Assembly (NCBI RefSeq): GCF_000018865.1 | Contig: NC_010175.1 | Location: 2,046,001 to 2,110,000 of the forward strand | Source of the DNA: Chloroflexus aurantiacus J-10-fl | Lineage (GTDB): Bacteria; Chloroflexota; Chloroflexia; Chloroflexales; Chloroflexaceae | Length of the DNA stretch: 64,000 nt | Reading direction: 5' to 3' | In this document: in pieces, positions 1 to 64,000 of the stretch | Layout of the letters: each line of letters begins with the position of its first letter | Numbering within the stretch: the stretch's first letter is position 1 | Translations under genes and position numbers: made by a program | Notes under the pieces: model-generated | Told to the model about the DNA's origin: nothing | The model's database searches: none | Seen by the model: only the letters and a program-made list of their open reading frames with translations

Positions 1-97
1 CCTCTTTCCTGTATGTACCGACATTAGGGGTGAACAGAAATACGAACTACTATCACTTCTCCTGCACCAGGCAGCCTGAAACCAGACTTCTGTTCTT

Positions 98-122
98 CCC
101 TCGCCCGTAGCACGGGCGAGGG
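98..122 (-). terminator. GC-rich stem-loop downstream of sigma copy 1
   Basis: A perfect inverted repeat with arms CCCTCGCCCGT and ACGGGCGAGGG lies about 210 bp past the end of the sigma gene. The same hairpin occurs at the equivalent place in copy 3 (17,714-17,738). There is no clear T tract, so it could be a processing or transcription-blocking element, or simply a REP-like palindrome. Confidence 0.5.
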
Positions 123-332
123 GGTAAAGTTAGGGTGTTCAGGGGGAGCATCAAGCCCTCTCGCTTGTCTGCCCGTGCACGTTCTGCCCACTTGTGAACC
201 GCAACGACAGGGTGGGGTGCACGCCAGGGCACTGCACTCCCTGGTTGTCAGCAGTGGTTCCTTACCCATACTGCCGCATCCCTCCACGTTCGTCGGCCAT
301 GCCGCCGGGGACGGTCGCGCACGGACTCGCGC

Positions 333-903
333 TCACGCCATCGGTGGTGTCAGCGTGCTAGAGTCGGTGCTCAGCACCTGCATCTGTTTGCGCAGCGCCA
401 GGACAGCCCGATAGAGGAGGGTCTTCGTCGCCTCCTGGCTGCGTCCCAGTTGATGGGCTATGTCGGGCAGGGCGAGCTGATACTGATAGCGCAAGAGGAG
501 GACTTGCCGGTACTGGTCTGGCAGTCGCTGCAACGCCACGTACAGGGTCTGCCGATCGCTTTCCGCAATGAAGCGACTGTCCAGGTCAGATGATGTATCG
601 GTCACCGTTGTGCCGGTGAGGGGTACCGTGCGCTGGGGATGACGCAGGACGTCGACGACCAGGTCACGCGCCACGCGGAAGAGCCAGGCGCCTACCGGGA
701 CACCACGGTCTTCAAAGGTGGGGGCACGTTCGAGCGGGCGGGCAAAGACCTCGTGATGCAGGTCGAAGGCCAGCTCAGGATCACCCAGGCGCCGCAGGAT
801 GGACGCATAGAGCCGACGAGCGTAGGTGGTGTATAGCCACTCGATGACGTGCGGATCCCGGGCACGCAGCCCAACGATGAGGTCGTGGTGGGTTGGGGGG
901 CAT
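333..903 (-). pseudogene. ECF-type sigma factor, copy 1, frameshifted at the start
   Basis: The reading frame matches the 190-residue sigma factors at 11,607 and 16,932 almost throughout. It lacks two bases just after the ATG at 903: the intact copies begin ATGACCCACCCAACC, this one ATGCCCCCCAACC. From the normal ATG the frame is therefore wrong. Downstream the correct frame is open but its only obvious start is an internal GTG at 674, giving a 113-residue product that keeps region 4 (QRLPDQYRQVLLLRYQYQ...LGRSQEATKTLLYRA) and loses region 2. A GGAGG ribosome site is still present ahead of the ATG. It is probably non-functional or makes only a region-4 fragment. Confidence 0.8.
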
Positions 904-1339
904 ACAAACCTCCGTGAGTGCTAAGCAACGATGATGGCTGATACGACAGAGTATAGGGAAATAGTGGGGGTATTTGGTAAAAAATTTGCATCACTTTGGT
1001 TGGGGCCTGGTGGAAAGACGCTTTGCAGAACTATGGGTTGAATCCTTGCCGCAGATACTCACCGCTCGGTACAGCTTTCGGAGCTGTTGGTTAGCGGCGA
1101 ACGGGGAGTTCACACCCTACCGCACGATGTGGCAGGTCGACAGGGTTGAGGCTTTGTGCGATGGGGCTTGGTGTCGATAGTACGAGTGGGCATATTATGG
1201 TGTCACGTACACGTACAGTGTGGTTGTGCTCAGAGGAAGAACCTGAACAGATTGGTCCACGTGGGTGTACCTTTTTGGTTCATATTCCGGTTATATATGT
1301 ACCAGCCCATGTTCTTGATCTTCAGACGAGGAAGACACC

Positions 1340-1519
1340 ATGAAGCAGAACCTGTGCATTGTGCGTTTGCTCACGCCACCTGCCCCACCACCAGACACTT
1401 CGGATCAGCAAGGATGGTGGGCAGAGGAACAACTTGATCAAGATGAACGGGTGGCAGCTTCAGTGCCGTTCTGGCATCCGAAAGCGATCCGGCGTGCACT
1501 ACGACTTCCAATAGTGTGA
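1340..1519 (+). CDS. Small proline-rich protein divergent from the sigma factor, copy 1
   Basis: This 59-residue protein starts MKQNLCIVRLL, has a short Pro-rich stretch (TPPAPPPDTSD), then QQGWWAEEQ, and ends with a basic segment (FWHPKAIRRALRLPIV). Two homologues of 65 residues lie at 10,112-10,309 and 16,304-16,501, each in the same divergent position about 430 bp from a sigma gene. Conservation at the protein level, with an in-frame length change limited to the Pro-rich part, supports coding. GAGGA precedes the ATG by about 8 bases. There is no membrane segment or recognised domain. A role as partner or modulator of the sigma factor is only a guess from the pairing. Confidence 0.6.
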   Translation: MKQNLCIVRLLTPPAPPPDTSDQQGWWAEEQLDQDERVAASVPFWHPKAIRRALRLPIV

Positions 1520-1966
1520 AAAATCTTCGGCGGGATAGAATTTTGCTTAATCTCCACAGGCTCCATAAGGGCAAAATTGAGAGACCAGAATTCATCCGAC
1601 TAAGCCGGCGGGTTGAAAACCCTATCTCACTTCTGGCAAGTTCCTGCAAAGCTCGATGGTAGTAGCGACAGAGTGCACCTTTGCCTGTCACTCGGCAAAC
1701 TTCGCATCGTTCAAGTTGGTAAACCAGAGCCTGTATGGCAACCGACGGGCCAGAGTGGAAACGATGGTGTAGGATCGCATCAGTGCAGCGAATGGAGGTA
1801 TGCTAGAACCTATTTCACAAAACATCTACTAGAAGTTACCCCATTCATTGCCGACCGACTCCACAAATTGTGACGAGCACACCCTGTATCCCTGTGACCA
1901 GCAGGGCGTACTGAGTGTCAGGGGCCGGATCGTGAGCACGGCTGGTGCGGCAGCCATGCTGCCGCC

Positions 1967-3629
1967 CTGGACTTTGGCCCTTTCTGGGAGGGACGTGCCA
2001 TGCGGGTACCAGCATGGTATATGGTATCCTATACGGTTATGACCATGACGAGCAGCCAGGAGGCACCCATGCCCAGGAAGCAGGCCCCTCCCCCCCAGGC
2101 ACCTGTCTCGATGTTCCTCGCCACCCTGATGCCGATCATCGCGGCCCACCGCCCGGCGTTTCGTCAGGAGCGAACCTTCCGGCGGGCGGTGGCGCTGCTG
2201 GTTGGCGCGCTGGTTGCCTTTGCCAGGCACACCGTCACCCAGGTGCTGCTCGCGCTCGGTATGCACGACATGGACCCGACGGCGTGCTCCCGCCTGTTAC
2301 GTCGGTCACGGTTCGACGAGGCAACCCTGAACGAGTGTCTCGTTCGTGAGACGCTGAAGCGGTGTTCCACGCACGATCCCGCTGTGATCGGGATTGACAG
2401 CACCCAGATTCCGCGGCGCAGGCTGACCTTTCCTGGTAGGAGCTGGCTGCGTGCACGCCACACCGCCGTGTTCCAGCGTGGCATCCACCGTGCCCACCGG
2501 TGTGTCCACTGCGCCTGGCTGCCACCGCGGGTGAAGGGGTTCACGCGGGCGATCCCGCTGCGCTTCCTGCCGGCGTTGCCGCCCACGGCTGCGCCGGCGG
2601 ACGCACGCTCGGCGAAAGAATGGGAGGTTGGGTTGGCGTGCATCAGATGGATGCGGCAGCAGCGCACGGCGGCCGGCCGCGCTGCGCGGTGGGTGGTGGT
2701 GCTGGCTGATGGCGCGTGTGCCACCGTGGGGATGTGGCGCGGGGTGCCGGCGCAGGTGGCGCTGATCGTGCGTACCGCCCGCAATCGCTGTCGGTCGCTG
2801 CCGCCGCCGCCGACGGGCCGCGGTCGGCCGCGGCGGTACGGGAAGCGTGCCCCGCAGCCCGCGAGCTGGCTCGCAACGCAGGAGCTGTTCCGGCGGAAAC
2901 GAGTGCTGGTGCGGGGGCGACGGATCGCGATGCGCTATCAGGTCCACGGGCCATACCTGTGCGACGGGGTGCCTGACCACGCGGTCTTCCTGATCGTGCT
3001 TGGCGGGGCGACCTGGCAGCGGGTGAAGCGCCGTCCGCGCCTGGGACGGCGTGAGCCGGCCTGCTCGCTGATCACGGCGGTGACAACGGACACGGACTGG
3101 GTGGTACCCCTGTCCGTCGGGCAGATCCTGGCCTGGGTTTGGCAGTGCTGGGAACGGGAGGTTGCTCAGCGCGAGCTGAACGCTGGCGTTGGGGTCGGTC
3201 AGAACCAGTGCTGGAACCAGCGGTCAGCGGTGGTCAGTGGGCCGTGGCGTGGCTGGGTCTACGCGGTGCTGGTGCTGGCTGGCTATCGCACGTGGGGATG
3301 GATCTGCGGCCCCACCCGACCAGAACGCTGGTGGCGGGGCGCACAGCGGTGGAGGTTCACCACCCGGTGGTGCAGCTACCGGGCTGCCCTGTGGGGCACG
3401 GCAGCATGTCGGTCGCTCTGGACGACGTCCGCGGACGATTGGCTGAACAAAGAGCACACGATCATCGCCCTGACCAACGCCGCACGCGCGGCGGCCAGGG
3501 CGTAGGGGGGGCTAGCGGCCTTCTACCCCCCCCCAAACGACCCATCCACCAGCACGCAACCGAGAGTCGCCAGCATCTGCTCCCGACTCTCGTCATCCCT
3601 CCTGCGTCCACGAAACAGCCAACCTCCAG
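1967..3629 (+). mobile_element. Insertion sequence with a 478-residue DDE transposase
   Basis: The ends form imperfect inverted repeats: CTGGACTTTGGCCCTTTC on the left and, reversed, CTGGAGGTTGGCTGTTTC on the right. The element is bracketed by identical 20 bp copies of TGCGGCAGCCATGCTGCCGC (1,946-1,965 and 3,630-3,649), which read as an unusually long target duplication of a hairpin. The related element at 43,366 carries the same site without an insertion. The single gene fills the element. The family was not settled; an IS4-superfamily or ISNCY-type element with a long target duplication fits best. Confidence 0.8.
2069..3505 (+). CDS. DDE transposase (IS4-superfamily-like)
   Basis: This 478-residue transposase appears intact. 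The start at 2,069 is favoured because CAGGAGG lies 5-6 bases ahead; the frame is open upstream to 2,000 but without a comparable site. Candidate catalytic residues are Asp in VIGIDSTQIPRRR, Asp in VVVLADGACAT and Glu in WQCWEREVAQRELN, the usual D-D-E order. The middle is rich in Arg and Pro (GRGRPRRYGKR). It is the only gene of its element and is full-length, so the element may still be mobile. Naming the family more closely would need a profile search. Confidence 0.85.
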   Translation: MPRKQAPPPQAPVSMFLATLMPIIAAHRPAFRQERTFRRAVALLVGALVAFARHTVTQVLLALGMHDMDPTACSRLLRRSRFDEATLNECLVRETLKRCSTHDPAVIGIDSTQIPRRRLTFPGRSWLRARHTAVFQRGIHRAHRCVHCAWLPPRVKGFTRAIPLRFLPALPPTAAPADARSAKEWEVGLACIRWMRQQRTAAGRAARWVVVLADGACATVGMWRGVPAQVALIVRTARNRCRSLPPPPTGRGRPRRYGKRAPQPASWLATQELFRRKRVLVRGRRIAMRYQVHGPYLCDGVPDHAVFLIVLGGATWQRVKRRPRLGRREPACSLITAVTTDTDWVVPLSVGQILAWVWQCWEREVAQRELNAGVGVGQNQCWNQRSAVVSGPWRGWVYAVLVLAGYRTWGWICGPTRPERWWRGAQRWRFTTRWCSYRAALWGTAACRSLWTTSADDWLNKEHTIIALTNAARAAARA

Positions 3630-3856
3630 TGCGGCAGCCATGCTGCCGCACTCCAAACGCTGCGACACACGCACGGCGAACGGGTAAGGCACCCAATCCA
3701 ACGAGTGATGACCCTGGCGTCAGTCATCAACCCTTCTCTCCGCCATACCGGCAGCCTGGAAGCAGGATAGACTATCGTTCGTTGGCATTGGCAAGCGTTC
3801 ATGCGCCTGGGTAATGGTCGGGTAGCACGGCAGTACAGCTTCTATGAAATACGTTC

Positions 3857-4645
3857 GGCTCATGTTCAAAAGTAGTGCATCCTAACCAACTGAGTGATGC
3901 ACCCAGGAGCGATTCGTTTCTCATTGATACGAACCTCGCATATTGCCACAGACACAGCCAGATACGTTTTATGCACGCCACGAAACGGGCGCAGAAAATT
4001 GCGCACCTTTGTCCAAAGTCCTTCGCAGGTATTCACGTGTACCTCGTGTTTCCCATCACCATCGTCATCACGTGCCCACACGGTGGCCGTGGTCGACGGT
4101 ATGATGCACCCGTGCACGCTGCGCATCGCCTCGCCATTCATCGGTACAGACGGCCGCCTGCACACAGGTAAAGCGAGTAACGTGGGCCGCCAGAATGGCG
4201 CGGCTGGTGCGCTGCACCACCCGTCGCCGTACCTGCCCGCTCGCCCGGCCCACCGTACCCACAATCGGCGGACGGTCGTGCTCTCCTGTTCCGTGCCCCC
4301 GCCGCCAGTTGGCCCGCCGTCGTGGTGGATCGGTCGGGTCGGGGCTTCGCTCCTTGTTTCCCCCGCATGTTGGAACATCTCATCGGTTTCGGTGTGCTGA
4401 TTGTCTGGGGGGGCCGATTGCCGCGGGTGGGCGCTGTGCTGCATCGCCCGACGGAGGGTGTGGACCGTAGTGCGGCTAATCCCCAATTCCTTAGCCAGCA
4501 CCGTCGACGGTTTCCCTTTACATACGTCCCGCACGGGCAGAATCACCTTCGCCGGGCGCCGTTGGTTCCCCTGGATTGTTCCCGTATAGACGTTGTCCAC
4601 ACGGTGACACTGACGACAGCGATACACCGTCACCCCACTCCGGCG
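3857..4645 (-). pseudogene. IS1595-like transposase remnant
   Basis: The terminal sequence GGCTCATGTTCAAAAGTAGT starts at 3,857, identical in type to the ends of the element at 7,491-8,488. Translated pieces in different frames match that element: a zinc-ribbon part (VTVYRCRQCHRVDNVYTGTI), a helix-turn-helix-like part (STVLAKELGISRTTVHTLRRAMQ), ETDEMFQHAGE, and the C-terminal block FLRPFRGVHKTYLAV. At least two frameshifts separate these pieces. The N-terminal coding end is missing, replaced near 4,645 by IS427-like sequence. It is non-functional. Confidence 0.8.
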
Positions 4646-5272
4646 GATGCTGAGTAGAGTAAGCTGCGGTCGGTCGTGCCATGGCGGAACATATCTGAGC
4701 ACTATGGGCCGTGGAGCAGCATCTGTGACCGCTATCGCCGCTGGTGCCGTGAGGGGCGGTGTACGGTAATGCTGGTCGCGTTACGCACCGAGCTCGACGC
4801 GCTTGACTAGCCAGACTGGGCGCAATGGTGATCCACAGCACCCAGATCCAGACCTGCCACGACACCGGGGCGGGAAAAAGGGTCCTGCTGAGTACTCCCA
4901 CGGTCGATCCCAGGGCGGGTATGGCACCAAGCACCACCTCCTCTGCGATGGGACGGACATCCCGCTGTGCGCTATTGCTGCCCGGCCAGGCCTACGAGTC
5001 GACCCAGTTCGAGGCGCTTGTGACCAGTGTGCGTGTGCAACGCCTGGTGAGGCACCCTCGCAGTCAATCCCGCCGAATTGGCGGCAGCGAGGTCGACCAC
5101 ACCTACCGCATCCGACAGTGGCGCTGAGATCACGGCATCGGCGCCGTCATCCCGCCCCGACGTCAACCCGGCCGCTGCCGACCAGGTCGCTTCGCCATCT
5201 ATGACCCCGTCTGCTATTGCGTGTGCAACATTATCGAGCAAGCCGTTGGCTTCAGCTTTGAAATAGGTTCTA
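4646..5272 (+). pseudogene. IS5/IS427-like transposase remnant
   Basis: Broken reading frames resemble IS5-family transposases: WRNISEHYGPWSSICDRYRRWCREG near 4,680-4,760, then DSTQIQTCHDTGAG, GGYGTKHHLLCDGTDIPL and PGQAYESTQFEAL, spread over several frames with stops between. The right end, read outward-in, is GAACCTATTTCAAAG followed by TA at 5,271-5,272, the same terminal motif as the IS427-like element at 10,599-11,450 and the MITEs. The left end has been lost at the junction with the IS1595 remnant. It is clearly decayed. Confidence 0.75.
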
Positions 5273-5289
5273 GTATGCCCTACTGCACC

Positions 5290-6095
5290 GAATTTGAAAA
5301 TGAGACCGCATGGGTATTGCGGATTAAAAGCGTTTAGACAATCTCGCGGCACGCCATTCATACGCTCCACGTGTGCCTCATACAAGACACACAATGGACG
5401 CACTCAGGACTGGACGCATCGCTTCGCGGACGATTCGCCTATCCACCCGGTGCTTGACCGCTTGTGTCAGGCGCACTTCCTGCCTTAGCATCAAGGGGGG
5501 GATCCCACACTTACCCGTAAGTTGGGGATTGCGATACACCCGCACAATCGTCTGGGGATACGCTTGCCATCCGTCACTGACCCAGGGTAACCTAGCCTGC
5601 GCACGAGTAGGTCAACCGAACCCCATTAGACACTGCGGCATACTCCGATGGTTTAGACACCCATGCCACCCCAAACCGGCTGGCGCGGTCTGGCTCAGAC
5701 GTCCTCACTGCGAACCCACCTCGCCCGTCGTGCCTGGCCCAGCGCCAGCGTTCCACAAGCTTTTTTAACAAACGACAAAAAGACAATCACGTCCGCCTGG
5801 TTCAAATGGAGGTTCCGGATCAGCACCTGGGTAATCGCCGTCACCTGTTTCATTACCGCCTGGAGCCAACGACCGGTAGCCTCGTTCTTGTGTCCCGTGA
5901 TCTCCTCGGACGCACGCAAATTCCCCCGCCACATGACGACCAGTAGCGCTCGGGCTACTCATCTGGTGGCGTGTGCAGGTGCTCCATGGGAGTGACCCAG
6001 GTCAGACCGAGCGAACGTCTGCATCCGCGATACATCCACCGCCAGCATTCGCCTTTGCGACCGTTACGCACCATGTGCGTGTGGTCACACTGGGG
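5290..6095 (-). pseudogene. IS1-like transposase remnant
   Basis: Read on the minus strand, scattered frames give the parts of an IS1-like transposase in the right order. They are an N-terminal zinc finger (CPQCDHTHMVRNGRKGECWRW), GHKNEATGRWLQAVMKQVTAI, DVIVFLSFVKKACGTL, LPWVSDGWQAYPQTIVRVYR, QEVRLTQAVKHR, and HVERMNGVPRDCLNAF at the C-terminal end. Several frameshifts and stops separate them. No terminal repeats were recognised, so the limits are approximate. Confidence 0.6.
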
Positions 6096-6354
6096 CGGGG
6101 CGGGTTATCTGTCAAAGCTTTTCGTGCTTGAGTTTCCTCCTACCCCCTATTACAATCCTTACAAAGGAGAGTGACAATCTACTGCCATCTTGCACGCAGA
6201 AATCCCCATGTCGCCTTTTCAGCGAGCGTAAGCACAGCTTCCACCCGCCGCTGACAGATATGTGGCAGCGAAAGCGCTCGCTGTGTGGATGAACGAGAGA
6301 CTGACGTATGACAGGCCGGCCTGACCGGTAAGTAACGCTCACATCGTCCTGGTA

Positions 6355-6567
6355 TCAATCGGCTGCCACGTCACCGACGTGATCTACCTCATCATGCTGA
6401 TCACGTGGCGACCACGCTTTCTCGTCAACAATCAATTCAATCGTCTTGAAGCGACGGCCAGTTTCAACATCATATCGATAGCGAACGCAGATGAGGCGAT
6501 CACCATACAGTGCCTGTAACTTCTTGGTACCACGCTGACCGGGTTTCAGTTTGAGACGAGTGCGCAT
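6355..6567 (-). CDS. Small basic protein of unknown function, copy 1
   Basis: The protein has 70 residues from the ATG at 6,567, which is preceded by GGAG with a 6-base gap; in-frame starts 12 and 15 bases further upstream lack this. The sequence opens MRTRLKLKPGQRGTKKLQAL, is strongly basic in its N-terminal half and acidic at its C-terminus (VDHVGDVAAD). The product is identical to that of 15,025-15,237. From memory, similar short proteins occur in several Chloroflexota genomes without assigned function. Its placement in a repeated block flanked by mobile DNA suggests it travels with repeats, but nothing shows that it drives movement. Confidence 0.65.
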   Translation of the reverse strand: MRTRLKLKPGQRGTKKLQALYGDRLICVRYRYDVETGRRFKTIELIVDEKAWSPRDQHDEVDHVGDVAAD

Positions 6568-6582
6568 TGTAAGCTCCATCAA

Positions 6583-6945
6583 AAATCGATGACATGGCCT
6601 GGTACCAGGATACTGAGGCAGTGTTACAACATTGTTACCAAAAAGTTAAGATAGAGGCTTGACGTTTTGGTTTGGTCAGATATGCACCAATGCTAGAAGT
6701 GCTATACCCTTTCCTCATAACCTGCTGCGTCGCAGATCGCTTGAAGGAGGCTGAAGCCTGTGATACTTATTGCGGATTTGCAGTAATCACAGACAAGTTG
6801 TACTCCTGAGTGAAGGAACCGACGGGAATAGGCGGGCAGCGGGGTGCGTTATCGGCGGGTGCAATTAACTGGCGGGTTAAACCCCTGCCTCACGACGTGG
6901 AAGCCCCTGCAGGGCTGGCCGGGCGGCAAGTAGGCGATACTAGAC
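6583..6945. other. Non-coding upstream arm of repeat B
   Basis: There is no gene here. The sequence is shared with 14,651-15,010 in reverse. It contains the palindrome CCTGGTACCAGG near 6,600, an AT-rich stretch (6,620-6,760) that is the likely promoter zone for the 70-residue protein, and GC-rich repeat sequence from about 6,830 on. Confidence 0.6.
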
Positions 6946-7440
6946 ATGCTCAACCGTAGTCCCGGCGGGTTGCAGGGTTGGCGAGTTAAAACCCTGCCTC
7001 AATGCGTGCAAGCCCCTGCGGGGCTGACCTGCCGGCGGGGAGGGGGGCCTGACGAGAGCGGCGGGGTTTATCTCGGCGGGTTGTGGGGGCGGCGGGTGGA
7101 ACTCCTGCCTCAATGCGTGCAAGCCCCTGCGGGGCTGACCTGCCGGCGGGGAGAGTGCCTCTAGCCTCAGAGAGGCTTGCACGCTATCAGGCAGGGCTTT
7201 GGCCCGCCTGACAGCGAGGCTGACCTGGCGGTGGGAGGGGGCCAGACGTGCTCAACTGTAGCCCCAGCGGGGTGCAGGGGCAGCGGGTTGAAACCCTGCC
7301 TCAATTCCTGAAAGCTCCTGCGGGACTGACCTGCCGGCGGGGAGGGTTGCCTCTAGCCCCAGCAGGGCTTGCCCGCTGTCAGGTAGGGCTTTGACTCGCC
7401 TGACAGTGGGGCTGGCCTGGCGGTGGGAGGGGGGCCGGGC
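6946..7440. repeat. GC-rich interspersed repeat block
   Basis: Several imperfect copies of a ~100 bp unit follow one another. Each has GCTCAACYGTAG at one end, then GTTRAAACCCTGCCTCAAT, AAGCCCCTGCGGGGCTGACC and CTGCCGGCGGGGAGG. The clearest units are near 6,946-7,045 and 7,246-7,345, with a partial one near 7,087-7,152. Related units in reverse occur at 12,560-12,667 and 17,880-18,115. Internal palindromes such as CCCCTGCGGGG suggest folded RNA or DNA. There is no spacer structure, so this is not a CRISPR array. Confidence 0.7.
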
Positions 7441-7490
7441 GATGAGGTGCCTCATTGGCGGGTTAAATCAGGCAGCGGATTAAAACAATT

Positions 7491-8488
7491 GGCTCATGTT
7501 CAAACTCGGTGCAATGTAGTATACTCTCATGAGACTCGTTATATCACCGGGACGCCTATGGAATTTCCGATTGATGACCTGTTCGATGAGGAACGCAGTG
7601 ACCAGTGGGTGATGGCCTCTTTCCATCCCAACGGTGTGCCATGCCCAGGTTGTGGGCGTGGCATCGATGCGGCGCGTCGCTTTCGGCGCACGAGCCGCAG
7701 TAACGTGACGGTGTATCGCTGTCGTCAGTGTCACCGGGTGGATACCGTTTACACGGGAACCATCGTTCAGGGGAAGCAGCGTCGTCCGGCGCAGGTGATT
7801 CTGCTGGTGCGGGGGGGCAACGGGGAACCGTCGACGGTGCTGGCAACGGACGTGGGGAACAGCCGCACCACGGACCACACCCGCCGGCGGGCAATGCAGC
7901 ACACCGCCCAGCACCGGCAACCGGATACCCCATTGGACGATCAATACACGGAAACCGATGAGCTGTTCCAGCATGCGGGGGAAACAAGGAACGAAACACG
8001 CCGACCCGACCGCCCCCCCCGCGACGGCGGGCCAACCGACGGCGAGGACACGGCACAGACGAGCACGACCGCCCGCCGATTGTGGGCACGTAGGTCGGAC
8101 GAGTGGGCAAGGACGGCTCCGCGTGGTGCAGCGGACCAGCCGCGCCATCCTGGCAGCGCACGTGACGCGCGTTACCGGTGCGCAGGCGGTGGTCTGTCCT
8201 GATGAATGGCGCGAGTATGCGCAGCTAACGCAGGTGCATCATACGGTTGACCGCGGCCACCGGGTATGGGCACGCGATGCGGATGGTGATGGGATACGCG
8301 AGGTGCATGTGACCACCTGTGAGGGACGGTGGACAATGGTGCGCAATTTCCTCCGCCCGTTTCGTGGTGTACATAAAATGTACTTAGCCGCGTATGTGGC
8401 GATATGCGAGGTTCGTAGCAACGAGCAACGAATCACTCCTCAGTTCATCGCTCGGTTGGTTAGGCTGCACTACTTTTGAACATGAGCC
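7491..8488 (+). mobile_element. IS1595-like element, decayed
   Basis: The element runs from GGCTCATGTTCAAA at 7,491 to its inverted copy TTTGAACATGAGCC ending at 8,488, 998 bp in all. Its gene is broken. Flanking AT-rich octamers (AAACAATT and AAGATTTT) are only loosely alike, so no convincing target duplication remains. It cut off the 3' part of a Y1 transposase gene on its right side. A second, more damaged copy lies inverted at 3,857-4,645. Confidence 0.8.
7558..8479 (+). pseudogene. IS1595-like transposase with several frameshifts
   Basis: Almost the whole protein can be read by changing frame. It shows an N-terminal zinc ribbon (CPGCG...VTVYRCRQCHRVDTVYTGTI), a linker, YTETDELFQHAGE, KHADPTAPP, RRRANRRRGHGTDEHDRPPIVGT, then GRTSGQGRLRVVQRTSRAIL and VCPDEWREYAQLTQVHHTVDRGH, ending in the typical FLRPFRGVHKMYLAAYVA. 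Three frame changes between about 7,960 and 8,090 are needed, so no complete product can be made. Candidate DDE-type residues (the ETDE Asp, PDEW, and a late Glu such as in CEGRW) are present but split among frames. Confidence 0.8.
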
Positions 8489-8618
8489 AAGATTTTATCG
8501 TCTCTATCGTCCTTTCATCTATCGTCAACGCGCCGTAACCACGCTGCCACCGAAATTGACCATTACCACCCACCATGCGATTAATAGCATGAGCACTTGC
8601 ACCTTTCACCTGCCGTAC

Positions 8619-9569
8619 TCATTCTGCTACTGACAATCTCGGTGGAATAGATGCAATAATATGCACATGATCGTCCACATTTCCAGCAGCGTGAGTCTTT
8701 AGAGCCTGTCTAGTATTCAAACCATAGCGCCTCCAGATGTATGCAGCTTTGGTCAAACGGCGGGTGAGCAATCGGATGGAGGCAAGATAAAGCCAACATT
8801 CGGAGGAGCGTGGATTGTGGTCGTATTCCTTGCTCACCTGACGATTGCGCCCCATCCAGGCGTGGGTGCGCTCGACCACCCAACGGCGCGGTTGTACCTG
8901 AAAGCCCCGTTGTCCTGGCAGGCGCTCCACAATCTCCAGATCCCCGAACTGCCGCTCGTCCATCCATGCCGTGAGATCACCGCGATAGGTTTGGTCGGCC
9001 AAGACTGTCTGCAACCGGATCCCCCGCTGCGCTGTCGCCGTAAACACGCGCTTGGCGCCTACCCCATCGTAGACGTGAGCGGCATGGACGACCGCCGTCA
9101 TCAACAACCCTAAGGTGTCGACCAGCAGGTTCCGCTTGCGTCCCGACACCAATGTGCCGCCATCAACGCCGCGCTCGGGACCGCCGGCTTCAGTACTCTT
9201 CACACGTTGGGTGTCGATCACGCCTGCTGTCGCCTCGGCGTTGTCACGCCCCTCGACCGCGATGCGCACCTGGCGGCGCAGGATGTCGTTGATATGCGCC
9301 AGCACCCCCGATGTCGTCCATTTCTGGAAGGAATACCTCACTGTCGAGCGCTTCGGAACGCCCGTGGGCAATAGGCGCCACTGATACCCGGTGCGCAGTG
9401 TGGAACAGATGGCGTCGAATACGTGCCGCACGTCAACCTTGCGCGCCGGTCCAGGTTTGGCTCGGATGTCGAGATGCGGACGAATCACGGCCCATTCGGC
9501 AGGCGTCAGATCGGTCTCGCCCGACTCGGATGACGATTGGACACATGGCTCTGCTCGTGCTACCATCAT
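8619..9569 (-). CDS. IS5-family transposase
   Basis: A 316-residue DDE transposase with all core motifs: an N-terminal domain (LTPAEWAVIRPHL, GYQWRLLP), first Asp in VIDTQRVKSTEAGG, second Asp in VLADQTYRG and Glu in RRWVVERTHAWMGRNR. The gene lacks its own stop inside the element: the frame runs through the terminal repeat and takes about 27 extra residues (THAAGNVDDHVHIIASIPP...) from the disrupted Y1 gene in the flanking DNA. The tail is therefore an accident of the insertion site. It is probably functional if the tail is tolerated. Confidence 0.85.
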   Translation of the reverse strand: MMVARAEPCVQSSSESGETDLTPAEWAVIRPHLDIRAKPGPARKVDVRHVFDAICSTLRTGYQWRLLPTGVPKRSTVRYSFQKWTTSGVLAHINDILRRQVRIAVEGRDNAEATAGVIDTQRVKSTEAGGPERGVDGGTLVSGRKRNLLVDTLGLLMTAVVHAAHVYDGVGAKRVFTATAQRGIRLQTVLADQTYRGDLTAWMDERQFGDLEIVERLPGQRGFQVQPRRWVVERTHAWMGRNRQVSKEYDHNPRSSECWLYLASIRLLTRRLTKAAYIWRRYGLNTRQALKTHAAGNVDDHVHIIASIPPRLSVAE

Positions 9570-9704
9570 GGCACTCCCTTCTGGTCTGACTGGTTGGCTT
9601 CATCACCTTCAGTCTCCATCAGTGAGGGGGTTGTGGCGTTAAACGCTATATATGTTCAGTTCAGCACGCTCCCTTCCCTTACCATTGGAATATTAGACAG
9701 GCTC
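8702..9704 (-). mobile_element. IS5-family element with 3 bp target duplication
   Basis: The element is 1,003 bp and is bounded by inverted repeats (GAGCCTGTCTAGTATTC and, reversed, GAGCCTGTCTAATATTC). Direct repeats of TTA (8,699-8,701 and 9,705-9,707) flank it, the kind of 3 bp duplication common in the IS1031/ISL2 groups of IS5. The transposase is full-length. It sits inside an older Y1 transposase gene, so this is a nested and fairly recent insertion. Confidence 0.9.
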
Positions 9705-10111
9705 TTAGTCCTAACTCCTCTGCTTTGTGATATAACACGCCATAAAATATCTTTTCGCGTTCACCAGTCAAGATTGGTTGGCGATTATACGTTGACCAAA
9801 TGAGATGATAATGAAGTTGCCAGTAGGTCATATGCTTTTACTCATTCCCAAAAAGGTTACTTCAGAGTAGGGTTTAGTCAGGCGGGTTGCAGCCTGGTCT
9901 GCCACCCTGACCTGATCTCTGCGACGTTTGCCGAGTGACGGGCAAAGGTGCACGCTATCGATGGCTATTACCACCGAGCCTTGCGGAACTTGCCAGAAGT
10001 GAGATAGGGTTTTCGCCCCGTCGCATCAGCAGGAAGAAGCCTGGTCTACCTATTTCGTCCTCATGAATTGTACGAGAATAAAGGTAAAGCTCTATCCTGT
10101 CAACGCTTTTT

Positions 10112-10309
10112 TTACACCATTGGAAGTCGTAGTGCACGCCGGATCGCTTTCGGATGCCAGAACGGAAGTGAAGCTGGCATCTGTCCATCTTGCTCAAATT
10201 GTTCCTCTGACCACCATCCTTGCTGATCCGAAGGGTCTGATGGTGGTGCAGGTGGTGCAGGTGGTGGCGGTGGCGTGAGCAAACGCACAATGCACAGGTT
10301 CTGCTTCAT
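10112..10309 (-). CDS. Small proline-rich protein divergent from the sigma factor, copy 2
   Basis: The protein has 65 residues: MKQNLCIVRLLT, a Pro/Ala run (PPPPPAPPAPP), SDPSDQQGWWSEEQFEQDGQ, then LPFWHPKAIRRALRLPMV. It differs from copy 3 by one residue near the end. The ribosome site is of the GAGGA type, as in the other copies. Because of the inserted element the sigma gene is now about 1.3 kb away, so any shared promoter region is broken in this copy. The function is unknown. Confidence 0.6.
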   Translation of the reverse strand: MKQNLCIVRLLTPPPPPAPPAPPSDPSDQQGWWSEEQFEQDGQMPASLPFWHPKAIRRALRLPMV

Positions 10310-10598
10310 GGTGTCTTCCTCGTCTGAAGATCAAGAACATGGGCTGGTACATATATAACCGGAATATGAACCAAAAAGGTACACCCACGTGGACAAATCT
10401 GTTCAAATTCTTCCGCCGATCACGACCACATCATACATAGGAACCCGTAATATACACACCCGTACTATCGACATCCAAGCCTCATCGCACGAAATCTAAG
10501 CCCTATCGTCACGCAGCTCTGCCGATCTGCCACACCAGGCAGCAGGGTTTGAACCACCGATCACCGCCAGTGTCGCAAGCCGTACCGAGGTATCACTA

Positions 10599-11450
10599 GA
10601 ATCTATTTCAAAAAATGTCTTCTTATGCTAAAATAGCGGTATGAGCAGACATGATCTCACCGACGACCAATGGGTGGTGATCGAACCGCTCATCCCCAAG
10701 CAACCACGTGCGCGGGGTCGTCCGCGCAACGACGACCGCCGGACCCTGAATGGTATGTTGTATGTGCTGCACACGGGCTGTGCCTGGGCAGACCTGCCAA
10801 CGGAGGACGAATCTCCCAGCACCTGCTGGCGACGATGGCACGCGTGGTCGCAGGACGGGACGTGGGAGCGCATGTGTCGCACCCTCCTGAGCCGCCTCGC
10901 TGCGGACGGCACGCTGGCATGGGCACGTGCGTTACTGGACGGCAGCGTCGTTCCGGCAACCAAAGGGGCACTGGCGGAGGCACAACGAAGGTTGGCAACG
11001 GCGCCAAGGTGATGGTCGTGGTCGATGGCACTGGCGTGCCCATCGGCCTGCACGTGGCGAGCGCACACCCGCACGACCGCACCCTGGCTGAAGCGACGGT
11101 GCGGACCATGCGTGTGCCACGCCGACGCGGCCGGTCCAGCACGCGACCGAACGAACTGGTGGCAGATAAAGCCTACGACAGTGCAGCGTTGCGCAACGAC
11201 CTGCGTCGGCGTGGGATCACACCCACCATGCCATCTCGTGAGCGGCGCAACCGTCAGCGTCCCACGCGCGGGCGTCCGCTGCGTACCGGCGCACGCTATC
11301 AGCATCGCTGGAAGGTCGAGCGGTGCGTCGCATGGATGGACAATGACCGTCGGTTGGTGGTGCGCTCTGATCGTTATCTGCATAGCTCTCGTGCGTTCTG
11401 TCTCGTCGCTATCATGTTGTGGTGCGTTGACCGAATTTTGAAATGAGTTC
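10599..11450 (+). mobile_element. IS5/IS427-like element
   Basis: About 852 bp, flanked by TA on both sides (10,597-10,598 and 11,451-11,452). The ends are GAATCTATTTCAAAAAAT and, reversed, GAACTCATTTCAAAATTC. It carries a transposase in two overlapping frames, as is usual for the IS427 group. The same terminal pattern is found on the remnant ending at 5,272 and on the MITE-like elements at 1,804, 40,608 and 43,221-43,499, making this the best candidate for the enzyme that moves them. Confidence 0.85.
10641..11446 (+). CDS. IS427-like transposase made by -1 frameshifting (orfA/orfB)
   Basis: OrfA (10,641-11,012) gives MSRHDLTDDQWVVIEPLIPK...WARALLDGSVVPATKG. OrfB, in the -1 frame, continues as GTGGGTTKVGNGAKVMVVVDGTGVPIG through VADKAYDSAALRNDL and QHRWKVERCVAWMDNDRR to 11,446. 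Asp of LLDGS, Asp of VADKAYD and Glu of KVERC make a complete DDE set across the fusion. The frames meet at the slippery-looking ACCAAAGGGGC (about 10,960-10,970), where a -1 slip joins them exactly as the family alignment would require. The gene could thus be functional rather than broken. Confidence 0.7.
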
Positions 11451-11606
11451 TATTGTGCGGCAGGCATGCAACCTATAGCTCTACAGCCCCCCTTCTCGCC
11501 AGGCCCAAACTAAAATGATACAAATTTTTTACCAAAAACTCTCCACGCTTCCCCTATACTTTGTCGTATCCGCATTCATCGTTGCTTAGCACTCACGAAG
11601 GTTTGT

Positions 11607-12179
11607 ATGACCCACCCAACCCACCACGACCTCATCGTCGGGCTGCGTGCCCGGGATCCGCACGTCATCGAGTGGCTATACACCACCTACGCTCGTCGGC
11701 TCTATGCGTCCATCTTGCGGCGCCTGGGTGATCCTGATCTGGCCTTCGACTTGCACCACGAGGTCTTTGCCCGCCTGATCGAACGTGCTCCCACCTTTGA
11801 AGATCGCGGGGTACCGGTCGGGGCCTGGCTCTTCCGCGTGGCGCGCGACCTGGTCGTCGACGTCCTGCGTCATCCCCAACGCACGGTATCTCTCACCGGC
11901 ACGACGGTGACCGATACGTCATCTGACCTGGACAGTCTCTTCATTGCTGAAAGCGAGCGGCAAACCCTGTATGTGGCGTTGCAGCGACTGCCAGACCAGT
12001 ACCGGCAAGTCCTCCTCTTGCACGATCAGTATCAGCTCGCCCTGCCCGACATAGCCCATCAACTGGGACGCAGCCAGGAGGCAACGAAGACCCTCCTCTA
12101 TCGGGCTGTCCTGGCGCTACGTAAACAGATGCAGGTGCTGAGCACCGACTCTAGCACGCTGACACCACCGATGGCGTGA
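11607..12179 (+). CDS. ECF-type RNA polymerase sigma factor, copy 2
   Basis: An intact 190-residue sigma-70 family protein of ECF size. Region 2 spans about residues 20-85 (RRLYASILRRLGDPDLAFDLHHEVFARLIERA...GAWLFRVARDLVVDVLRH) and region 4 about residues 120-180 (LQRLPDQYRQVLL...ALPDIAHQLGRSQEATKTLLYRAVLALRKQM). It should direct RNA polymerase to its own promoter set. No anti-sigma gene with a membrane segment lies nearby. GAAGG precedes the ATG by about 7 bases. It differs from copy 3 at a few positions, including HDQ for RYQ in region 4. The IS427-like element lies upstream and may have changed its expression. Confidence 0.85.
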   Translation: MTHPTHHDLIVGLRARDPHVIEWLYTTYARRLYASILRRLGDPDLAFDLHHEVFARLIERAPTFEDRGVPVGAWLFRVARDLVVDVLRHPQRTVSLTGTTVTDTSSDLDSLFIAESERQTLYVALQRLPDQYRQVLLLHDQYQLALPDIAHQLGRSQEATKTLLYRAVLALRKQMQVLSTDSSTLTPPMA

Positions 12180-12667
12180 GGGCGAGTCTGTGCACGACCG
12201 CCCCCTACCTGGGAGCACATATGGGAAACAGGGCTTAAGGGCATCCTGCGTGCGCTCACCTCTAGCCTTCTTTTATAGCGCGGGAGCAGGGAAGATCAGC
12301 AGCCTTAGCCAAGTTCTCCGGCTCATATTTTCCCTCCTCTCCTGAAGTCGTTAAAGACAGGGAGGAAGCACATCCACAAGCGACCCAATCCCGTCTTCAG
12401 ATAGATGGAAGCTCTCTCTGACCACCGGCAGGGTGCTACAGGTTATGCAGAAGTACCCACGGCCCCACTCACTACCAGGTTAATCCTGCCAGCCTTTCAA
12501 GCCTTGAGGTTGGGTTGTAACCCGCCGATTGACCTACCCACTGTCTCCTCCGGCGCGGCTACCGCCCCTCTCCACCGCCAAGTCAACCCCGGAGGGGCTT
12601 TCAGGAATTGAGGCAAGGTTTCAACCCGCCGACCCTGCAACCCGTCGGGGCTACAGTTGAGCACGTC
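12180..12667. other. Gap with cassette end and GC-rich repeats
   Basis: No gene was found. The first part is unique to this copy. A conserved imperfect hairpin (12,335-12,365) marks the cassette end. From about 12,480 on the sequence is a reverse copy of the GC-rich repeat unit seen at 7,246-7,345, ending GGGGCTACAGTTGAGCACGT at the IS630 border. Confidence 0.6.
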
Positions 12668-13791
12668 TAAGTAGGTAGCAAAAAGTACGTGCCACGTTCA
12701 TTTGACAGCCGCCCACGTCAGCGCATGCGCAGGAGTCATGGCACGGAAGAAGCTGGCGACGCTATCCAGGAGGCAGTGGCGCGATCCGTGCAAGCGATTG
12801 GCGGCGATGTCGTTTTTGAGCCGCAGCCAGATAGTCTCGACCGGATTCACGTGCGCGCAGGAGGGTGGCAAGGTGACCAGGCGCAGCCGGGGCTGTGCTG
12901 CGAGCCAGGCGTAGACCGCGCCAGCCGTGTGGCGAGATGTAGTTGTCACCGATCACGATGATCGGGCCGCTGGCGGAGACCGTCACCAGGTGGTCCAGGA
13001 CGGCACTGACGTCTTCTGTGGACAGATGGTCGCGCACCAGATGGGTCCACTGGCCGGTACGGATGGTCCGGGCACCAACCAGGCTGCGCGTGACAGTGCT
13101 CCCTGGAGTCGGCACCCGGAGCTGCTGGCCGCGCCAGTGCCCCATGGCACGGATCACTGGCAGCACCTGGATGCGCGATGCGTCGGCGGAGCGCACGATG
13201 ACCTCCGGACTGGCGTCGCTGACCGCCTGCGCGATGGCCCACTGCTGAGCGGCTTTCTGGGGATCATTCGTGCGTGGCATCGCCAGCCGCGGTCGGCCCC
13301 AGGCGAGCGTGGCATAGGGCCGGGCGTGGCGGACCGTGCTGGCGCTCAGGGGCATACCCAAGCGCTCGCGCACGGCCACCACCAGCATGGCGACTGTCCA
13401 GTACGTCGCCAGCTACCCGGCGTGCGCAGGGTCGTGCGCCATCATCGCGATGCGCGTGGGACGCACGCGGTCGGTCAGCGTGTGTGGTCGGCCGCTCCGG
13501 GCCTCATCGTCCAAGCCACCTGGGCCGTGCGCAGCAGCGCGATGTATCCACGTGCGTACCGTCTTGTCCGTGACGTCGAACATGCTGGCAATCTCCGGCA
13601 CTGTCCGCCGCTGCGCTGAGCGCAGGATCATGTGCGCTCGCGGCGCGACCCGTTCGATCGCGTGGTGGGTCATCCGTTTGATCTCGTTGATCTCGTCATC
13701 GGTTGGTGTTCTCACAGAGATCATGGCATCCTCCGCCGCTCGCAGAGCACACGAGCAGACAAAACGCCACGTACTTTCTGTTACTTACTTA
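12668..13791 (-). mobile_element. IS630-family element, decayed
   Basis: The ends are TAAGTAGGTAGCAAAAAGTA (from 12,668) and, reversed from 13,791, TAAGTAAGTAACAGAAAGTA, both continuing into ACGTG. TA at both borders fits the TA target of this family. It inserted at the end of a GC-rich repeat unit. The gene inside has a stop and a frameshift, so the element depends on another copy. Confidence 0.8.
12698..13724 (-). pseudogene. IS630-family transposase with stop and frameshift
   Basis: The N-terminal helix-turn-helix part (MISVRTPTDDEINEIKRM...TVPEIASMFDVTDKTVRTWI) ends at an in-frame TAG at 13,413-13,415. The same frame resumes as LATYWTVAMLVVAVRERLGMPLS and contains the first catalytic Asp region (VRSADASRIQ) and IIVIGDNYISPH. 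A frameshift near 12,935 then moves the end (TAGAVYAWLAAQPRL...HVNPVETIWLRLKND) to another frame. The DDE motif would be complete after repairing these two lesions. Confidence 0.8.
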
Positions 13792-14650
13792 GAGCCTGTT
13801 ATGAACGTTGAACCATGAGCGAGACAAACCGATGGGCCACCACGATGGCAACAGCAACGACATGCAAGCCGGCCAGCGTCGCCGCCACACGGTCGTCGTC
13901 ACGCACCAAGCGACGGAAGCGCGTCATCCAGGCGAACCTGCGCTCGACCACCCAGCGCCGCGGCAGCACGCCAACGCCGCGCGTGGCGGTCGGCAGCGTG
14001 ACCACCGCCAGGCGACTGCCGTGGGCGGCGGCCTCGGCTGCCGGTTGCGCACCGGTGTACCCCTGGTCAACGACGGCCACCGCTACCGTGTCACCAGGTA
14101 TCTCCTGCATGCGTTGCGCCAGCGCCGCCACCTGCGCCCGATCGTGGTCGGTGGCCGGGGTGACCACTACTGCCGGCAGGTGCCCCAGCGTAGCCACGGC
14201 CAGATGTACCGTCGCGCCGTTCCGGCGGTTGTGTCCATCGTACCCAGCACGGCCCCCGCGTTCCGGCGTCGACTGAAGCGTCCGGCTGTCCACCATGACG
14301 GCACGGGGCTGGGGCGCACGGTCGGTGATGTCGCGCAGCAGCATCCGCACGTCGTGCACCATCTGCGCACCCACGCCCGCTTTCAGCCAGCGCTGGGGCT
14401 GGTGATACACCACGGGCCACGGCGGCACGGCGGTGGGCAGCATTCGCCACGGTGCACCCGTGCGCAGCATGGAGCGCAGCCCGTTGGCGACGTCGCGCAG
14501 GGGGTAGTTTCGCTGCGGCGCTGCTTCGTCCATCAGCGTCACAGAGGGCGCGACGAATGCCCACTCTTCATCAGAACCATCACTGGGATAGGCTGTTCGT
14601 GTCATAGCGTCATGATATACGCGCAGAACCGAAAAGTCCATAACAGGCTC
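13792..14650 (-). mobile_element. IS5-family element with GAGCCTGTTAT ends
   Basis: The terminal repeats GAGCCTGTTATGAACG and, reversed, GAGCCTGTTATGGACT bound an 859 bp element with an intact gene. Its left end directly abuts the IS630 right end (13,791). The flanking triplets (TTA and TAG) do not match, so no clean target duplication is left. A decayed relative lies at 15,417-16,272, only 770 bp away. Confidence 0.8.
13799..14605 (-). CDS. IS5-family transposase
   Basis: The ATG at 14,605 (MTRTAYPSDGSDEEWAFVAP) is the likely start, giving 268 residues; the frame is open further to 14,641, but that lies in the terminal repeat. Motifs: GAPWRMLP in the N-terminal domain, Asp in MVDSRTLQSTPERGG, Asp in VAVVDQGYTGAQP and Glu in RRWVVERRFAWMTRFRRLVRDD. 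All three catalytic positions are present and no frame lesion is visible, so it may be active. The stop codon lies in the left terminal repeat. Confidence 0.85.
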   Translation of the reverse strand: MTRTAYPSDGSDEEWAFVAPSVTLMDEAAPQRNYPLRDVANGLRSMLRTGAPWRMLPTAVPPWPVVYHQPQRWLKAGVGAQMVHDVRMLLRDITDRAPQPRAVMVDSRTLQSTPERGGRAGYDGHNRRNGATVHLAVATLGHLPAVVVTPATDHDRAQVAALAQRMQEIPGDTVAVAVVDQGYTGAQPAAEAAAHGSRLAVVTLPTATRGVGVLPRRWVVERRFAWMTRFRRLVRDDDRVAATLAGLHVVAVAIVVAHRFVSLMVQRS

Positions 14651-15410
14651 TAGTATCTCCTGCTTGCCGCCCGGCCAGCCCCGGAGGGGCTGCCACGTCG
14701 TGAGGCAGGGGGTTAACTTGCCGACTCTTCACCCCGCCTATAATGCACTACGCCGCCCGCCTATCCCTGTCGGTTCCTTCACTCAGGAGTACAACTTGTC
14801 TGTGATTACTGCAAATCCGCAATAAGTATCACAGGCTTCAGCCTCCTTCAAGCGATCTGCGACGCAGCAGGTTTCAAGGAAAGGGTATAGCACTTCTAGC
14901 ATTGGTGCATATCTGACCAAACCAAAACGTCAAGCCTCTATCTTAACCTTTTGGTAACAATGTTGTAACACTGCCTCAGTATCCTGGTACCAGGCCATGT
15001 CATCGATTTTTGATGGAGCTTACAATGCGCACTCGTCTCAAACTGAAACCCGGTCAGCGTGGTACCAAGAAGTTACAGGCACTGTATGGTGATCGCCTCA
15101 TCTGCGTTCGCTATCGATATGATGTTGAAACTGGCCGTCGCTTCAAGACGATTGAATTGATTGTTGACGAGAAAGCGTGGTCGCCACGTGATCAGCATGA
15201 TGAGGTAGATCACGTCGGTGACGTGGCAGCCGATTAATACTGGGACGATGTAAGTGTGTTGATTGCCAGCCGGACTGGCTGGTCATGCATCAGCCTCTCG
15301 CTCATCCATATAGCGAATAGCGAGCACGTGGCTGCCACCTATCCCGTCAGCAGCGGGTGGCAGTGGAAGCTGTGTTTACGCTCGCTCAAAAGGTAACGCA
15401 AGCATTTATG
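14651..15410 (+). repeat. Inverted ~750 bp repeat, copy B'
   Basis: This is the mirror copy of 6,180-6,945. The AT-rich upstream region, the CCTGGTACCAGG palindrome and the 70-residue gene are almost unchanged; only a few single-base differences are evident (for example TTAACCTTT against TTAACTTTT). The left arm holds GC-rich sequence with a GCCCCGGAGGGGC palindrome. The distal part after the gene is more diverged. Confidence 0.8.
15025..15237 (+). CDS. Small basic protein of unknown function, copy 2
   Basis: The product is the same 70 residues as at 6,355-6,567 (MRTRLKLKPG...KAWSPRDQHDEVDHV). GGAG lies 6 bases before the ATG at 15,025; in-frame TTG (15,010) and ATG (15,013) starts are less well placed. 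The region upstream is AT-rich and conserved with the other copy, consistent with a shared promoter. The pattern LICVRYRYDVETGRRFKTIELIVDE suggests a compact beta-rich fold. No function can be assigned. Confidence 0.65.
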   Translation: MRTRLKLKPGQRGTKKLQALYGDRLICVRYRYDVETGRRFKTIELIVDEKAWSPRDQHDEVDHVGDVAAD

Positions 15411-15416
15411 CGTGTA

Positions 15417-16272
15417 GAGCCTGTTATAAACGTTGAACCATGAAAGAGACAAATCGATGAGCCAATACGATGGAGAAGGCGATGAAATACGACCCGGTCA
15501 GGGTCTCCACCAGGCGTTCGTCATCACGCACCAGGCGCCGGAGTCGTGATATCCAGGCGAACCTGTGCTCGACCACCCCGTCGAGGTAGCACGACAAAGC
15601 CCCGCCTGGTTGTCAGCAGCTTGACCACCTCCAGGCGAAACCATGGGCGGCAGCCTCGGCGGCCGGTTGCTCACCGGTGGCGCCCTGGTCGACGACGGCC
15701 ACCTCCATCGTCTCACCGGTCACCTCCTGAATCCGTTGGGCCAGCGCAGTCATCTGCGCACAGTCGTGTTCGTTCACCAGCGTGACCACCACCGCCAGCA
15801 TCTGCCCCAGCGTATCCACAGCCAGATGCACCGTTGAGCCGTTACGCTGTGTATGCCCATCGTCGCCAGCGCGTCCCCCGCTTGCTGGTGTCGATTGCAG
15901 CGTCCGGCTGTCCACTATCGCGGCACGGGGTTGGGGCGTGCGGTCATTGATGTCGCGCAGCAGCATCCGCACATCGTGCACCATCTGCTCCGCCACCCTC
16001 GCCGTCAACCAGCGCTGCGTCTGTTAATAGCCAACGTACCACAGCGGCACGTCGTTGGGCCGCATCCACCACGGCGCACTCGTGCGCAGCAGAGAGCGTA
16101 GTCTGTTGGAGATGTCGCGCAGGGAGTAGTTCCGCTGCGGTGACACTTCGCCCATCAGCGTCAGATAGGGCGCAACAAACCCCTACTCCTCATCGGAATC
16201 ATCACGTGGATAAGCTGTTCGTGTCATTTCGTAATGATACACGAGCAGAACCTAAACACCCATCACAGGCGC
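15417..16272 (-). pseudogene. Decayed IS5-family element and transposase
   Basis: The left end GAGCCTGTTATAAACGTTGA and the right end (CCCATCACAGGCGC, degraded) are those of the element at 13,792-14,650. The frame is open only from about 16,008 to 15,613 (MVHDVRMLLRDINDRTPQP...VDSRTLQSTPASGGRAG...VAVVDQGATGEQP). The Tyr of the DQGYTG motif has become Ala, and the Glu-containing C-terminal part is frameshifted (HGFAWRWSSC). The N-terminal end is broken by stops. It is non-functional. Confidence 0.8.
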
Positions 16273-16303
16273 TAAGGCCAGGCGCTATTCCGTCAAAGCC
16301 TTT

Positions 16304-16501
16304 TCACACCATCGGCAGTTGTAGTGCACGCCGGATCGCTTTCGGATGCCAGAACGGAAGTGAAGCTGGCATCTGTCCATCTTGCTCAAATTGTTCCTCT
16401 GACCACCATCCTTGCTGATCCGAAGGGTCTGATGGTGGTGCAGGTGGTGCAGGTGGTGGCGGTGGTGTGAGCAAACGCACAATGCACAGGTTCTGCTTCA
16501 T
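16304..16501 (-). CDS. Small proline-rich protein divergent from the sigma factor, copy 3
   Basis: The 65 residues are the same as copy 2 except Gln for Arg near the C-terminus (RRALQLPMV). It contains a Pro/Ala run at about residues 13-23, paired Trp residues (QQGWWSEEQ) and a basic C-terminal tail. The start is set by the conserved GAGGA upstream. The 430 bp between it and the sigma gene carries no other conserved reading frame, so promoters for both genes should lie there. The function is unknown. Confidence 0.6.
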   Translation of the reverse strand: MKQNLCIVRLLTPPPPPAPPAPPSDPSDQQGWWSEEQFEQDGQMPASLPFWHPKAIRRALQLPMV

Positions 16502-16931
16502 GGTGTCTTCCTCGTCTGAAGATCAAGAACATGGGCTGGTACATATATAACCGGAATATGAACCAAAAAGGTACACCCACGTGGACCAATCTGTTCAGGT
16601 TCTTCCTCTGAGCACAACCACACTGTACGTGATACCATAATATGCCCACCCGTGCTATCGACACCAAGCCCCATCGCACAAAGCCTCAACCCTGTCGACC
16701 TGCCACATCGTGCGGCAGGGTGTGAACTCCCCGTTCGCCGCTAACCAACAGCTCCGAAAGCTGTACCGAGCGGTGAGTATCTGCGGCAAGGATTCAACCC
16801 ATAGTTCTGCAAAGCGTCTTTCCACCAGGCCCCAACCAAAGTGATGCAAATTTTTTACCAAATACCCCCACTATTTCCCTATACTCTGTCGTATCCGCAT
16901 TCATCGTTGCTTAGCACTCACGGAGGTTTGT

Positions 16932-17504
16932 ATGACCCACCCAACCCACCACGACCTCATCGTTGGGCTGCGTGCCCGGGATCCGCACGTCATCGAGTGG
17001 CTATACACCACCTACGCTCGTCGGCTCTATGCGTCCATCCTGCGGCGCCTGGGTGATCCTGAGCTGGCCTTCGACTTGCACCACGAGGTCTTTGCCCGCC
17101 TGATCGAACGCGCTCCCACCTTTGAAGATCGCGGGGTACCGGTCGGGGCCTGGCTCTTCCGCGTGGCGCGCGACCTGGTCGTCGACGTCCTGCGTCATCC
17201 CCAACGCACAGTATCTCTCACCGGCACGACGGTGACCGATACGTCATCTGACCTGGACAGTCGCTTCATTGCGGAAAGCGATCGGCAAACCCTATACGTG
17301 GCGTTGCAGCGACTGCCAGACCAGTACCGGCAAGTCCTCCTCTTGCGCTATCAGTATCAGCTCGCCCTGCCCGACATAGCCCATCAACTGGGACGCAGCC
17401 AGGAGGCAACGAAGACCCTCCTCTATCGGGCTGTTCTGGCGCTACGTAAACAGATGCAGGTGCTGAGCACCGACTCCAGCACGCTGACACCACCGATGGC
17501 GTGA
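16932..17504 (+). CDS. ECF-type RNA polymerase sigma factor, copy 3
   Basis: Intact, 190 residues. Region 2 (RLYASILRRLGDPELAFDLHHEVFARLIERAP...FRVARDLVVDVLRHPQ) and region 4 (YVALQRLPDQYRQVLLLRYQYQLALPDIAHQLGRSQEATKTLLYRAV) are both complete; the linker is rich in Thr/Ser (TGTTVTDTSSDLD). GGAGG stands 7 bases before the ATG. The AT-rich stretch GCAAATTTTTTACCAAA about 80 bases upstream is conserved in all three copies and is the best candidate regulatory region. With copy 1 frameshifted and copy 2 disturbed by an insertion, this is the likeliest working copy. Confidence 0.88.
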   Translation: MTHPTHHDLIVGLRARDPHVIEWLYTTYARRLYASILRRLGDPELAFDLHHEVFARLIERAPTFEDRGVPVGAWLFRVARDLVVDVLRHPQRTVSLTGTTVTDTSSDLDSRFIAESDRQTLYVALQRLPDQYRQVLLLRYQYQLALPDIAHQLGRSQEATKTLLYRAVLALRKQMQVLSTDSSTLTPPMA

Positions 17505-17713
17505 GCGCGAGTCTGTGCGCGACCGCCCCCTGCACGGCTAACGAACGTGGAGGGGGCGGTGGCAGTATTGTTGATGAACCACTGCTGACAACCGGTGTGT
17601 AAAGTGACTCTGGCGTACCACTCACCCTGTCGTTGCGGTTCACAAGTGGGCAGAACGTGCACAGGCAGACAAGCGCGAGGGCTTGAGGACGCTCTGAACA
17701 CCTTCACCTTAAC

Positions 17714-17738
17714 CCCTCGCCCGCGCTACGGGCGAGGG
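17714..17738 (+). terminator. GC-rich stem-loop downstream of sigma copy 3
   Basis: A 10 bp perfect stem (CCCTCGCCCG / CGGGCGAGGG) with a CGCTA loop, 210 bp after the sigma stop. It is the counterpart of 98-122 in copy 1. There is no T run, so a terminator role is uncertain. Confidence 0.5.
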
Positions 17739-17879
17739 AAGAACCAGAAGTCTGGTTTCAGGCTTCCTTGTGCGACAGAAGTGGTGGTAGCTCGTATTTT
17801 CTGTCCTCCCCTGACGTCGATGCATACAGGGAGGAGTCATGTAGCGATGCAGAAGAACGCGAGAAACTCCCCCGCCGTC

Positions 17880-18115
17880 AGGCCGACCCCGCTGTCAGGC
17901 GGGCTAAAGCCCTGCCGCCTGACGCAGCAGTCCCGCTAGGGCTAAGAGACATCCATATCCCGCTGCCAGGCCAGCCCCGCAGGGGTTTGCACGCTTTGAG
18001 GCAGGGTTTTACCCTACCGATGGGTCTACCCGCCGTCTCCTCCAGCGTGTACTCCCACCCCGTCGCAAGGCCAGCCCCGGAGGGGCTGGCACGCCTTGAG
18101 GCAGGATTTTAACCC
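17880..18115. repeat. GC-rich interspersed repeats
   Basis: Two to three reversed copies of the unit seen at 6,946-7,440, recognisable by GGCCAGCCCCGCAGGGG, GGCCAGCCCCGGAGGGGCTG and TTGAGGCAGG-TTTTA-CCC. They separate the accessory block from the polysaccharide locus. Confidence 0.65.
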
Positions 18116-18166
18116 GCTAGCTCCTCTATGCACTTCACCTTTGCTAAACAACCGAAACAATAACGC

Positions 18167-19498
18167 TCAATCTCCAGCCGGTTTTGGGGTCAGTGCAGTA
18201 TTACGACGGGCAACCGCAACTGCTTCAAGTACCACAATGATGACTGCTGCCAGGAAGATGCCGGCCAGGGCACCAATTGCAGCCTGAGTTGCCACTGTAC
18301 GACCTATCGTTGCCACAGGATTGGTAACCGTACCGAGATAGCGTACCGAGACCTGTGGGGCTGCATCTGCGACTCGTAACTCATCGATACGCCTCATCAG
18401 GACTTCAATCAGCCCAAACGTAATATCGCGATTACGAGTCAATTCGCGCTGACGAGCATTTAGTTGTTCAAGACGAGTCTGCGCTGCGGCCAGACGGTTG
18501 TACAATGACAGGCTCGAGTCGGGGCTTAGCTCATTGGGTGGTAGCTCACTTAACCGCTCAGCCTCGCTGCGCACATCCTGATATTCAGCGCGAAGAGCAG
18601 TGATTAAACGGTCAAGATCGGCTACGGTCACGACGGCATTATCCGTCAGCGAGCTGTCGAGCTGTAAGATAGGACGATCACTGCCCTGATCACTCAGATT
18701 GCGAATCCGGAGCAACAATGCTGCTAACGCATCTGCTACATTGACTTCGTCGGCAGATTGATCGCCCAACCGCTGCCGCAAGAGCTGTGCATCGCGCAAG
18801 ATTTGCTCAATATCATTCGCCCGCCGAAGGTAATCAGCGAAACGATCAGTACCCGCAGCACGGGCGCTATTCACCAGATCGCTCAGGCGGCGCACTTCTT
18901 GTTCGGCAGCGGCAAGTTCACCCTGAGCAATAAATGCTTCCAGTTCGGCCTGAGCCATTTGATAACGTTCGCGGGCTTCGGTCAGTTGTTGTTCGACCAG
19001 TTCCAACGAGCTGGTATCTCTAGTATAGGTTTCGTTCACCAGCCGTGTATACTCTTGTCCCCACAAAATCGCCAATCGGCGAGCATCATCGGCTGTGTCA
19101 GCACGCGCAGTTATCCGTACCAGATCGCCATCGGTTTCTATCGTTATGCGTTGGCTTAGATTGCCCAATTGATACCCATCTGGCAATCTTCCCTCGCTCT
19201 CCAGGATTGCCGCAACTCGTTCTTCAAGCGTTGCATCACGCGCCAGTCCCAGCAATGCCTCACGTTGGTTAACGGTCGTAGTGAAAAGCAGGGAGTCGCG
19301 ACTGGTGAAGCGATTATCGAGCGTAACCTGGGCACTTGCCGGGACGATGAGGAGCGAGGTACTGGCAGTGTGGGGAGGCGTTCGTATCCAGGCCAGCACG
19401 CCTACCAGCAATGCTACCCCCAGGGCAGTACCGAGAATAATCCACCAGCGACGTAAGAGCGCTGACAGGTATGGCCTTAAATCAATCTCGTCATTCAT
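18167..19498 (-). CDS. Wzz/GumC-type polysaccharide chain-length determinant
   Basis: A 443-residue membrane protein. It has an N-terminal Wzz domain with a first membrane segment (about residues 17-37, WWIILGTALGVALLVGVLAW), a long periplasmic part rich in coiled coil (SLELVEQQLTEARERYQMAQAELEAF; RLEQLNARQRELTRNRD), and a second membrane segment near the C-terminus (AAIGALAGIFLAAVIIVVLEA). There is no C-terminal tyrosine kinase domain, so if a BY-kinase is used it is separate. It sets the length of the polymer made by the Wzy protein at 28,823. It is the last gene of the minus-strand polysaccharide locus. Confidence 0.85.
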   Translation of the reverse strand: MNDEIDLRPYLSALLRRWWIILGTALGVALLVGVLAWIRTPPHTASTSLLIVPASAQVTLDNRFTSRDSLLFTTTVNQREALLGLARDATLEERVAAILESEGRLPDGYQLGNLSQRITIETDGDLVRITARADTADDARRLAILWGQEYTRLVNETYTRDTSSLELVEQQLTEARERYQMAQAELEAFIAQGELAAAEQEVRRLSDLVNSARAAGTDRFADYLRRANDIEQILRDAQLLRQRLGDQSADEVNVADALAALLLRIRNLSDQGSDRPILQLDSSLTDNAVVTVADLDRLITALRAEYQDVRSEAERLSELPPNELSPDSSLSLYNRLAAAQTRLEQLNARQRELTRNRDITFGLIEVLMRRIDELRVADAAPQVSVRYLGTVTNPVATIGRTVATQAAIGALAGIFLAAVIIVVLEAVAVARRNTALTPKPAGD

Positions 19499-19571
19499 AA
19501 CTATAGACCTGACAGGTTTGTTTTGTTCACCAGGCGGGCTTTCTGATTGTAGCAGAGGCCACCTGGTTTCG

Positions 19572-21008
19572 TCAACGCAGATAGTAGAACGTTACTAACG
19601 TCGCTAATGCTGCCATATCAAACACCGTGATGATTGCAAGCAAGAGATAGGGTGTCAGAGGTTGCCAGCGAGCAGGCCAGAGTTGTTGCCAGCCGGCTGC
19701 CAGCAGCCAGATTGTGGGCACGATTGCCCAAAAGAGGTAGCGACCGCGGGGGATATATGGTATCTCTTGCTCGTCCAGAGGATGTAGCCGTCCAAGCAGC
19801 GTGAACCACGCCAGCCCCACTGCAATCGCGCACAGCCATAGCCAGCGTTGTTGCCAGTTCGGTAAAATAGCTGACCACTGTTGCGTTCCACGCAGCAATC
19901 CAATGATTGCCGCAATGCTCAAGCCGGCAAAGAGCCAGTCGCCAATCGGAGGCCAGACTGGAATGTGCCCCCAAGCCAGCCGTACCCAAAAGTGGTTGTG
20001 CGCGATCTCTACCGTGCGAATGTACCACGGCCACGCTCGCTCCCAGTTTAACCATGATTGCAGCCACACCACAATGTCCATCCGCAGATAGTCGCGTTCG
20101 ATAGCGGCCAGCCAGGGTTGGGTGCGCAGACCAGCGGTATCGAAGGTGAAACCGAGCATCAGCAACGCGCCAGTACTGAGACCACCACCCACGAGGTAGA
20201 CCCACCAGCGTACTGGACGACGGTACATACTCCACACAAGGGCCAGGAGCAGGGGGACAAGGAGCGGAATGGCCGTGCGTTTGGTCAGGATGGCCACGCC
20301 GGTTCCCAATACGGCCAGCAGCACGCCACTACCACACCAGCCGTAGCGGATCAGGATAGCAAAGCCCAGAAAGGCTGTGGCTGCGGCAAAGTTCATCAGA
20401 ACATCGCTGTTCAGTGCGCTCATCAGATCGACGAATGCCGGCGTGCCGGCTACCAGTACAGCCAGCACCAGTGCCATCTGTGGTTCATCAGGCGCCATCG
20501 TCAGGCCAATGCGCCACACCGCGATGACCGTCAACATCATTAAGAATGCACTGAATACGCGACCGAGATAAAGCTGATATTCGACCGGCATATACCGGAA
20601 CGGGCCGATCAGGGTTGCGATAACGCTGTAGTATAGTGGAGGATGGTGCCGTTGATCGGTTGGAATACCAGGCGGACGTGGGCTGAGCAAATCGGGGCGT
20701 ACCCCAGGGGGCCAGAAGGCGTGACGGTACATCGAGTCGGCGACTTCTCGGGCAATCGCGACATCATCAGGGGCAGTGATTCCACCGCGCACAATGTACG
20801 CCGCATATAAAAAGTGACCCGGCTCGTCGTAATGTTGCCAGGGTGGCACCAGGAACACGTAGATCAGGGTGTGAATCAGCGCAAGTGGGGCCAGCCATGA
20901 TACTACACGCCTTTCTGCTCCGCTGAGAGCCAGGAAACGTTGCCTTGGTTGTAGTTGTTCGCTTACCACTTGTTCAGGTAGTGCGACGATTGCCTCAGTC
21001 TGGGTCAT
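19572..21008 (-). CDS. GT-C type membrane glycosyltransferase (DUF2142/PMT-like)
   Basis: 478 residues with about 10-12 predicted membrane helices. After the first helix the loop contains QHYDEPGHFLYAAYIVRGG, with the acidic pair expected for a GT-C catalytic loop, followed by HHPPLYYSV, a motif shared with the DUF2142 and PMT families. Such enzymes use lipid-linked sugars on the outer face of the membrane. It probably decorates the polymer or lipid produced by the locus. The next gene downstream is 73 bp away (Wzz). The specific substrate cannot be told. Confidence 0.75.
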   Translation of the reverse strand: MTQTEAIVALPEQVVSEQLQPRQRFLALSGAERRVVSWLAPLALIHTLIYVFLVPPWQHYDEPGHFLYAAYIVRGGITAPDDVAIAREVADSMYRHAFWPPGVRPDLLSPRPPGIPTDQRHHPPLYYSVIATLIGPFRYMPVEYQLYLGRVFSAFLMMLTVIAVWRIGLTMAPDEPQMALVLAVLVAGTPAFVDLMSALNSDVLMNFAAATAFLGFAILIRYGWCGSGVLLAVLGTGVAILTKRTAIPLLVPLLLALVWSMYRRPVRWWVYLVGGGLSTGALLMLGFTFDTAGLRTQPWLAAIERDYLRMDIVVWLQSWLNWERAWPWYIRTVEIAHNHFWVRLAWGHIPVWPPIGDWLFAGLSIAAIIGLLRGTQQWSAILPNWQQRWLWLCAIAVGLAWFTLLGRLHPLDEQEIPYIPRGRYLFWAIVPTIWLLAAGWQQLWPARWQPLTPYLLLAIITVFDMAALATLVTFYYLR

Positions 21009-21265
21009 GGAATTGTGCTCAGGATCGTTGTCTCACTTGCTATCAGTTCGGTCAGCACCTATCTCTAAGAGGTTTAGCCATTCACATTACGTCAGGTAGG
21101 TAGCGGCAAGGCTTCTGTACCGGTTGGAAGCCATCTAACTATCGGATTGGCAACCTTCTCCAATCAGCAACCCACGTGTTTCGTCACATGGCTACCTGGC
21201 AGCCACACATCAGCGCCAGCTCTACTACATACCGGATACGTGTAGGGTGCTGGTTCATCGACGAC

Positions 21266-21660
21266 TTATCCCGCTGCTTGACCCTCACTGCTATTCGTCT
21301 GCCCCGATCCACATGCCTGGTGTTCAGGATGCTCTTCTGCATCACGACTGGCGAGCAGAATACTGCCTTCCATCATCTGCTCGATGTCGGGTAAAGACGT
21401 ATCATCACAGAGCAACAGATCAATCCCGATGTCAAGTTGGCGCGAAAAGAAGAAGAAATACGGTCGGACTGCCTCGATTGGATTAGCAGCCCGCTCACTG
21501 ACCCGCAGCAAGAGGGCGACATCGCTCGTGCCCGAGTGCGATCCTCTGGCCAGGGAGCCAATCAGGTACACGGCGCGCACATAAAGGTTACCAGTGCTGA
21601 GGTGGCAACCTCACGCAGGCGACGTATAATCTCAGCGCGATCCAGGGAGATGGCTTTCAC
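21266..21660 (-). pseudogene. MNT-type nucleotidyltransferase, frameshifted and degenerate
   Basis: The main frame (from GTG 21,580) reads VRAVYLIGSLARGSHSGTSDVALLL, the GSx10DxD motif of minimal nucleotidyltransferases with the second Asp replaced by Ala. NPIEAVRPYFFFFSRQLDIGIDLLLCDD follows. The expected N-terminal helix (LDRAEIIRRLREVATSALVT) lies just upstream in another frame, so about one base has been lost near 21,590. It overlaps the end of the HEPN gene, its normal partner. In known HEPN/MNT pairs the MNT protein is the antitoxin and modifies the HEPN toxin; here it is probably weak or dead. Confidence 0.65.
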
Positions 21661-22000
21661 AGAACCGAATGACTCGATCCGCCGCATGCAGTCCCTCCTG
21701 TGCCTGCGTTTCGGTAACATAATCGGCTGGCTTTCCTGAGGCAAAACCGTTCGGATAGCAAGGTGGGATGTAGTACAGGTCGAGCAAGCGAGCACTATCC
21801 AGCACCTCTTCTGGCACCGCCAGCTCCTGGTTCAGTCGTCTCAGCCTGTCTGTGAGAGAATGACCCCAAAGGGTCACACCCCTGGCCAGCCCCAACGCCT
21901 TAACCACCTTTTCAGACGCCTGTTGCAACGTGAAAAACGCCCACAATGCGCGTGTGTAATCACGCTTACCTTGCTCATACCAGTCGCGCCAGCGGTTCAT
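21632..22000 (-). CDS. HEPN-domain protein (toxin-like partner of MNT)
   Basis: 122 residues of the HEPN family. The helical core WRDWYEQGKRDYTRALWAFFTLQQASEKVVKALGLARG and the motif R-x6-H (RGVTLWGHSL) are as in HEPN RNases; YIPPCYPNGFASGKPADYVTETQAQEGLHAADRVI is typical of the C-terminal half. The gene lies directly before the MNT frame, the usual two-gene order. It interrupts the polysaccharide gene series, which suggests insertion of a toxin-antitoxin module. The toxin appears complete while the antitoxin does not, so the activity of the pair is doubtful. Confidence 0.75.
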   Translation of the reverse strand: MNRWRDWYEQGKRDYTRALWAFFTLQQASEKVVKALGLARGVTLWGHSLTDRLRRLNQELAVPEEVLDSARLLDLYYIPPCYPNGFASGKPADYVTETQAQEGLHAADRVIRFCESHLPGSR

Positions 22001-22105
22001 CGAATGACACCTTCACGCCGTCTGTCAATGGGTACATTGTGCATCTACTGGTGATGATGCCGTGGGATGCAAACTACGCCTGTGCTGCTATTGTACGTGA
22101 TCTTA

Positions 22106-23476
22106 TCAATATGCGCCATGCCCCTGCCAGACGACGATCACCGTTTTGAGCAGGATGCGCAGATCGAGCCAGAATGAATAATTCTGGATGTAGTACAGAT
22201 CATCTTCGGTGTGCAAATGCATCGGCTTATCACTACGACCATTCACCTGCCACCAGCCGGTCATGCCCGGCGGAACCCGGAAGCGCTGCCACTGCCACGG
22301 CTCATACTCGGCAGCGATATAAGGCATCTCTGGTCGCGGCCCCACCAGACTCATTTCGCCGCGTAATACATTGAACAGTTGTGGTAATTCATCGAGGGAT
22401 GTGCGGCGTAATTTTCGCCCAATACGAGTGATGCGCGGATCATCTTTCATCTTATGAATAAGCCGACCGTGTTCATCACGCTGGGCTACCTCACGCCAGC
22501 GCCGATCTGCATCGACGTACATGCTGCGAAACTTCAGCATCTGAAAGCGTCGCCCATGCTCACCAATGCGCTCCTGACGAAAAATAATCGGCCCCGGCGA
22601 CTCGAGTTTGATAAGCAGCGCGATCAGCAGCATTAAAGGAGAGAGCAGCACGATCAACAGCAAACTCACAACAATATCAAATAGACGCTTCACCACCCGT
22701 TGCGAGTCGGTCAGTGCCGACTCGCGGAGTGACACCAGTGGAATACCACCTACACTATCCACTGGAGTCCGGGCAAACGCCAGATCGAGCGCCGTTGGGA
22801 CTGTGTGAATCATCACCGGCTCTTTGAGTAATTGCAACGACAACTCAACCACCTGATCGTAGCGTGATGGTGGCAACGCGAAGATCACTTCATCGATCTG
22901 ACACCGACGCACCAGGGTCACGAGATCGTGTAAACCGCCCAGGCGGGGAAGGCTTGTTGGGGCATCGCGCTCATCAGAGGCATACCCCACCACTTGTACG
23001 CCGGTCCATGGCCGGCGCACAAATTCATCGGCCAGGCGGATGGCAGCATTCACCTCGCCAACCACCAGTACTCGTCGCCCATTTCCACGCTGCTGCCGCC
23101 AGCGGGCGAACGTCCGAAATCCCAGATGGATCACGCCCAGGACGACCAGATTAAGAATGACGAACCAGGTGAATGTTCCCCGATCAATAGCCACCCCGTT
23201 CACCAGATAGAGTAACCCGGCGAATGAGGTTGCCGCCAGCAGTACAGCGAGGAAGAGACGGGTAAAGGCTTCGAGAAGGGTGCGGGTGAACAGTGCCCGT
23301 TGTGGGGCCAGAACGATGAATACCAGTGTCCAGATCACAGCAACACCGCCGTAGAGCGGCCACTGGCGTGTAAGAGTTGGATCATTGCGAACGACGAGGG
23401 CGAGACACAGCAATGTTGCTATCAGATCCCACGCGAGAACGCTCCCGATCAGTCGCGTGCGCAGGCGTTCCAGCAT
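22106..23476 (-). CDS. Polyprenyl-phosphate hexose-1-phosphate transferase (WcaJ/WbaP type)
   Basis: 456 residues. There are four to five N-terminal membrane helices, then a Rossmann-like domain ([19 protein letters not shown]) as in PF13727, and a C-terminal bacterial sugar transferase domain from about residue 260 with a reentrant helix ([20 protein letters not shown]). Conserved segments include [45 protein letters not shown] and [14 protein letters not shown]. It starts repeat-unit synthesis by loading a sugar phosphate onto undecaprenyl phosphate at the inner membrane face. It is separated from the upstream genes by a 1 kb gap, so it may have its own promoter. Confidence 0.9.
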
Positions 23477-24523
23477 GCCGGCTCCTTACGTGAAGGCGCC
23501 TGCCGGCGTCGTGGCCGCGCCTTCACACCATGTCAACCGGTACAAACCCATCCAGGGGGTATGCCGGTTGATAGTATAGCACGGATAGCGCTGAGAAGGC
23601 AAGTATAGGGGGTTATGACAATAGCTGATGGGATATCGTTTGGGAATGGAAAGTTAGATAAGTGAGATGTGTGTTGATTTTTTGCATAACAAAGATTAGA
23701 AGTCAATCTGCTTTTTGTAAAATGAAAGATGAAAGATGTGCAAGAATGAAATGTGTTGGACTGCACGAAATTAAATCGAAGCTGTATGTCTTCATACTTA
23801 CAGAAATTTACTCTAATTCCTGCACGAGTAAGAAATTTAGTTCATTGGAACAGCCTGGGTATGTAATGTGTATTAGTTAATCCAGAGATGGTAATGATTG
23901 ATATTTCGTAGGGTTATATCAAACCTGGTTTATTATGGCACACTATCTACCGTCACCCTCACGCTACGACCCTGAACACTCTGTTGTGATGAGCAAACGG
24001 GTATGCTCCAGGAGCACGCGACTCCGGATCGCTCACCACTGCACAGCACGCGCTCCTGAACCACACTGATCCCTTTGCATTCACCCCGGCGCTTTTCATT
24101 ACCTGTACGGCGCATGGTAGCCGGTATAATGTATCACACCCATGCATTGCTCTGGTCGCATGCCAACAGGGATTGTCCTGACAGTGCCCGGTAGGGGTGC
24201 ACGGCCGGGCATACCTGGCAATGCGTGTTCGGGAGGATAGAGCCATCTACGGGATACCGATGTCACACGGGTGGCAATCGTTGTTGCCCAATCAGCGCGC
24301 ATTGCAGGCTTGACACCTGAAGAATGCACCTTGCTGGTCAAGAGTTGGTACTATCCGGCGAATCGCTGGCATACACTCTTCACGGAATCATGGGCCTGGC
24401 AGGTCCAGGATGACGACATTTTTAGCACACGCTTAACCCGATGTTGTGTCGTGCAGGTTTTGAAGGGTTCCTCTACATGTAGGACACCCTGTGGTACCAC
24501 GGTGAAGCATTGCGATATGAGTT
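23477..24523. other. 1 kb non-coding stretch in the polysaccharide locus
   Basis: No supported gene. 23,580-23,940 is strongly AT-rich and may contain the promoter of the initiating transferase. 23,940-24,520 has normal GC and only chance-like frames, the longest reading ARIAGLTPEECTLLVKSWYYPANRWHTLF. The right edge (ATGAGTTCTA at 24,517-24,526) resembles the end of the IS427-like/MITE elements, so an old insertion may lie here. Confidence 0.5.
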
Positions 24524-25774
24524 CTAATCTTTTGAACCGGGTAATGGGTTGCTTGTTTCCATAGGAATGGCATGTTTCTGGGTCATTCTTACAAACAGTG
24601 ATTCAAAAAAGCTACCGAGTGTATAGCCCAACACTATGGCATAAAACGGTACAGCCGGTAAGTAGAAGCGATCCCAATTCAGGGGCGTCCAGGCAATCAC
24701 TCCTGCCATTACGATGAAACCGTAGACTACAAATGGGTAATTCTGTTTGAGGTTTGCCTTCATCAGTAAACAGCCGGTTATCCATAGAGCCAGATGAAAG
24801 TAGTCACCGAAAACTCTGGCTTGAAAAGCTCTTAGCGCATCATTGATCGTCCAAAGGGCTTCATTTGGACGTGAACTTCGTCTTGCCGCAATAATTTGTG
24901 AATGCTCTAGCATGACCCTGATCCCAGTCAAAAGATCATGCCATATTTGTGGATTTACTACAAAGAAGATGAGTGCCGGAAGAATAAGATTAGGCAGAAT
25001 AAACAATATATCATTTCTGGTTCTACGCAAATAGAGGTTGATGATACCAATCGTCAGGATTGAGATTACAACGAGTCCGGCATTTAGCTTTGCTGAGACT
25101 GCCAGTCCACTAAATAAACCACCGCCTATGCCGAATATGAACGCTTCCCTTCCTGAACGATAATGTATTCCACGCCACGCACAATATACTGAAACAAGAC
25201 TGAAGAAAATAGCCGGTACGTCAAGCATTGCTTGCTTGCCTAAAACTTCGACTAACGGATGGGATAAAAAGAAGCCAACGATAAAAAGTCCATATATCCA
25301 GCCAAATGTTTCAGAGAAACAAAATCCGATCAGGAAAAGGATTCCGGCAGTGAGTGCTGTCAGTAGCACTATGGGGTATCTGCCAGCCCTTAATTCTGGA
25401 CGCGGGACAGCATTTCCAGCATCAATATTCGCTTGCGTTGATAATGACCAGTCCCAGGACACTTTTGGAATGTCAGTAAATCCCTGCCAGTACAGCGATG
25501 CACCAATAATGATTTTGACCAGGTTCGGATTTCACATTCCAAAATGACTGAATAGTTCAGTGTATGTTTTTGTCCATTGTATGGAAGAAAAATCTTTCTC
25601 TATAAACATTTTCTGAAATGTCCACTGTCCGCTTCTGATCCAGAACGTTTCATCGGGGTGGTATATACGATACGAATCCAGGCTTCCTGAAAACAGAATA
25701 AGCACCAGTAAAAAAACCATACCGGTCATCAGCCATTTAGCAGATTTACGTAGAGCATTAGCAGCTAATCGCAT
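24524..25774 (-). pseudogene. GT39-like membrane glycosyltransferase with internal TGA
   Basis: One reading frame of about 416 codons is interrupted only by TGA at 25,532-25,534. The N-terminal piece includes a first helix (KWLMTGMVFLLVLILFSGSL) and YHPDETFW, the acidic loop motif of GT-C enzymes. After the stop the frame continues NPNLVKIIIGASLYWQG and then nine or so membrane helices. Related enzymes transfer sugars from lipid carriers outside the cell. The single lesion could be a recent mutation or a sequence error. The stop at 24,524 lies in a sequence like a MITE end, so the C-terminus may also be altered. It directly precedes the Wzz half of the locus. Confidence 0.75.
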
Positions 25775-25775
25775 A

Positions 25776-26540
25776 TTAGCTCCTTCCTTTCCTCAGCAAC
25801 ACGCTCCGTACATCGGCGATCATCAGTGGTAACAATGCCCACGGCTCGATCAGATATCGCTTCCCCAGGCGGCGCGGTTCGCTGATGAGGCGATAGAGCC
25901 ACTCTAACCCCAGACGCCCCATCCAGCGTGGTGGCGTGGGAATCGCGCCGGCAATATAGTCAAAGCATGCTCCAGCAGTTAGAATAGCATTCGCTGTAAG
26001 CTTGTCGAGATTGTCCAGTACCCAATGTTCTTGACGCGGCATCCCCATGCCAACCAGCAAGATATGGGGCTGAAAGGCGGCAATGGTTGCTAATACTGTG
26101 TCATTCTCTTCCGGCGGAAAATAGCCGTGGTGTGTGGCAATGGTAAGTGTCGGGTATTGCCGGCATACGATCTCTGCTGCACGGGCGGCTACCCCTGGTT
26201 TACCACCGAGGTAGAACACACGCCATCCTTCAGCCGTAGCCATTGCCAGCAATGGCTGAATCCAGTCAACGTACGTTACCCGCTGGTCACGTGACACCGG
26301 ATAGCCTAACAGGCGCGCCCAGTAAACAAGGGGCATGCCATCAATATGGATAATGTCCGCTCGTTCGTAAAACATCCGCATTTTGGCATCACGATGATAC
26401 AGGTAAACGCTGTGTAAGTTGTGATGAGCGATGATTCGTTGCTTATGCGAAGCAATGGCCTCGCCGATGTATTGGTTGAGAGCCGAGATCGGGAATGGGT
26501 CAATAACGGTTTTAAGTACTGAAATGCGATGGCAACTCAT
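25776..26540 (-). CDS. WecG/TagA/CpsF-family glycosyltransferase
   Basis: 254 residues of the GT26 family. Typical segments are IIHIDGMPLVYWARLLGYP, GWRVFYLGGKPGVAARAAE, HILLVGMGMPRQEHWV and ILTAGACFDYIAGAIPTPPRWMGRLGLEWLYRLISEPRRLGKRYL. Members add a ManNAc-type or similar sugar to a lipid-linked intermediate at the cytoplasmic face. The conserved Asp in IIHIDGMP is present. It lies 2 bp from both neighbours, so it is co-transcribed with the GT4 genes upstream. Confidence 0.9.
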   Translation of the reverse strand: MSCHRISVLKTVIDPFPISALNQYIGEAIASHKQRIIAHHNLHSVYLYHRDAKMRMFYERADIIHIDGMPLVYWARLLGYPVSRDQRVTYVDWIQPLLAMATAEGWRVFYLGGKPGVAARAAEIVCRQYPTLTIATHHGYFPPEENDTVLATIAAFQPHILLVGMGMPRQEHWVLDNLDKLTANAILTAGACFDYIAGAIPTPPRWMGRLGLEWLYRLISEPRRLGKRYLIEPWALLPLMIADVRSVLLRKGRS

Positions 26541-26542
26541 CT

Positions 26543-27637
26543 TTATTTGATAAACAGGTGCTTGATATATTCGTCAATCATTTGATTAAGATCATATTTT
26601 TTGGCATTCATCAGTGATAAATTTCCTAGTCTTTTGCGTTCTTGTTCATTGTTTGCTAGAGATTGAATAGCATCGCTCCATTCCTGGAAATCTGTGGTTG
26701 GCAAAAAAATACCAGCATCACCGATAATCTCATGATTAACGTCCAGATCACTTGCGATTACTGGTAATCCCATCATCATCGCTTCAACGGTTGCAAAACC
26801 GAACGCTTCAAATCGTGAAGGCAAGGCAAAAATATCGCTGGCAATTAACAGATCACCGATCTCCTCTGGGGATAGTTCACCCAGTAACTTTACGTGATCA
26901 GTACAATCATACTCATGGATCATTTGTTCAAGTTCACATCGTAGTTCACCGTCACCGGCAATCACTAAATACCAATTGGGGTTTGGTATACAACCGATAG
27001 CTTTGATCAATAATTGCTGATTTTTTTGCGCAGCAAGACGACCAATGTTCGTTACAATAATACGATCTACTGGCAACCCAAACTTGGTTCTCGCTGCTAA
27101 TTTCGTACACTCCGTCCTTGGTTTAGATAGTCCATTGAGAACAACTCTGCTCCGATTCTTGTATATGTTGGGGTACGATTGAAAAGAGTCTGCTACACTG
27201 TGAGAGACAAAAATATTTGATGTGTAGATACCAATTGTACCCAACAATCGGTCGAGCCAACGGGCAATGACCGGATAACTCCAGCTTGGATTGCGTTGTG
27301 TCGCCATGCGGTAAGGGATGCCAGCCAGGTAAGCGACGGTTTGCCCGATAACGTTTGCATAATGTGTGTAGGTTATGACACCACTCGGTTTTGCGTTACG
27401 TAACCAATGATAGAGTTTGATGCAAAGCAGGATAAAATCATATACCGTCTTTGGTCTACCGTCGCAAAGCCATCGAATATGTGGACGATTAACATAAGTG
27501 TCGCGTTTTTTGTATAGAAACCAGACTTCTGAGGTGTATCCTCTTTGGATTAATCCTTCACAGACTTGAACGGCCGCCTTTTGAGCACCACCCGCTTCCA
27601 TTTGCGTAACAATATTGATAATAAGTTGTTTTTTCAT
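26543..27637 (-). CDS. GT4 family glycosyltransferase
   Basis: 364 residues, GT-B fold. The N-terminal acceptor domain begins KQLIINIVTQMEAGGAQKAAVQV; the C-terminal donor domain shows IIVTNIGRLAAQKNQQLLIKAI, YLVIAGDGELRCELEQMI, VKLLGELSPEEI and the nucleotide-sugar Glu motif (PSRFEAFGFATVEAMMMGLPVIAS). It adds one sugar of the repeat unit in the cytoplasm; donor and linkage are unknown. Its base composition is AT-richer than that of the flanking core genes. Confidence 0.88.
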   Translation of the reverse strand: MKKQLIINIVTQMEAGGAQKAAVQVCEGLIQRGYTSEVWFLYKKRDTYVNRPHIRWLCDGRPKTVYDFILLCIKLYHWLRNAKPSGVITYTHYANVIGQTVAYLAGIPYRMATQRNPSWSYPVIARWLDRLLGTIGIYTSNIFVSHSVADSFQSYPNIYKNRSRVVLNGLSKPRTECTKLAARTKFGLPVDRIIVTNIGRLAAQKNQQLLIKAIGCIPNPNWYLVIAGDGELRCELEQMIHEYDCTDHVKLLGELSPEEIGDLLIASDIFALPSRFEAFGFATVEAMMMGLPVIASDLDVNHEIIGDAGIFLPTTDFQEWSDAIQSLANNEQERKRLGNLSLMNAKKYDLNQMIDEYIKHLFIK

Positions 27638-27668
27638 GGTAACTTCTCAATGTCAAAATAATCATCGA

Positions 27669-28826
27669 TTAATGATGATATTCATCAACAACTTCATCAT
27701 ATAATGATTCTAATTTCGCATTCTGTTTCTCCAGATTAAATTCCTGCTCCACCCATTGTCTGCCCTGTACACCCAGCCGATGGCGGAGATCTGGATCGGC
27801 CAGCAGTATCTCAATGTAATGCGCCAGTTCTTCCACGTCGCGCTCATGGGCTAAAAACCCGGTTTGGCCATGAATGATCACCTCAGGAATACCTCCGCTG
27901 CGAAAACTCACCGGTGGGACTTGCATTGCCATGGCTTCAAGAAAGACCATACCCAGGGTCTCTGCTTCACCCGAAGGCATGGTAATACTCGGCATGCAAA
28001 AGATACAGGCTTCTGCCAGATGCTGCTGCACAACCTTGTTCGGCTGAGCACCGAGAAAGGTGACCCGCTGACCAAGCAGATCACGGCCCAACGCTTCATA
28101 CTGTTGGCGCATCGGTCCGTCGCCAATAACTGTGAGCTGGATCTCTGGAAATCGATTGCGCAGCCGGGCAAGCGCATGTAACAGGAATGGTAACCCTTTC
28201 CGCTCTGCCAGCCGACCCACATATAATATCTTTCCCCAGACTGTCATCTGTGTCTTGGGATTGAAGCGTTGTACGTCAATACCATGACGGATACACACAA
28301 CTTTTGCGGGTGCAAAACCGTGTCGTTCCACAACGATGCGGTGTAAGAAGTCTGACTGCACAATAACCCGACTGACCATTTGTGCCAGAGCACGTCGCCG
28401 CAACAGGTACAGACGATGTGCCATGTATGACGAACGCCAGATTGCCGTATCGGACATCGTTACATCAGTGCCATGCACACTCACCAGGAGTGGCAGCCCG
28501 CGCTGCCGTGCCAGTGGCATGGCAATAGCGCCATATGGAGCAAAGTGAGCATGAATCAGGTGTGGCTGTACCTGATCAACCAGTCGGTCGATATCATTCG
28601 GTACATAGCCAAGCACTTTGATCCCAATCTCGCGAATAGTACCAATGATCCCGCCTTGATTGATCAGATGAATATTAAGATGAGACACATCAATCTCCGG
28701 TCCTTGTGGATGTTTGATCCCTATAACGATGGGCTGGTAACGTTTCAAACCTGCGATTTGATTGTAGACGAACGTTTCTGAAATCGCTATTGGCTGGTTA
28801 TAAAATACAATTACCCGTCTGCTCAT
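27669..28826 (-). CDS. GT4 family glycosyltransferase
   Basis: 385 residues, GT-B fold. The N-terminal part has HLIHAHFAPYGAIAMPLARQRGLPLLVSVHGTDV; the donor part has KILYVGRLAERKGLPFLLHALARL, LTVIGDGPMRQQYEAL, VTFLGAQPNKVVQQHLAEACIFCMPS and the E-x7-E motif in GEAETLGMVFLEAMAMQ. The start overlaps the end of the Wzy gene by 4 bases (ATGA), indicating translational coupling. The specific sugar is unknown. Confidence 0.88.
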   Translation of the reverse strand: MSRRVIVFYNQPIAISETFVYNQIAGLKRYQPIVIGIKHPQGPEIDVSHLNIHLINQGGIIGTIREIGIKVLGYVPNDIDRLVDQVQPHLIHAHFAPYGAIAMPLARQRGLPLLVSVHGTDVTMSDTAIWRSSYMAHRLYLLRRRALAQMVSRVIVQSDFLHRIVVERHGFAPAKVVCIRHGIDVQRFNPKTQMTVWGKILYVGRLAERKGLPFLLHALARLRNRFPEIQLTVIGDGPMRQQYEALGRDLLGQRVTFLGAQPNKVVQQHLAEACIFCMPSITMPSGEAETLGMVFLEAMAMQVPPVSFRSGGIPEVIIHGQTGFLAHERDVEELAHYIEILLADPDLRHRLGVQGRQWVEQEFNLEKQNAKLESLYDEVVDEYHH

Positions 28827-30082
28827 CGTTCAACTCGCTTGTTCTTTTGGGTAACGAAGTAAGACCATGAAGGGATGATCCAAAAAATAGCCTTTCCCAG
28901 GTTAGTTTCAAGAAGGACAGCTTCAGCAAGATTATAAGTAATTAAAAAAACTGCAAGCAAAAACAAAAAATGCATAAAATATTTATTATTTGCTTGATTT
29001 GTTTGTGTGTAAAGTATGCCATACTGTACGATAAAAGTCAACAATGCGAAAACGATGCAAACACCGACTATCCCGAGCTCTAGCCAGACATCAATGTACC
29101 CATTATGAGCTTGCAAAGCCCACCAGAATCGCAAACGCATTAGCGCAATATCCACATCCATCATTCGAGATGGATCAGTCCAGAAAGCGCCAAAGCCATA
29201 GCCCGTCAAAGCCTGCTTCCAGCCTATCGGTAGCAATGCCTGCCACAATAGAAGGCGGCCCGTTAATGTGAGATCGCGGTTCAGCAACTGAGCAATGTCT
29301 TCACTGTAGCTCCACAACAAATAGCCAATAGGAGCTGCTATCCCCAGACTGATCATCGTCATTTGAAACTTTTCTCTGCGCGATGCCATACTAAATGGTA
29401 TCAACACCATCCAGGCCAGGATAATGATAAACAGGATTACAGCGGCTGTTACTGATTGGGATCCAACAATTAGACCGACACAGCTCGCAATCAATACCCC
29501 CCATCCAATCCGCCATGGCATTGTAGTTTGATACATTAATACACCGAAAACAATCAGTGCTAACACGCAGATCCGCCCCAAAGCATTCTTGTGGTACATA
29601 ATCCCTTGCCAGGCACCGGGATGTGGGTGACCCATAATTGCCCCTGGTGCGCCGAGACCGATCGCAATCAGGCTACTGACGACGATGATCGCCATCGCAC
29701 TGCCGATTAAACGCAGCACGGTTGCAGGTGGGTAACGGATCGCCAGTAAGAGCCCGTATAAGGTTGCCAGAAGCAGGGTAGCACTGCGCCTGATGGTGAG
29801 GGCTGGTGCCTGAGACCAGAGGACAGAGAGAATGGCCCAGCCGATAATTACCCAGATCAGCCATCCTCGTAATGCAACGCTCACTGCCTGTTGACGGTAC
29901 CACCACAACAATACCAAACCACTATAGCTGAAGAGGAGAACGACCTGTTGGATAGGATCTCCACTTGTCGCAATAGTATCTCCAAGAGTCTCTTGCCGCC
30001 ACAACGGTATAAACGCACCAGACAATAGTGTCAGTGCGATCACGTGCCAGCCCAATTCGATGCGTTGTCGCAACATGTTCAT
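28823..30082 (-). CDS. Wzy/O-antigen ligase-family polymerase
   Basis: 419 residues with about 11 membrane helices. The large outer loop and following helix contain LTGRLLLWQALLPIGWKQALTGYGFG and LQAHNGYIDVWLELGIVGV, the signature part of the Wzy_C family (Arg of GRLLLW and His of HNGYIDV). It either polymerises repeat units or ligates the polymer to an acceptor. With Wzx (30,939) and Wzz (18,167) it completes a Wzx/Wzy-dependent pathway. It overlaps both neighbours by 4 bases. Confidence 0.88.
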   Translation of the reverse strand: MNMLRQRIELGWHVIALTLLSGAFIPLWRQETLGDTIATSGDPIQQVVLLFSYSGLVLLWWYRQQAVSVALRGWLIWVIIGWAILSVLWSQAPALTIRRSATLLLATLYGLLLAIRYPPATVLRLIGSAMAIIVVSSLIAIGLGAPGAIMGHPHPGAWQGIMYHKNALGRICVLALIVFGVLMYQTTMPWRIGWGVLIASCVGLIVGSQSVTAAVILFIIILAWMVLIPFSMASRREKFQMTMISLGIAAPIGYLLWSYSEDIAQLLNRDLTLTGRLLLWQALLPIGWKQALTGYGFGAFWTDPSRMMDVDIALMRLRFWWALQAHNGYIDVWLELGIVGVCIVFALLTFIVQYGILYTQTNQANNKYFMHFLFLLAVFLITYNLAEAVLLETNLGKAIFWIIPSWSYFVTQKNKRVER

Positions 30083-30915
30083 ATATCAACCGGTTTACGA
30101 GCGATACATACGTAGCCACAGGCCAGCCAATGGTTGATTTCAGTAAGCGTATTGTTGCGCTTGAATAGCCGGTCAAGCTGATAGGCAACATTCTCTGATT
30201 GGGTCAGATGACGGATTCGGTAACGTAGCGTTCGTGATAATGCCAGGTATGCCCACTGAGGCAGGCATATACACCAGCGTGCCCACTTACGTTCGTAGAG
30301 TGGAGGATCTATGCGGAAAATCTTACTAAAAACGTTCATAATGCGTACGGCAATATTGTGGGTTAAAATCATCATGGTGGTGATCACGCCCCCTTTAGAG
30401 TTGATTTCAACGATGTCCAGCCCATGATCCTGGCAGATTTTTTGTAAACCATAGACGGTAAAACGCCAGTAATCATGGGGTGCCTCGTGGATTGGATAGA
30501 TAAAGGGGGTTGACAGGATCAGGTGTCCTCCCGGTTTCAAGAGTCGGGCCAGCTCGGTTAGCACCTGAAAGGGATGTCTGGTGTGTTCTAACACTTCTGT
30601 ACAGAGAATAGTATCGAAAGAAGCATCAGCGAATGGCAGCTCTTCGGCATAACCGATCAGATCGGCGGCACCAGTACCGTGGGGGGAAAACTGTACTTCA
30701 GTACCGATGCTTAACTCCACGTGCCGTTCATAAATTAAAGCATAAGATCGCTTGCCACACCCAACATCCAATAGCCTGCCCCGCATATACGGTTGGGCAG
30801 CAAGGAGAAGTTCGAGCAATAACTCATTCGCGGCAATAGAAAGGCTTTGTTGATAATCAATGAAGTATCGTTGGTTCGCTTCATCGTAGACCAGGAAGCC
30901 TTGTTTACGCACCAT
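30079..30915 (-). CDS. Class I SAM-dependent methyltransferase
   Basis: 278 residues. The SAM-binding loop is RLLDVGCGKRSYALIYE (motif I), followed by DLIGYAEELPFADASFDTILCTEVLEHTRHPFQVLTELARLLKPGGHLILSTPF, typical of Methyltransf_11. The C-terminal third has hydrophobic and aromatic stretches (KWARWCICLPQWAYLALSRTLRY) that may sit at the membrane. Methylation of a polymer sugar or capping of the chain is the natural guess from context. It overlaps the Wzy start by 4 bases. Confidence 0.85.
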   Translation of the reverse strand: MVRKQGFLVYDEANQRYFIDYQQSLSIAANELLLELLLAAQPYMRGRLLDVGCGKRSYALIYERHVELSIGTEVQFSPHGTGAADLIGYAEELPFADASFDTILCTEVLEHTRHPFQVLTELARLLKPGGHLILSTPFIYPIHEAPHDYWRFTVYGLQKICQDHGLDIVEINSKGGVITTMMILTHNIAVRIMNVFSKIFRIDPPLYERKWARWCICLPQWAYLALSRTLRYRIRHLTQSENVAYQLDRLFKRNNTLTEINHWLACGYVCIARKPVDI

Positions 30916-30938
30916 GACGATATGAACCTGTTCTTTTT

Positions 30939-32378
30939 CTAAGCATTGAGCGGATGATCAAGAATCGCAGCCGGCTTGCGATGAACGTAGCGCCATAAAC
31001 CGATCCCCAATCCACCCATTATGGTGACAACCCAACCAACCCGAAGTCCGATAATCTCCAGGTGAACATCTGGCCATACGGTATTGCTCCACCATAATCC
31101 GCCATATGCCAGGATACCACACCCGATCATCCCGCCAATGATTTTTAGGGGATATTTGATTGGGTAAATACGCAACGAATCAACGGCAATCAATCCCGTC
31201 CAGACCAGGTAGGAGACAACGGTTGCCCAGGCCGCGCCATTGATGCCATAGATGGGGATCCACCACAGACATAATCCGAGACAACTGACTGCCGCAATTG
31301 CCCCAATGATCGGCAAGTCCTGCGTCCGATCTTTTAACATAATGCCGACATTGAGCGGGTAACTCAATCCATAAATGATGTACGCCAACAGGATGATCGA
31401 TACAATCTCTATCCCAGACCAGTATGTTATCGGGGCGATCAGTTTGTATATGAAGGGCGTTATCGCCATCACGATGAGGGCAAAGGTAGTAGCTACCCAG
31501 AGGTAGAGCAAGAGAATCTGGACATATGACTGTTCAGGATCGGGCAGGGTAGCAATCTTAAACCGGCGTGGTGCCCAATCCATAGCAAATGGGCGGGTGA
31601 CAAAGACATCGAGGATCGTAGCTATTTTGTAGGCGAACGTGTAGATAGCGACTGCTTCTAATGAAAGCGCGTACTGGATGACGTAGCGGTCAGCCGCCAG
31701 TAAGATATAGGAGGCGATATTCGTCGGCAGTAGGGGTAGTCCATATCTGGCAATCCGCCAGATCGCAGTCTGATCAATACGCCACTGAATGAAACGCCGA
31801 CCGATCACGAGACCGGCAAAAAACAGGATCACTGACGACAAAAGCCTGGCGGTGAGCGCACCGATCAAGCCAAAACCGGCGTACAGAAAACCAACGAGAA
31901 GAAGGGCGAATCCCCCTAATTGGAGGAAAGATAAGGTTATAAATATCCAGGGCTGCTCGCGAATCCGAAAGACAGAGAGTATCAATCTGAAACAGGCGTC
32001 GCTCCAGCCAATCGCGAGCACGAGGATCAGAGTAAGTGGTGATCCCGGTAAATCACTGCCTACCCCACTTAAGACTACCAATACACCGAAGCCCGTGATA
32101 ATCGTTCCCAGTAAACTAACGGCAATAACGACTGTTCCAACCAGACGCGCCCGCAACGTTTCATCAGTTTGCTGCCAGTATTCCCGCATTAACCCGACTT
32201 CGAGTCCTGCGAGGATAAGCATGTTAATAAAGAAAATCGCGACCTCAAAAATTGACCATGCACCGTATTCTTCAGCGTTCAGCGTATTAATCAGGAATGG
32301 TACAATAATAAGGAGAGCTGCACTGTTTGCAGCGCTACCAATGGTGTATATGATGCTACTTAGTGAAACCTGTTTCAT
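30939..32378 (-). CDS. Wzx-type oligosaccharide flippase
   Basis: 479 residues with 12-14 membrane helices of the polysaccharide exporter (MATE-like) superfamily. The N-terminus SLSSIIYTIGSAANSAALLIIVPFLINTLNAEEYGAWSIF is characteristic, and FAYKIATILDVFVTRPFAMDWAPRRFKIATLPD occurs mid-protein. It moves lipid-linked repeat units across the inner membrane for polymerisation by Wzy. Its start overlaps the upstream methyltransferase by 4 bases. Confidence 0.88.
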   Translation of the reverse strand: MKQVSLSSIIYTIGSAANSAALLIIVPFLINTLNAEEYGAWSIFEVAIFFINMLILAGLEVGLMREYWQQTDETLRARLVGTVVIAVSLLGTIITGFGVLVVLSGVGSDLPGSPLTLILVLAIGWSDACFRLILSVFRIREQPWIFITLSFLQLGGFALLLVGFLYAGFGLIGALTARLLSSVILFFAGLVIGRRFIQWRIDQTAIWRIARYGLPLLPTNIASYILLAADRYVIQYALSLEAVAIYTFAYKIATILDVFVTRPFAMDWAPRRFKIATLPDPEQSYVQILLLYLWVATTFALIVMAITPFIYKLIAPITYWSGIEIVSIILLAYIIYGLSYPLNVGIMLKDRTQDLPIIGAIAAVSCLGLCLWWIPIYGINGAAWATVVSYLVWTGLIAVDSLRIYPIKYPLKIIGGMIGCGILAYGGLWWSNTVWPDVHLEIIGLRVGWVVTIMGGLGIGLWRYVHRKPAAILDHPLNA

Positions 32379-33196
32379 TGTTTGTACGCAAAAATATACT
32401 TGCTATTTGGAGTTTTCTGACCATACTTTGGACATAAAAACTTTCGGTCTAACCAGAGAAGTAATCGACAAATCATGCTATCTACGATTAGCCATCTTTT
32501 AAACTTAACACGTAACAATGATTTCCAGAATATAGTGATTACATTCCACAATAAGTGATGTCCATAGGTTGGCGACGGATGTGCGATTACAAAAATTGGT
32601 TCAATATATCGAATGGTTAAACCATTCTCCTGAAAGAGTCTGGAATATTCACTTTTAGATCGCAAACGAACGTGAAGTGCTGTCTGAGTCGTCTCTTGCG
32701 GAAGGATGTCTGATATAATTAATAGACCTCCTGATCTTAATACACAAGCTACATTTCGGATTACTGCTTTAAATTTCTCGTCATCGACAATATGAAACAT
32801 GACGTCTGCAGCGAAAACAATATCGAATTTCCCTTCCAGGTGGCTGACATCTAATTCTGATATATCTGCACAAACAAACCGATGATCAGGGAATTGTTGC
32901 TGAAGGTTATCAATTGAAACTGAGGTTATATCTATACCAACATATTCTCTAACCTGATGCTGTGTGAAGAATTGCGTGTAAAATCCATTACCGCAGCCTA
33001 TTTCCAGTACACGACTCTGCGAAATGTCAATTTTTGCCTGAGATAGTCTTGATTTTAACACTTCCAGGCGGCGGTTATAAAGTTGTATATTATAATCTAG
33101 GCTTAATCCTTTGTGTCCAACGCCACTCAAGTCAAAATCTTGGCTTAGTCGTTGCTCCCAATATTCGCCAGGTTTGTAGGTTTTCACTTCGTACAC
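32375..33196 (-). CDS. Class I SAM-dependent methyltransferase
   Basis: 273 residues. Motif I is VLEIGCGNGFYTQFF, then YVGIDITSVSIDNLQQQF, FDIVFAADVMFHIVDDEKFKAVIRNVACVLRSGGLLIISDILP. It differs clearly from the methyltransferase at 30,079. The gene is among the most AT-rich of the locus, suggesting separate acquisition. Its start overlaps the end of the TPR gene by 13 bases. Substrate unknown; a polymer sugar is likely. Confidence 0.85.
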   Translation of the reverse strand: MYEVKTYKPGEYWEQRLSQDFDLSGVGHKGLSLDYNIQLYNRRLEVLKSRLSQAKIDISQSRVLEIGCGNGFYTQFFTQHQVREYVGIDITSVSIDNLQQQFPDHRFVCADISELDVSHLEGKFDIVFAADVMFHIVDDEKFKAVIRNVACVLRSGGLLIISDILPQETTQTALHVRLRSKSEYSRLFQENGLTIRYIEPIFVIAHPSPTYGHHLLWNVITIFWKSLLRVKFKRWLIVDSMICRLLLWLDRKFLCPKYGQKTPNSKYIFAYKQ

Positions 33197-34791
33197 TCCT
33201 GCTGTACCTCTTCAACCAGCCCTTGCTGTTGCGCTTGCCGGCACAATGCTGCTGCCCGCTCTGGTTCCTTGACCCATCGCCAGAAGCCGATCAGGTTACG
33301 CCAGATAGCGGGATGTGGATCAAGTGCTAATGCCTTCGCAAAAGCCTGCTCGGTGAGATAAGCCTGATTCGGATCGGCAATGTATAAAATCTTGCCATAA
33401 TGAATGTGTGCCCAGGTGCTCCGCTCATCGATTTCAACTGCCTTTGCGGCATAGGGTATAGCCTCAGCAGCGCGGTTCTGCCCCCACAGGGAAAGCGCCA
33501 AAAGGCGGTACACATCTGACCATAACCGCGTGGTTGATGGATTAATGTCAGGGGTTGTCACAATCAGGTGTTGTAATCCCTGTTCCACTTCTGCAAAACG
33601 CCGTTCTTCGTGCAGAAGTGTAGCCCACCGTAACCAGGCCCGTAGACGTAATTCAGAATTGATCCAGCCTTGATCAGATGCAACGCTCTGATCCAGGAGC
33701 TCCCGCTCATTGGTGATCAGGTAACGGGTGTACCAGCGCGTACTCGTGGTGTCGCCACCCATCATGGCAACCCGCCCATACCACCGCAGCGCCTCGTCGT
33801 ACTGTTTCTGGCGAAACGCAACTGTCCCCCTATGCAGAAAGTCAGCAGCGGTAAACCCACCCTGCCGCCAGGCTGCGGCGGCACGTTGCAGGCAATCGTG
33901 ACGTATACATGCAAGCGCTGCCTGGTCAATCAGCCGCAGATCGCCCCAACCGGCCGTTGTCGGGCTGGTCTGCAGGGTGATGATCACGGTCTGCCCGGCC
34001 CACGGCGCCAGATCGATGTACCCGTGCTGCCAGCCTTGCTCAGGCGCTGCCAGCTCAAATGTCCCTGCTACCTCCCCGTCAAGCATCACCCGGTAGGTTG
34101 CCGGTTGCGCTGTAGGTGTGCCCATCCAAAAGCTGAGCACAACCGGCTGGGCAGGCAATGTAATGCGCAGTGTGAGTTGCTCATTCGCGAAGACGGTGCG
34201 TGTGATCGGTTCAGGAGGGAGCCACCAGTCTGACGGTTCGGTAGTAGTGACCGGTAAGGACCAGTCCTGTTGGGTTGGCGGTGAGGGCAACCATTCCCAG
34301 CGAGTTTTATCTGGCTGATCGAATGTCAATGCCTCTACAACATGTGCCGGGGCAAGTTGTTCGTAGGCCATACCCAGCTCAAACCAGATCAACGGGCTGT
34401 CGGAACGTTGCGCAACTGCCTGCGAAAAAGCAGCAACCGCAATATCTGGCTGACCGGCCAGCAGTGCTGCACGGCCGAGCTGGCGGAGCGCTTCGGTATC
34501 GGAGGGAGCGGTCGCAGCCAGGCGCTGGGCTTCGGTGAGTGCCTGGTGCGCGACCGCACGGCCTTCTGCGGTGGTAAGGGGGACAGGGTCTCGCCACGGA
34601 TCGTAAGATGATGCAAGACCCTCAATCTGAAGAGAATTGAGGGTTAATTGCTCGACGCGATGGAACAAGCGATATTGTTCCATCATGCTATGCAGTGGTT
34701 GATAAACAAGGCCACTGATAACGACAAGTAGTAGAATGATGAACAACCACCTGACATGTTGATGGAAAGGATAAGATCTACCCGTAATCAC
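33184..34791 (-). CDS. Membrane-anchored TPR-repeat protein
   Basis: 535 residues with an N-terminal signal anchor (VRWLFIILLLVVISGLVYQPL) and most of the chain outside the membrane. TPR-like helical pairs flank a beta-rich insert: ALTEAQRLAATAPSDTEALRQLGRAALLAGQPDIAVAAF before it, and several repeats after it such as GTVAFRQKQYDEALRWYGRVAMM and LWGQNRAAEAIPYAAKAVEIDERSTWAHIHYGKILY. The middle insert (VLSFWMGTPTAQPATYRVMLDGEVAGTFELA) looks like a carbohydrate-binding type beta-sandwich. It is the first gene of the locus and may act as an assembly or scaffold factor, though no specific function is known. Confidence 0.75.
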   Translation of the reverse strand: MITGRSYPFHQHVRWLFIILLLVVISGLVYQPLHSMMEQYRLFHRVEQLTLNSLQIEGLASSYDPWRDPVPLTTAEGRAVAHQALTEAQRLAATAPSDTEALRQLGRAALLAGQPDIAVAAFSQAVAQRSDSPLIWFELGMAYEQLAPAHVVEALTFDQPDKTRWEWLPSPPTQQDWSLPVTTTEPSDWWLPPEPITRTVFANEQLTLRITLPAQPVVLSFWMGTPTAQPATYRVMLDGEVAGTFELAAPEQGWQHGYIDLAPWAGQTVIITLQTSPTTAGWGDLRLIDQAALACIRHDCLQRAAAAWRQGGFTAADFLHRGTVAFRQKQYDEALRWYGRVAMMGGDTTSTRWYTRYLITNERELLDQSVASDQGWINSELRLRAWLRWATLLHEERRFAEVEQGLQHLIVTTPDINPSTTRLWSDVYRLLALSLWGQNRAAEAIPYAAKAVEIDERSTWAHIHYGKILYIADPNQAYLTEQAFAKALALDPHPAIWRNLIGFWRWVKEPERAAALCRQAQQQGLVEEVQQECTK

Positions 34792-34940
34792 GAAGATTTA
34801 TCCTTTTCGCTCACGTTCAGGAGGAGACCCTGTCATACGTTCACTTCCATTCACTCTCTAGCAGGTAATGGGATGTACACCGTCTGGAATATACCTCACC
34901 AGGAGCAGTATTCGCAATCGTAATTATCAAAACCTCATCC

Positions 34941-36299
34941 CTACCCCTCCCCCACCCGGCGCACCTCCATCCACTGCATTGGACCTGGGCGCAGGGTGGC
35001 GCGTGGGATTGGCCGTACCGGATAACCGGGAATGGCGCTGACCCGGAAGTGTTGCAGGATCATCGGCAGGATGAGTTGCATCTCCATCAGGGCGAAGTTG
35101 TTGCCGATGCACTGCCGTGGCCCGGTTATGAACGGTATGTAGGCGAATTTGTGTCGTTGTTCGATAGCCGTCGGACGGAAGCGTTCAGGATCGAAGCTCT
35201 CGGCGTTGGGCCAGAAGTCGGGGTGGCGATGGGTGACGTATGGGCTGAGAGCAACGACGGCGCCTGCCGGCAGTTCGTAGTCACCCAGTGTGTCGGCTTC
35301 AACAAGTACACGGCTGAGAATCCAGGTCGGAGGGTAGAGGCGCAGCGTCTCATCGATGACCATGCGGTTGTACGGCAACTGCGGTAGATCGGCCGGGGTG
35401 GGATTACGGCCACCGAGCACGGTGGCGTATTCGGCCCGCAGCTTGCGCTCGCTCTCGCCATGGTGGGCCAGCAGGTGCAATATCCACGAGAGTGTGCCGG
35501 CAGTGGTTTCATGTCCGGCCAGGAAGATGGTCATGACCTCGTCGCGGATCTGCTTCGGCGACATCTGTTCACCGGTATCGGCATCACGGGCAGTGACCAG
35601 CATTTCGAGCAGATCATCGTGTTCGCCCTGGTGCTGGCGACGTTCCTCAATCAGGCGATATACCGTGCGCTCCAGGAGTTCGAGGTTCCGTCGGTATTGC
35701 AGGTTGCCCGGGGTCGGCCAACTGCGCGGTGGTTGCCACCAGCGGAATTGCTGGCCAGCCGCCCAGTTGAGAGTGTCGTTGAAGGCTTTTCCTACCGCTT
35801 CCGCTTCATCATTGTTGAGCGATGTGCCGAACATGGTACGCACAATGATCTTCTGCGTCAGCAGCATCATCTCGTGTTGAATGTCCACCGGTTGCCGGGT
35901 ACGGGCATAGGTCTCCCAACGGGCCAGCATCTGCTCAGCTTCCTCGACCATGATGCTCGCCATACGCGCAATACGCTGGTGGTGGAACGCCGGTTGCATC
36001 AGCCGCCGCTGACGAAGCCAGTGCGCACCGTTGCTGGTGACCAGACCCTGGCCAAGGATTTCGTCCATGGCCGGATAGCGCTTGATGTAGTTCTTCCAGT
36101 TTTCCTGTGTGATGCGCTTGATCATGTCGGGATGAATGGCCAGGTACATCGTGTGGCGGCCAAGCGAAAGCCTGACCAGATCACCATAGTGGCGCTGGAT
36201 ACGTACCATGAACTCAAGCGGATCGCCCAACAGACGCGGGGCAACACCTACCACCGGCAGGCCACGCGGGCCGGGAATTGCGCTTACTGGTGCTGTCAT
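34941..36299 (-). CDS. Cytochrome P450
   Basis: 452 residues. The I-helix oxygen-binding motif is FLAGHETTAGTLSW, the K-helix motif is ETLRLYPP, and the haem-binding loop is FITGPRQCIGNNFA with the axial Cys. It lacks an N-terminal membrane anchor, so it should be soluble and draw electrons from a ferredoxin; the ferredoxin-NADP reductase at 63,371 is a possible but distant supplier. Length and motifs are those of bacterial P450s of the CYP102-head/CYP4-like class. Substrate unknown; fatty acids or carotenoids are plausible in this lineage. It is divergent from the phosphohexomutase operon. Confidence 0.9.
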   Translation of the reverse strand: MTAPVSAIPGPRGLPVVGVAPRLLGDPLEFMVRIQRHYGDLVRLSLGRHTMYLAIHPDMIKRITQENWKNYIKRYPAMDEILGQGLVTSNGAHWLRQRRLMQPAFHHQRIARMASIMVEEAEQMLARWETYARTRQPVDIQHEMMLLTQKIIVRTMFGTSLNNDEAEAVGKAFNDTLNWAAGQQFRWWQPPRSWPTPGNLQYRRNLELLERTVYRLIEERRQHQGEHDDLLEMLVTARDADTGEQMSPKQIRDEVMTIFLAGHETTAGTLSWILHLLAHHGESERKLRAEYATVLGGRNPTPADLPQLPYNRMVIDETLRLYPPTWILSRVLVEADTLGDYELPAGAVVALSPYVTHRHPDFWPNAESFDPERFRPTAIEQRHKFAYIPFITGPRQCIGNNFALMEMQLILPMILQHFRVSAIPGYPVRPIPRATLRPGPMQWMEVRRVGEG

Positions 36300-36402
36300 A
36301 GTGCTCTACTGGATGATTGTTGTTGCTGGCTGTAACTACCGATAGCATACCATACATAGACGTAGGCGGCAACTGGCGTAATAGGTCCGTTGATATTCAA
36401 TC

Positions 36403-36431
36403 TTGACGGATGGTATGCTTTCGGCTAGGAT
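36403..36431 (+). promoter_or_regulatory. Sigma-70-like promoter for the phosphohexomutase operon
   Basis: TTGACG (36,403-36,408) and TAGGAT (36,426-36,431) are separated by 17 bases. This lies 63 bases before the ATG at 36,495, and a GAGG ribosome site follows in between. It was found by eye only. Confidence 0.55.
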
Positions 36432-36494
36432 CGAACCAACCCGATTAATATGGTGTGACGTTGGCGGGGAACGTCGTCCACAACAGAGGTAAGC

Positions 36495-37874
36495 ATGGGC
36501 GTAGCGCTCAATCAAACGATTTTCCGGGCGTATGATATTCGCGGTATTGTTGAGGTTGATCTCGATGAGGCGATCTATGAACGGTTAGGGCGCGCAACCG
36601 GCACGCTCTTCCGCAACGAGGGCCGGCAGCGGATTGTCGTGGCCCGTGATGCTCGCCTCAGTTCACCGCGATTTCAAGCAGCATTAATTCACGGCTTACG
36701 TGCCACCGGGATGGATGTGATCGATATTGGTATGGTGGCAACGCCGGTGATGTATTTTGCGGTTGAGGCATTAGGGGCTGATGCCGGGGCCATTGTTTCG
36801 GCCAGTCACAATCCGCCGGAATTTAATGGTCTGAAGTTACGCCGCGCAGAACCGCGCTTTGGGTCTGAACCATTACCATCGGCTGCTATTCAAGAAGTGG
36901 GACGGATCGCCGCTTCTGGGGAGTTCGCTCAGGGGAGTGGTGGCTACGAGCAGGTGGACATCGGCCCGGCCTATGTCGAGTCGGCACGGCGCTGGATTGA
37001 TTTCGGCGGTCGACGTCCTCGCGTTGTGCTGGATGGTGGGAATGGTGTGGCCGGGCCGCTGGCTGTCGCAATGTATGAGGCGTTGGGGATTGAGGTTATT
37101 CCCCTCTTCATTGAGCCAGATGGTACCTTTCCCAACCATCATCCCGATCCGTTGAAGGTCGAGAACCTGCGCCACTTGCAGGCCGCGGTCCGCGAATACC
37201 GGGCCGATCTCGGTATTGGGCTTGATGGTGATGGGGATCGGCTGGGTGTAGTTGATGGTCATGGCGAGGTGGTGTTTGCCGACCGCTATCTGATTGTGCT
37301 GGCGAAGGCGCTCCTGGCGAAGCGCAAAGGGCCAGTGGTCTTCGATGTGAAGTGTAGTGCGGTGTTACCCCAGGCTATCCGCGAGTTGGGTGGTGAACCG
37401 GTAATGTGGAAGACCGGCTACACCAGCCTCTCGGCGAAGATGCGCGAGATTGATGCCGTACTGGGGGGTGAGCTGAGCGGACATACGATCTTTCCGTTCC
37501 CCGGGCGGTACTTCGACGATGGCGCGTTTGCCGGTGCAGTGCTCTTGCATGCGCTGTCAGAGCTGGGGCAGACGCTCAGCGAAGCATTGGCACCGTATCC
37601 GGTATTGCCTTCAATTGATGAAGGACGAATCCCGTTTCCTGAAGAACGGAAGTTTGCAGTGATCGATTTCTTGCGCGAGCGATTTACCGGTAAGTATCCG
37701 ATTATTGATATCGACGGGGTGCGCATCGATTTTGGTGATGGGTGGGGGCTGGTGCGTGCCTCAAATACCGAGCCGGCAATTACGACCCGCTTCGAGGCGC
37801 AGACGTGGGAGCGCGTTCAAGCAATTCGTGATGAGATGTTGAGTGTCGTCGAGGAGTTCCGCACACGGGCATGA
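36495..37874 (+). CDS. Phosphomannomutase/phosphoglucomutase
   Basis: 459 residues of the alpha-D-phosphohexomutase superfamily, all four functional sites present: active Ser loop IVSASHNPPEFNGLKL, metal loop GLDGDGDRLGVV, sugar-specificity loop GGELSGH and phosphate loop VRASNTEPAITTR. It converts hexose-6-phosphate to hexose-1-phosphate for nucleotide-sugar synthesis, feeding the glycan pathways nearby. GELSGH fits the dual PMM/PGM group. Its stop overlaps the next start (ATGA), so the pair is translationally coupled. Confidence 0.92.
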   Translation: MGVALNQTIFRAYDIRGIVEVDLDEAIYERLGRATGTLFRNEGRQRIVVARDARLSSPRFQAALIHGLRATGMDVIDIGMVATPVMYFAVEALGADAGAIVSASHNPPEFNGLKLRRAEPRFGSEPLPSAAIQEVGRIAASGEFAQGSGGYEQVDIGPAYVESARRWIDFGGRRPRVVLDGGNGVAGPLAVAMYEALGIEVIPLFIEPDGTFPNHHPDPLKVENLRHLQAAVREYRADLGIGLDGDGDRLGVVDGHGEVVFADRYLIVLAKALLAKRKGPVVFDVKCSAVLPQAIRELGGEPVMWKTGYTSLSAKMREIDAVLGGELSGHTIFPFPGRYFDDGAFAGAVLLHALSELGQTLSEALAPYPVLPSIDEGRIPFPEERKFAVIDFLRERFTGKYPIIDIDGVRIDFGDGWGLVRASNTEPAITTRFEAQTWERVQAIRDEMLSVVEEFRTRA

Positions 37875-38986
37875 GCGCGTATCGACGCCCTTTCCTACAG
37901 TCGTGGGAGGCAGCGTATACTGCCGGGTTCACGCTTGAACACCTGCGTCGCCGGGCGATGACGGTTGGTATGGCGTTGGCTCAACAACGTGCGCGTTGTT
38001 TGATCGGTTTTGATACGCGCTTTCTGGCAAACCTCTTTGCCCAGACGCTGGCACAAGACCTGGTGGCGCAGGGGGTAACAGTTCTGCTCGCCAGCACGCC
38101 AACCCCCCTGCCCGCCATCCACCACGCGCTCGATCAGAAGCAGGCCGATTGTGCATTGTATGTGTCGGCGCGCAATCGCCCTTACTATATCGGGGGGTTG
38201 CTCCTGATCGCTGATGAGAAGTCTGGTTTGAGCATTGCACCGACATCTGCTCCGTTGCCAGACGTTGAGTTTCCACCTGCCACGCCGAATATAGCGACTA
38301 TTGATATTCGTACACCCTACATCGAGGCCTTACGTCAGGCGATTGATCTGGATGCTATTCGCCGCCTCCCGCTGACCTTTTTCGTCGATGCCATGGCCGG
38401 TACAACTGCCGGTATCATCACAACTCTGTTCGGTGAAGGGGGACAGACACGGGCAATTGAGATTAATCGTGATCCAGACCCGCTCTTTGGGCGTGGGTCG
38501 CCGCAGCCATTTGAAGCGAGTCTTCACCGGTTACGGAAGCTGGTGCGGGAGAGCGACTCACACCTCGGATTGGCGATTGCTGGTGATGGTACTGCATTGG
38601 CTGTGGTTGAACCGGGTGGTGAAGTGCTGGAACCGTTTGAGGCTGCACTGCTGCTGGCCGGTCACCTTGCTACCCACTACCGGCAGCGTGGCCTGGTGAT
38701 TGCACCGCCACCAGCTCCAAATAGCCCGTTGCAGGCTCAGGCAAGGCAACTGGCTGCGTGGCAAGAAGCAACCGGGATGAAGCTCGAACTGGCCGGTGAT
38801 GGTTTGTACACCGAACGGCAACCGGTTGTGGCAATGACGGCGAGTGGCGAAGTGGCACTGAGCCGCTGGAGTTCCTGCCCGGATGGATTGCTGGCCGGTC
38901 TGTTCTTTTGCGAAGCAGCGGCGCGGAGCAACGGTGGGCTGCGCACTCTGTACACTGCCCTACGCGCTCAATTTGGTGTTCAGTAA
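37871..38986 (+). CDS. Degenerate phosphohexomutase paralogue
   Basis: 371 residues that align in order with the upstream mutase but lack its key residues. The Ser loop reads YVSARNRPYYIGGLLLI instead of SASHNPPEFNGLKL. The metal loop reads AIAGDGTALAVV instead of DGDGDR, losing two of three Asp. No phosphate loop of the RASNTEP type is seen, and the C-terminal domain is short. It therefore looks like a pseudoenzyme. Tight coupling to the active mutase (4-base overlap) suggests a regulatory or complex-forming role. The frame is intact and long, so it is not a decaying gene. Confidence 0.75.
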   Translation: MSAYRRPFLQSWEAAYTAGFTLEHLRRRAMTVGMALAQQRARCLIGFDTRFLANLFAQTLAQDLVAQGVTVLLASTPTPLPAIHHALDQKQADCALYVSARNRPYYIGGLLLIADEKSGLSIAPTSAPLPDVEFPPATPNIATIDIRTPYIEALRQAIDLDAIRRLPLTFFVDAMAGTTAGIITTLFGEGGQTRAIEINRDPDPLFGRGSPQPFEASLHRLRKLVRESDSHLGLAIAGDGTALAVVEPGGEVLEPFEAALLLAGHLATHYRQRGLVIAPPPAPNSPLQAQARQLAAWQEATGMKLELAGDGLYTERQPVVAMTASGEVALSRWSSCPDGLLAGLFFCEAAARSNGGLRTLYTALRAQFGVQ

Positions 38987-39008
38987 TCCGTTGTAGAGTG
39001 TCTAATCC

Positions 39009-40184
39009 ATGAAACAAATTGTCAGTCGTCTAAGCGCATTACGCCACCTGCTGCCATCGCTCTCCCTTACTTTTATCGGGATCGTGCTGCTCTCGCTGGG
39101 GGTTGCTTACCTCTTCATCCATGCCTATCGTACCGTCGAAGGGTTGCCCGACGTTGTCTGGTGGTTGACTCTGCAATTTCTGCCGCGCCCACTGCGCGGT
39201 GTTCTGCTGCTGGCGGTCGGGCTGATGGTGCTGGCGGGGGGTATCTGGCAGCTTAGCGGCGTGGTAGTCATTCCTCGCCCACAACAGTTGCCTGCCGATG
39301 GTGAGCTGGTCTTGGGATATGACCGGGCGCGTCGGCCACGCCGGGTTGTAGTTATCTCTGGCGGTGCCGGGATGTTGATTTTGTCGGGATTGAGCGATCA
39401 GGTTGATCGCATGACGTGTATTGTCCCGATCACCGATCCGGTTGAGTATTACTATCGTGCTTCGGGGTTGCTGAACCAACCGAATGTCTATTACGTCGTG
39501 CCGACCCCAGAACCGCTCGAAGTAATTGCTGAGCTTGATGATGGCACGCTGATCGATGTGCGTCACATTCACCTGCATCCTGAACTGGCGGAACGGTATG
39601 TGCGTCAGTTGCGGCTGAGTCAGGCGGCGCTCCCGCAATTGACGCGGGTAACCCTGGATGCGCTGCGTGAAGCTGATGCGATTGTGTTAGGGCCGGGAAG
39701 TCTCTTCGAGAGCATTCTGCCCAACTTTCTGCTGCCCGAGTTTGCCGAAGCGGTACGGACAAGTAGTGCGAAGAAGATCTTCATCTGCAATTTGATGACC
39801 GAGCCAGGGCGAACGAGCGGCTTTCGCGTCGCCGATCATATCCGCGTGATCAGAGAGTTTGCCGGTATCACCCCGGATTATGTGCTGGTCAATGCCCAAC
39901 GCATTGATCCGGAGACGACGCGCATCTACGCCGCGGCCCATCAAACCCCCGTCTATCTCGATCCGAGTGATTACGAGGAGCTGGCAACGATCCCTGGCGA
40001 TATGCATGGTCAGCGTGGGGTGATGATCGAGGGTAGTATGGTCATCGAGGCCGATTTGTCGGCAGCGGTCATTCAGTACACGACATCACTCGATAATCCA
40101 CAGCAGAGCCGGGCAGTACGGGTGCTGCGCCACGACGGCCAAAAGCTGGCAGCAGCATTGCTTGAGTTGCTCCGACGGGCGTAG
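39009..40184 (+). CDS. Membrane-anchored YvcK/CofD-like protein
   Basis: 391 residues. Two N-terminal membrane segments (LSLTFIGIVLLSLGVAYLFI; GVLLLAVGLMVLAGGIWQLSGVVVI) precede a YvcK-like domain. RRVVVISGGAGMLILSGL stands in the Gly-rich nucleotide loop; ADAIVLGPGSLFESILPNFLLPEFAEAV and KIFICNLMTEPGRTSGFRVADHI are strongly typical. YvcK proteins bind UDP-sugars and influence cell-wall and gluconeogenic balance. The normal GGGTG loop and following Asp-rich part are altered (SGGAG), so the family role may be changed. It is third in the mutase operon, 22 bp after its neighbour, which fits control of nucleotide-sugar supply. Confidence 0.75.
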   Translation: MKQIVSRLSALRHLLPSLSLTFIGIVLLSLGVAYLFIHAYRTVEGLPDVVWWLTLQFLPRPLRGVLLLAVGLMVLAGGIWQLSGVVVIPRPQQLPADGELVLGYDRARRPRRVVVISGGAGMLILSGLSDQVDRMTCIVPITDPVEYYYRASGLLNQPNVYYVVPTPEPLEVIAELDDGTLIDVRHIHLHPELAERYVRQLRLSQAALPQLTRVTLDALREADAIVLGPGSLFESILPNFLLPEFAEAVRTSSAKKIFICNLMTEPGRTSGFRVADHIRVIREFAGITPDYVLVNAQRIDPETTRIYAAAHQTPVYLDPSDYEELATIPGDMHGQRGVMIEGSMVIEADLSAAVIQYTTSLDNPQQSRAVRVLRHDGQKLAAALLELLRRA

Positions 40185-40716
40185 GGTGTTGGAGTTGCGC
40201 TGCTTCCAGCAGTGAGAGGCGACCCGCCCCTGCCTGCGCTGGGCTATGCATTACCCATAACCGGTGTCAACCACGTGCGCATCAGGCGGGTATGATCGCT
40301 ATTGGTGCTGTTTTGAGCGACTGGCCCGGTGGCAGCGCACAGCTCTAGCCGTGCCAGCACGTGCCGGGTGGATTGCTGTATCCGCTCGTTATGCTCGTGT
40401 CGCGCGGTGTGGAGTGCGACACGCACATGACGAGGGGCAAGGCAACCTATCCAGCGCGTGATGGCACTGTAGATAGTCGTCAACACTCCTCAATTCCATA
40501 CAGATGGAGTGGGAGCAGGAATCCTGTCGTTGGTGATTTGGTAAGCGTTCATGGACCTGTGCGATAGTCTGATAGTACGACAGCACAGCTTTAGTGAAAT
40601 AAGTTCTAGTGTCCGAAGGTACAGCGCGACAGCGTGCTATAACTTCTATTCAACCAGATTCCGGGAAGAGGCAACATCGCTCTCCCCTTGGTACCGACAG
40701 TTCCGATGTTTAACCG
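40185..40716. other. Gap containing MITE fragment M2
   Basis: No gene. The first ~175 bp are unique; 40,362-40,608 is a fragment of the MITE family; the last ~100 bp are unremarkable. Confidence 0.6.
40362..40608. repeat. MITE-like element fragment M2
   Basis: The block TGGAGTGCGACACGCA...GGCAACCTATCCAGCGCGTGATGG matches the inner part of the elements at 1,804 and 43,221. It ends with GTGAAATAAGTTCTA at 40,608, the same right terminus with TA border. The left terminus is not recognisable, so this copy is truncated or diverged. Confidence 0.65.
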
Positions 40717-41574
40717 TCAGGAAAGAAACGGCATAACCTGTTCTATAAACGCTTCTGGTTGTTCATCCTGCACCAGCAAACTGGCTCGATCAATCACTAC
40801 CACTTTTGTTGCTACCCGAACCCGAACGAAACTGGCCGCCAACCGCAAAGGTGTGGTCGTGGCATCACTCCCCCAAACCAGAAGAGTCGGTTGGGTCAGG
40901 GTCGCGAAGGCTGAGGCAATATTACAGTTAAGCAGGCCACTAAGAAAACAGATCGGTGCATAATACGAACCAGGGCGACGGCATGTCTGATAGAAACCGT
41001 GCAGACGTTCAGAAGTAACATTTGCCGGATCGGCGTATGCCTGACTGGTGAGAAAAAGGCGAATGCTGGCCCGCGTGGTGAGTAATCGATACAGCAGCCG
41101 ACCTATCGGGCTGCGGAGGATTTGGTAGAGGGTGTACGCTGCTACACCGGGTGGACGATCCAGTTGACCAATACCGGTAGGACAGATCAGCACCAGGCGA
41201 TTGACCAGGTCGGGGCGGCGCACAGTAGCCATCACCGCATACGCCGCGCCTAATGAACTGGCAATCAGGGCAGCCGGTTGACCGATCCGTTCGAGGATGG
41301 TCGTGATCAGATCGATATACACCGCAGCCCGATAACGCCAGGGCGGACGCGCTGAATTGCCGTATCCGGGCAGATCGACCGCGTGGACGGCAAAATGCCG
41401 GCTCAGGCGTTGAAATGGTTCGCGCATCTCGAACACCGATGCAGCAGCATTAATGCTGTGAATGAGCAGGACGGGTTGACCGGTACCGGCCTGGTAGACG
41501 GCAATCGGCAGGCCGCGCCAGGTGATGTAGTCGGGCGACACCGGTAAGAGTGGTAAAGGCGATGCAGCAACCAT
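40717..41574 (-). CDS. Alpha/beta hydrolase-fold protein
   Basis: 285 residues. Oxyanion loop region PVLLIHSINAAASVFEMR, GYGNSARPPWRYR before the nucleophile elbow, the elbow ALIASSLGAAYAVMA (Ser in A-S-S-L-G, not the usual G-x-S-x-G), acid strand PTLLVWGSDATTTPLRLA. The position where the catalytic His is expected reads IDRASLLVQDEQPEAF, without a His. It may be catalytically impaired or use another residue. No operon partner is nearby. The ATG at 41,574 was kept because it gives the full fold. Confidence 0.75.
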   Translation of the reverse strand: MVAASPLPLLPVSPDYITWRGLPIAVYQAGTGQPVLLIHSINAAASVFEMREPFQRLSRHFAVHAVDLPGYGNSARPPWRYRAAVYIDLITTILERIGQPAALIASSLGAAYAVMATVRRPDLVNRLVLICPTGIGQLDRPPGVAAYTLYQILRSPIGRLLYRLLTTRASIRLFLTSQAYADPANVTSERLHGFYQTCRRPGSYYAPICFLSGLLNCNIASAFATLTQPTLLVWGSDATTTPLRLAASFVRVRVATKVVVIDRASLLVQDEQPEAFIEQVMPFLS

Positions 41575-42052
41575 ACTGTATCCTGTGTGATGTACGTAGA
41601 GCAGGAGTTTTAGACTTCACGCCTGCTACCAATAGCAAGCACGTGATACCTGCACGATAGCGCCATTGCTGCTCACCTGAATGGCAGTGACGTATGAACA
41701 GCCGCAGCCACACTATAGATTATGCAATAACATTAAATGAAATGCAATAACTTGTTATATATGCAAAATTATAACCATCACCTGGCGAAGACTGTGTGGT
41801 GGTGAAGGGATTGCACATATTACCTGATGGCCGTCACCATGTTCCGTGGATGCTTTCCTACCAGGTGATTACACTACCGGGAGCGAGCACGTGGGCTAAC
41901 CTACCACCTGGCATCGATTACGGGGGGAAGGGAAGCATGATTTCGACATAGCAGGTATCATGAACTGAACCGGAAATCCACCAGACCCGTTACGACAGAG
42001 ACTTCGCGCTATAATGAAGTAACGTTACCAATGCAAAGCAAAGGAAGGTAGC
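41575..42052. other. Non-coding region upstream of PH-domain gene
   Basis: No gene. 41,720-41,790 is AT-rich and lies upstream of the divergent genes on both sides. An imperfect inverted repeat (TACCAGGTGATTACAC...ACCTACCACCTGG) lies near 41,860-41,910. Confidence 0.5.
42010..42015 (+). promoter_or_regulatory. -10 element before PH-domain gene
   Basis: TATAAT at 42,010-42,015, 37 bases before the ATG at 42,053, followed by a good ribosome site (AAAGGAAGG). No convincing -35 box is seen. Confidence 0.4.
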
Positions 42053-42646
42053 ATGACTCAATCTCAACCCAACCGCTTTATGCCGGCACCACTTGATGAA
42101 TATGCGGTCAAGATTACGTATGGCCTGGCGTATCTTGGTGGGTTGCTGGTACTACCACAGTTTTTTGCCTACCTTGCCAATATCCGTTGGAACGGCTTAC
42201 AGATACCATTGGGACTGGCAGCCGCGCTGGCACTCTTCCTCTTGCTGAGTTATGCCTTTCAGCCACGGGCGTACCGGATTGATGCCAACGCACTGGTTAT
42301 CGAACGTCGCTGGGTACCGGCAATGATTATCCCGTTCGATCAGATCAGCGGGGTCTCGCTGGCTACTGGCTTAGCAGATATGCCACGCTTCGGATTGCGT
42401 TTTGCGTTCAACCCTGGCGTCTTCGGGTATCAGGGACCGTTTCGGCTTGATCCATACGGGCAAGTCGCCCTCTTTGCCACCAATCGCCATCGGCTGGTTG
42501 CCATCGCCCGCTATGATGCTTCGGTTGTGATCATCAGCCCTGATCGACCACGAGATTTCATTGCTGCCCTGAATGAGCAGCGGCTCGTAGCTGCAACCCG
42601 CCAGATGGAAGAGCGGGATGTTTCGGAGGTACAGAATGCGGTTTAA
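42053..42646 (+). CDS. Membrane protein with bacterial PH-like domain
   Basis: 197 residues. Two membrane segments (ITYGLAYLGGLLVLPQFFAYLA; IPLGLAAALALFLLLSYAF) are followed by a PH-like domain (YRIDANALVIERRWVPAMIIPFDQISGVSLA...RLVAIARYDASVVIISPDRPRDFIAALN) as in PF10882-type proteins. No enzymatic role is evident. AAAGGAAGG precedes the ATG by 5-6 bases. It overlaps the next gene by 11 bases and the two form a likely operon. Confidence 0.7.
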   Translation: MTQSQPNRFMPAPLDEYAVKITYGLAYLGGLLVLPQFFAYLANIRWNGLQIPLGLAAALALFLLLSYAFQPRAYRIDANALVIERRWVPAMIIPFDQISGVSLATGLADMPRFGLRFAFNPGVFGYQGPFRLDPYGQVALFATNRHRLVAIARYDASVVIISPDRPRDFIAALNEQRLVAATRQMEERDVSEVQNAV

Positions 42647-43223
42647 GGCGCTGGATCGGCTCTATTTGCGCTGTCGTTACGACCAGTTTATTCCAGGGGC
42701 ATTGCACGAAGACGGTCGGCGCTACTTACCGCAGATTGTGGTGACACCGCTGGATGCCGGTACAGACACGGCAGTGGGAACGAGACTCTGGCTGGTTGAC
42801 CGGCATCATCGGGTTGATCCAACGCTCGTAGGCCAAATCATTAATGTGCGACTGCTGTGTGCACTCAGTAGTATCAGGATGCAAGTTCCGCCGTTGCGAG
42901 CAGGTTTTATCACATCACCAAGCGAAACTGCCACTACGCCACTGAGTGAACCGGTCATCTACGGTCAGGTTGCCGATGTATTGACCTGGGAGGTGCAGCG
43001 CGAACATCTGCCGTTCGAGACCCTGTACACCGAACTGGTGATCAGGCTGAGCGAACGGGCGACAATCGGGCTGCGCACAACACTCAGTGCACCCCGAATT
43101 GCCGATCTGATAGGTTGTACTGAATTGCTTGCCGGTCACTGGATAGAAATTCAGCGATCCCGGATCGATATTCTCGCCCTTGAAACCGATTGTACCGAAC
43201 CTGTACAATCAACGGGCCTGTAG
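42636..43223 (+). CDS. Conserved-looking protein of unknown function
   Basis: 195 residues from the ATG at 42,636, chosen because GGAGG lies 5 bases ahead; an upstream in-frame ATG at 42,618 has no such site. The protein is mixed alpha/beta with no membrane segment or recognised motif (MRFKALDRLYLRCRYDQFIPGALHEDG...VDRHHRVDPTLVGQIINVRLLCAL). Its stop codon TAG (43,221-43,223) is formed by the first bases of the MITE inserted there, so the original C-terminus may have been changed. Expression is probably coupled to the PH-domain gene. Confidence 0.6.
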   Translation: MRFKALDRLYLRCRYDQFIPGALHEDGRRYLPQIVVTPLDAGTDTAVGTRLWLVDRHHRVDPTLVGQIINVRLLCALSSIRMQVPPLRAGFITSPSETATTPLSEPVIYGQVADVLTWEVQREHLPFETLYTELVIRLSERATIGLRTTLSAPRIADLIGCTELLAGHWIEIQRSRIDILALETDCTEPVQSTGL

Positions 43224-43499
43224 AACCTGTTTCAAAAAACATCTACTATGAGGGTATCTCATTTGTTGCCGACCGGTTCCATGATCGTAACGAGCATACC
43301 CGGCATTCGCGTGACCAGCCGGGTCAACGACCTGACACGTACCAGATTGTGAGCACGGCTGGCGCGGCAGCATGGCTGCCGCACTCCAAACTTCGCGACA
43401 CACGGATGATGAGCGAACAAGGCAACCAATCCGGCGCGTGATAGCATCACAGATGGTTGTTAGAGCGCGACAGCATAGCGTTTTATGAAATAAGTTCTA
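43221..43499. repeat. MITE-like element M3 (complete)
   Basis: The element is 279 bp with TA at each border. Terminal repeats: GAACCTGTTTCAAAAAAC and, reversed, GAACTTATTTCATAAAAC (15 of 18 match). It carries the hairpin GCGGCAGCATGGCTGCCGC at 43,364-43,382 and no gene. Its ends match those of the IS427-like element at 10,599-11,450, the likely source of transposase. It is the uninterrupted counterpart of M1. Confidence 0.8.
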
Positions 43500-43528
43500 C
43501 TAACAGCGCTACAGGGGCAACTTTGTTA

Positions 43529-44665
43529 TCAAGATGGGCGCAGCGATCTGACCCTACGTGGTCGTAACACCTGTGCATAATACCCCATCAACTCTTGCAT
43601 CACCCGCGGCCAGGAACGCTGTTCAGCAATTGTCCGTCCAACCGTACCCTGGGCCAGACGCCGTTCATCACGGGCAAGGACTTCGCGGAGCCGGGATCGC
43701 AGATCACTCACAACACCGGGAGTGAACAGGTAGCCATTCTGACCGTGATGGATGAGATCAAGCGCACCACCAGCCCGTGCAGCAACCACCGGCAGAGCCG
43801 AGGCCATTGCCTCCTGTACCACCTGACCAAAGGTGTCGGTATCAGACGGAAAGACAAATACGTCGGCGCTGGCATAAGCTGTTGCCAGGTCATCTCCTTT
43901 GAGATAGCCGGTAAAATGAACCGGCAGACCGGCACAACGGCGTTGCAATTCAGAGCGAAATGGACCATCGCCAACGATCACCAGACGGGTATTCGGCAGA
44001 CCACGAATGGCCTCTGGCAACAGATCAACCCGCTTTTCGGCAGCTACTCGTCCCACGTAGAGCACAACTCGCTCACCGGGCTGCACACCGACCGCAGCCC
44101 GCCAGGTCTCGCTGCGATAACGGGGATGAAAACGTTCAATATCGACACCGCGGCCCCAGATGCGCAAGCGGCGAAACCCAGCGGCTCGCAGCACGTTCAT
44201 CGTGAAGCGCGAAGGGCAGAGATTAATCCGGCAGCGGTTGTGAATCCAGCGCAACCAGGCATTGACGCCGTGTTTGAGGAAGCCAAATCCGTAATGCTGA
44301 CTGTACGCGCCAAAATCGGTATGGTACGAAGCAATCAACGGTAAGCCGAGCCGCCGCACAATACCGGGCACGATAGCCCCTAACACTACCGGGCCAACCA
44401 GATGCACCAGATCAGGTTGAAACCGTTGCAAGCGAGCGGTTAATCCCGGCTGCGGAGGGGTAAGCTTTACTTCCGGGTAGAGTGGCAATGGCATACCATT
44501 GAGTGGCACAATCTCCGCACCAGCATAGCTAGAGGGAGCACCATGGGGGGCAAATAAGAGCACGTCGTGCCCCTGATACTGCAAATACTCAAGTAGCCGA
44601 CAGAGGGTCGTCGTCACGCCGTTAACATCTGGGAGAAAGGTTTCGCAAATCAACGCGATACGCAT
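43529..44665 (-). CDS. GT4 glycosyltransferase (mannosyl/sulfoquinovosyl type)
   Basis: 378 residues, GT-B fold. The N-terminus MRIALICETFLPDVNGVTTTLCRLLEYLQ and HTDFGAYSQHYGFGFLKHGVNAWLRWIHNRC are characteristic of the MgtA/PimB and SqdX group of lipid glycosyltransferases. The donor side shows GERVVLYVGRVAAEKRVDLLPEAIRG, RLVIVGDGPFRSELQRR and the Glu motif DTDTFGQVVQEAMASALPVVAA. A glycolipid such as SQDG or a mannosyl lipid is a likely product. It stands alone, bordered by a MITE and a repeat. Confidence 0.85.
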   Translation of the reverse strand: MRIALICETFLPDVNGVTTTLCRLLEYLQYQGHDVLLFAPHGAPSSYAGAEIVPLNGMPLPLYPEVKLTPPQPGLTARLQRFQPDLVHLVGPVVLGAIVPGIVRRLGLPLIASYHTDFGAYSQHYGFGFLKHGVNAWLRWIHNRCRINLCPSRFTMNVLRAAGFRRLRIWGRGVDIERFHPRYRSETWRAAVGVQPGERVVLYVGRVAAEKRVDLLPEAIRGLPNTRLVIVGDGPFRSELQRRCAGLPVHFTGYLKGDDLATAYASADVFVFPSDTDTFGQVVQEAMASALPVVAARAGGALDLIHHGQNGYLFTPGVVSDLRSRLREVLARDERRLAQGTVGRTIAEQRSWPRVMQELMGYYAQVLRPRRVRSLRPS

Positions 44666-45472
44666 CTGCTTGCAGCTCCCACCTCTTGGTTCTTTTCTCC
44701 TCTATGCACGATACAGGAGAGATGTTAAGGCGATATGCAAGGGGCGTTAAAGACTGACTAATGATTGACTAAGCCTGGAGTTACCAATAACCGGCCCTTT
44801 ACGGGAAAGGTATCTCAATCCAAGTTGCCCCCTTACGCCACCACAGTGGTGCGGGTCGTTGAGCGCGACGGGGGGATGGGTGGAACACGGATGGACGCGG
44901 GTGAGGCGGATGCACGCGGATAGATCGTCACCCAAGGTACTCCCTTATATCACCACCGAGACACGGCGGATGGGCATACCAGATGTGCGTGACGTAGTGC
45001 GTCTACGGAACTGGCTGCGACCCACACGATGCATACCGGTCAGGTACGCTGCACGATGTGGTGCGCAGCGTCGTGCTGTGCATCATCGCCGGTAGTTTTT
45101 CGTGGCCTGCTCACAGCATAGGTGGCAACTTGGATTATCTTACGAAAGCCTGACATGCAGTACTACAATCGACAAAGCATGACGATACCGCAGTAAATCA
45201 TCACCCTGGACTTACTGCAAGCGTGTCAGCCAATGATGATCACCAGAAGCGCAAGACAACCATCGCGCTTTTTCTCGATGAAGCCAGGTTAAGGAAACAA
45301 CCAGGAATGTGAGCTAATGCACAATCAATCGTAACAACAACGGAGTATAATGATTAAGGAGCAAACTCATTTGCGCCATCTGATGAAGAAAACACGGTGA
45401 AATCGCACAGCCTGGCAGTGCACACAGGCTTCAACACGATAGACAGCGATCTGGCAAGTGGAGTTTGCAGGT
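44666..45472. other. Gap with one dispersed repeat unit
   Basis: No gene. It contains a single copy of the 190 bp dispersed repeat (44,948-45,135) and AT-rich sequence from 45,290 on that probably includes the promoter of the next operon. Confidence 0.55.
44948..45135. repeat. Dispersed ~190 bp repeat, single copy
   Basis: Begins TATCACCACCGAGACACGGC, contains GGTACGCTGCACGATGTGG and GCAGCGTCGTGCTGTGCATC, and ends near GCCTGCTCACAGCATAGGTG. Two tandem copies of the same unit lie at 62,611-62,990. Confidence 0.7.
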
Positions 45473-45775
45473 ATGACGAACGCAACGAACCATCACGATG
45501 CATGCTATCAGCGGCTACGAACCCTCTTTCCGGCCAGGGAACTGGTCTGGATTGAAGCAGAGGAGCATCTCAAAGACGATATTTTTTGCCGCATAACATT
45601 GCTCTGTCGCAACGAATTCGGACAATGGGAGCGGCGGCGCTACCGTTATGATACACTGAGTGAAGCACTATTTTTTATGGGGGCAACCCCGGTAAGCGAG
45701 GAAGAAGCCGCGCGCATCCGCCGCACCGCTCCCCGTTTACCGACAATCTCACCATCACCGGCGAGGGCTGCATGA
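45473..45775 (+). CDS. Small protein of unknown function
   Basis: 100 residues from ATG 45,473, with GGAG about 10 bases upstream; a GTG start at 45,458 is also possible. The protein is soluble and mixed charged (CYQRLRTLFPARELVWIEAEEHLKDDIFCRITLLCRNEFGQWERRRYRYDTLSEALFFMG). It overlaps the CcdA-like gene by 4 bases (ATGA) and thus probably belongs to the same transcript. No domain recognised. Confidence 0.6.
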   Translation: MTNATNHHDACYQRLRTLFPARELVWIEAEEHLKDDIFCRITLLCRNEFGQWERRRYRYDTLSEALFFMGATPVSEEEAARIRRTAPRLPTISPSPARAA

Positions 45776-46695
45776 AATCACAACCGATAGAATCAACACC
45801 GCGTCGCATAGGCAAGCGCAGTGTCGTAGCCATAGCGATGATCGGCATTCTGGCTCTTCTGATCTTCTTTGCACTGAGCTTAGACCCTGGCGAGCAGGCC
45901 CGGTTTCTTACCGGTGGCGGGAGTGTGCTGGTACTGGCCCTACCGGCATTCATCGCCGGAGTACTCAGCTTTCTTTCACCCTGCACGCTTCCCATTTTAC
46001 CGGCCTACTTTGCCTTCACCTTTCAGGCCAGCGGGCAAGGTAAAGCACGCATCGCGATGATGGGCATCGCATTTTTCCTTGGTCTGGCAACGACCATGAC
46101 CCTGCTGGGGGCAAGCGCCACTGCGCTCAGCGGTCTGCTCTTTGCCAACCGCAGTGCACTTACCTTTTGGGGCGGGCTAATCATCATTGGCTTTGGGATC
46201 ATGGGCATGCTTGGCAAGGGATTTGCCGGGCCTCAACTGCAAGAACGTCCGGCAGCCACCTTTGCCGGATCCTACATCTACGGAGCCACCTTTGCGCTGG
46301 GCTGGACGGCCTGTGTTGGTCCGATTCTGGGTGCGCTCTTAACCCTCCTGGCGGCAACCAGTGATGTTGCCATCATTCAGGGCGCAGTCCTGGCCTTCAT
46401 TTATTCGCTTGGGCTAGGTCTACCTCTCATCCTGATCGCGACCTTCTTTCACCGACTAGGCACCGGATCGCGGGTGTGGCGTCTCTTGCGTGGACGCGGC
46501 TTTACCGTCCACCTCTTTGGTCGTGAACTGTTTCTGCATTCGACCAGCCTGGCCAGCGGTGCCTTAATGGTTGTGATGGGGATCTTGCTGGCCACCGGTC
46601 GGCTCGAATGGATTTCGCAGCAAGCCAACGCCACCCCAATGGCACAGTGGTGGGTCGAGATTGAAGCTGCCATTGGCCGCCTGTTTGGGCTTTGA
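45772..46695 (+). CDS. CcdA/DsbD-type thiol-disulfide transporter
   Basis: 307 residues with six or more membrane helices. The two redox Cys sit in the family motifs AGVLSFLSPCTLPILPAYFAF and FALGWTACVGPILGALLTL. Such proteins carry electrons from cytoplasmic thioredoxin to extracytoplasmic proteins, for example in cytochrome c maturation. The N-terminal extension (about 20 residues before the first helix) is basic. The next gene (Nudix) starts 8 bp after its stop. Confidence 0.88.
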   Translation: MKSQPIESTPRRIGKRSVVAIAMIGILALLIFFALSLDPGEQARFLTGGGSVLVLALPAFIAGVLSFLSPCTLPILPAYFAFTFQASGQGKARIAMMGIAFFLGLATTMTLLGASATALSGLLFANRSALTFWGGLIIIGFGIMGMLGKGFAGPQLQERPAATFAGSYIYGATFALGWTACVGPILGALLTLLAATSDVAIIQGAVLAFIYSLGLGLPLILIATFFHRLGTGSRVWRLLRGRGFTVHLFGRELFLHSTSLASGALMVVMGILLATGRLEWISQQANATPMAQWWVEIEAAIGRLFGL

Positions 46696-46702
46696 GGATT
46701 GT

Positions 46703-47143
46703 ATGACCAGTAGCCCCATTCGTGCCGCCGGTTGTGTTGTGCTGGCCCGTGACCCAACGGGCCGGCTTCTTGTCTTATTGATCCAGGATCGGCGAGGGAT
46801 ATGGACACTCCCAAAGGGCCATGTTGATGAAGGGGAGAGTGACGAAGAGGCCGCAGTACGTGAAGTAGCTGAAGAGACCGGGATTCACTGCACGATTGCT
46901 GAACGGCTCGAACGGATTACCTATCCTATCTATCACCGTGGTCGCTGGCAAGACAAACAGGTCACCTTTTTTCTCGCCAGTGCTGCACCTGAACCACCGA
47001 CACCTGCCGTTGACGAAGGAATTCGTACCGCAGCCTGGGTGCCCCTTGACGAAGCTCCGCCCAAAATCATCTACCGCCAGATTCGCAATCTGCTCCAGCG
47101 TGTTGCGCGCCGGCTTGGTCCGAACAAATCCAATTCACAATAG
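46703..47143 (+). CDS. Nudix hydrolase
   Basis: 146 residues from ATG 46,703; the frame is open upstream inside the preceding gene, but GAGGA placed 5 bases before this ATG decides the start. The Nudix box is complete: GHVDEGESDEEAAVREVAEETGI (G-x5-E-x7-REVAEETG). RAAGCVVLARDPTGRLLVLLIQDRRGIWTLPKG precedes it. It resembles Ap4A hydrolase/MutT-like housekeeping enzymes that remove unwanted nucleoside diphosphate derivatives. Substrate not determined. Confidence 0.88.
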   Translation: MTSSPIRAAGCVVLARDPTGRLLVLLIQDRRGIWTLPKGHVDEGESDEEAAVREVAEETGIHCTIAERLERITYPIYHRGRWQDKQVTFFLASAAPEPPTPAVDEGIRTAAWVPLDEAPPKIIYRQIRNLLQRVARRLGPNKSNSQ

Positions 47144-47199
47144 GCCCCAATCGCAACTTTTCGCCGCGTAATCTCTTCGCATAGACCAGATAGACGTGC

Positions 47200-47205
47200 T
47201 ATAAT
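47200..47205 (+). promoter_or_regulatory. -10 element before trigger factor gene
   Basis: TATAAT at 47,200-47,205, about 94 bases before the GTG chosen as the tig start. The -35 region is weak (TTCGCA at 18 bases). It probably drives tig-clpP-clpX. Confidence 0.45.
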
Positions 47206-47298
47206 GCACCATACAGCGCACCGATGTGTGCGTATTTTCGAGCAAGCAATAAGCCACTTCTGATGGCGCGAAGCGGTATTGTGTTTAAGGATACAACA

Positions 47299-48798
47299 GT
47301 GAAAGTTACTACTGAGAAACTACCAAAGAGCCTGATCGCATTGCAGATTGAGATCGACCGCGATCAGTTCGAGCGCAGTCTTGATCAGGCGGCACGTCGG
47401 CTATCACAAAAGTTTCCGATCCAGGGCTTCCGTCCCGGTAAGGCACCTCGTTTTATCATTGAACGCACCTTCGGGCGCGAGGCATTGATTGAAGAAGCGA
47501 CGGAAGAGCTGATTAACACCGGCTATCGCAAGGCCATCAAGCAAGAAAACATCGAAGTCGTTGGTCCGCCAAATCTTGATAAGATTCATTCCATCGAACC
47601 ATTTGTCTTCACCGTTCATGTGCCGGTACCTCCCACGGTTACGCTGCCCGATTACCGTAGCATTCATGTACCGCTAGAGGTAGAACCGATCACCGACGAG
47701 ATGGTCGAAGCGGCGTTAGAACAGATTCGTGAAAAACACCTCACGTTGCAGGAACTTGACGAACCACGACCGGCTCAGCAAGGTGATCAGCTACAGGTGC
47801 GTTTGAAGACGGAGATCGAGGGAGAAGAAGAGGAAGCAACTGAAGAGCAGTCTGAAGAAGCTGCTGATGATTCTGAAGCCAAGGCCGAGACCGCAGCCGA
47901 CACCGAACAGACCGATGACGAGGAGGAAGAGGAGGAAGATGACGAAATCGAGAATGAAGGTAGCGAAGAGACGTTACCTCTCGAACCGAATCGCCTCGTC
48001 CCCGAACTGTACGAAGGTTTGATCGGCACGAGCGTCGGTGAGAAGAAAACCATCGTTGCTGTTTTACCTGAAGATCACCATGAAGAGTCGCTGCGTGGTA
48101 AAAAGATAACCTTCCACGTCGAGATACTCGACATCAAACGACGGATCGTCCCGGCGTGGGAAGAGCTGCCGGCGCTTGAGAGCTTCAACGGCACATTTGA
48201 GGAATTTCGTGCGCATGTGCGCGAGAACCTCGCCAATCAAGAGCGCAAACGTGCCGAACAAGAGCAGCTTAATGCGTACATCGAGCAGCTCGTTGAGCAG
48301 ACCACGTTTGATATTCCCGATGTGATGATCCGCGATGTTGCGCACTCGATGCTCCATGAGCAAGAGCAGCAGTTCGCACGCTATGGAATCACCCTTGACC
48401 AGGTCTTGCAATATCGCGGTGTGACCCACGATCAGGCGGTTGAAGAGCTTATCCCTGAAGCCGAGAAGCAGGTCAAGGTCACACTGGCGCTCAGTGAAGT
48501 GATCAAACAGGAGGGAATCACGGTCGGCGAGGATGAGATCGAGGCCGAGATTCAGACGATTCTGGAAAGCTACGACGAGAAGCAACGGCCACAGGTCGAG
48601 AGAACCCTGCGCGGTCAATTACGCTCGTCGGTAGCAAATGTAGTCCTTGATAAAAAGCTACGTGCCCGTCTCAGTGCAATAGCGAGCGGCAATTCAACAG
48701 ACACCTCTGATTCCAGCCCTGCCGCTCCCGACGCAGAAGGTGCAACTGATGTTACAAATTCCGATGAACCGGTGAGCCGGTCATCGAACGAAGCATGA
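47299..48798 (+). CDS. tig: Trigger factor with acidic insertion
   Basis: 499 residues from GTG 47,299 ([20 protein letters not shown]), which matches the usual start and has TAAGG 8 bases upstream; the frame is open back to 47,224. The ribosome-binding loop GFRPGKAP is intact. Residues about 172-224 form a very acidic low-complexity stretch (runs of Glu/Asp such as [17 protein letters not shown]) placed inside the FKBP-like domain, between [10 protein letters not shown] and [23 protein letters not shown]. The protein is therefore longer than the common ~430-residue form, and prolyl isomerase activity may be altered. The C-terminal chaperone arms follow. It heads the tig-clpP-clpX operon, 10 bp before clpP. 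Confidence 0.93.
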
Positions 48799-48808
48799 GG
48801 AGTGTCGT

Positions 48809-49474
48809 ATGAATTGGTCGTCTCGTTACAGTCACGATTGGCGTAGTATGCCGGGACCAGAATGGCTCTCGCAACGACCGGAACTACTCATCCCGATGGT
48901 TGTCGAGAGCACGAGTCGCGGTGAGCGCGCTTTCGATATCTATTCACGGCTGTTGAAAGAGCGGATTGTCATCCTGGGCACACCGATTGACGATCAGATC
49001 GCGAATCTGATCGTTGCTCAGTTGCTTTTCCTGGAGAGCGAAGACCCTGATCGCGACATCTGGCTCTATATCAACAGTCCGGGAGGATCGGTTACCGCTG
49101 GACTCGGTATCTACGATACGATGCACCACATTCGTCCCGATGTAGCAACCGTCTGTGTGGGGATGGCCGGCAGTATGGCAACTCCCATCCTGGCCGGTGG
49201 TGCCAAGGGCAAGCGGTATAGCCTGCCGCATTCAACCATTCACATGCACCCGGCCGGTGGTGGAGCGCGTGGCTACGCTCCTGATGTCGAGATCATGGCC
49301 CGCGAGCTGCTCCGGCTCCAACAACTGGTACGTGAGCTGCTGGCGAAGGATACCGGCCAGCCCATTGAACGGATCGCGAAAGATTTTGACCGCGATCTCT
49401 TCATGACACCTGAACAGGCCAAAGAGTACGGTATTATCGATGAAATCCTCACCCGTGAGGATGTGAAGAAGTAA
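48809..49474 (+). CDS. clpP: ATP-dependent Clp protease proteolytic subunit
   Basis: 221 residues. Ser nucleophile in [21 protein letters not shown] (usual GMAASMG), His in [14 protein letters not shown] (usual IHQPLGG) and Asp in [19 protein letters not shown] form the triad. The handle region and [19 protein letters not shown] are standard. It forms the peptidase ring that works with ClpX. The changed residues around the Ser and His loops mark it as a divergent ClpP. GAGGAG precedes the ATG. Confidence 0.93.
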
Positions 49475-49528
49475 TGACGCCCGGGTGGGAGCATGAACAG
49501 TGCCCACCCGCTCGTCTGGAGAAATCCC

Positions 49529-50822
49529 ATGAGTCGAACGCGCAATTCTGGTCGTGATCCGTATGCCTGCTCGTTCTGTGGGCGCGGACAGGATGAAGTA
49601 CAACGCCTGATCGCTGGCCCTGGTAACGTCTTTATCTGCGACGAATGTGTTGCGCTTTGCAGCGCCATCATTGCCGAAGAGAGCGATCAGAAGGCACCAA
49701 ACGCCCGTCGCAGTACCCCTCCAGGCCCGACCCGTTTACCCACCCCTCGTAAACTGCGCGAACGACTCGACCAGTACGTGATCGGGCAGGATCGGGCAAA
49801 GATTGCGCTGGCGGTAGCGGTTTACAATCACTACAAGCGAGTACGGGCCGGTGCCAGGATCGATGATGTTGAGATCAGTAAGAGTAATATCTTACTGATC
49901 GGGCCAACCGGTAGTGGTAAGACGTTGCTGGCGCAAACAATGGCGCGTTTGCTCGATGTACCTTTCGCGATTGCCGATGCCACCGCTCTCACCGAAGCCG
50001 GGTATGTTGGCGAGGATGTGGAAAATATTCTGCTTCGCCTGATACAGGCTGCTGATGGTGATCTGGAACGAGCACAAACCGGCATTATCTATATCGACGA
50101 GATTGACAAAATTAATTGCTCGTAAGGCTGATAACCCCTCGATCACGCGCGATGTCTCTGGCGAGGGGGTCCAGCAGGCGCTACTCAAAATCCTGGAAGG
50201 AGGCGTTGCCCACGTCCCACCCCTCCCCGGACGTAAACATCCGCAACAAGAGTATATCCCGTTTGACACCACAAATGTGCTCTTTATCTGTGGCGGTGCG
50301 TTTGAGGGGATCACCAAAATTATTGCCAAACGGCTGCGAGGAAAACAATTAATCGGCTTTGGCAGCAATCCGGTCAATCCGGTTGAAGAAGAAGGTGCGT
50401 TACTGGCTCAGATCACACCTGATGATCTGATGCACTTTGGCTTCATCCCGGAGTTCGTCGGTCGCCTGCCGGTGATTGTTGCGCTCGAACCGCTCAGCCG
50501 CGAAGCCATGCTGCGCATCCTGACCGAACCGCGTAACGCGATTATCAAGCAGTATCAAAAGCTCTTCGCTCTTGATCACTGTGAATTGGAATTTACACCT
50601 GACAGCCTGGAAGCGATTGTTGATCGCGCGATGGCTGCCCGCACCGGTGCCCGTGCTCTGCGGAGCATTGTGGAAGAGGTGCTGCTCGATGTCATGTTTG
50701 AATTACCATCGCAAGAACACATCGGGCGCTGCATCGTTACGGCGGAAGTCATTCAAGGTCGCGGGCGTCCGATCCTGGTGCCGCGTGCCGATTACCGTCG
50801 TCGGCTTGATGAAGCAGTATAA
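49529..50822 (+). pseudogene. clpX: ClpX unfoldase gene with a 4 bp frameshifting duplication
   Basis: The protein starts [18 protein letters not shown] at 49,529. It has the N-terminal C4 zinc finger, Walker A GPTGSGKT (residues 125-132) and Walker B IIYIDEID. Right after DKI the sequence has AATT twice (ATTAATT, 50,111-50,117), so the frame runs to a stop at 50,123 (198 residues). The rest ([29 protein letters not shown]...[15 protein letters not shown]...[18 protein letters not shown]) continues in the other frame to 50,822. Without the duplication it would be a normal 429-residue ClpX. A +1 shift at this point would also restore the protein with one extra Ile. It may be a real mutation or a sequence error. 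Confidence 0.9.
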
Positions 50823-50891
50823 CTGTACAGATAACGGCAGCAGTACGTTTCGTGAACGAATAGGTCAGTTGTAAGTTGTTCATACACGCCT

Positions 50892-51629
50892 ATGCCACTC
50901 TTTCATCGCACGTCACAACGGTCTGTTGATCAACCACCACCAAAGCGGCGCATTCTGGTGGCCGATGATGATCCTTCCATTGGCCGTCTGATCCAGACTG
51001 CACTGCCTACCCAGCAATATGAAACAACAGTGGTAGCCAACGGGCTTGAGGCGCTAGAGGCATTTGAACGTGAGACCTACGATCTGATCTTTCTGGATGT
51101 GATGATGCCTTTCGTCGATGGCTTCGATGCGTGCGAGCGCATTCGTGCCAAGAGTGACGTACCAATTGTGATCATTACGGCACGCGAAGGTACCGACGAT
51201 ATTGTGCAAGACTTTCGGCGCGGCGCTGACGAATATATCACCAAACCTTTCAAAGTTGCCGAATTTGTGGCCCGCGTTGAGGCTATTTTGCGCCGGGTCG
51301 ATATGCAAAAGGCGCGTACTGCCCCAACCTTCGTACAGGTAGGGGAATTGGTGATCGATGCGGCGGCACATAAAGTAGCAGTACGCGGCAAAGAAGTCAA
51401 ATTAACACCAATGGAGTTTGAACTCCTCTACTTTCTGGCAGCAAATGCCGGTCAGGTCTTTACCCGTGAAGTGTTATTTCGCGAGGTTTGGGGGTACGAG
51501 TACGTTGGTGAAACGAATCTGGTTGATGTTTGTGTACGTCGTCTACGTGAAAAAGTTGAAGTTGAACCATCAAAACCAAAAATTATTACAACCGTGCGCG
51601 GGGTAGGGTACAAACTTGAACGGCTTTAG
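50892..51629 (+). CDS. OmpR/PhoB-family response regulator
   Basis: 245 residues. The receiver domain has the acidic pair in ILVADDDPSIGR, the phospho-acceptor Asp in IFLDVMMPFVDGFD, Thr in VIITAREG and Lys in YITKPFKVAEF. The winged-helix DNA-binding domain covers about residues 150-245 (VKLTPMEFELLYFLAANAGQVFTREVLFREVWGYEYVGETNLVDVCVRRLREKVE). About 20 extra residues precede the receiver domain. No histidine kinase gene adjoins it, so it is an orphan regulator in this window. Confidence 0.9.
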   Translation: MPLFHRTSQRSVDQPPPKRRILVADDDPSIGRLIQTALPTQQYETTVVANGLEALEAFERETYDLIFLDVMMPFVDGFDACERIRAKSDVPIVIITAREGTDDIVQDFRRGADEYITKPFKVAEFVARVEAILRRVDMQKARTAPTFVQVGELVIDAAAHKVAVRGKEVKLTPMEFELLYFLAANAGQVFTREVLFREVWGYEYVGETNLVDVCVRRLREKVEVEPSKPKIITTVRGVGYKLERL

Positions 51630-51697
51630 GCCAATAATCACCCGATCAACACCACAAGCGTCGAGTGCGGTGCTTCTGTATACCGCAGGATAGGACT

Positions 51698-52327
51698 ATG
51701 TCTTCAGCAGTATTTGTATCACGGCATCCACTGGTTCAACATAAGCTGGCCCTTTTGCGTAGTAAATGGACTGAACCGAAGAAGTTTCGCGAACTGGTAC
51801 GTGAAATTGCTCAACTGTTGTTCTACGAAGCCACTCAGGACCTGGCACTGGCACCATTAACGGTTGAAACACCGCTAGCGACATGCGCCGGCTATGAGGT
51901 GGCTGAACGCATCGGGATCATTCCGATTCTGCGTGCCGGTTTGGGCATGGCAGAGGCGATTGTCGAGATTTTACCGACCGTTCATGTATGGCATCTCGGC
52001 CTGTATCGGGACCACGAGACCCTGCAACCGGTAACGTACTATAACAAGCTACCGAGCAAGCCGGACATCGATCTGACGATTATCGTCGATCCAATGCTGG
52101 CAACCGGTGGTTCGGCGGTTGCTGCGGTAGATATTCTCAAGCAGTGGGGTGCGCAGCGCATCAAGTTTCTGGGCCTGATTGCTGCTCCAGAAGGGGTTCG
52201 GGCACTGAGCGAAGCCCACCCCGATGTTGCGATCCATCTGGCCGCGATTGACAGTCATCTCAACGAGCGGGGCTATATTGTGCCGGGGTTGGGAGACGCC
52301 GGTGATCGTCAGTTCGGGACGGGGTAA
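51698..52327 (+). CDS. upp: Uracil phosphoribosyltransferase
   Basis: 209 residues from ATG 51,698 ([22 protein letters not shown]). The PRPP-binding loop is [19 protein letters not shown], with the flanking [16 protein letters not shown] and uracil-binding C-terminal [17 protein letters not shown] all conserved. It salvages uracil to UMP. It stands between a response regulator and a WecA-like gene and is probably independently expressed. Confidence 0.95.
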
Positions 52328-52394
52328 AAAATAATATCCTACGGAGCGGGTTTCCGGAGAGATTAGGTTCCGAAGGCGGGCACGGGCGCTTGCC

Positions 52395-52426
52395 GGTGCT
52401 ACGGTACCAGCGGAAACAGTAGCACC
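52395..52426 (+). promoter_or_regulatory. Leader hairpin before WecA-like gene
   Basis: A perfect 8 bp stem (GGTGCTAC / GTAGCACC) with a 16-base loop ends 6 bases before the ATG at 52,433, so it could cover the ribosome-binding region. No known riboswitch class could be matched by eye. Upstream sequence (52,340-52,395) is GC-rich and might fold with it. Confidence 0.4.
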
Positions 52427-52432
52427 ATCACT

Positions 52433-53548
52433 ATGCTAACCATCCTTGCCATCTCAGGCACATTTCTGATTGCCTTTGCAATCACTGCGCTGCTTGTCCC
52501 ACCACTTATCACCCTGGCTCGCCGTGAGGGATGGGTTGCCAACCCCGGCCCGCGCCATGTGCATCGCGAGCCGACGCCGGTTGTGGGTGGGCTGGCGATG
52601 ATTGCCGGTCTGGTTGGGGCAATCGTACTGAGCGCAGGTTTCGAGCAGATCGATCCGGCATTACGCCGTTCGGCGTTTGAGCAGTTACGCATTGGCCTGT
52701 TGCTGATCGGTATCTCAATCATCGCTCTGGTCAGCTTCTTTGATGATCTCTACGATCTCCCGGCTTTACCGCGTTTGGGTGTGCATATTATTGCCGCATT
52801 GATTGCGGTAGGACCGTATCTGTGGGATCACACACTCTACCCCGACGTGCTCGGTCAACCGACTGAAGCGCGAGGGATTATTCTCACCGCGTTTAACTTT
52901 CCCTTTGTTGATCAGATTCATCTGCATAACCTCAGCCCGTGGCTGGCAATTGCAGCTACGGTGCTTTGGATTGTCGGCATGCAAAACATGGTGAACTGGA
53001 TCGACGGTCTTGACGGCCTGGCTGCCGGAGTGACTTTTATTGCGGGTATGGTGCTGGCCATTCATACCCTCACCCTCGATCCACCGCAACTGACAGTAGC
53101 CCTCTTGCCATTAGCCCTCAGCGGTGCCTGTGCGGCATTTCTCCTTTTCAATACGCATCCGGCCCGCATCTTTATGGGTGATGTCGGCGCCATGACCATC
53201 GGGTACACGCTCGGGATTTGTGCGATTATCGGTGGCGCCAAACTGGCAACGGCCCTGCTCGTGATGGGAGTGCCCCTGGTCGATATGGCCTGGTTGATCC
53301 TTTCCCGCACCCTGCGCGGTCGTTCTGCTGCTCAGGCGGGGCGCGATCATCTTCATCACCGTCTGCTCGACCTGGGGCTAAACCAGCGTCAGGTTGTTGG
53401 TTGCTACTACGCATTAAGCATTGCGTTCGGCTCGATTGGCCTGTTCGACTTCTTCACACCGTTGTTCAAGCTTATCGCATTACTCGTTCTGGGTGGATCG
53501 ATTTTGATCGTGCTCTTCTTCCTGCAACCCAAAACCCGGATAGCCTGA
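52433..53548 (+). CDS. WecA/MraY-family undecaprenyl-phosphate sugar-1-phosphate transferase
   Basis: 371 residues with about 10 membrane helices. Family motifs: HVHREPTPVVGGLAM, SFFDDLYDLPALPRLGVHI (Asp-Asp), MVNWIDGLDGLAAGVTFIAGM (catalytic Asp region), ARIFMGDVGAMTIGYTLG and GRDHLHHRLLDLGL (basic His motif). It transfers a sugar phosphate, commonly GlcNAc-1-phosphate, from UDP-sugar onto the lipid carrier. The HHRLLDLG loop and the preceding pattern fit the WecA branch better than MraY. It provides a second initiating enzyme besides that at 22,106. Confidence 0.9.
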   Translation: MLTILAISGTFLIAFAITALLVPPLITLARREGWVANPGPRHVHREPTPVVGGLAMIAGLVGAIVLSAGFEQIDPALRRSAFEQLRIGLLLIGISIIALVSFFDDLYDLPALPRLGVHIIAALIAVGPYLWDHTLYPDVLGQPTEARGIILTAFNFPFVDQIHLHNLSPWLAIAATVLWIVGMQNMVNWIDGLDGLAAGVTFIAGMVLAIHTLTLDPPQLTVALLPLALSGACAAFLLFNTHPARIFMGDVGAMTIGYTLGICAIIGGAKLATALLVMGVPLVDMAWLILSRTLRGRSAAQAGRDHLHHRLLDLGLNQRQVVGCYYALSIAFGSIGLFDFFTPLFKLIALLVLGGSILIVLFFLQPKTRIA

Positions 53549-53563
53549 GCCGGACAGAAGGTA

Positions 53564-54997
53564 TTATAGGGGAACGATCTCTTCCACTGGAGCGAGGCGG
53601 AGATTCCCAATCGGACAGGCAGTCACACAGGCCAGATCAGTGTACCCAAAGCACAGATCACACTTATCGGCGCGGTGAGTTGGGGTTGTCGGAGTCAGGG
53701 GAATGGACGGCCGTACCCGTTGCTGCAAACGACGAAAGAGTTCCCAGAGCGGACCGGTAGAGTGCCTGGTACGCGGCACCGAAGTTACGGCATCGTAAGG
53801 GCACGCACTCACACATTCACCACAACCGGTACAGCGGTTAGTGATGCGCAGGGCACCGGTATCAACACGCTCGATAGCATCTTCAGGACAGACCTCGACA
53901 CATTCGGCACCTACACTACACTGTCGGCAATGGTCGAGTACATCGAAGCGATCTATCGGGGTGCCATTGAGATGAAGACGTGCGTGACCGTGGCGGGTAG
54001 CACAACCGGTTTCACATAACCGACAACCAGGCGGACAACGCGCCGGGTCGCGTACCAGGACGTAGGGAGCGCGCAGCAGACCGTGATTGACGGCCATCTC
54101 GATATCACGGGCACGGGCTGCATCACTGCGCACTGCGGAGAGATGTTTGAGTCGTCGCTCGGCAATAGCGCGCAAATCGGCCTCAAGCGCCGGGTATTGT
54201 TGCAGCAGCCGGTAGAAATCGGTACCGGGCAACACCAACAGATCGGTCGTTGTTAACGTTCGTGCATTAGCCCGATGCGTATCTCCGGTTAACAACGAAA
54301 TTTCACCAAACAGATCACCTTCGCTTAGACTGGCAATTGTCTGACCATTATGCTCGATAACGACCTGACCACTTTCAATGAGGTAGAGCGAGTCGGCTGG
54401 TTCACCCTGCCTGACCACGAGTGTACCCCGTGGAACGTGACGGGGTTGCAAACGCGAGGCAATGGCAATTCGCTCTAACGGCAGCAACTGACCCAAGACC
54501 GGCATCCGGGCCAGCGTTGCCTCGATCATCCGTCGGCGATACACCTGGCGGAGCGCCGTGGTCAGCAAGGGGAGTGAGGCCAGATCATCACGCAGCGTTG
54601 CAATCTCAATCTGCAACAGATAGCAGGCCGTTTGGGTGAGCGCACTCATATGGCGAAAGAACTTACCAAAGAGTGGCCCTTCACCGAAACAATCGCCTCG
54701 CCCTAATATTCCCATCAAGACCTCGTGACCATCCTTGTCACGTAGTCGTAGCTGTAATGAACCGCGTAGCAGAAAGAAGAGGTAACGAAAACCGCGTCGT
54801 TGGCCTATGACTGTCGCGCCAGCAGGGAAGGCGCGGAACACACCGCGCTCGTACAAGATTGACAATTCAGTTGGAGAAACGCCCCGCAGACAATCGAGCG
54901 CCGCCAGCGCAGCAATCGCCTCTTGCCGGCGCTGTTGATGCTGAGCAGCACGTATCTGATCGAGATGATTGTGCAGGGGGCGCTTCAACGACGACAT
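53564..54997 (-). CDS. Ferredoxin with two cyclic-nucleotide-binding domains
   Basis: 477 residues. Two cNMP-binding domains (about residues 35-150 and 160-290) include GRGDCFGEGPLFGKFF and LSEGDLFGEISLLTGDTHRANARTLT, the latter with the phosphate-binding cassette. The C-terminal third binds iron-sulfur clusters: CPPGCRLCETGC, CRQCSVGAECVEVCPEDAI, CTGCGECVSACPYDA and CDLCFGYTDLACVTACP. This joins a small-molecule sensor to an electron carrier. It is divergent, 116 bp apart, from the aldehyde oxidoreductase gene, suggesting it serves or controls that enzyme. No DNA-binding domain was seen. Confidence 0.85.
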   Translation of the reverse strand: MSSLKRPLHNHLDQIRAAQHQQRRQEAIAALAALDCLRGVSPTELSILYERGVFRAFPAGATVIGQRRGFRYLFFLLRGSLQLRLRDKDGHEVLMGILGRGDCFGEGPLFGKFFRHMSALTQTACYLLQIEIATLRDDLASLPLLTTALRQVYRRRMIEATLARMPVLGQLLPLERIAIASRLQPRHVPRGTLVVRQGEPADSLYLIESGQVVIEHNGQTIASLSEGDLFGEISLLTGDTHRANARTLTTTDLLVLPGTDFYRLLQQYPALEADLRAIAERRLKHLSAVRSDAARARDIEMAVNHGLLRAPYVLVRDPARCPPGCRLCETGCATRHGHARLHLNGTPIDRFDVLDHCRQCSVGAECVEVCPEDAIERVDTGALRITNRCTGCGECVSACPYDAVTSVPRTRHSTGPLWELFRRLQQRVRPSIPLTPTTPTHRADKCDLCFGYTDLACVTACPIGNLRLAPVEEIVPL

Positions 54998-55072
54998 ATG
55001 CAGCTCTGCGGTACAATACAGGGGTGAAGAATTATTGAGCTACATTGTACCATACTGATCGTTCAAGAGCGG

Positions 55073-55078
55073 TATAAT
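55073..55078 (+). promoter_or_regulatory. -10 element in the divergent AOR/ferredoxin region
   Basis: TATAAT at 55,073-55,078, 36 bases before the AOR start. The 116 bp between the divergent genes must hold both promoters. No clear -35 box or operator was recognised. Confidence 0.45.
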
Positions 55079-55113
55079 AGAACGGCGAAAATCGCACCAT
55101 ACAGGATAATCGC

Positions 55114-56907
55114 ATGCCGTTGCGTAGTCTTACCGTTGATCTTGCTCGCGGCCACGCCCGCCAGACCTTACCCGATGAAGTCGAACGAGACTACCTCGGA
55201 GGTCGTGGCGCCATTGCGTGGTTACTCTGGCACCAGCTCGAACCCGACACACCACCACTGTCGGCAGACAACCTTCTGATCTTTGCAGCCGGCCCACTAG
55301 CCGGAAGTGCGGTGTTTGCCACGGGAGGCTTTACGGTCGGTACCCGTTCACCACTCACCGGCGGCATCGGCTACGGCTGGGCACCGGGGCATTGGGGTGC
55401 CGCCCTACGGCGGAATGGGATTGATGTGCTGGTGATTCGTGGCGAAGCACCCGACTGGTGCTACCTGCTTATTGATGGCGACACTGTGCGGCTACGTTCG
55501 GCTCGCCATCTGATCGGACGTGATACGGTAGCCACAACTGCCGCCCTCAGTCAGGAGTTAGGCAGTGACGTGCGGATTCTGGCAATCGGGCCGGCCGGTG
55601 AAGCGGGTGTTGCATATGCCAGTATTGTCGCGGAAGGCCAGTATCTGGTTGAACCGGCCGGTACCGGCGCTGTCATGGCCGACAAAAAGCTCAAGGCGAT
55701 TGTCGTGCGGGATCGTGCACCGTTACCGGCAGTCGATCCAGCCCGTGTACAAAGTGTTCTCCAATCGATCCGTCAACGCGGCGAGCAAAACCAGACGGCA
55801 AATGCAATTCGGACAATTGGAAGTGCTGGACTCCTGCCGGCAGCGATTAAACTCGGAGCGTTGACCAGTCGTGATGCGCGGGTGCCGGCTGACGGTGTCG
55901 CGATTGCTCGCATGTTTAGCGACATTGCCCGGCGGGGAGGCAGGCTGGAGCGCGGGTGTGCACAATGTCCGTTGCCCTGTTACATAGACTTGCGCACGAA
56001 GAGCGGCGAGACCCATCCGCTGCCGGGGCTGGAACTGATCGCCGGTTTTGCGGCACGGGTTGGCATCACCGACGCCGATGCAATGCTGGCGATTTCTGAC
56101 CGTTGTCTACGACTAGGGCTTGACCCGGCAGCAACCGCAGCGGCGATTACCTTCATGACCGAAGCACAAGACGAGGGATTGGTCCGTCAGCGTACCCTCA
56201 ACTGGGGTGATGGTGCAGCCGTCATTGCTGCCCTTGATCGTATCAGTCAGCGACAGGAGAAGCGTGACATTCTCTCCCTCGGTGTGGGCGAGATGCAAGA
56301 GGCCGTTTGGGGATCGGCAGCATTTGCTCCCCAGGTCAAAGGACTGGCAATGCCGGCCCTTGATCCACGAGCACTCACCGAGATCGGGCTGGCAATGGCA
56401 ACTAGCCCAATCGGGGGCGATTATCGCTATGCCATGGCGTTTGAAGAGCTGGTCACCGACCCACCGGCCTGGCTGCCGCCACCAGCCAGCGGTCCGCGCG
56501 AAAGCGAAGGCAAGGCGTTACGGTTGATCTGGCACGAACGGTTTGCGGCTGCGCTTGATGCAAGTGGGTTTTGCCGGCGTCTCGGCCTGATGGCCTATCA
56601 GATTACACCCGGTGAATTGATTGCTCTCCTCGGTGCAGTCAGTGGTCGCACCATATCTGGCGCCGATCTGGTACGAATTGGGGAGCGGATCGTCACCCTC
56701 GACCGGCTCTTTACCCGTCGCTACGCCAGTAACAGTCAGGACACGCTTCCAGATCGTTACCTGCGCGAGGCATTGAGTAGTGGCCCAACTGCCGGCCACA
56801 CCCCACCGCTGGAACAGCTTCTGGCCGAATATTATGCCCGTCACGGCTGGGATGCTGCCGGCGATCCGACGCCGGCCCGACTGGTCGAGCTAGGCATAGC
56901 GGTATAA
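55114..56907 (+). CDS. Tungsten-dependent aldehyde ferredoxin oxidoreductase family protein
   Basis: 597 residues. The N-terminal AOR domain has YLGGRGAIAWLLWHQLEP and GFTVGTRSPLTGGIGYGWAPGHWGAALRRNGIDVLVIRGEAP. The 4Fe-4S ligands are C282, C285 and C289 (CAQCPLPC) and C487 in DASGFCRRLGLMA. The pterin loop (IGPAGEAGVAYASIV...GTGAVMADKKLKAIVV) is conserved. Family members oxidise aldehydes to acids, passing electrons to ferredoxin. The cNMP-ferredoxin divergent to it is the evident electron partner. The ATG at 55,114 follows CAGGA at about 8 bases. Confidence 0.9.
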   Translation: MPLRSLTVDLARGHARQTLPDEVERDYLGGRGAIAWLLWHQLEPDTPPLSADNLLIFAAGPLAGSAVFATGGFTVGTRSPLTGGIGYGWAPGHWGAALRRNGIDVLVIRGEAPDWCYLLIDGDTVRLRSARHLIGRDTVATTAALSQELGSDVRILAIGPAGEAGVAYASIVAEGQYLVEPAGTGAVMADKKLKAIVVRDRAPLPAVDPARVQSVLQSIRQRGEQNQTANAIRTIGSAGLLPAAIKLGALTSRDARVPADGVAIARMFSDIARRGGRLERGCAQCPLPCYIDLRTKSGETHPLPGLELIAGFAARVGITDADAMLAISDRCLRLGLDPAATAAAITFMTEAQDEGLVRQRTLNWGDGAAVIAALDRISQRQEKRDILSLGVGEMQEAVWGSAAFAPQVKGLAMPALDPRALTEIGLAMATSPIGGDYRYAMAFEELVTDPPAWLPPPASGPRESEGKALRLIWHERFAAALDASGFCRRLGLMAYQITPGELIALLGAVSGRTISGADLVRIGERIVTLDRLFTRRYASNSQDTLPDRYLREALSSGPTAGHTPPLEQLLAEYYARHGWDAAGDPTPARLVELGIAV

Positions 56908-56982
56908 GAGCATCGTTTCGCACGCCGGTGACATCCGATACAGGCAGGAAACGAAAGCCATACAACCTTCAGGCATGCAACG

Positions 56983-57010
56983 GGGCGAGTATGAACTCGC
57001 CCTCATTGTT
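56983..57010 (+). terminator. Hairpin between AOR and proB
   Basis: A perfect 8 bp stem GGGCGAGT / ACTCGCCC with loop ATGA, followed by TCATTGTT. It lies 75 bases after the AOR stop and 32 before the proB start. It could terminate the AOR transcript or act as a leader structure for proB. Confidence 0.6.
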
Positions 57011-57041
57011 ACAAAGCAGCGAATGTAGAGCAGTACAGATT

Positions 57042-58148
57042 ATGAGCCGATTCGTTGTCAAACTAGGTACAAGCGTCTTAACGGCCGGCACAGATCGCCT
57101 CCATCGCCCTTACTTTGTCGAACTGGCCCGCCAAATCGTTCGTCTGAAAGATGCCGGTCACGAAGTCGTCCTTGTCTCATCAGGGGCTGTTGCCGCAGGC
57201 AAAGAACGCCTTGGTGTCAATCCTCATCACCGCAGCAATATTCCCCTGAAGCAGGTCTTTGCTGCGGTCGGTCAGAGTCGCCTGATGCACATTTACGAAC
57301 AAATCTTTGAGTTGTACGGTTTACAGGTTGCGCAAGCCCTGCTCACCCGTGACGACCTGCGCGACCGACGGCGTTACCTCAATGCCCGTAATACGCTCAC
57401 CCTTTGCCTGGAGCAGGGTATCGTGCCAATCATCAATGAAAACGATGCTGTCGTCACTGCCGAGATTCGAGTGGGCGACAACGACAACCTCTCAGCACTG
57501 GTGGCCGGCTTGATCGACGCTGACCTGCTCTTAATTTTGACCGACATTGATGGGGTGTACAGCGCCGATCCACGCAGTGATCCAAACGCGGAACTGATCC
57601 GCGAAATACCAGTTATTGACGAACGTGTCTGGGCGATAGCCGGTGGCAGCGGTACCCATCGTGGCACCGGCGGCATGCAGACGAAGATTCAGGCTGCCGA
57701 TCTGGCCACCCGTTCAGGCGTAGCTGTGGTGATTGCAGCCGGCCACGAGCCAGATGTGATTGTACGGGTGGCGAATGGTGAACGTATCGGAACCTTCTTC
57801 CCGGCTACCACAACTCACCCCGATGCGCGACAGCGGTGGATTCTGGCCGAAACAGTTCGTCATTCGCGCATTGTGGTGGATGAAGGCGCAACGACCGCGC
57901 TGACCCGACACGGCAAGAGTCTGCTGGCCGCGGGTATCTGCGAGGTGAGTGGTGAGTTTGACCGCGGGCAAACTGTGCGCATCTTTGCCCGCGATGGGCG
58001 CGAGATAGCGCGCGGCCTGACCCAGTACCGATCCAGCGATCTCCGTATGATTGCCGGTCTCCGTTCATCACAGATCGTTTCCGTTTTAGGGTATGATTAT
58101 GGGCCGGAGGTCGTCCATCGCGACGATATGGTTGTACTGAGTGGGTAG
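57042..58148 (+). CDS. proB: Glutamate 5-kinase
   Basis: 368 residues from ATG 57,042; the open frame reaches back to 56,928 but crosses the hairpin, and MSRFVVKLGTSVLT is the normal start. The amino acid kinase domain shows VLVSSGAVAAGKERLG, VPIINENDAVV, GDNDNLSALVAGLIDADLLLILTDIDGVYSADPR and GTGGMQTKIQAADLA. A C-terminal PUA domain begins near residue 280. It catalyses the first step of proline synthesis. No proA is in the window. Confidence 0.93.
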   Translation: MSRFVVKLGTSVLTAGTDRLHRPYFVELARQIVRLKDAGHEVVLVSSGAVAAGKERLGVNPHHRSNIPLKQVFAAVGQSRLMHIYEQIFELYGLQVAQALLTRDDLRDRRRYLNARNTLTLCLEQGIVPIINENDAVVTAEIRVGDNDNLSALVAGLIDADLLLILTDIDGVYSADPRSDPNAELIREIPVIDERVWAIAGGSGTHRGTGGMQTKIQAADLATRSGVAVVIAAGHEPDVIVRVANGERIGTFFPATTTHPDARQRWILAETVRHSRIVVDEGATTALTRHGKSLLAAGICEVSGEFDRGQTVRIFARDGREIARGLTQYRSSDLRMIAGLRSSQIVSVLGYDYGPEVVHRDDMVVLSG

Positions 58149-58269
58149 AAATCTACGCAGACGGTGTCGTTGAGAGGATATTGGCCAATAAACCAGAAAC
58201 AAACATTGCGAGCAGACACCACAGCACGTACAGCACAGAGAGCTAACCTATCACAACAAGGAGCATTCC

Positions 58270-59781
58270 ATGAGTTCCATCGAAGGGCCGGTGCGGGTGC
58301 GCTTTGCACCCAGCCCAACCGGTAGTTTGCACATTGGCGGTGTACGCACTGCCCTTTTCAACTGGCTCTGTGCCCGCCACTACGGGGGGCAATTTATTCT
58401 ACGGATCGAAGATACCGACGAAAAGCGATTCGTGCCGGGCGCGGCTGACGACATTAGCGCCTCACTGCGCTGGGTGGGTATCGATTGGGACGAAGGGCCA
58501 GATGTGGGTGGCCCTTACGGCCCTTACGTGCAATCAGAACGGTTTGAGCAGGGAATCTATCAGCCATTCATCAACCAGCTTCTGGAAGCCGGTCTTGCCT
58601 ACATGTCGTTTACCACCGAAGAAGAACTGGCTCAGATGCGGGCCGCAGCGGAAGCTGCTGGCATCAAGGCATTTCGCTTCCGTGGCCCGGAGCGTGACTG
58701 GCCGCTTGAGCGCCAGCGTGAAGAGGCGGCCAGTGGCAAGCCGTACACCATCCGGCTCAAAACGCCCCTTGAAGGCGAAACTCGCTTTCGCGATCTGATC
58801 CGCGGTGGTGACGAGATTGTGGTGCAGAATAATCAGTTGCAAGACATTGTGTTGATCAAATCGACCGGAATGCCGGTCTACCACTTCGCCCATCTGGTCG
58901 ATGATCACTTGATGAAGATCACTCACGTTATGCGTGGCGAAGAGTGGGTACCCAGTACCCCGTACCACGTTCTGCTTTACGACTTCTTCGGCTGGCCGCG
59001 CCCGGTCTTTGCCCATTTGCCGGCGATTCTGCGGCAAGATGGCCGTGGCAAGTTGTCGAAGCGCAAAGACGATGTAGCGACACAGCGATTTCGTGAGCGT
59101 GGCTACCTGCCGGAGACAATCTTCAACTATCTCGCCTTGCAGGGATGGAGCTACGATGGCGTGACCGAAATTATGACGCGCGACGAGTTGATTGCGCGTT
59201 TCACGCTTGAGCGAATACAACCCTCGCCGGCGCGCTGGAACCCTGAGAAGCTGCGCGACATGAACGGTATCTACATCCGTAAACTGACGACAGAGCAGTT
59301 GGCCGAGCGCGTGCTGCCGTTCATGCAACGAGCGGGTCTGATCGGCGATCCGGCAAGCGAGACGGAACGCGCGTATCTCATCAGTTTGATCCCATTGATT
59401 CACGAGCGGCTGGAAGAGTTGCAGGAAGCGCCTGATCTGCTGGCCTTCTTCTACCAGGATGTGGTACCCGGCGAGACGTACAACCCTGCCGATCTGATTC
59501 CAAAGAAGCACGACGCGGCGCAAACCGTCGCCTTACTGCGGGCTGCGCACGAAGCTCTGAGTCAGCAAACCGATTGGACACCACCCGCGCTGGAGACAAC
59601 GCTGCGCGCCCTCTGCGAACAATTGCAGGTGAAGCCGGGGCCGCTCTTCGGGGCGATTCGCGTCGCCATTACCGGGCGCAGCGTGGCACCACCGCTGTTT
59701 GATACGCTCGCCGGTGTAGGACGCGAACGGAGTCTCTCGCGACTGGCGGCGGCGATTGCCGCACTGGAGAACCTGGCATGA
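58270..59781 (+). CDS. gltX: Glutamyl-tRNA synthetase
   Basis: 503 residues. The class I signature is RFAPSPTGSLHIGGVRTALFNW and the KMSKS loop is GKLSKRKDD. LRIEDTDEKRF and the LVDDHLMKITHVMRGEEWVPSTPYH stretch are standard; the C-terminal anticodon-binding part includes TRDELIARFTLERIQPSPARWNPEKLRDMNG. AAGGAG lies 6 bases before the ATG. Its stop overlaps the start of the amylase gene by 4 bases (ATGA). Confidence 0.95.
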   Translation: MSSIEGPVRVRFAPSPTGSLHIGGVRTALFNWLCARHYGGQFILRIEDTDEKRFVPGAADDISASLRWVGIDWDEGPDVGGPYGPYVQSERFEQGIYQPFINQLLEAGLAYMSFTTEEELAQMRAAAEAAGIKAFRFRGPERDWPLERQREEAASGKPYTIRLKTPLEGETRFRDLIRGGDEIVVQNNQLQDIVLIKSTGMPVYHFAHLVDDHLMKITHVMRGEEWVPSTPYHVLLYDFFGWPRPVFAHLPAILRQDGRGKLSKRKDDVATQRFRERGYLPETIFNYLALQGWSYDGVTEIMTRDELIARFTLERIQPSPARWNPEKLRDMNGIYIRKLTTEQLAERVLPFMQRAGLIGDPASETERAYLISLIPLIHERLEELQEAPDLLAFFYQDVVPGETYNPADLIPKKHDAAQTVALLRAAHEALSQQTDWTPPALETTLRALCEQLQVKPGPLFGAIRVAITGRSVAPPLFDTLAGVGRERSLSRLAAAIAALENLA

Positions 59782-61640
59782 GCACTGTACACTGGGAAAC
59801 CAGTATTCATCACGACGGATCACCGATGTATCTGCGCTTCAGTGGCAGACCAGGTGACACAGCGGTATTTCGGCTCCGTATGGCCGCAGACGCACCGGTC
59901 AGTGGGGTCTTCCTCCGCACCTGCCCGGATGGGGAACAGCATTTTACGCCACTGCGCGATCTGGGAGTGCGCGGGGTGTGCCGGTGGTGGGAAGGTGAGC
60001 TACCGATCCGCATGCTCCGCACCAATTACCGCTTCCTGATCCGCGCAGATGACTGTTCGCGCTGGTACAGCGCTGGTGGCATCACCCGTCACTACCCCAC
60101 CGACGCAAATGATTTCGTGGTACTGGCCAACTATCACGCGCCAGCCTGGGTACGTGATGCGGTCTTCTACCAGATTTTTCCGGATCGGTTTGCCGATGGC
60201 GACCCGACGAATAATGTCCGCGATGGTGCGTATCTCTACCACGGACGACCGGTTGTTGCGCGCCGCTGGGATGAACGACCCAACCGGGCGACCGGATCGA
60301 TAGAGTTCTACGGTGGCGATTTGCAAGGGATCGCGCAGCGCATCGACTATCTGACCGATCTGGGAGTCTCGGCACTGTATCTCAATCCTATCTTCCGAGC
60401 ACCATCGAACCACAAATACGATGTCGAAGACTATACCAGCATTGATCCACACCTGGGAGGTGAAGCAGGGTTACTCCGCTTACGTGAGGTACTCGACGAG
60501 CGAGCCATGAAGCTGGTGCTTGACATCGTACCGAACCATTGTGGAGTGACCCATCCGTGGTTTGTCGCTGCCCAGGCCAACCCACGAGCACCAACAGCCG
60601 AGTTCTTCATGTTCCGTCGTCATCCCGACGACTACGAGAGCTGGCTGGGGGTCAAGACCCTGCCCAAACTCAATTACCGCAGTGTCCGCCTCCGCGACGT
60701 GATGTACGCAGGCCAGGATGCGATTATGCGCTACTGGTTACGACCACCCTATCGGATCGACGGCTGGCGGATTGATGTTGCCAATATGCTGGGGCGGTTG
60801 GGGACAGACAACCTTGGCCACAAGATTGGACGCGGGATTCGGCGGGCAGTGAAGGCAGAGCAACCGGAAGCCTATCTGCTGGGTGAACACTTCTTCGACG
60901 GTACTCCCCATCTGCAAGGTGAAGAGCTTGATGCCACAATGAATTATCAAGGCTTCACCTTTCCCATCTGGCGCTGGTTGGGAGGGTTTGAGTTCAATCC
61001 GCAGCGGCCTGAAGCCGATCCACGACCGATTGCAACCGAGACGGTCGTTGCGCAATGGACGGCATTTCGGGCAGCGATACCGTGGCAGATCGCCAGTCAG
61101 CAATTCAACCTGTTGGGAAGTCATGACACCCCGCGTCTACGGACAATCGTAGGCGATGATCTGGCGCGAGTGCGGGTAGCGATGACGTTACTCTTCTGCT
61201 ATCCGGGGGTGCCGTGTATCTACTACGGTGACGAAATTGGACTGACGGGCGGCGGTGATCCTGATTGTCGGCGACCGATGCCGTGGGATGAACGAGAGTG
61301 GGATCACGACCTGCGGGCGTTCGTGCAACGGCTGGCACGCTTACGGCGTCAGTCGCCGGCGTTGCGCTGGGGCGGCTTTCAGCAGCTCTACGCAAACGGG
61401 GAAACGATTGCCTTCCAGCGCGAAGCACCTGAGGAGCGCATGATCATTGTGGTACGGCGCAGTGATGATGGGCAACGCCTGCTGCCGGTGCGTCACGGCG
61501 GGCTGGCTGATGGGGTTCACCTGCGGGAACTCTTCAGTGGTGCCGAGACGGTTGTACGCAACGGGATGCTGGACATTGGGAATTTGCCGGCCACCGGTGC
61601 GCAAATCTGGCAAACCACAGACAAAGACAACGTGTTCTGA
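59778..61640 (+). CDS. GH13 alpha-glucosidic hydrolase (cyclomaltodextrinase/neopullulanase type)
   Basis: 620 residues. An N-terminal beta-domain (about 1-115, HHDGSPMYLRFSGRPGDTAVFRLRMAADAPVSGVFL) precedes the TIM barrel. Catalytic regions: DIVPNHCGVTHPW, DGWRIDVANML (nucleophile Asp), YLLGEHFFDG (acid Glu) and LLGSHDTPRL (transition-state Asp). CIYYGDEIGLTGGGDPDCRRPMPWDE is typical of the GH13_20 group. No signal peptide, so it degrades maltodextrin or glycogen fragments inside the cell. It is translationally coupled to gltX, an unrelated gene. Confidence 0.92.
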   Translation: MSTVHWETSIHHDGSPMYLRFSGRPGDTAVFRLRMAADAPVSGVFLRTCPDGEQHFTPLRDLGVRGVCRWWEGELPIRMLRTNYRFLIRADDCSRWYSAGGITRHYPTDANDFVVLANYHAPAWVRDAVFYQIFPDRFADGDPTNNVRDGAYLYHGRPVVARRWDERPNRATGSIEFYGGDLQGIAQRIDYLTDLGVSALYLNPIFRAPSNHKYDVEDYTSIDPHLGGEAGLLRLREVLDERAMKLVLDIVPNHCGVTHPWFVAAQANPRAPTAEFFMFRRHPDDYESWLGVKTLPKLNYRSVRLRDVMYAGQDAIMRYWLRPPYRIDGWRIDVANMLGRLGTDNLGHKIGRGIRRAVKAEQPEAYLLGEHFFDGTPHLQGEELDATMNYQGFTFPIWRWLGGFEFNPQRPEADPRPIATETVVAQWTAFRAAIPWQIASQQFNLLGSHDTPRLRTIVGDDLARVRVAMTLLFCYPGVPCIYYGDEIGLTGGGDPDCRRPMPWDEREWDHDLRAFVQRLARLRRQSPALRWGGFQQLYANGETIAFQREAPEERMIIVVRRSDDGQRLLPVRHGGLADGVHLRELFSGAETVVRNGMLDIGNLPATGAQIWQTTDKDNVF

Positions 61641-61712
61641 GGGATTGGCAGGCAGCGGTCAGCAACGGGCAAGCGCAACCACTGCGCTCTGCGTAATAAG
61701 GACGGTCGGTGC

Positions 61713-61735
61713 GTGCGGCAGTTACGTTGCCGCAC
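61713..61735. repeat. REP-like hairpin
   Basis: GTGCGGCA / TGCCGCAC form a perfect 8 bp stem around GTTACGT. The following GTCCAGGTACGCGACACGG resembles the block after the hairpin in the MITE elements (CTCCAAACGCTGCGACACAC). It lies between convergent genes and might also act as a terminator. Confidence 0.55.
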
Positions 61736-61766
61736 GTCCAGGTACGCGACACGGACACCTCGACCT

Positions 61767-62249
61767 CTAAAATGGTGGCGGTTGGTACTGCTGTGGTGGT
61801 ACTGGCTGCCCATTCCGATAGGCAAAATAGGCCCGCACCTTTGGCTGATCATACAGCACCAGGCTAATGATCCCAAATGCCAGCGAGAAGATATTACCGG
61901 TGATGATATTGGCGATTTGCATAATCGCCAGCGTCTTGTTCGGCTGTATCGGCTGTAGCGGACGACTCAGCAACCTGTAGGCATACGTACCGGCCACCGC
62001 CGCTACGATAATTGAATAAATACCAAGTGGAATCCCGCAAAGAGTGAATATCCAGCCCACACCAGCCAGACCGCTGATCACCGCATCAACAATCGCCATA
62101 ATCGCAATGGCCATGACTTCCGAGGGATGTTCCTGTGCTCCAGGTACTTGCTGGTATTGAAGCTGATAGGGTTGATAGGGCTGCTGCTGGTAGGGTGGCT
62201 GACCAGGTTGATAGCTACCGTACTCTTCCGGGCGCTGCGGATCACTCAT
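61767..62249 (-). CDS. Small membrane protein (DUF4190-like)
   Basis: 160 residues. The N-terminal 40 are rich in Gln, Pro and Tyr (YGSYQPGQPPYQQQPYQPYQ), followed by two or three membrane segments (AIAIMAIVDAVISGLAGVGWIFTLCGIPLGIYSIIVAAVAGTYAY; LAIMQIANIITGNIFSLAFGIISLVLY) and a Pro/Gln tail. This layout is that of DUF4190 and related families without known function. AAAGGA lies 9 bases before the ATG. It is convergent with the amylase gene. Confidence 0.7.
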   Translation of the reverse strand: MSDPQRPEEYGSYQPGQPPYQQQPYQPYQLQYQQVPGAQEHPSEVMAIAIMAIVDAVISGLAGVGWIFTLCGIPLGIYSIIVAAVAGTYAYRLLSRPLQPIQPNKTLAIMQIANIITGNIFSLAFGIISLVLYDQPKVRAYFAYRNGQPVPPQQYQPPPF

Positions 62250-63370
62250 AATCGGTTGTCCTTTCTGTCATGGGTGAGACTATCAACGAATGGGCGAAGC
62301 TATTCGTGGACGCAGACAACAAACGGGATACAACAACCTGCTCGTTCTTAGCCAACAACCGTACAGCCCTGGAACAAATGAACAGTAACGTCGTTGGCGC
62401 ACTCAGCGTATACCTTGTCACTTTGGGGACGGCAACCTCGTTGAACGCAGGACTTATTTCTGATACTGCCCGAAGAACTTCATCTCGACATGATGTACGA
62501 TCTGCATACCAACCGGGTTTCCAGAAAATGATAGCACATCGAAGCCCGGCATACCATGAGAAGGCAGATTACAATCTTCAGAGATAGGCTGACACCCAGG
62601 TTGTCACCTTATATCACCACAGAGACACGGAGGACACAGAGGATGGGTAAAACCCACTACCGTAAGGTGTGACGGAGCGCGTCGATGGGAACTGGCTGCT
62701 ACCCACGTGGTTCATGCAGGTACGCTGCACGGTGTTGTGTGCAGCGTCGTGCTGTTCATCCTGGCAGCCAGCCTCACGTGGTCTGCTCACAGCGCAGGAA
62801 TATCACCACAGAGGCACGGAGGACACAGAGGACGAGTATAATCCGAGTTGCCACCTTGAGTCGTGACGGAGCACGTCGATGGGAACTGGCTGCTGCCCAC
62901 ATGGTTCATACAGGTACGCTGCACGGTGTTGTGTGCAGCGTCGTGCTGTTCATCCTGGCAGCCAGACACGTGATCTGCTCACAGTGTAGATGGCAACTTG
63001 GGTTATGAAACCAGATTTGACATCACGCAGTGAGACACACTAAACGATACCGGCTGTTACCGGGCATCCAGGAAGCCTCAACTGTCGTGATACGATCTAT
63101 CGAGATTTGATCTGAACATCCTGACCCGAATGATAACCCACACCGTACCTGCTCATTGCATACACACACCGGCGCATGTAGCAATCTTACCCTTCAGAAT
63201 CGCCCATCCTGTGTGGTTTGGACGGGCAGCACAACCGCTATCACCGGCCCACATGCACTCACCATAATCGTTTGACACAACGCAACAGGCATGGTACATT
63301 TCGGTCAATCTGTGCTGTAAATCACAAACGGATTATCAGGCAAACCAAAACGACAGCAAAGGAGTGCACC
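62250..63370. other. 1.1 kb gap with tandem repeats
   Basis: No gene. It contains two tandem copies of the 190 bp dispersed repeat (62,611-62,990). The flanking parts show no recognised structure; 63,250-63,370 should hold the promoter of the reductase gene. Confidence 0.6.
62611..62990. repeat. Dispersed ~190 bp repeat, two tandem copies
   Basis: The units 62,611-62,800 and 62,801-~62,990 both begin TATCACCACAGAG-CACGGAGG, contain CGTCGATGGGAACTGGCTGC, GGTACGCTGCACGGTGTTGT and GTCGTGCTGTTCATCCTGGC, and end at a TCTGCTCACAG-like stretch. The exact 190 bp period indicates a recent tandem duplication. A single unit lies at 44,948-45,135. Confidence 0.8.
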
Positions 63371-64000
63371 GTGAGTGAACCCTTGGGAAGCGCCCAGCGC
63401 CCACTGCGTGTTGCAATTATCGGCGCCGGTCCTGCCGGTTTTTACACCGTTGAAGCGCTACTCAAACAAAAAAATCTCGTTTGCCAGATCGATATCTTTA
63501 ACCGCTTTCCCACCCCTTACGGCCTGGTACGCGAGGGAGTGGCTCCTGATCACCAATCCATTAAAGCAGTAACCCGCATTTACGATAAACTGGCAGCGCA
63601 TAACAACGTGCGCTACTTTGGTAATGTGACTTTCGGTGTGGACATTACCCGTGCCGATCTGCGTGCCCGTTACGATCAAATTGTGTATGCAGTCGGTGCC
63701 CAATCAGACCGGCGGATGGGCATTCCCGGCGAAGACCTGTTTGGCAGTATGCCGGCAACTGCGTTCGTGGGCTGGTACAACGGACGTCCCGATTATCGCG
63801 ATCTGGAAGTAGATTTGAACGTCGAGCGGGTTGTTGTCGTTGGCAATGGGAATGTGGCGATGGACGTAACCCGCATTCTGGTCAGCGATCCCGATGATCT
63901 GGCGAAGACTGATATTGCCGATCATGCGCTGGCAGCGCTGCGCCAGAGCAAGGTGCGCGAAGTGGTCATGCTCGGTCGGCGCGGCCCGGCGCAAGCCGCA
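63371..64000 (+). CDS. Adrenodoxin-type ferredoxin-NADP+ reductase (5' part)
   Basis: The gene starts at GTG 63,371 with AAAGGAG 6 bases ahead and runs open to the end of the window (210 codons). FAD-binding motif [19 protein letters not shown], then [49 protein letters not shown] and the NADP-binding [17 protein letters not shown]. These are typical of the FprA/adrenodoxin reductase family, which exchanges electrons between NADPH and ferredoxin. The C-terminal half lies outside. It could supply ferredoxin-dependent enzymes such as the P450 or AOR, but this is not shown. Confidence 0.9.

Follow-up and report, generated by a model that had tools for sequence, protein, structure and literature searches.

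In our preferred reading, to which we assign a probability of roughly 40%, a 477-aa protein of Chloroflexus aurantiacus J-10-fl would be an electron wire of the WorS/AorA type that carries ligand-controlled CNB domains and is coupled, in Chloroflexaceae, to a remodelled WOR. Its gene and that of the AOR-family enzyme lie head to head in the window, by which we mean the whole 64-kb stretch of DNA that was analysed. The domains, 16 cluster Cys, a canonical CNB1, an altered CNB2, a head-to-head gene order found in one family and a remodelled active site are all read from the sequence.

As far as we know, the subunits that carry electrons for tungsten and molybdenum enzymes are regarded as wires, with no sensor built in. 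Our literature search found no publication joining CNB domain, ferredoxin, aldehyde oxidoreductase and tungsten, and none of the titles and abstract openings listed in these searches describes the CNB-ferredoxin protein. The strings 'chlorofle' and 'nucleotide-binding' are absent from the main text of the 2026 WOR classification (PMC13328260), which gives only 5 of 92 clades a member of defined physiological role.

Two divergent genes encode a CNB-ferredoxin protein and an AOR-family enzyme

The two open reading frames and their surroundings are arranged as follows.

53564..54997, minus strand: tandem-CNB four-cluster ferredoxin protein (P0001, 477 aa; Pfam, 68 orthologues, AlphaFold2)
54998..55113, no strand: 116-bp intergenic region with facing promoter-like elements (8 aligned Chloroflexus and 15 further linked loci)
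55114..56907, plus strand: AOR/WOR-family large subunit with a remodelled active site (P0002, 597 aa; Pfam, alignments)
56928..58148, plus strand: ProB-like glutamate 5-kinase with AA_kinase and PUA, a control outside the system (Pfam, neighbourhood comparison)

The coordinates and orientation confirm an earlier note made from the letters alone, which had described two divergent genes 116 bp apart, and its domain assignments hold as well. The 477-aa protein has two cNMP-type domains (two PF00027 stretches, whole-protein E 1e-38) and several Fe-S motifs, with 16 cluster Cys conserved across 68 orthologues, and the AOR-family enzyme has all four cluster Cys (C282, C285, C289 and C487). These domain and Cys identities are far above chance in both proteins. 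The Pfam scan of the 477-aa protein found no catalytic domain and no HTH, kinase-related or other output domain; a Crp/Fnr transcription factor would have a C-terminal HTH, and no HTH family was found in that scan. As a separate observation on the layout, divergent genes do not form an operon, which speaks against our preferred reading.

The ferredoxin module is of the WorS/AorA/HycB type

Pfam assigns 4Fe-4S families to the 477-aa protein, the best-matching stretches lying within residues 355-464, and its cluster Cys fall into four quartets (C321/325/328/332, C357/360/366/370, C389/392/395/399 and C446/449/457/461).

53567..54085, minus strand: four-cluster ferredoxin module, residues 305-477, WorS/AorA/HycB type (sequence and fold matches)
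54002..54037, minus strand: Fe-S motif 1, C-x3-C-x2-C-x3-C (motif and orthologue alignment)
53888..53929, minus strand: Fe-S motif 2, C-x2-C-x5-C-x3-CP (motif and orthologue alignment)
53801..53833, minus strand: Fe-S motif 3, C-x2-C-x2-C-x3-CP (motif and orthologue alignment)
53615..53662, minus strand: Fe-S motif 4, C-x2-C-x7-C-x3-CP (motif and orthologue alignment)

Each of the 16 Cys is a Cys in 64-67 of the 68 orthologues, the remainder being gaps and four single substitutions; some rows are broken or cut copies (L002, L223 and L224, which duplicate other rows, were left out of the alignment).

The AlphaFold2 model of the whole protein has a mean pLDDT of 85.8 and a pTM of 0.74. Because CNB domains filled the fold-search lists of this model, the ferredoxin module was modelled separately, at lower quality (mean pLDDT 74.7, pTM 0.60). 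By sequence the module matches solved structures of tungsten AOR Fe-S subunits (9mqx_E, 1.1e-9; 8c0z_C, which is AorA, 2.1e-6; 6x6u_B of WOR5, 3.6e-5) and, better than these, HycB4 of HDCR (2.7e-11). VIA re-alignment places 9mqx_G first (Z 9.8, rmsd 4.2, 131 aligned) and 8c0z_C second (Z 9.1, rmsd 3.6, 127 aligned), with formate hydrogenlyase 7z0s_B (8.6) and HDCR 7qv7_B (8.4) about one Z unit or less below 8c0z_C. Ordered by Foldseek E-value, subunits of formate hydrogenlyase, HDCR and arsenate reductase come ahead of 9mqx, and the module is therefore not AOR-specific; 8c0z_C is absent from the best 50 Foldseek matches listed, although a fold missing from such lists is uninformative. Since the solved relatives of the module include tungsten AOR subunits as well as HycB-type ones, there are good grounds for a role in electron transfer, and the neighbouring enzyme is a plausible partner.

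Like AorA and WorS (Aromatoleum 8c0z_C; 9mqx_E/G; PfWOR5 6x6u_B), whose partner is an AOR-family large subunit, the 477-aa protein has a 16-Cys four-cluster module and an AOR-family neighbour. It differs from them by its two N-terminal CNB domains and by a gene that is divergent from that of the large subunit and shares no operon with it. In AorA a protruding C-terminal helix mediates filaments (PMC10413684), whereas our model, which was built without a partner, shows only a 4-residue helix (471-474) at the C-terminus. The HycB-type subunits of formate hydrogenlyase and HDCR (7z0s_B, 7qv7_A/B) give the best sequence and Foldseek matches and a near-tied VIA score, but differ in their partner enzymes. 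We know of no CNB domains in these subunits.

A different view of the protein is that it signals, with the Fe-S module sensing redox state and the CNB part relaying to another protein or acting as a nucleotide sink. The lack of a catalytic domain would fit this view. Four clusters in HycB/WorS order, however, resemble a wire and not a sensor, and Pfam finds neither an HTH nor any other output domain, so that we regard it as very improbable.

CNB1 is canonical whereas CNB2 has lost the phosphate Arg

The tandem CNB fold is shared with PKA regulatory subunits and CRP-type proteins, which head the Foldseek list for the whole model and from which the 477-aa protein differs in having no HTH or kinase-related domain and a CNB2 pocket that lacks the phosphate Arg.

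54587..54835, minus strand: CNB1, PF00027 match, with canonical Glu106 and Arg115 (alignment)
54641..54688, minus strand: CNB1 phosphate-binding cassette, residues 104-119, FGEGPLFGKFFRHMSA (alignment, orthologue counts)
54194..54442, minus strand: CNB2, PF00027 match, with Glu232 retained and His241 replacing the phosphate Arg (alignment)
54263..54310, minus strand: CNB2 cassette, residues 230-245, FGEISLLTGDTHRANA (alignment, orthologue counts)

The CNB1 cassette aligns without gaps to mycobacterial and corynebacterial CRP-like chains and has the Glu/Arg pair that marks a cyclic-nucleotide pocket. CNB2 does not, as the phosphate Arg is absent in 66 of the 68 orthologues (His in 57, Ala in 6, others in 3; Arg in 2), and it may have turned structural or become a binder of another ligand. 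The label 'cyclic-nucleotide-sensing' is not confirmed by the sequence, and the proposed link to second messengers is supported in part: the CNB1 pocket appears canonical, with Glu and Arg in 26/26 of the genomes in which the ferredoxin and AOR genes are linked, and the C. aurantiacus genome has 13 matches to class III cyclase domains (PF00211), whereas the CNB2 pocket looks non-canonical.

That the CNB domains sense no cyclic nucleotide at all, and serve as dimerisation or docking modules or bind something else, such as a nucleoside, we consider somewhat unlikely; this can hold together with either of the electron-transfer readings. There is a precedent in trypanosomatid PKA-R, where, according to PMC10959531, polar residues replace the phosphate Arg and purine nucleosides are bound with nanomolar affinity. 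The predominance of His in CNB2 points the same way, as does CNB1, whose Glu and Arg are both retained in only 43/68 orthologues and are lost as a pair in all 8 Herpetosiphon-like genomes. Against it stand the canonical CNB1 pair in C. aurantiacus and in 32 of the 36 Chloroflexaceae-like genomes, and the cyclase domains encoded in the genome.

In raw counts the CNB1 pair goes with linkage to the AOR gene, the 17/42 of the other genomes comparing with its presence in every linked one. Independent pairs, drawn on a tree with long branches that meet, gave no significance for this correlation, at most one pair differing in CNB1. For CNB1 against AOR presence they point both ways, and the sign test is unable to reach significance.

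The AOR-like enzyme has a remodelled active site

The 597-aa protein matches PF01314 (E 2.9e-76) and PF02730 (E 1.5e-57). AFOR_N and AFOR_C score 195 and 257.6 bits against curated cut-offs of 29.8 and 27, which, with the four Cys, places it in the AOR/WOR superfamily. Among solved structures it matches 9mqx_D best, a chain of the complex that also supplies the 9mqx match of the ferredoxin module. MoaC is encoded in the genome.

55957..55980, plus strand: cluster ligands C282, C285 and C289 in C-x2-C-x3-C (alignment)
56572..56574, plus strand: Cys487, fourth cluster ligand, 39/39 (alignment)
56032..56034, plus strand: Glu307, equivalent to PfAOR Glu313, kept in 39/39 clade members (alignment)
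56359..56361, plus strand: Leu416 where PfAOR has Tyr427 (Leu in 35 and Ile in 4 of 39; alignment)
56413..56427, plus strand: GGDYR, residues 434-438, where others have GGCH or GACH, with Tyr437 at the PfAOR His448 position (alignment)

These counts cover 39 of the 51 genomes with an orthologue of at least 45% identity, 12 being left out as fragments or unaligned loci and L189, L190, L197 and L198 dropped as repeats; among them C282 is found in 35, C285 and C289 in 37 each and C487 in all 39. PMC12096430 lists Glu313, Tyr427, His448 and Thr243 as second-shell residues of AOR sensu stricto; for Thr243 the alignment gives no confident counterpart. The 597-aa enzyme resembles that group (PfAOR 1aor and others) in its AFOR_N/AFOR_C domains, four cluster Cys and Glu313 equivalent, but has Leu, Leu and Tyr where PfAOR has Tyr312, Tyr427 and His448. 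Its clade has Leu, Ile or Val at Tyr312, Leu or Ile at Tyr427 and mostly Tyr at His448 (Tyr 29, Ala 4, His 3, Phe 2, Val 1), within a GGDxR or PGDxR specific to the AOR-like clade; the five PDB chains compared have GGCH or GACH in this region. Since the Tyr427 equivalent is gone in 39/39 and His448 is kept in only 3/39, aldehyde chemistry appears doubtful for this clade. The 'aldehyde' label of the earlier note is thus not confirmed by the sequence, two published second-shell residues being replaced, and the substrate may be other than an aldehyde. Nor does the sequence confirm the label 'tungsten', since the metal may be W or Mo.

The head-to-head arrangement is confined to Chloroflexaceae-like genomes

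The ferredoxin and AOR genes are linked head to head in 26 of the 36 ferredoxin-bearing Chloroflexaceae-like genomes and in 0/32 outside this family, and every linked pair is divergent. That the two are unlinked in most genomes is therefore true of the whole set (26/68 linked) and false within the family. An AOR orthologue of at least 45% identity occurs in 50/68 ferredoxin-bearing genomes, in 24 of them far from the ferredoxin gene or on another contig, a tally that excludes weaker AOR paralogues. The remaining 18, several of them incomplete assemblies, have none; 8 of these have a distant paralogue (about 28-33% identity) and 10 no match at E 1e-10. AOR as the sole partner everywhere was rejected on this ground: with the link absent outside the family and the carrier present where a close AOR is not, AOR is not the only possible partner.

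Within 1.5 kb of the AOR genes of Chloroflexaceae-like genomes we found the ferredoxin gene at 25/28 loci and ProB at 21/28, some misses of both kinds falling at contig ends. As the ProB adjacency is nearly as conserved, the ferredoxin-AOR synteny may carry no function, and plain synteny rivals functional pairing. The gene on the other side of the ferredoxin gene adjoins it, within 1.5 kb, in only 1/7 other Chloroflexus.

Two elements face each other in the intergenic region.

55044..55049, minus strand: -10-like TACAAT of the ferredoxin gene, part of the 12-mer ATTGTACCATAC, which is invariant in 8/8 Chloroflexus (putative promoter)
55073..55078, plus strand: -10-like TATAAT of the AOR-like gene, invariant in 8/8 Chloroflexus (putative promoter)

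Both are exact and 27-28 bp apart in 5/15 further linked loci. A sigma-70 scan of 53400-57100 returned one site, outside the intergenic region, with 1.7 expected, and Rfam, at gathering scores, gave no match within the window. The intergenic region contains the inverted repeat GGTACAAT/ATTGTACC, which the genome has at one further site (control pattern 0); we claim no shared operator here because the repeat is inexact in some of the 8 Chloroflexus.

A more general carrier, with the CNB-ferredoxin serving several oxidoreductases across the order and the AOR adjacency reflecting inherited synteny or simple co-regulation, is a real possibility, although we put it short of an even chance. Besides the conserved ProB adjacency, it agrees with a ferredoxin in 68 genomes of which only 50 have an AOR orthologue, with a fold ranking in which formate- and hydrogen-enzyme subunits also stand high, and with ferredoxin neighbours that vary by family: FTCD and a Cys/Met-metabolism enzyme in family f4, PucC at two Roseiflexus-like loci, and a GlcF-like CCG/Fer4 protein in genome G131. 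It also agrees with the surroundings of the CNB-CNB-ferredoxin homologues L134 and L152 from two proteobacterial genomes (26-28% identity in alignments of 448 and 289 columns). Their domain order is identical to that of the Chloroflexus protein, but they are flanked by a membrane protein and multihaem genes rich in CxxCH motifs, and not by AOR. CNB-CNB-ferredoxins are found in 3/369 genomes of the class of G150, the starting genome included. What speaks against a general carrier are the AOR partners among the solved relatives of the module, the conservation of the facing promoter-like elements, and the finding that no adjoining open reading frame has C-x2-C-x2-C-x3-C at 13 AOR loci of Chloroflexales, some on short contigs, that lie apart from the ferredoxin gene. 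The proposed link between AOR and its carrier accordingly keeps an AOR-type carrier, a head-to-head order in one family and facing -10-like elements, and loses its generality, as the link is absent elsewhere.

Discussion

We favour a ligand-controlled wire, in which the 477-aa protein would transfer electrons as a subunit of the WorS/AorA/HycB type, with four [4Fe-4S] clusters and two N-terminal CNB domains, and would in Chloroflexaceae be the partner of the head-to-head AOR-family enzyme. Electrons would pass from a W- or Mo-bispterin site to the enzyme's own cluster, through the ferredoxin module's four clusters and on to a further acceptor. Whether CNB1 has bound its ligand, most likely a cyclic nucleotide, would alter module docking or electron passage. 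Cluster occupancy, pairing, electron direction, ligand and gating are the parts that we infer. Class II WOR, as PMC13328260 defines it, consists of WorL and WorS, a small subunit with four [4Fe-4S] clusters whose gene adjoins worL. The 16 Cys and the WorS/AorA fold match predict such clusters here; the small-subunit gene is adjoining but divergent in 26/36 Chloroflexaceae-like genomes and unlinked in the 32 others.

In a bolder version, which we think improbable, CNB1 would bind a cyclic nucleotide and CNB2, through its conserved His, another ligand, so that two signals gate the exit of electrons from an AOR-family enzyme with new chemistry, while elsewhere the module gates flow to multihaem cytochromes.

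The ligand-controlled wire suggests that a small signal molecule may control electron flow in green filamentous phototrophic bacteria. The remodelled enzyme clade marks a branch of the AOR family whose chemistry may differ from aldehyde oxidation. If the reading is true, CNB domains built into a wire of the WorS type would tie small-molecule signalling to redox flow directly and post-translationally.

Protein 1 carries a ferredoxin module of a known electron-transfer type

The two genes under study lie on the single 5,258,541-bp contig of the host genome and are divergent, separated by 116 bp:

Window 53564-54997, minus strand: Protein 1 gene, CNB-CNB-ferredoxin
Window 55114-56907, plus strand: Protein 2 gene, AOR-family large subunit

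Protein 1 contains two CNB stretches and 4Fe-4S families according to Pfam. Its 16 cysteines are arranged in four motifs, and each position is Cys in 64-67 of 68 orthologues. Motif 1 (C-x3-C-x2-C-x3-C) differs from the usual pattern by an extra residue in its first gap, and motif 4 reads C-x2-C-x7-C-x3-CP. Protein 2 in turn is a large subunit of the AOR family and has the four cluster Cys. Both components are as the earlier note had described them.

The AlphaFold2 model of Protein 1 has a mean pLDDT of 85.8; for fold comparison the C-terminal ferredoxin module was modelled alone (mean pLDDT 74.7). Among the re-examined Foldseek candidates, the closest to the module are two AOR Fe-S subunits, from the electron-bifurcating tungsten enzyme 9mqx (Z 9.8) and from the Aromatoleum enzyme 8c0z (Z 9.1), closely followed by formate hydrogenlyase (8.6) and HDCR HycB (8.4). 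In Foldseek's own ranking 9mqx comes fifth and sixth, after formate hydrogenlyase, HDCR and arsenate reductase, and 8c0z is absent among the best 50 entries. Sequence matches are led by HDCR HycB4 (2.7e-11), followed by 9mqx_E (1.1e-9), 8c0z_C (2.1e-6) and 6x6u_B (3.6e-5). Since the subunits of AORs and of formate hydrogenlyase/HDCR both rank high, we assign the module to the WorS/AorA/HycB type; specificity for AOR is not provable.

Two proteobacterial proteins, 26-28% identical to Protein 1, share its CNB-CNB-16-Cys order. In the class of genome G150, a match at E 1e-40 was found in three of 369 genomes, including the starting genome. The two proteins are encoded at L134 and L152:

L134:2416-8053: cluster of a CNB-CNB-ferredoxin gene, multihaem-type genes and a membrane-protein gene
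L152:4424-10365: cluster of a CNB-CNB-ferredoxin gene, multihaem-type genes and a membrane-protein gene

At L152 the gene upstream gives a Cytochrome_C554 match, and the large one downstream hits multihaem families; the corresponding ORFs of L134 have many CxxCH motifs, as judged by eye. The membrane-type protein in between gives a Ferric_reduct match under the cut-off in L134 (21.5 vs 28 bits) and matches no family in L152. These multihaem neighbours support the view that the CNB-CNB-ferredoxin architecture serves electron transfer and argue against a function restricted to AOR.

The divergent gene pair is conserved in one family

The class is represented by 150 genomes, of which 68 have a ferredoxin orthologue (fragmented in G104 and G143); in 17 further genomes the match is confined to CNB-domain stretches. 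A neighbourhood survey of both genes, proposed in the earlier note, recovered them as linked (≤1 kb apart, divergent) in 26 of 36 genomes of the Chloroflexaceae-like family f1, but in none of families f2 (Herpetosiphon-like, 0/8), f3 (probably including Roseiflexus, 0/17), f4 (0/6) and f8 (0/1), although contig breaks may account for some cases on different contigs (e.g. genomes G086 and G123). No AOR gene was found near the ferredoxin in 15 of 15 examined loci outside f1 (9.8-17 kb of DNA each). Conversely, where Chloroflexales AOR genes lie apart from the ferredoxin (13 loci, some on short contigs), neither it nor any other C-x2-C-x2-C-x3-C ORF was found; the scanned neighbours were ten proteins, nine of which come from such loci. 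A single genome (G125, 82% completeness) has the AOR without the ferredoxin.

As a control, we used another conserved neighbour, which lies downstream of the AOR-like gene:

Window 56928-58148, plus strand: ProB-like gene

Of 28 f1 AOR genes, 25 have the ferredoxin and 21 have ProB no more than 1.5 kb away, and for each neighbour some of the misses fall at contig ends. On the other side of the ferredoxin, a glycosyltransferase-4 gene stays beside it in only one of seven other Chloroflexus. Thus, the divergent pair is a conserved unit, kept at best modestly better than a neighbour without obvious tie.

In genome G131 (L077:2966-5762) the ferredoxin comes after a GlcF-like CCG/Fer4 protein. In G052 (L074:6206-14110) and G096 (L075) it adjoins a 3-hydroxyisobutyrate-dehydrogenase-like gene, close to a protein that clusters with the GlcF-like one. 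Elsewhere in the window, a clpX-like gene (49493-50822, plus strand) is broken into two overlapping frames. Seven other copies in Chloroflexus (79-82% identity over ~140 bp) lack 4 bases that the window has near 50112; the split may be a real mutation, a strain trait or a sequencing error.

Eight Chloroflexus intergenic regions keep ATTGTACCATAC, which reads TACAAT towards the ferredoxin, and the same eight keep TATAAT in the direction of the AOR-like gene, with a spacing of 29 bp in the window. Both elements are exact at 27-28 bp in five of 15 further linked loci and variant or different in the rest. The promoter scan recognised no -35 element for either; by their sequence they look like candidate facing or bidirectional promoters. 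An inverted repeat, GGTACAAT...ATTGTACC (window 55010-55051), has one further copy in the genome, at G000:C1:2192139-2192186 on the host contig (control pattern, 0).

Only CNB1 retains a putative cyclic-nucleotide pocket

CNB1 aligns without gaps to CRP-like chains and keeps Glu106 and Arg115. In CNB2, the cassette Arg of yeast Bcy1 domain 2 and Plasmodium PKA-R aligns to His241; against some other repeats HMMER placed a gap there. Position 241 is His in 57 of the 68 orthologues and Arg in two, one of these being gapped at the Glu. A precedent for a CNB without this Arg is trypanosomatid PKA-R, which is reported to bind nucleosides (PMC10959531).

The CNB1 Glu is present in 54 and the Arg in 48 of the 68 orthologues, and the pair in 32/36 f1, 0/8 f2, 4/17 f3, 6/6 f4 and 1/1 f8 genomes. 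It is found in all 26 linked cases, in 10/24 with the AOR elsewhere and in 7/18 without an AOR orthologue. The trait requires five changes on the tree, and independent-pairs tests gave no significance, either for linkage (no more than one differing pair) or for AOR presence (pairs in both directions). All four f1 genomes with a broken pair (G052, G096, G137, G104) lack an AOR orthologue, although G131 and G138, also of f1, keep the pair without one. The genome encodes 13 class III cyclase domain matches, 16 CNB matches and the pterin cofactor synthesis protein MoaC, which makes a supply of cyclic nucleotide, from predicted cyclases, and of cofactor plausible.

Protein 2 belongs to a remodelled AOR branch

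The best solved match of Protein 2 is 9mqx_D. Second-shell residues of AOR, in PfAOR numbering, include Thr243, Glu313, Tyr427 and His448 (PMC12096430). We read the last three, whose equivalents could be assigned with confidence, from alignments covering 39 of 51 orthologue-bearing genomes. The Glu313 equivalent is kept in 39/39, the Tyr427 equivalent is Leu or Ile in 39/39, and the His448 position is Tyr in 29 and His in three, with Asp436 and Arg438 (Protein 2 numbering) invariant. Of five distant AORs in the same alignment (28-36% identity), four have GACH at the His448 site and Tyr at position 427; the fifth, L199 (36%), has neither. Judged from these replacements, the clade is a remodelled branch for which "aldehyde oxidoreductase" is a family label only, and aldehyde chemistry is doubtful.

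Clade members at L058 and L060 (genomes G117 and G084, one genus) lack the first three cluster Cys (C-x2-C-x3-C) and have the fourth; in two f4 genomes the first was not aligned. A second AOR paralogue, ~30% identical to that in the window, occurs in several Chloroflexus (G050, G058, G066, G119; e.g. L201), and the window's own genome has one AOR match only.

The proposed electron flow from AOR through a cyclic-nucleotide-dependent ferredoxin is partly supported. Partnership with Protein 2 is plausible in one family, and cyclic-nucleotide control would be possible through CNB1, but not CNB2. That Protein 1 is an electron-transfer protein is well supported: it is a variant of the known WorS/AorA/HycB subunit.
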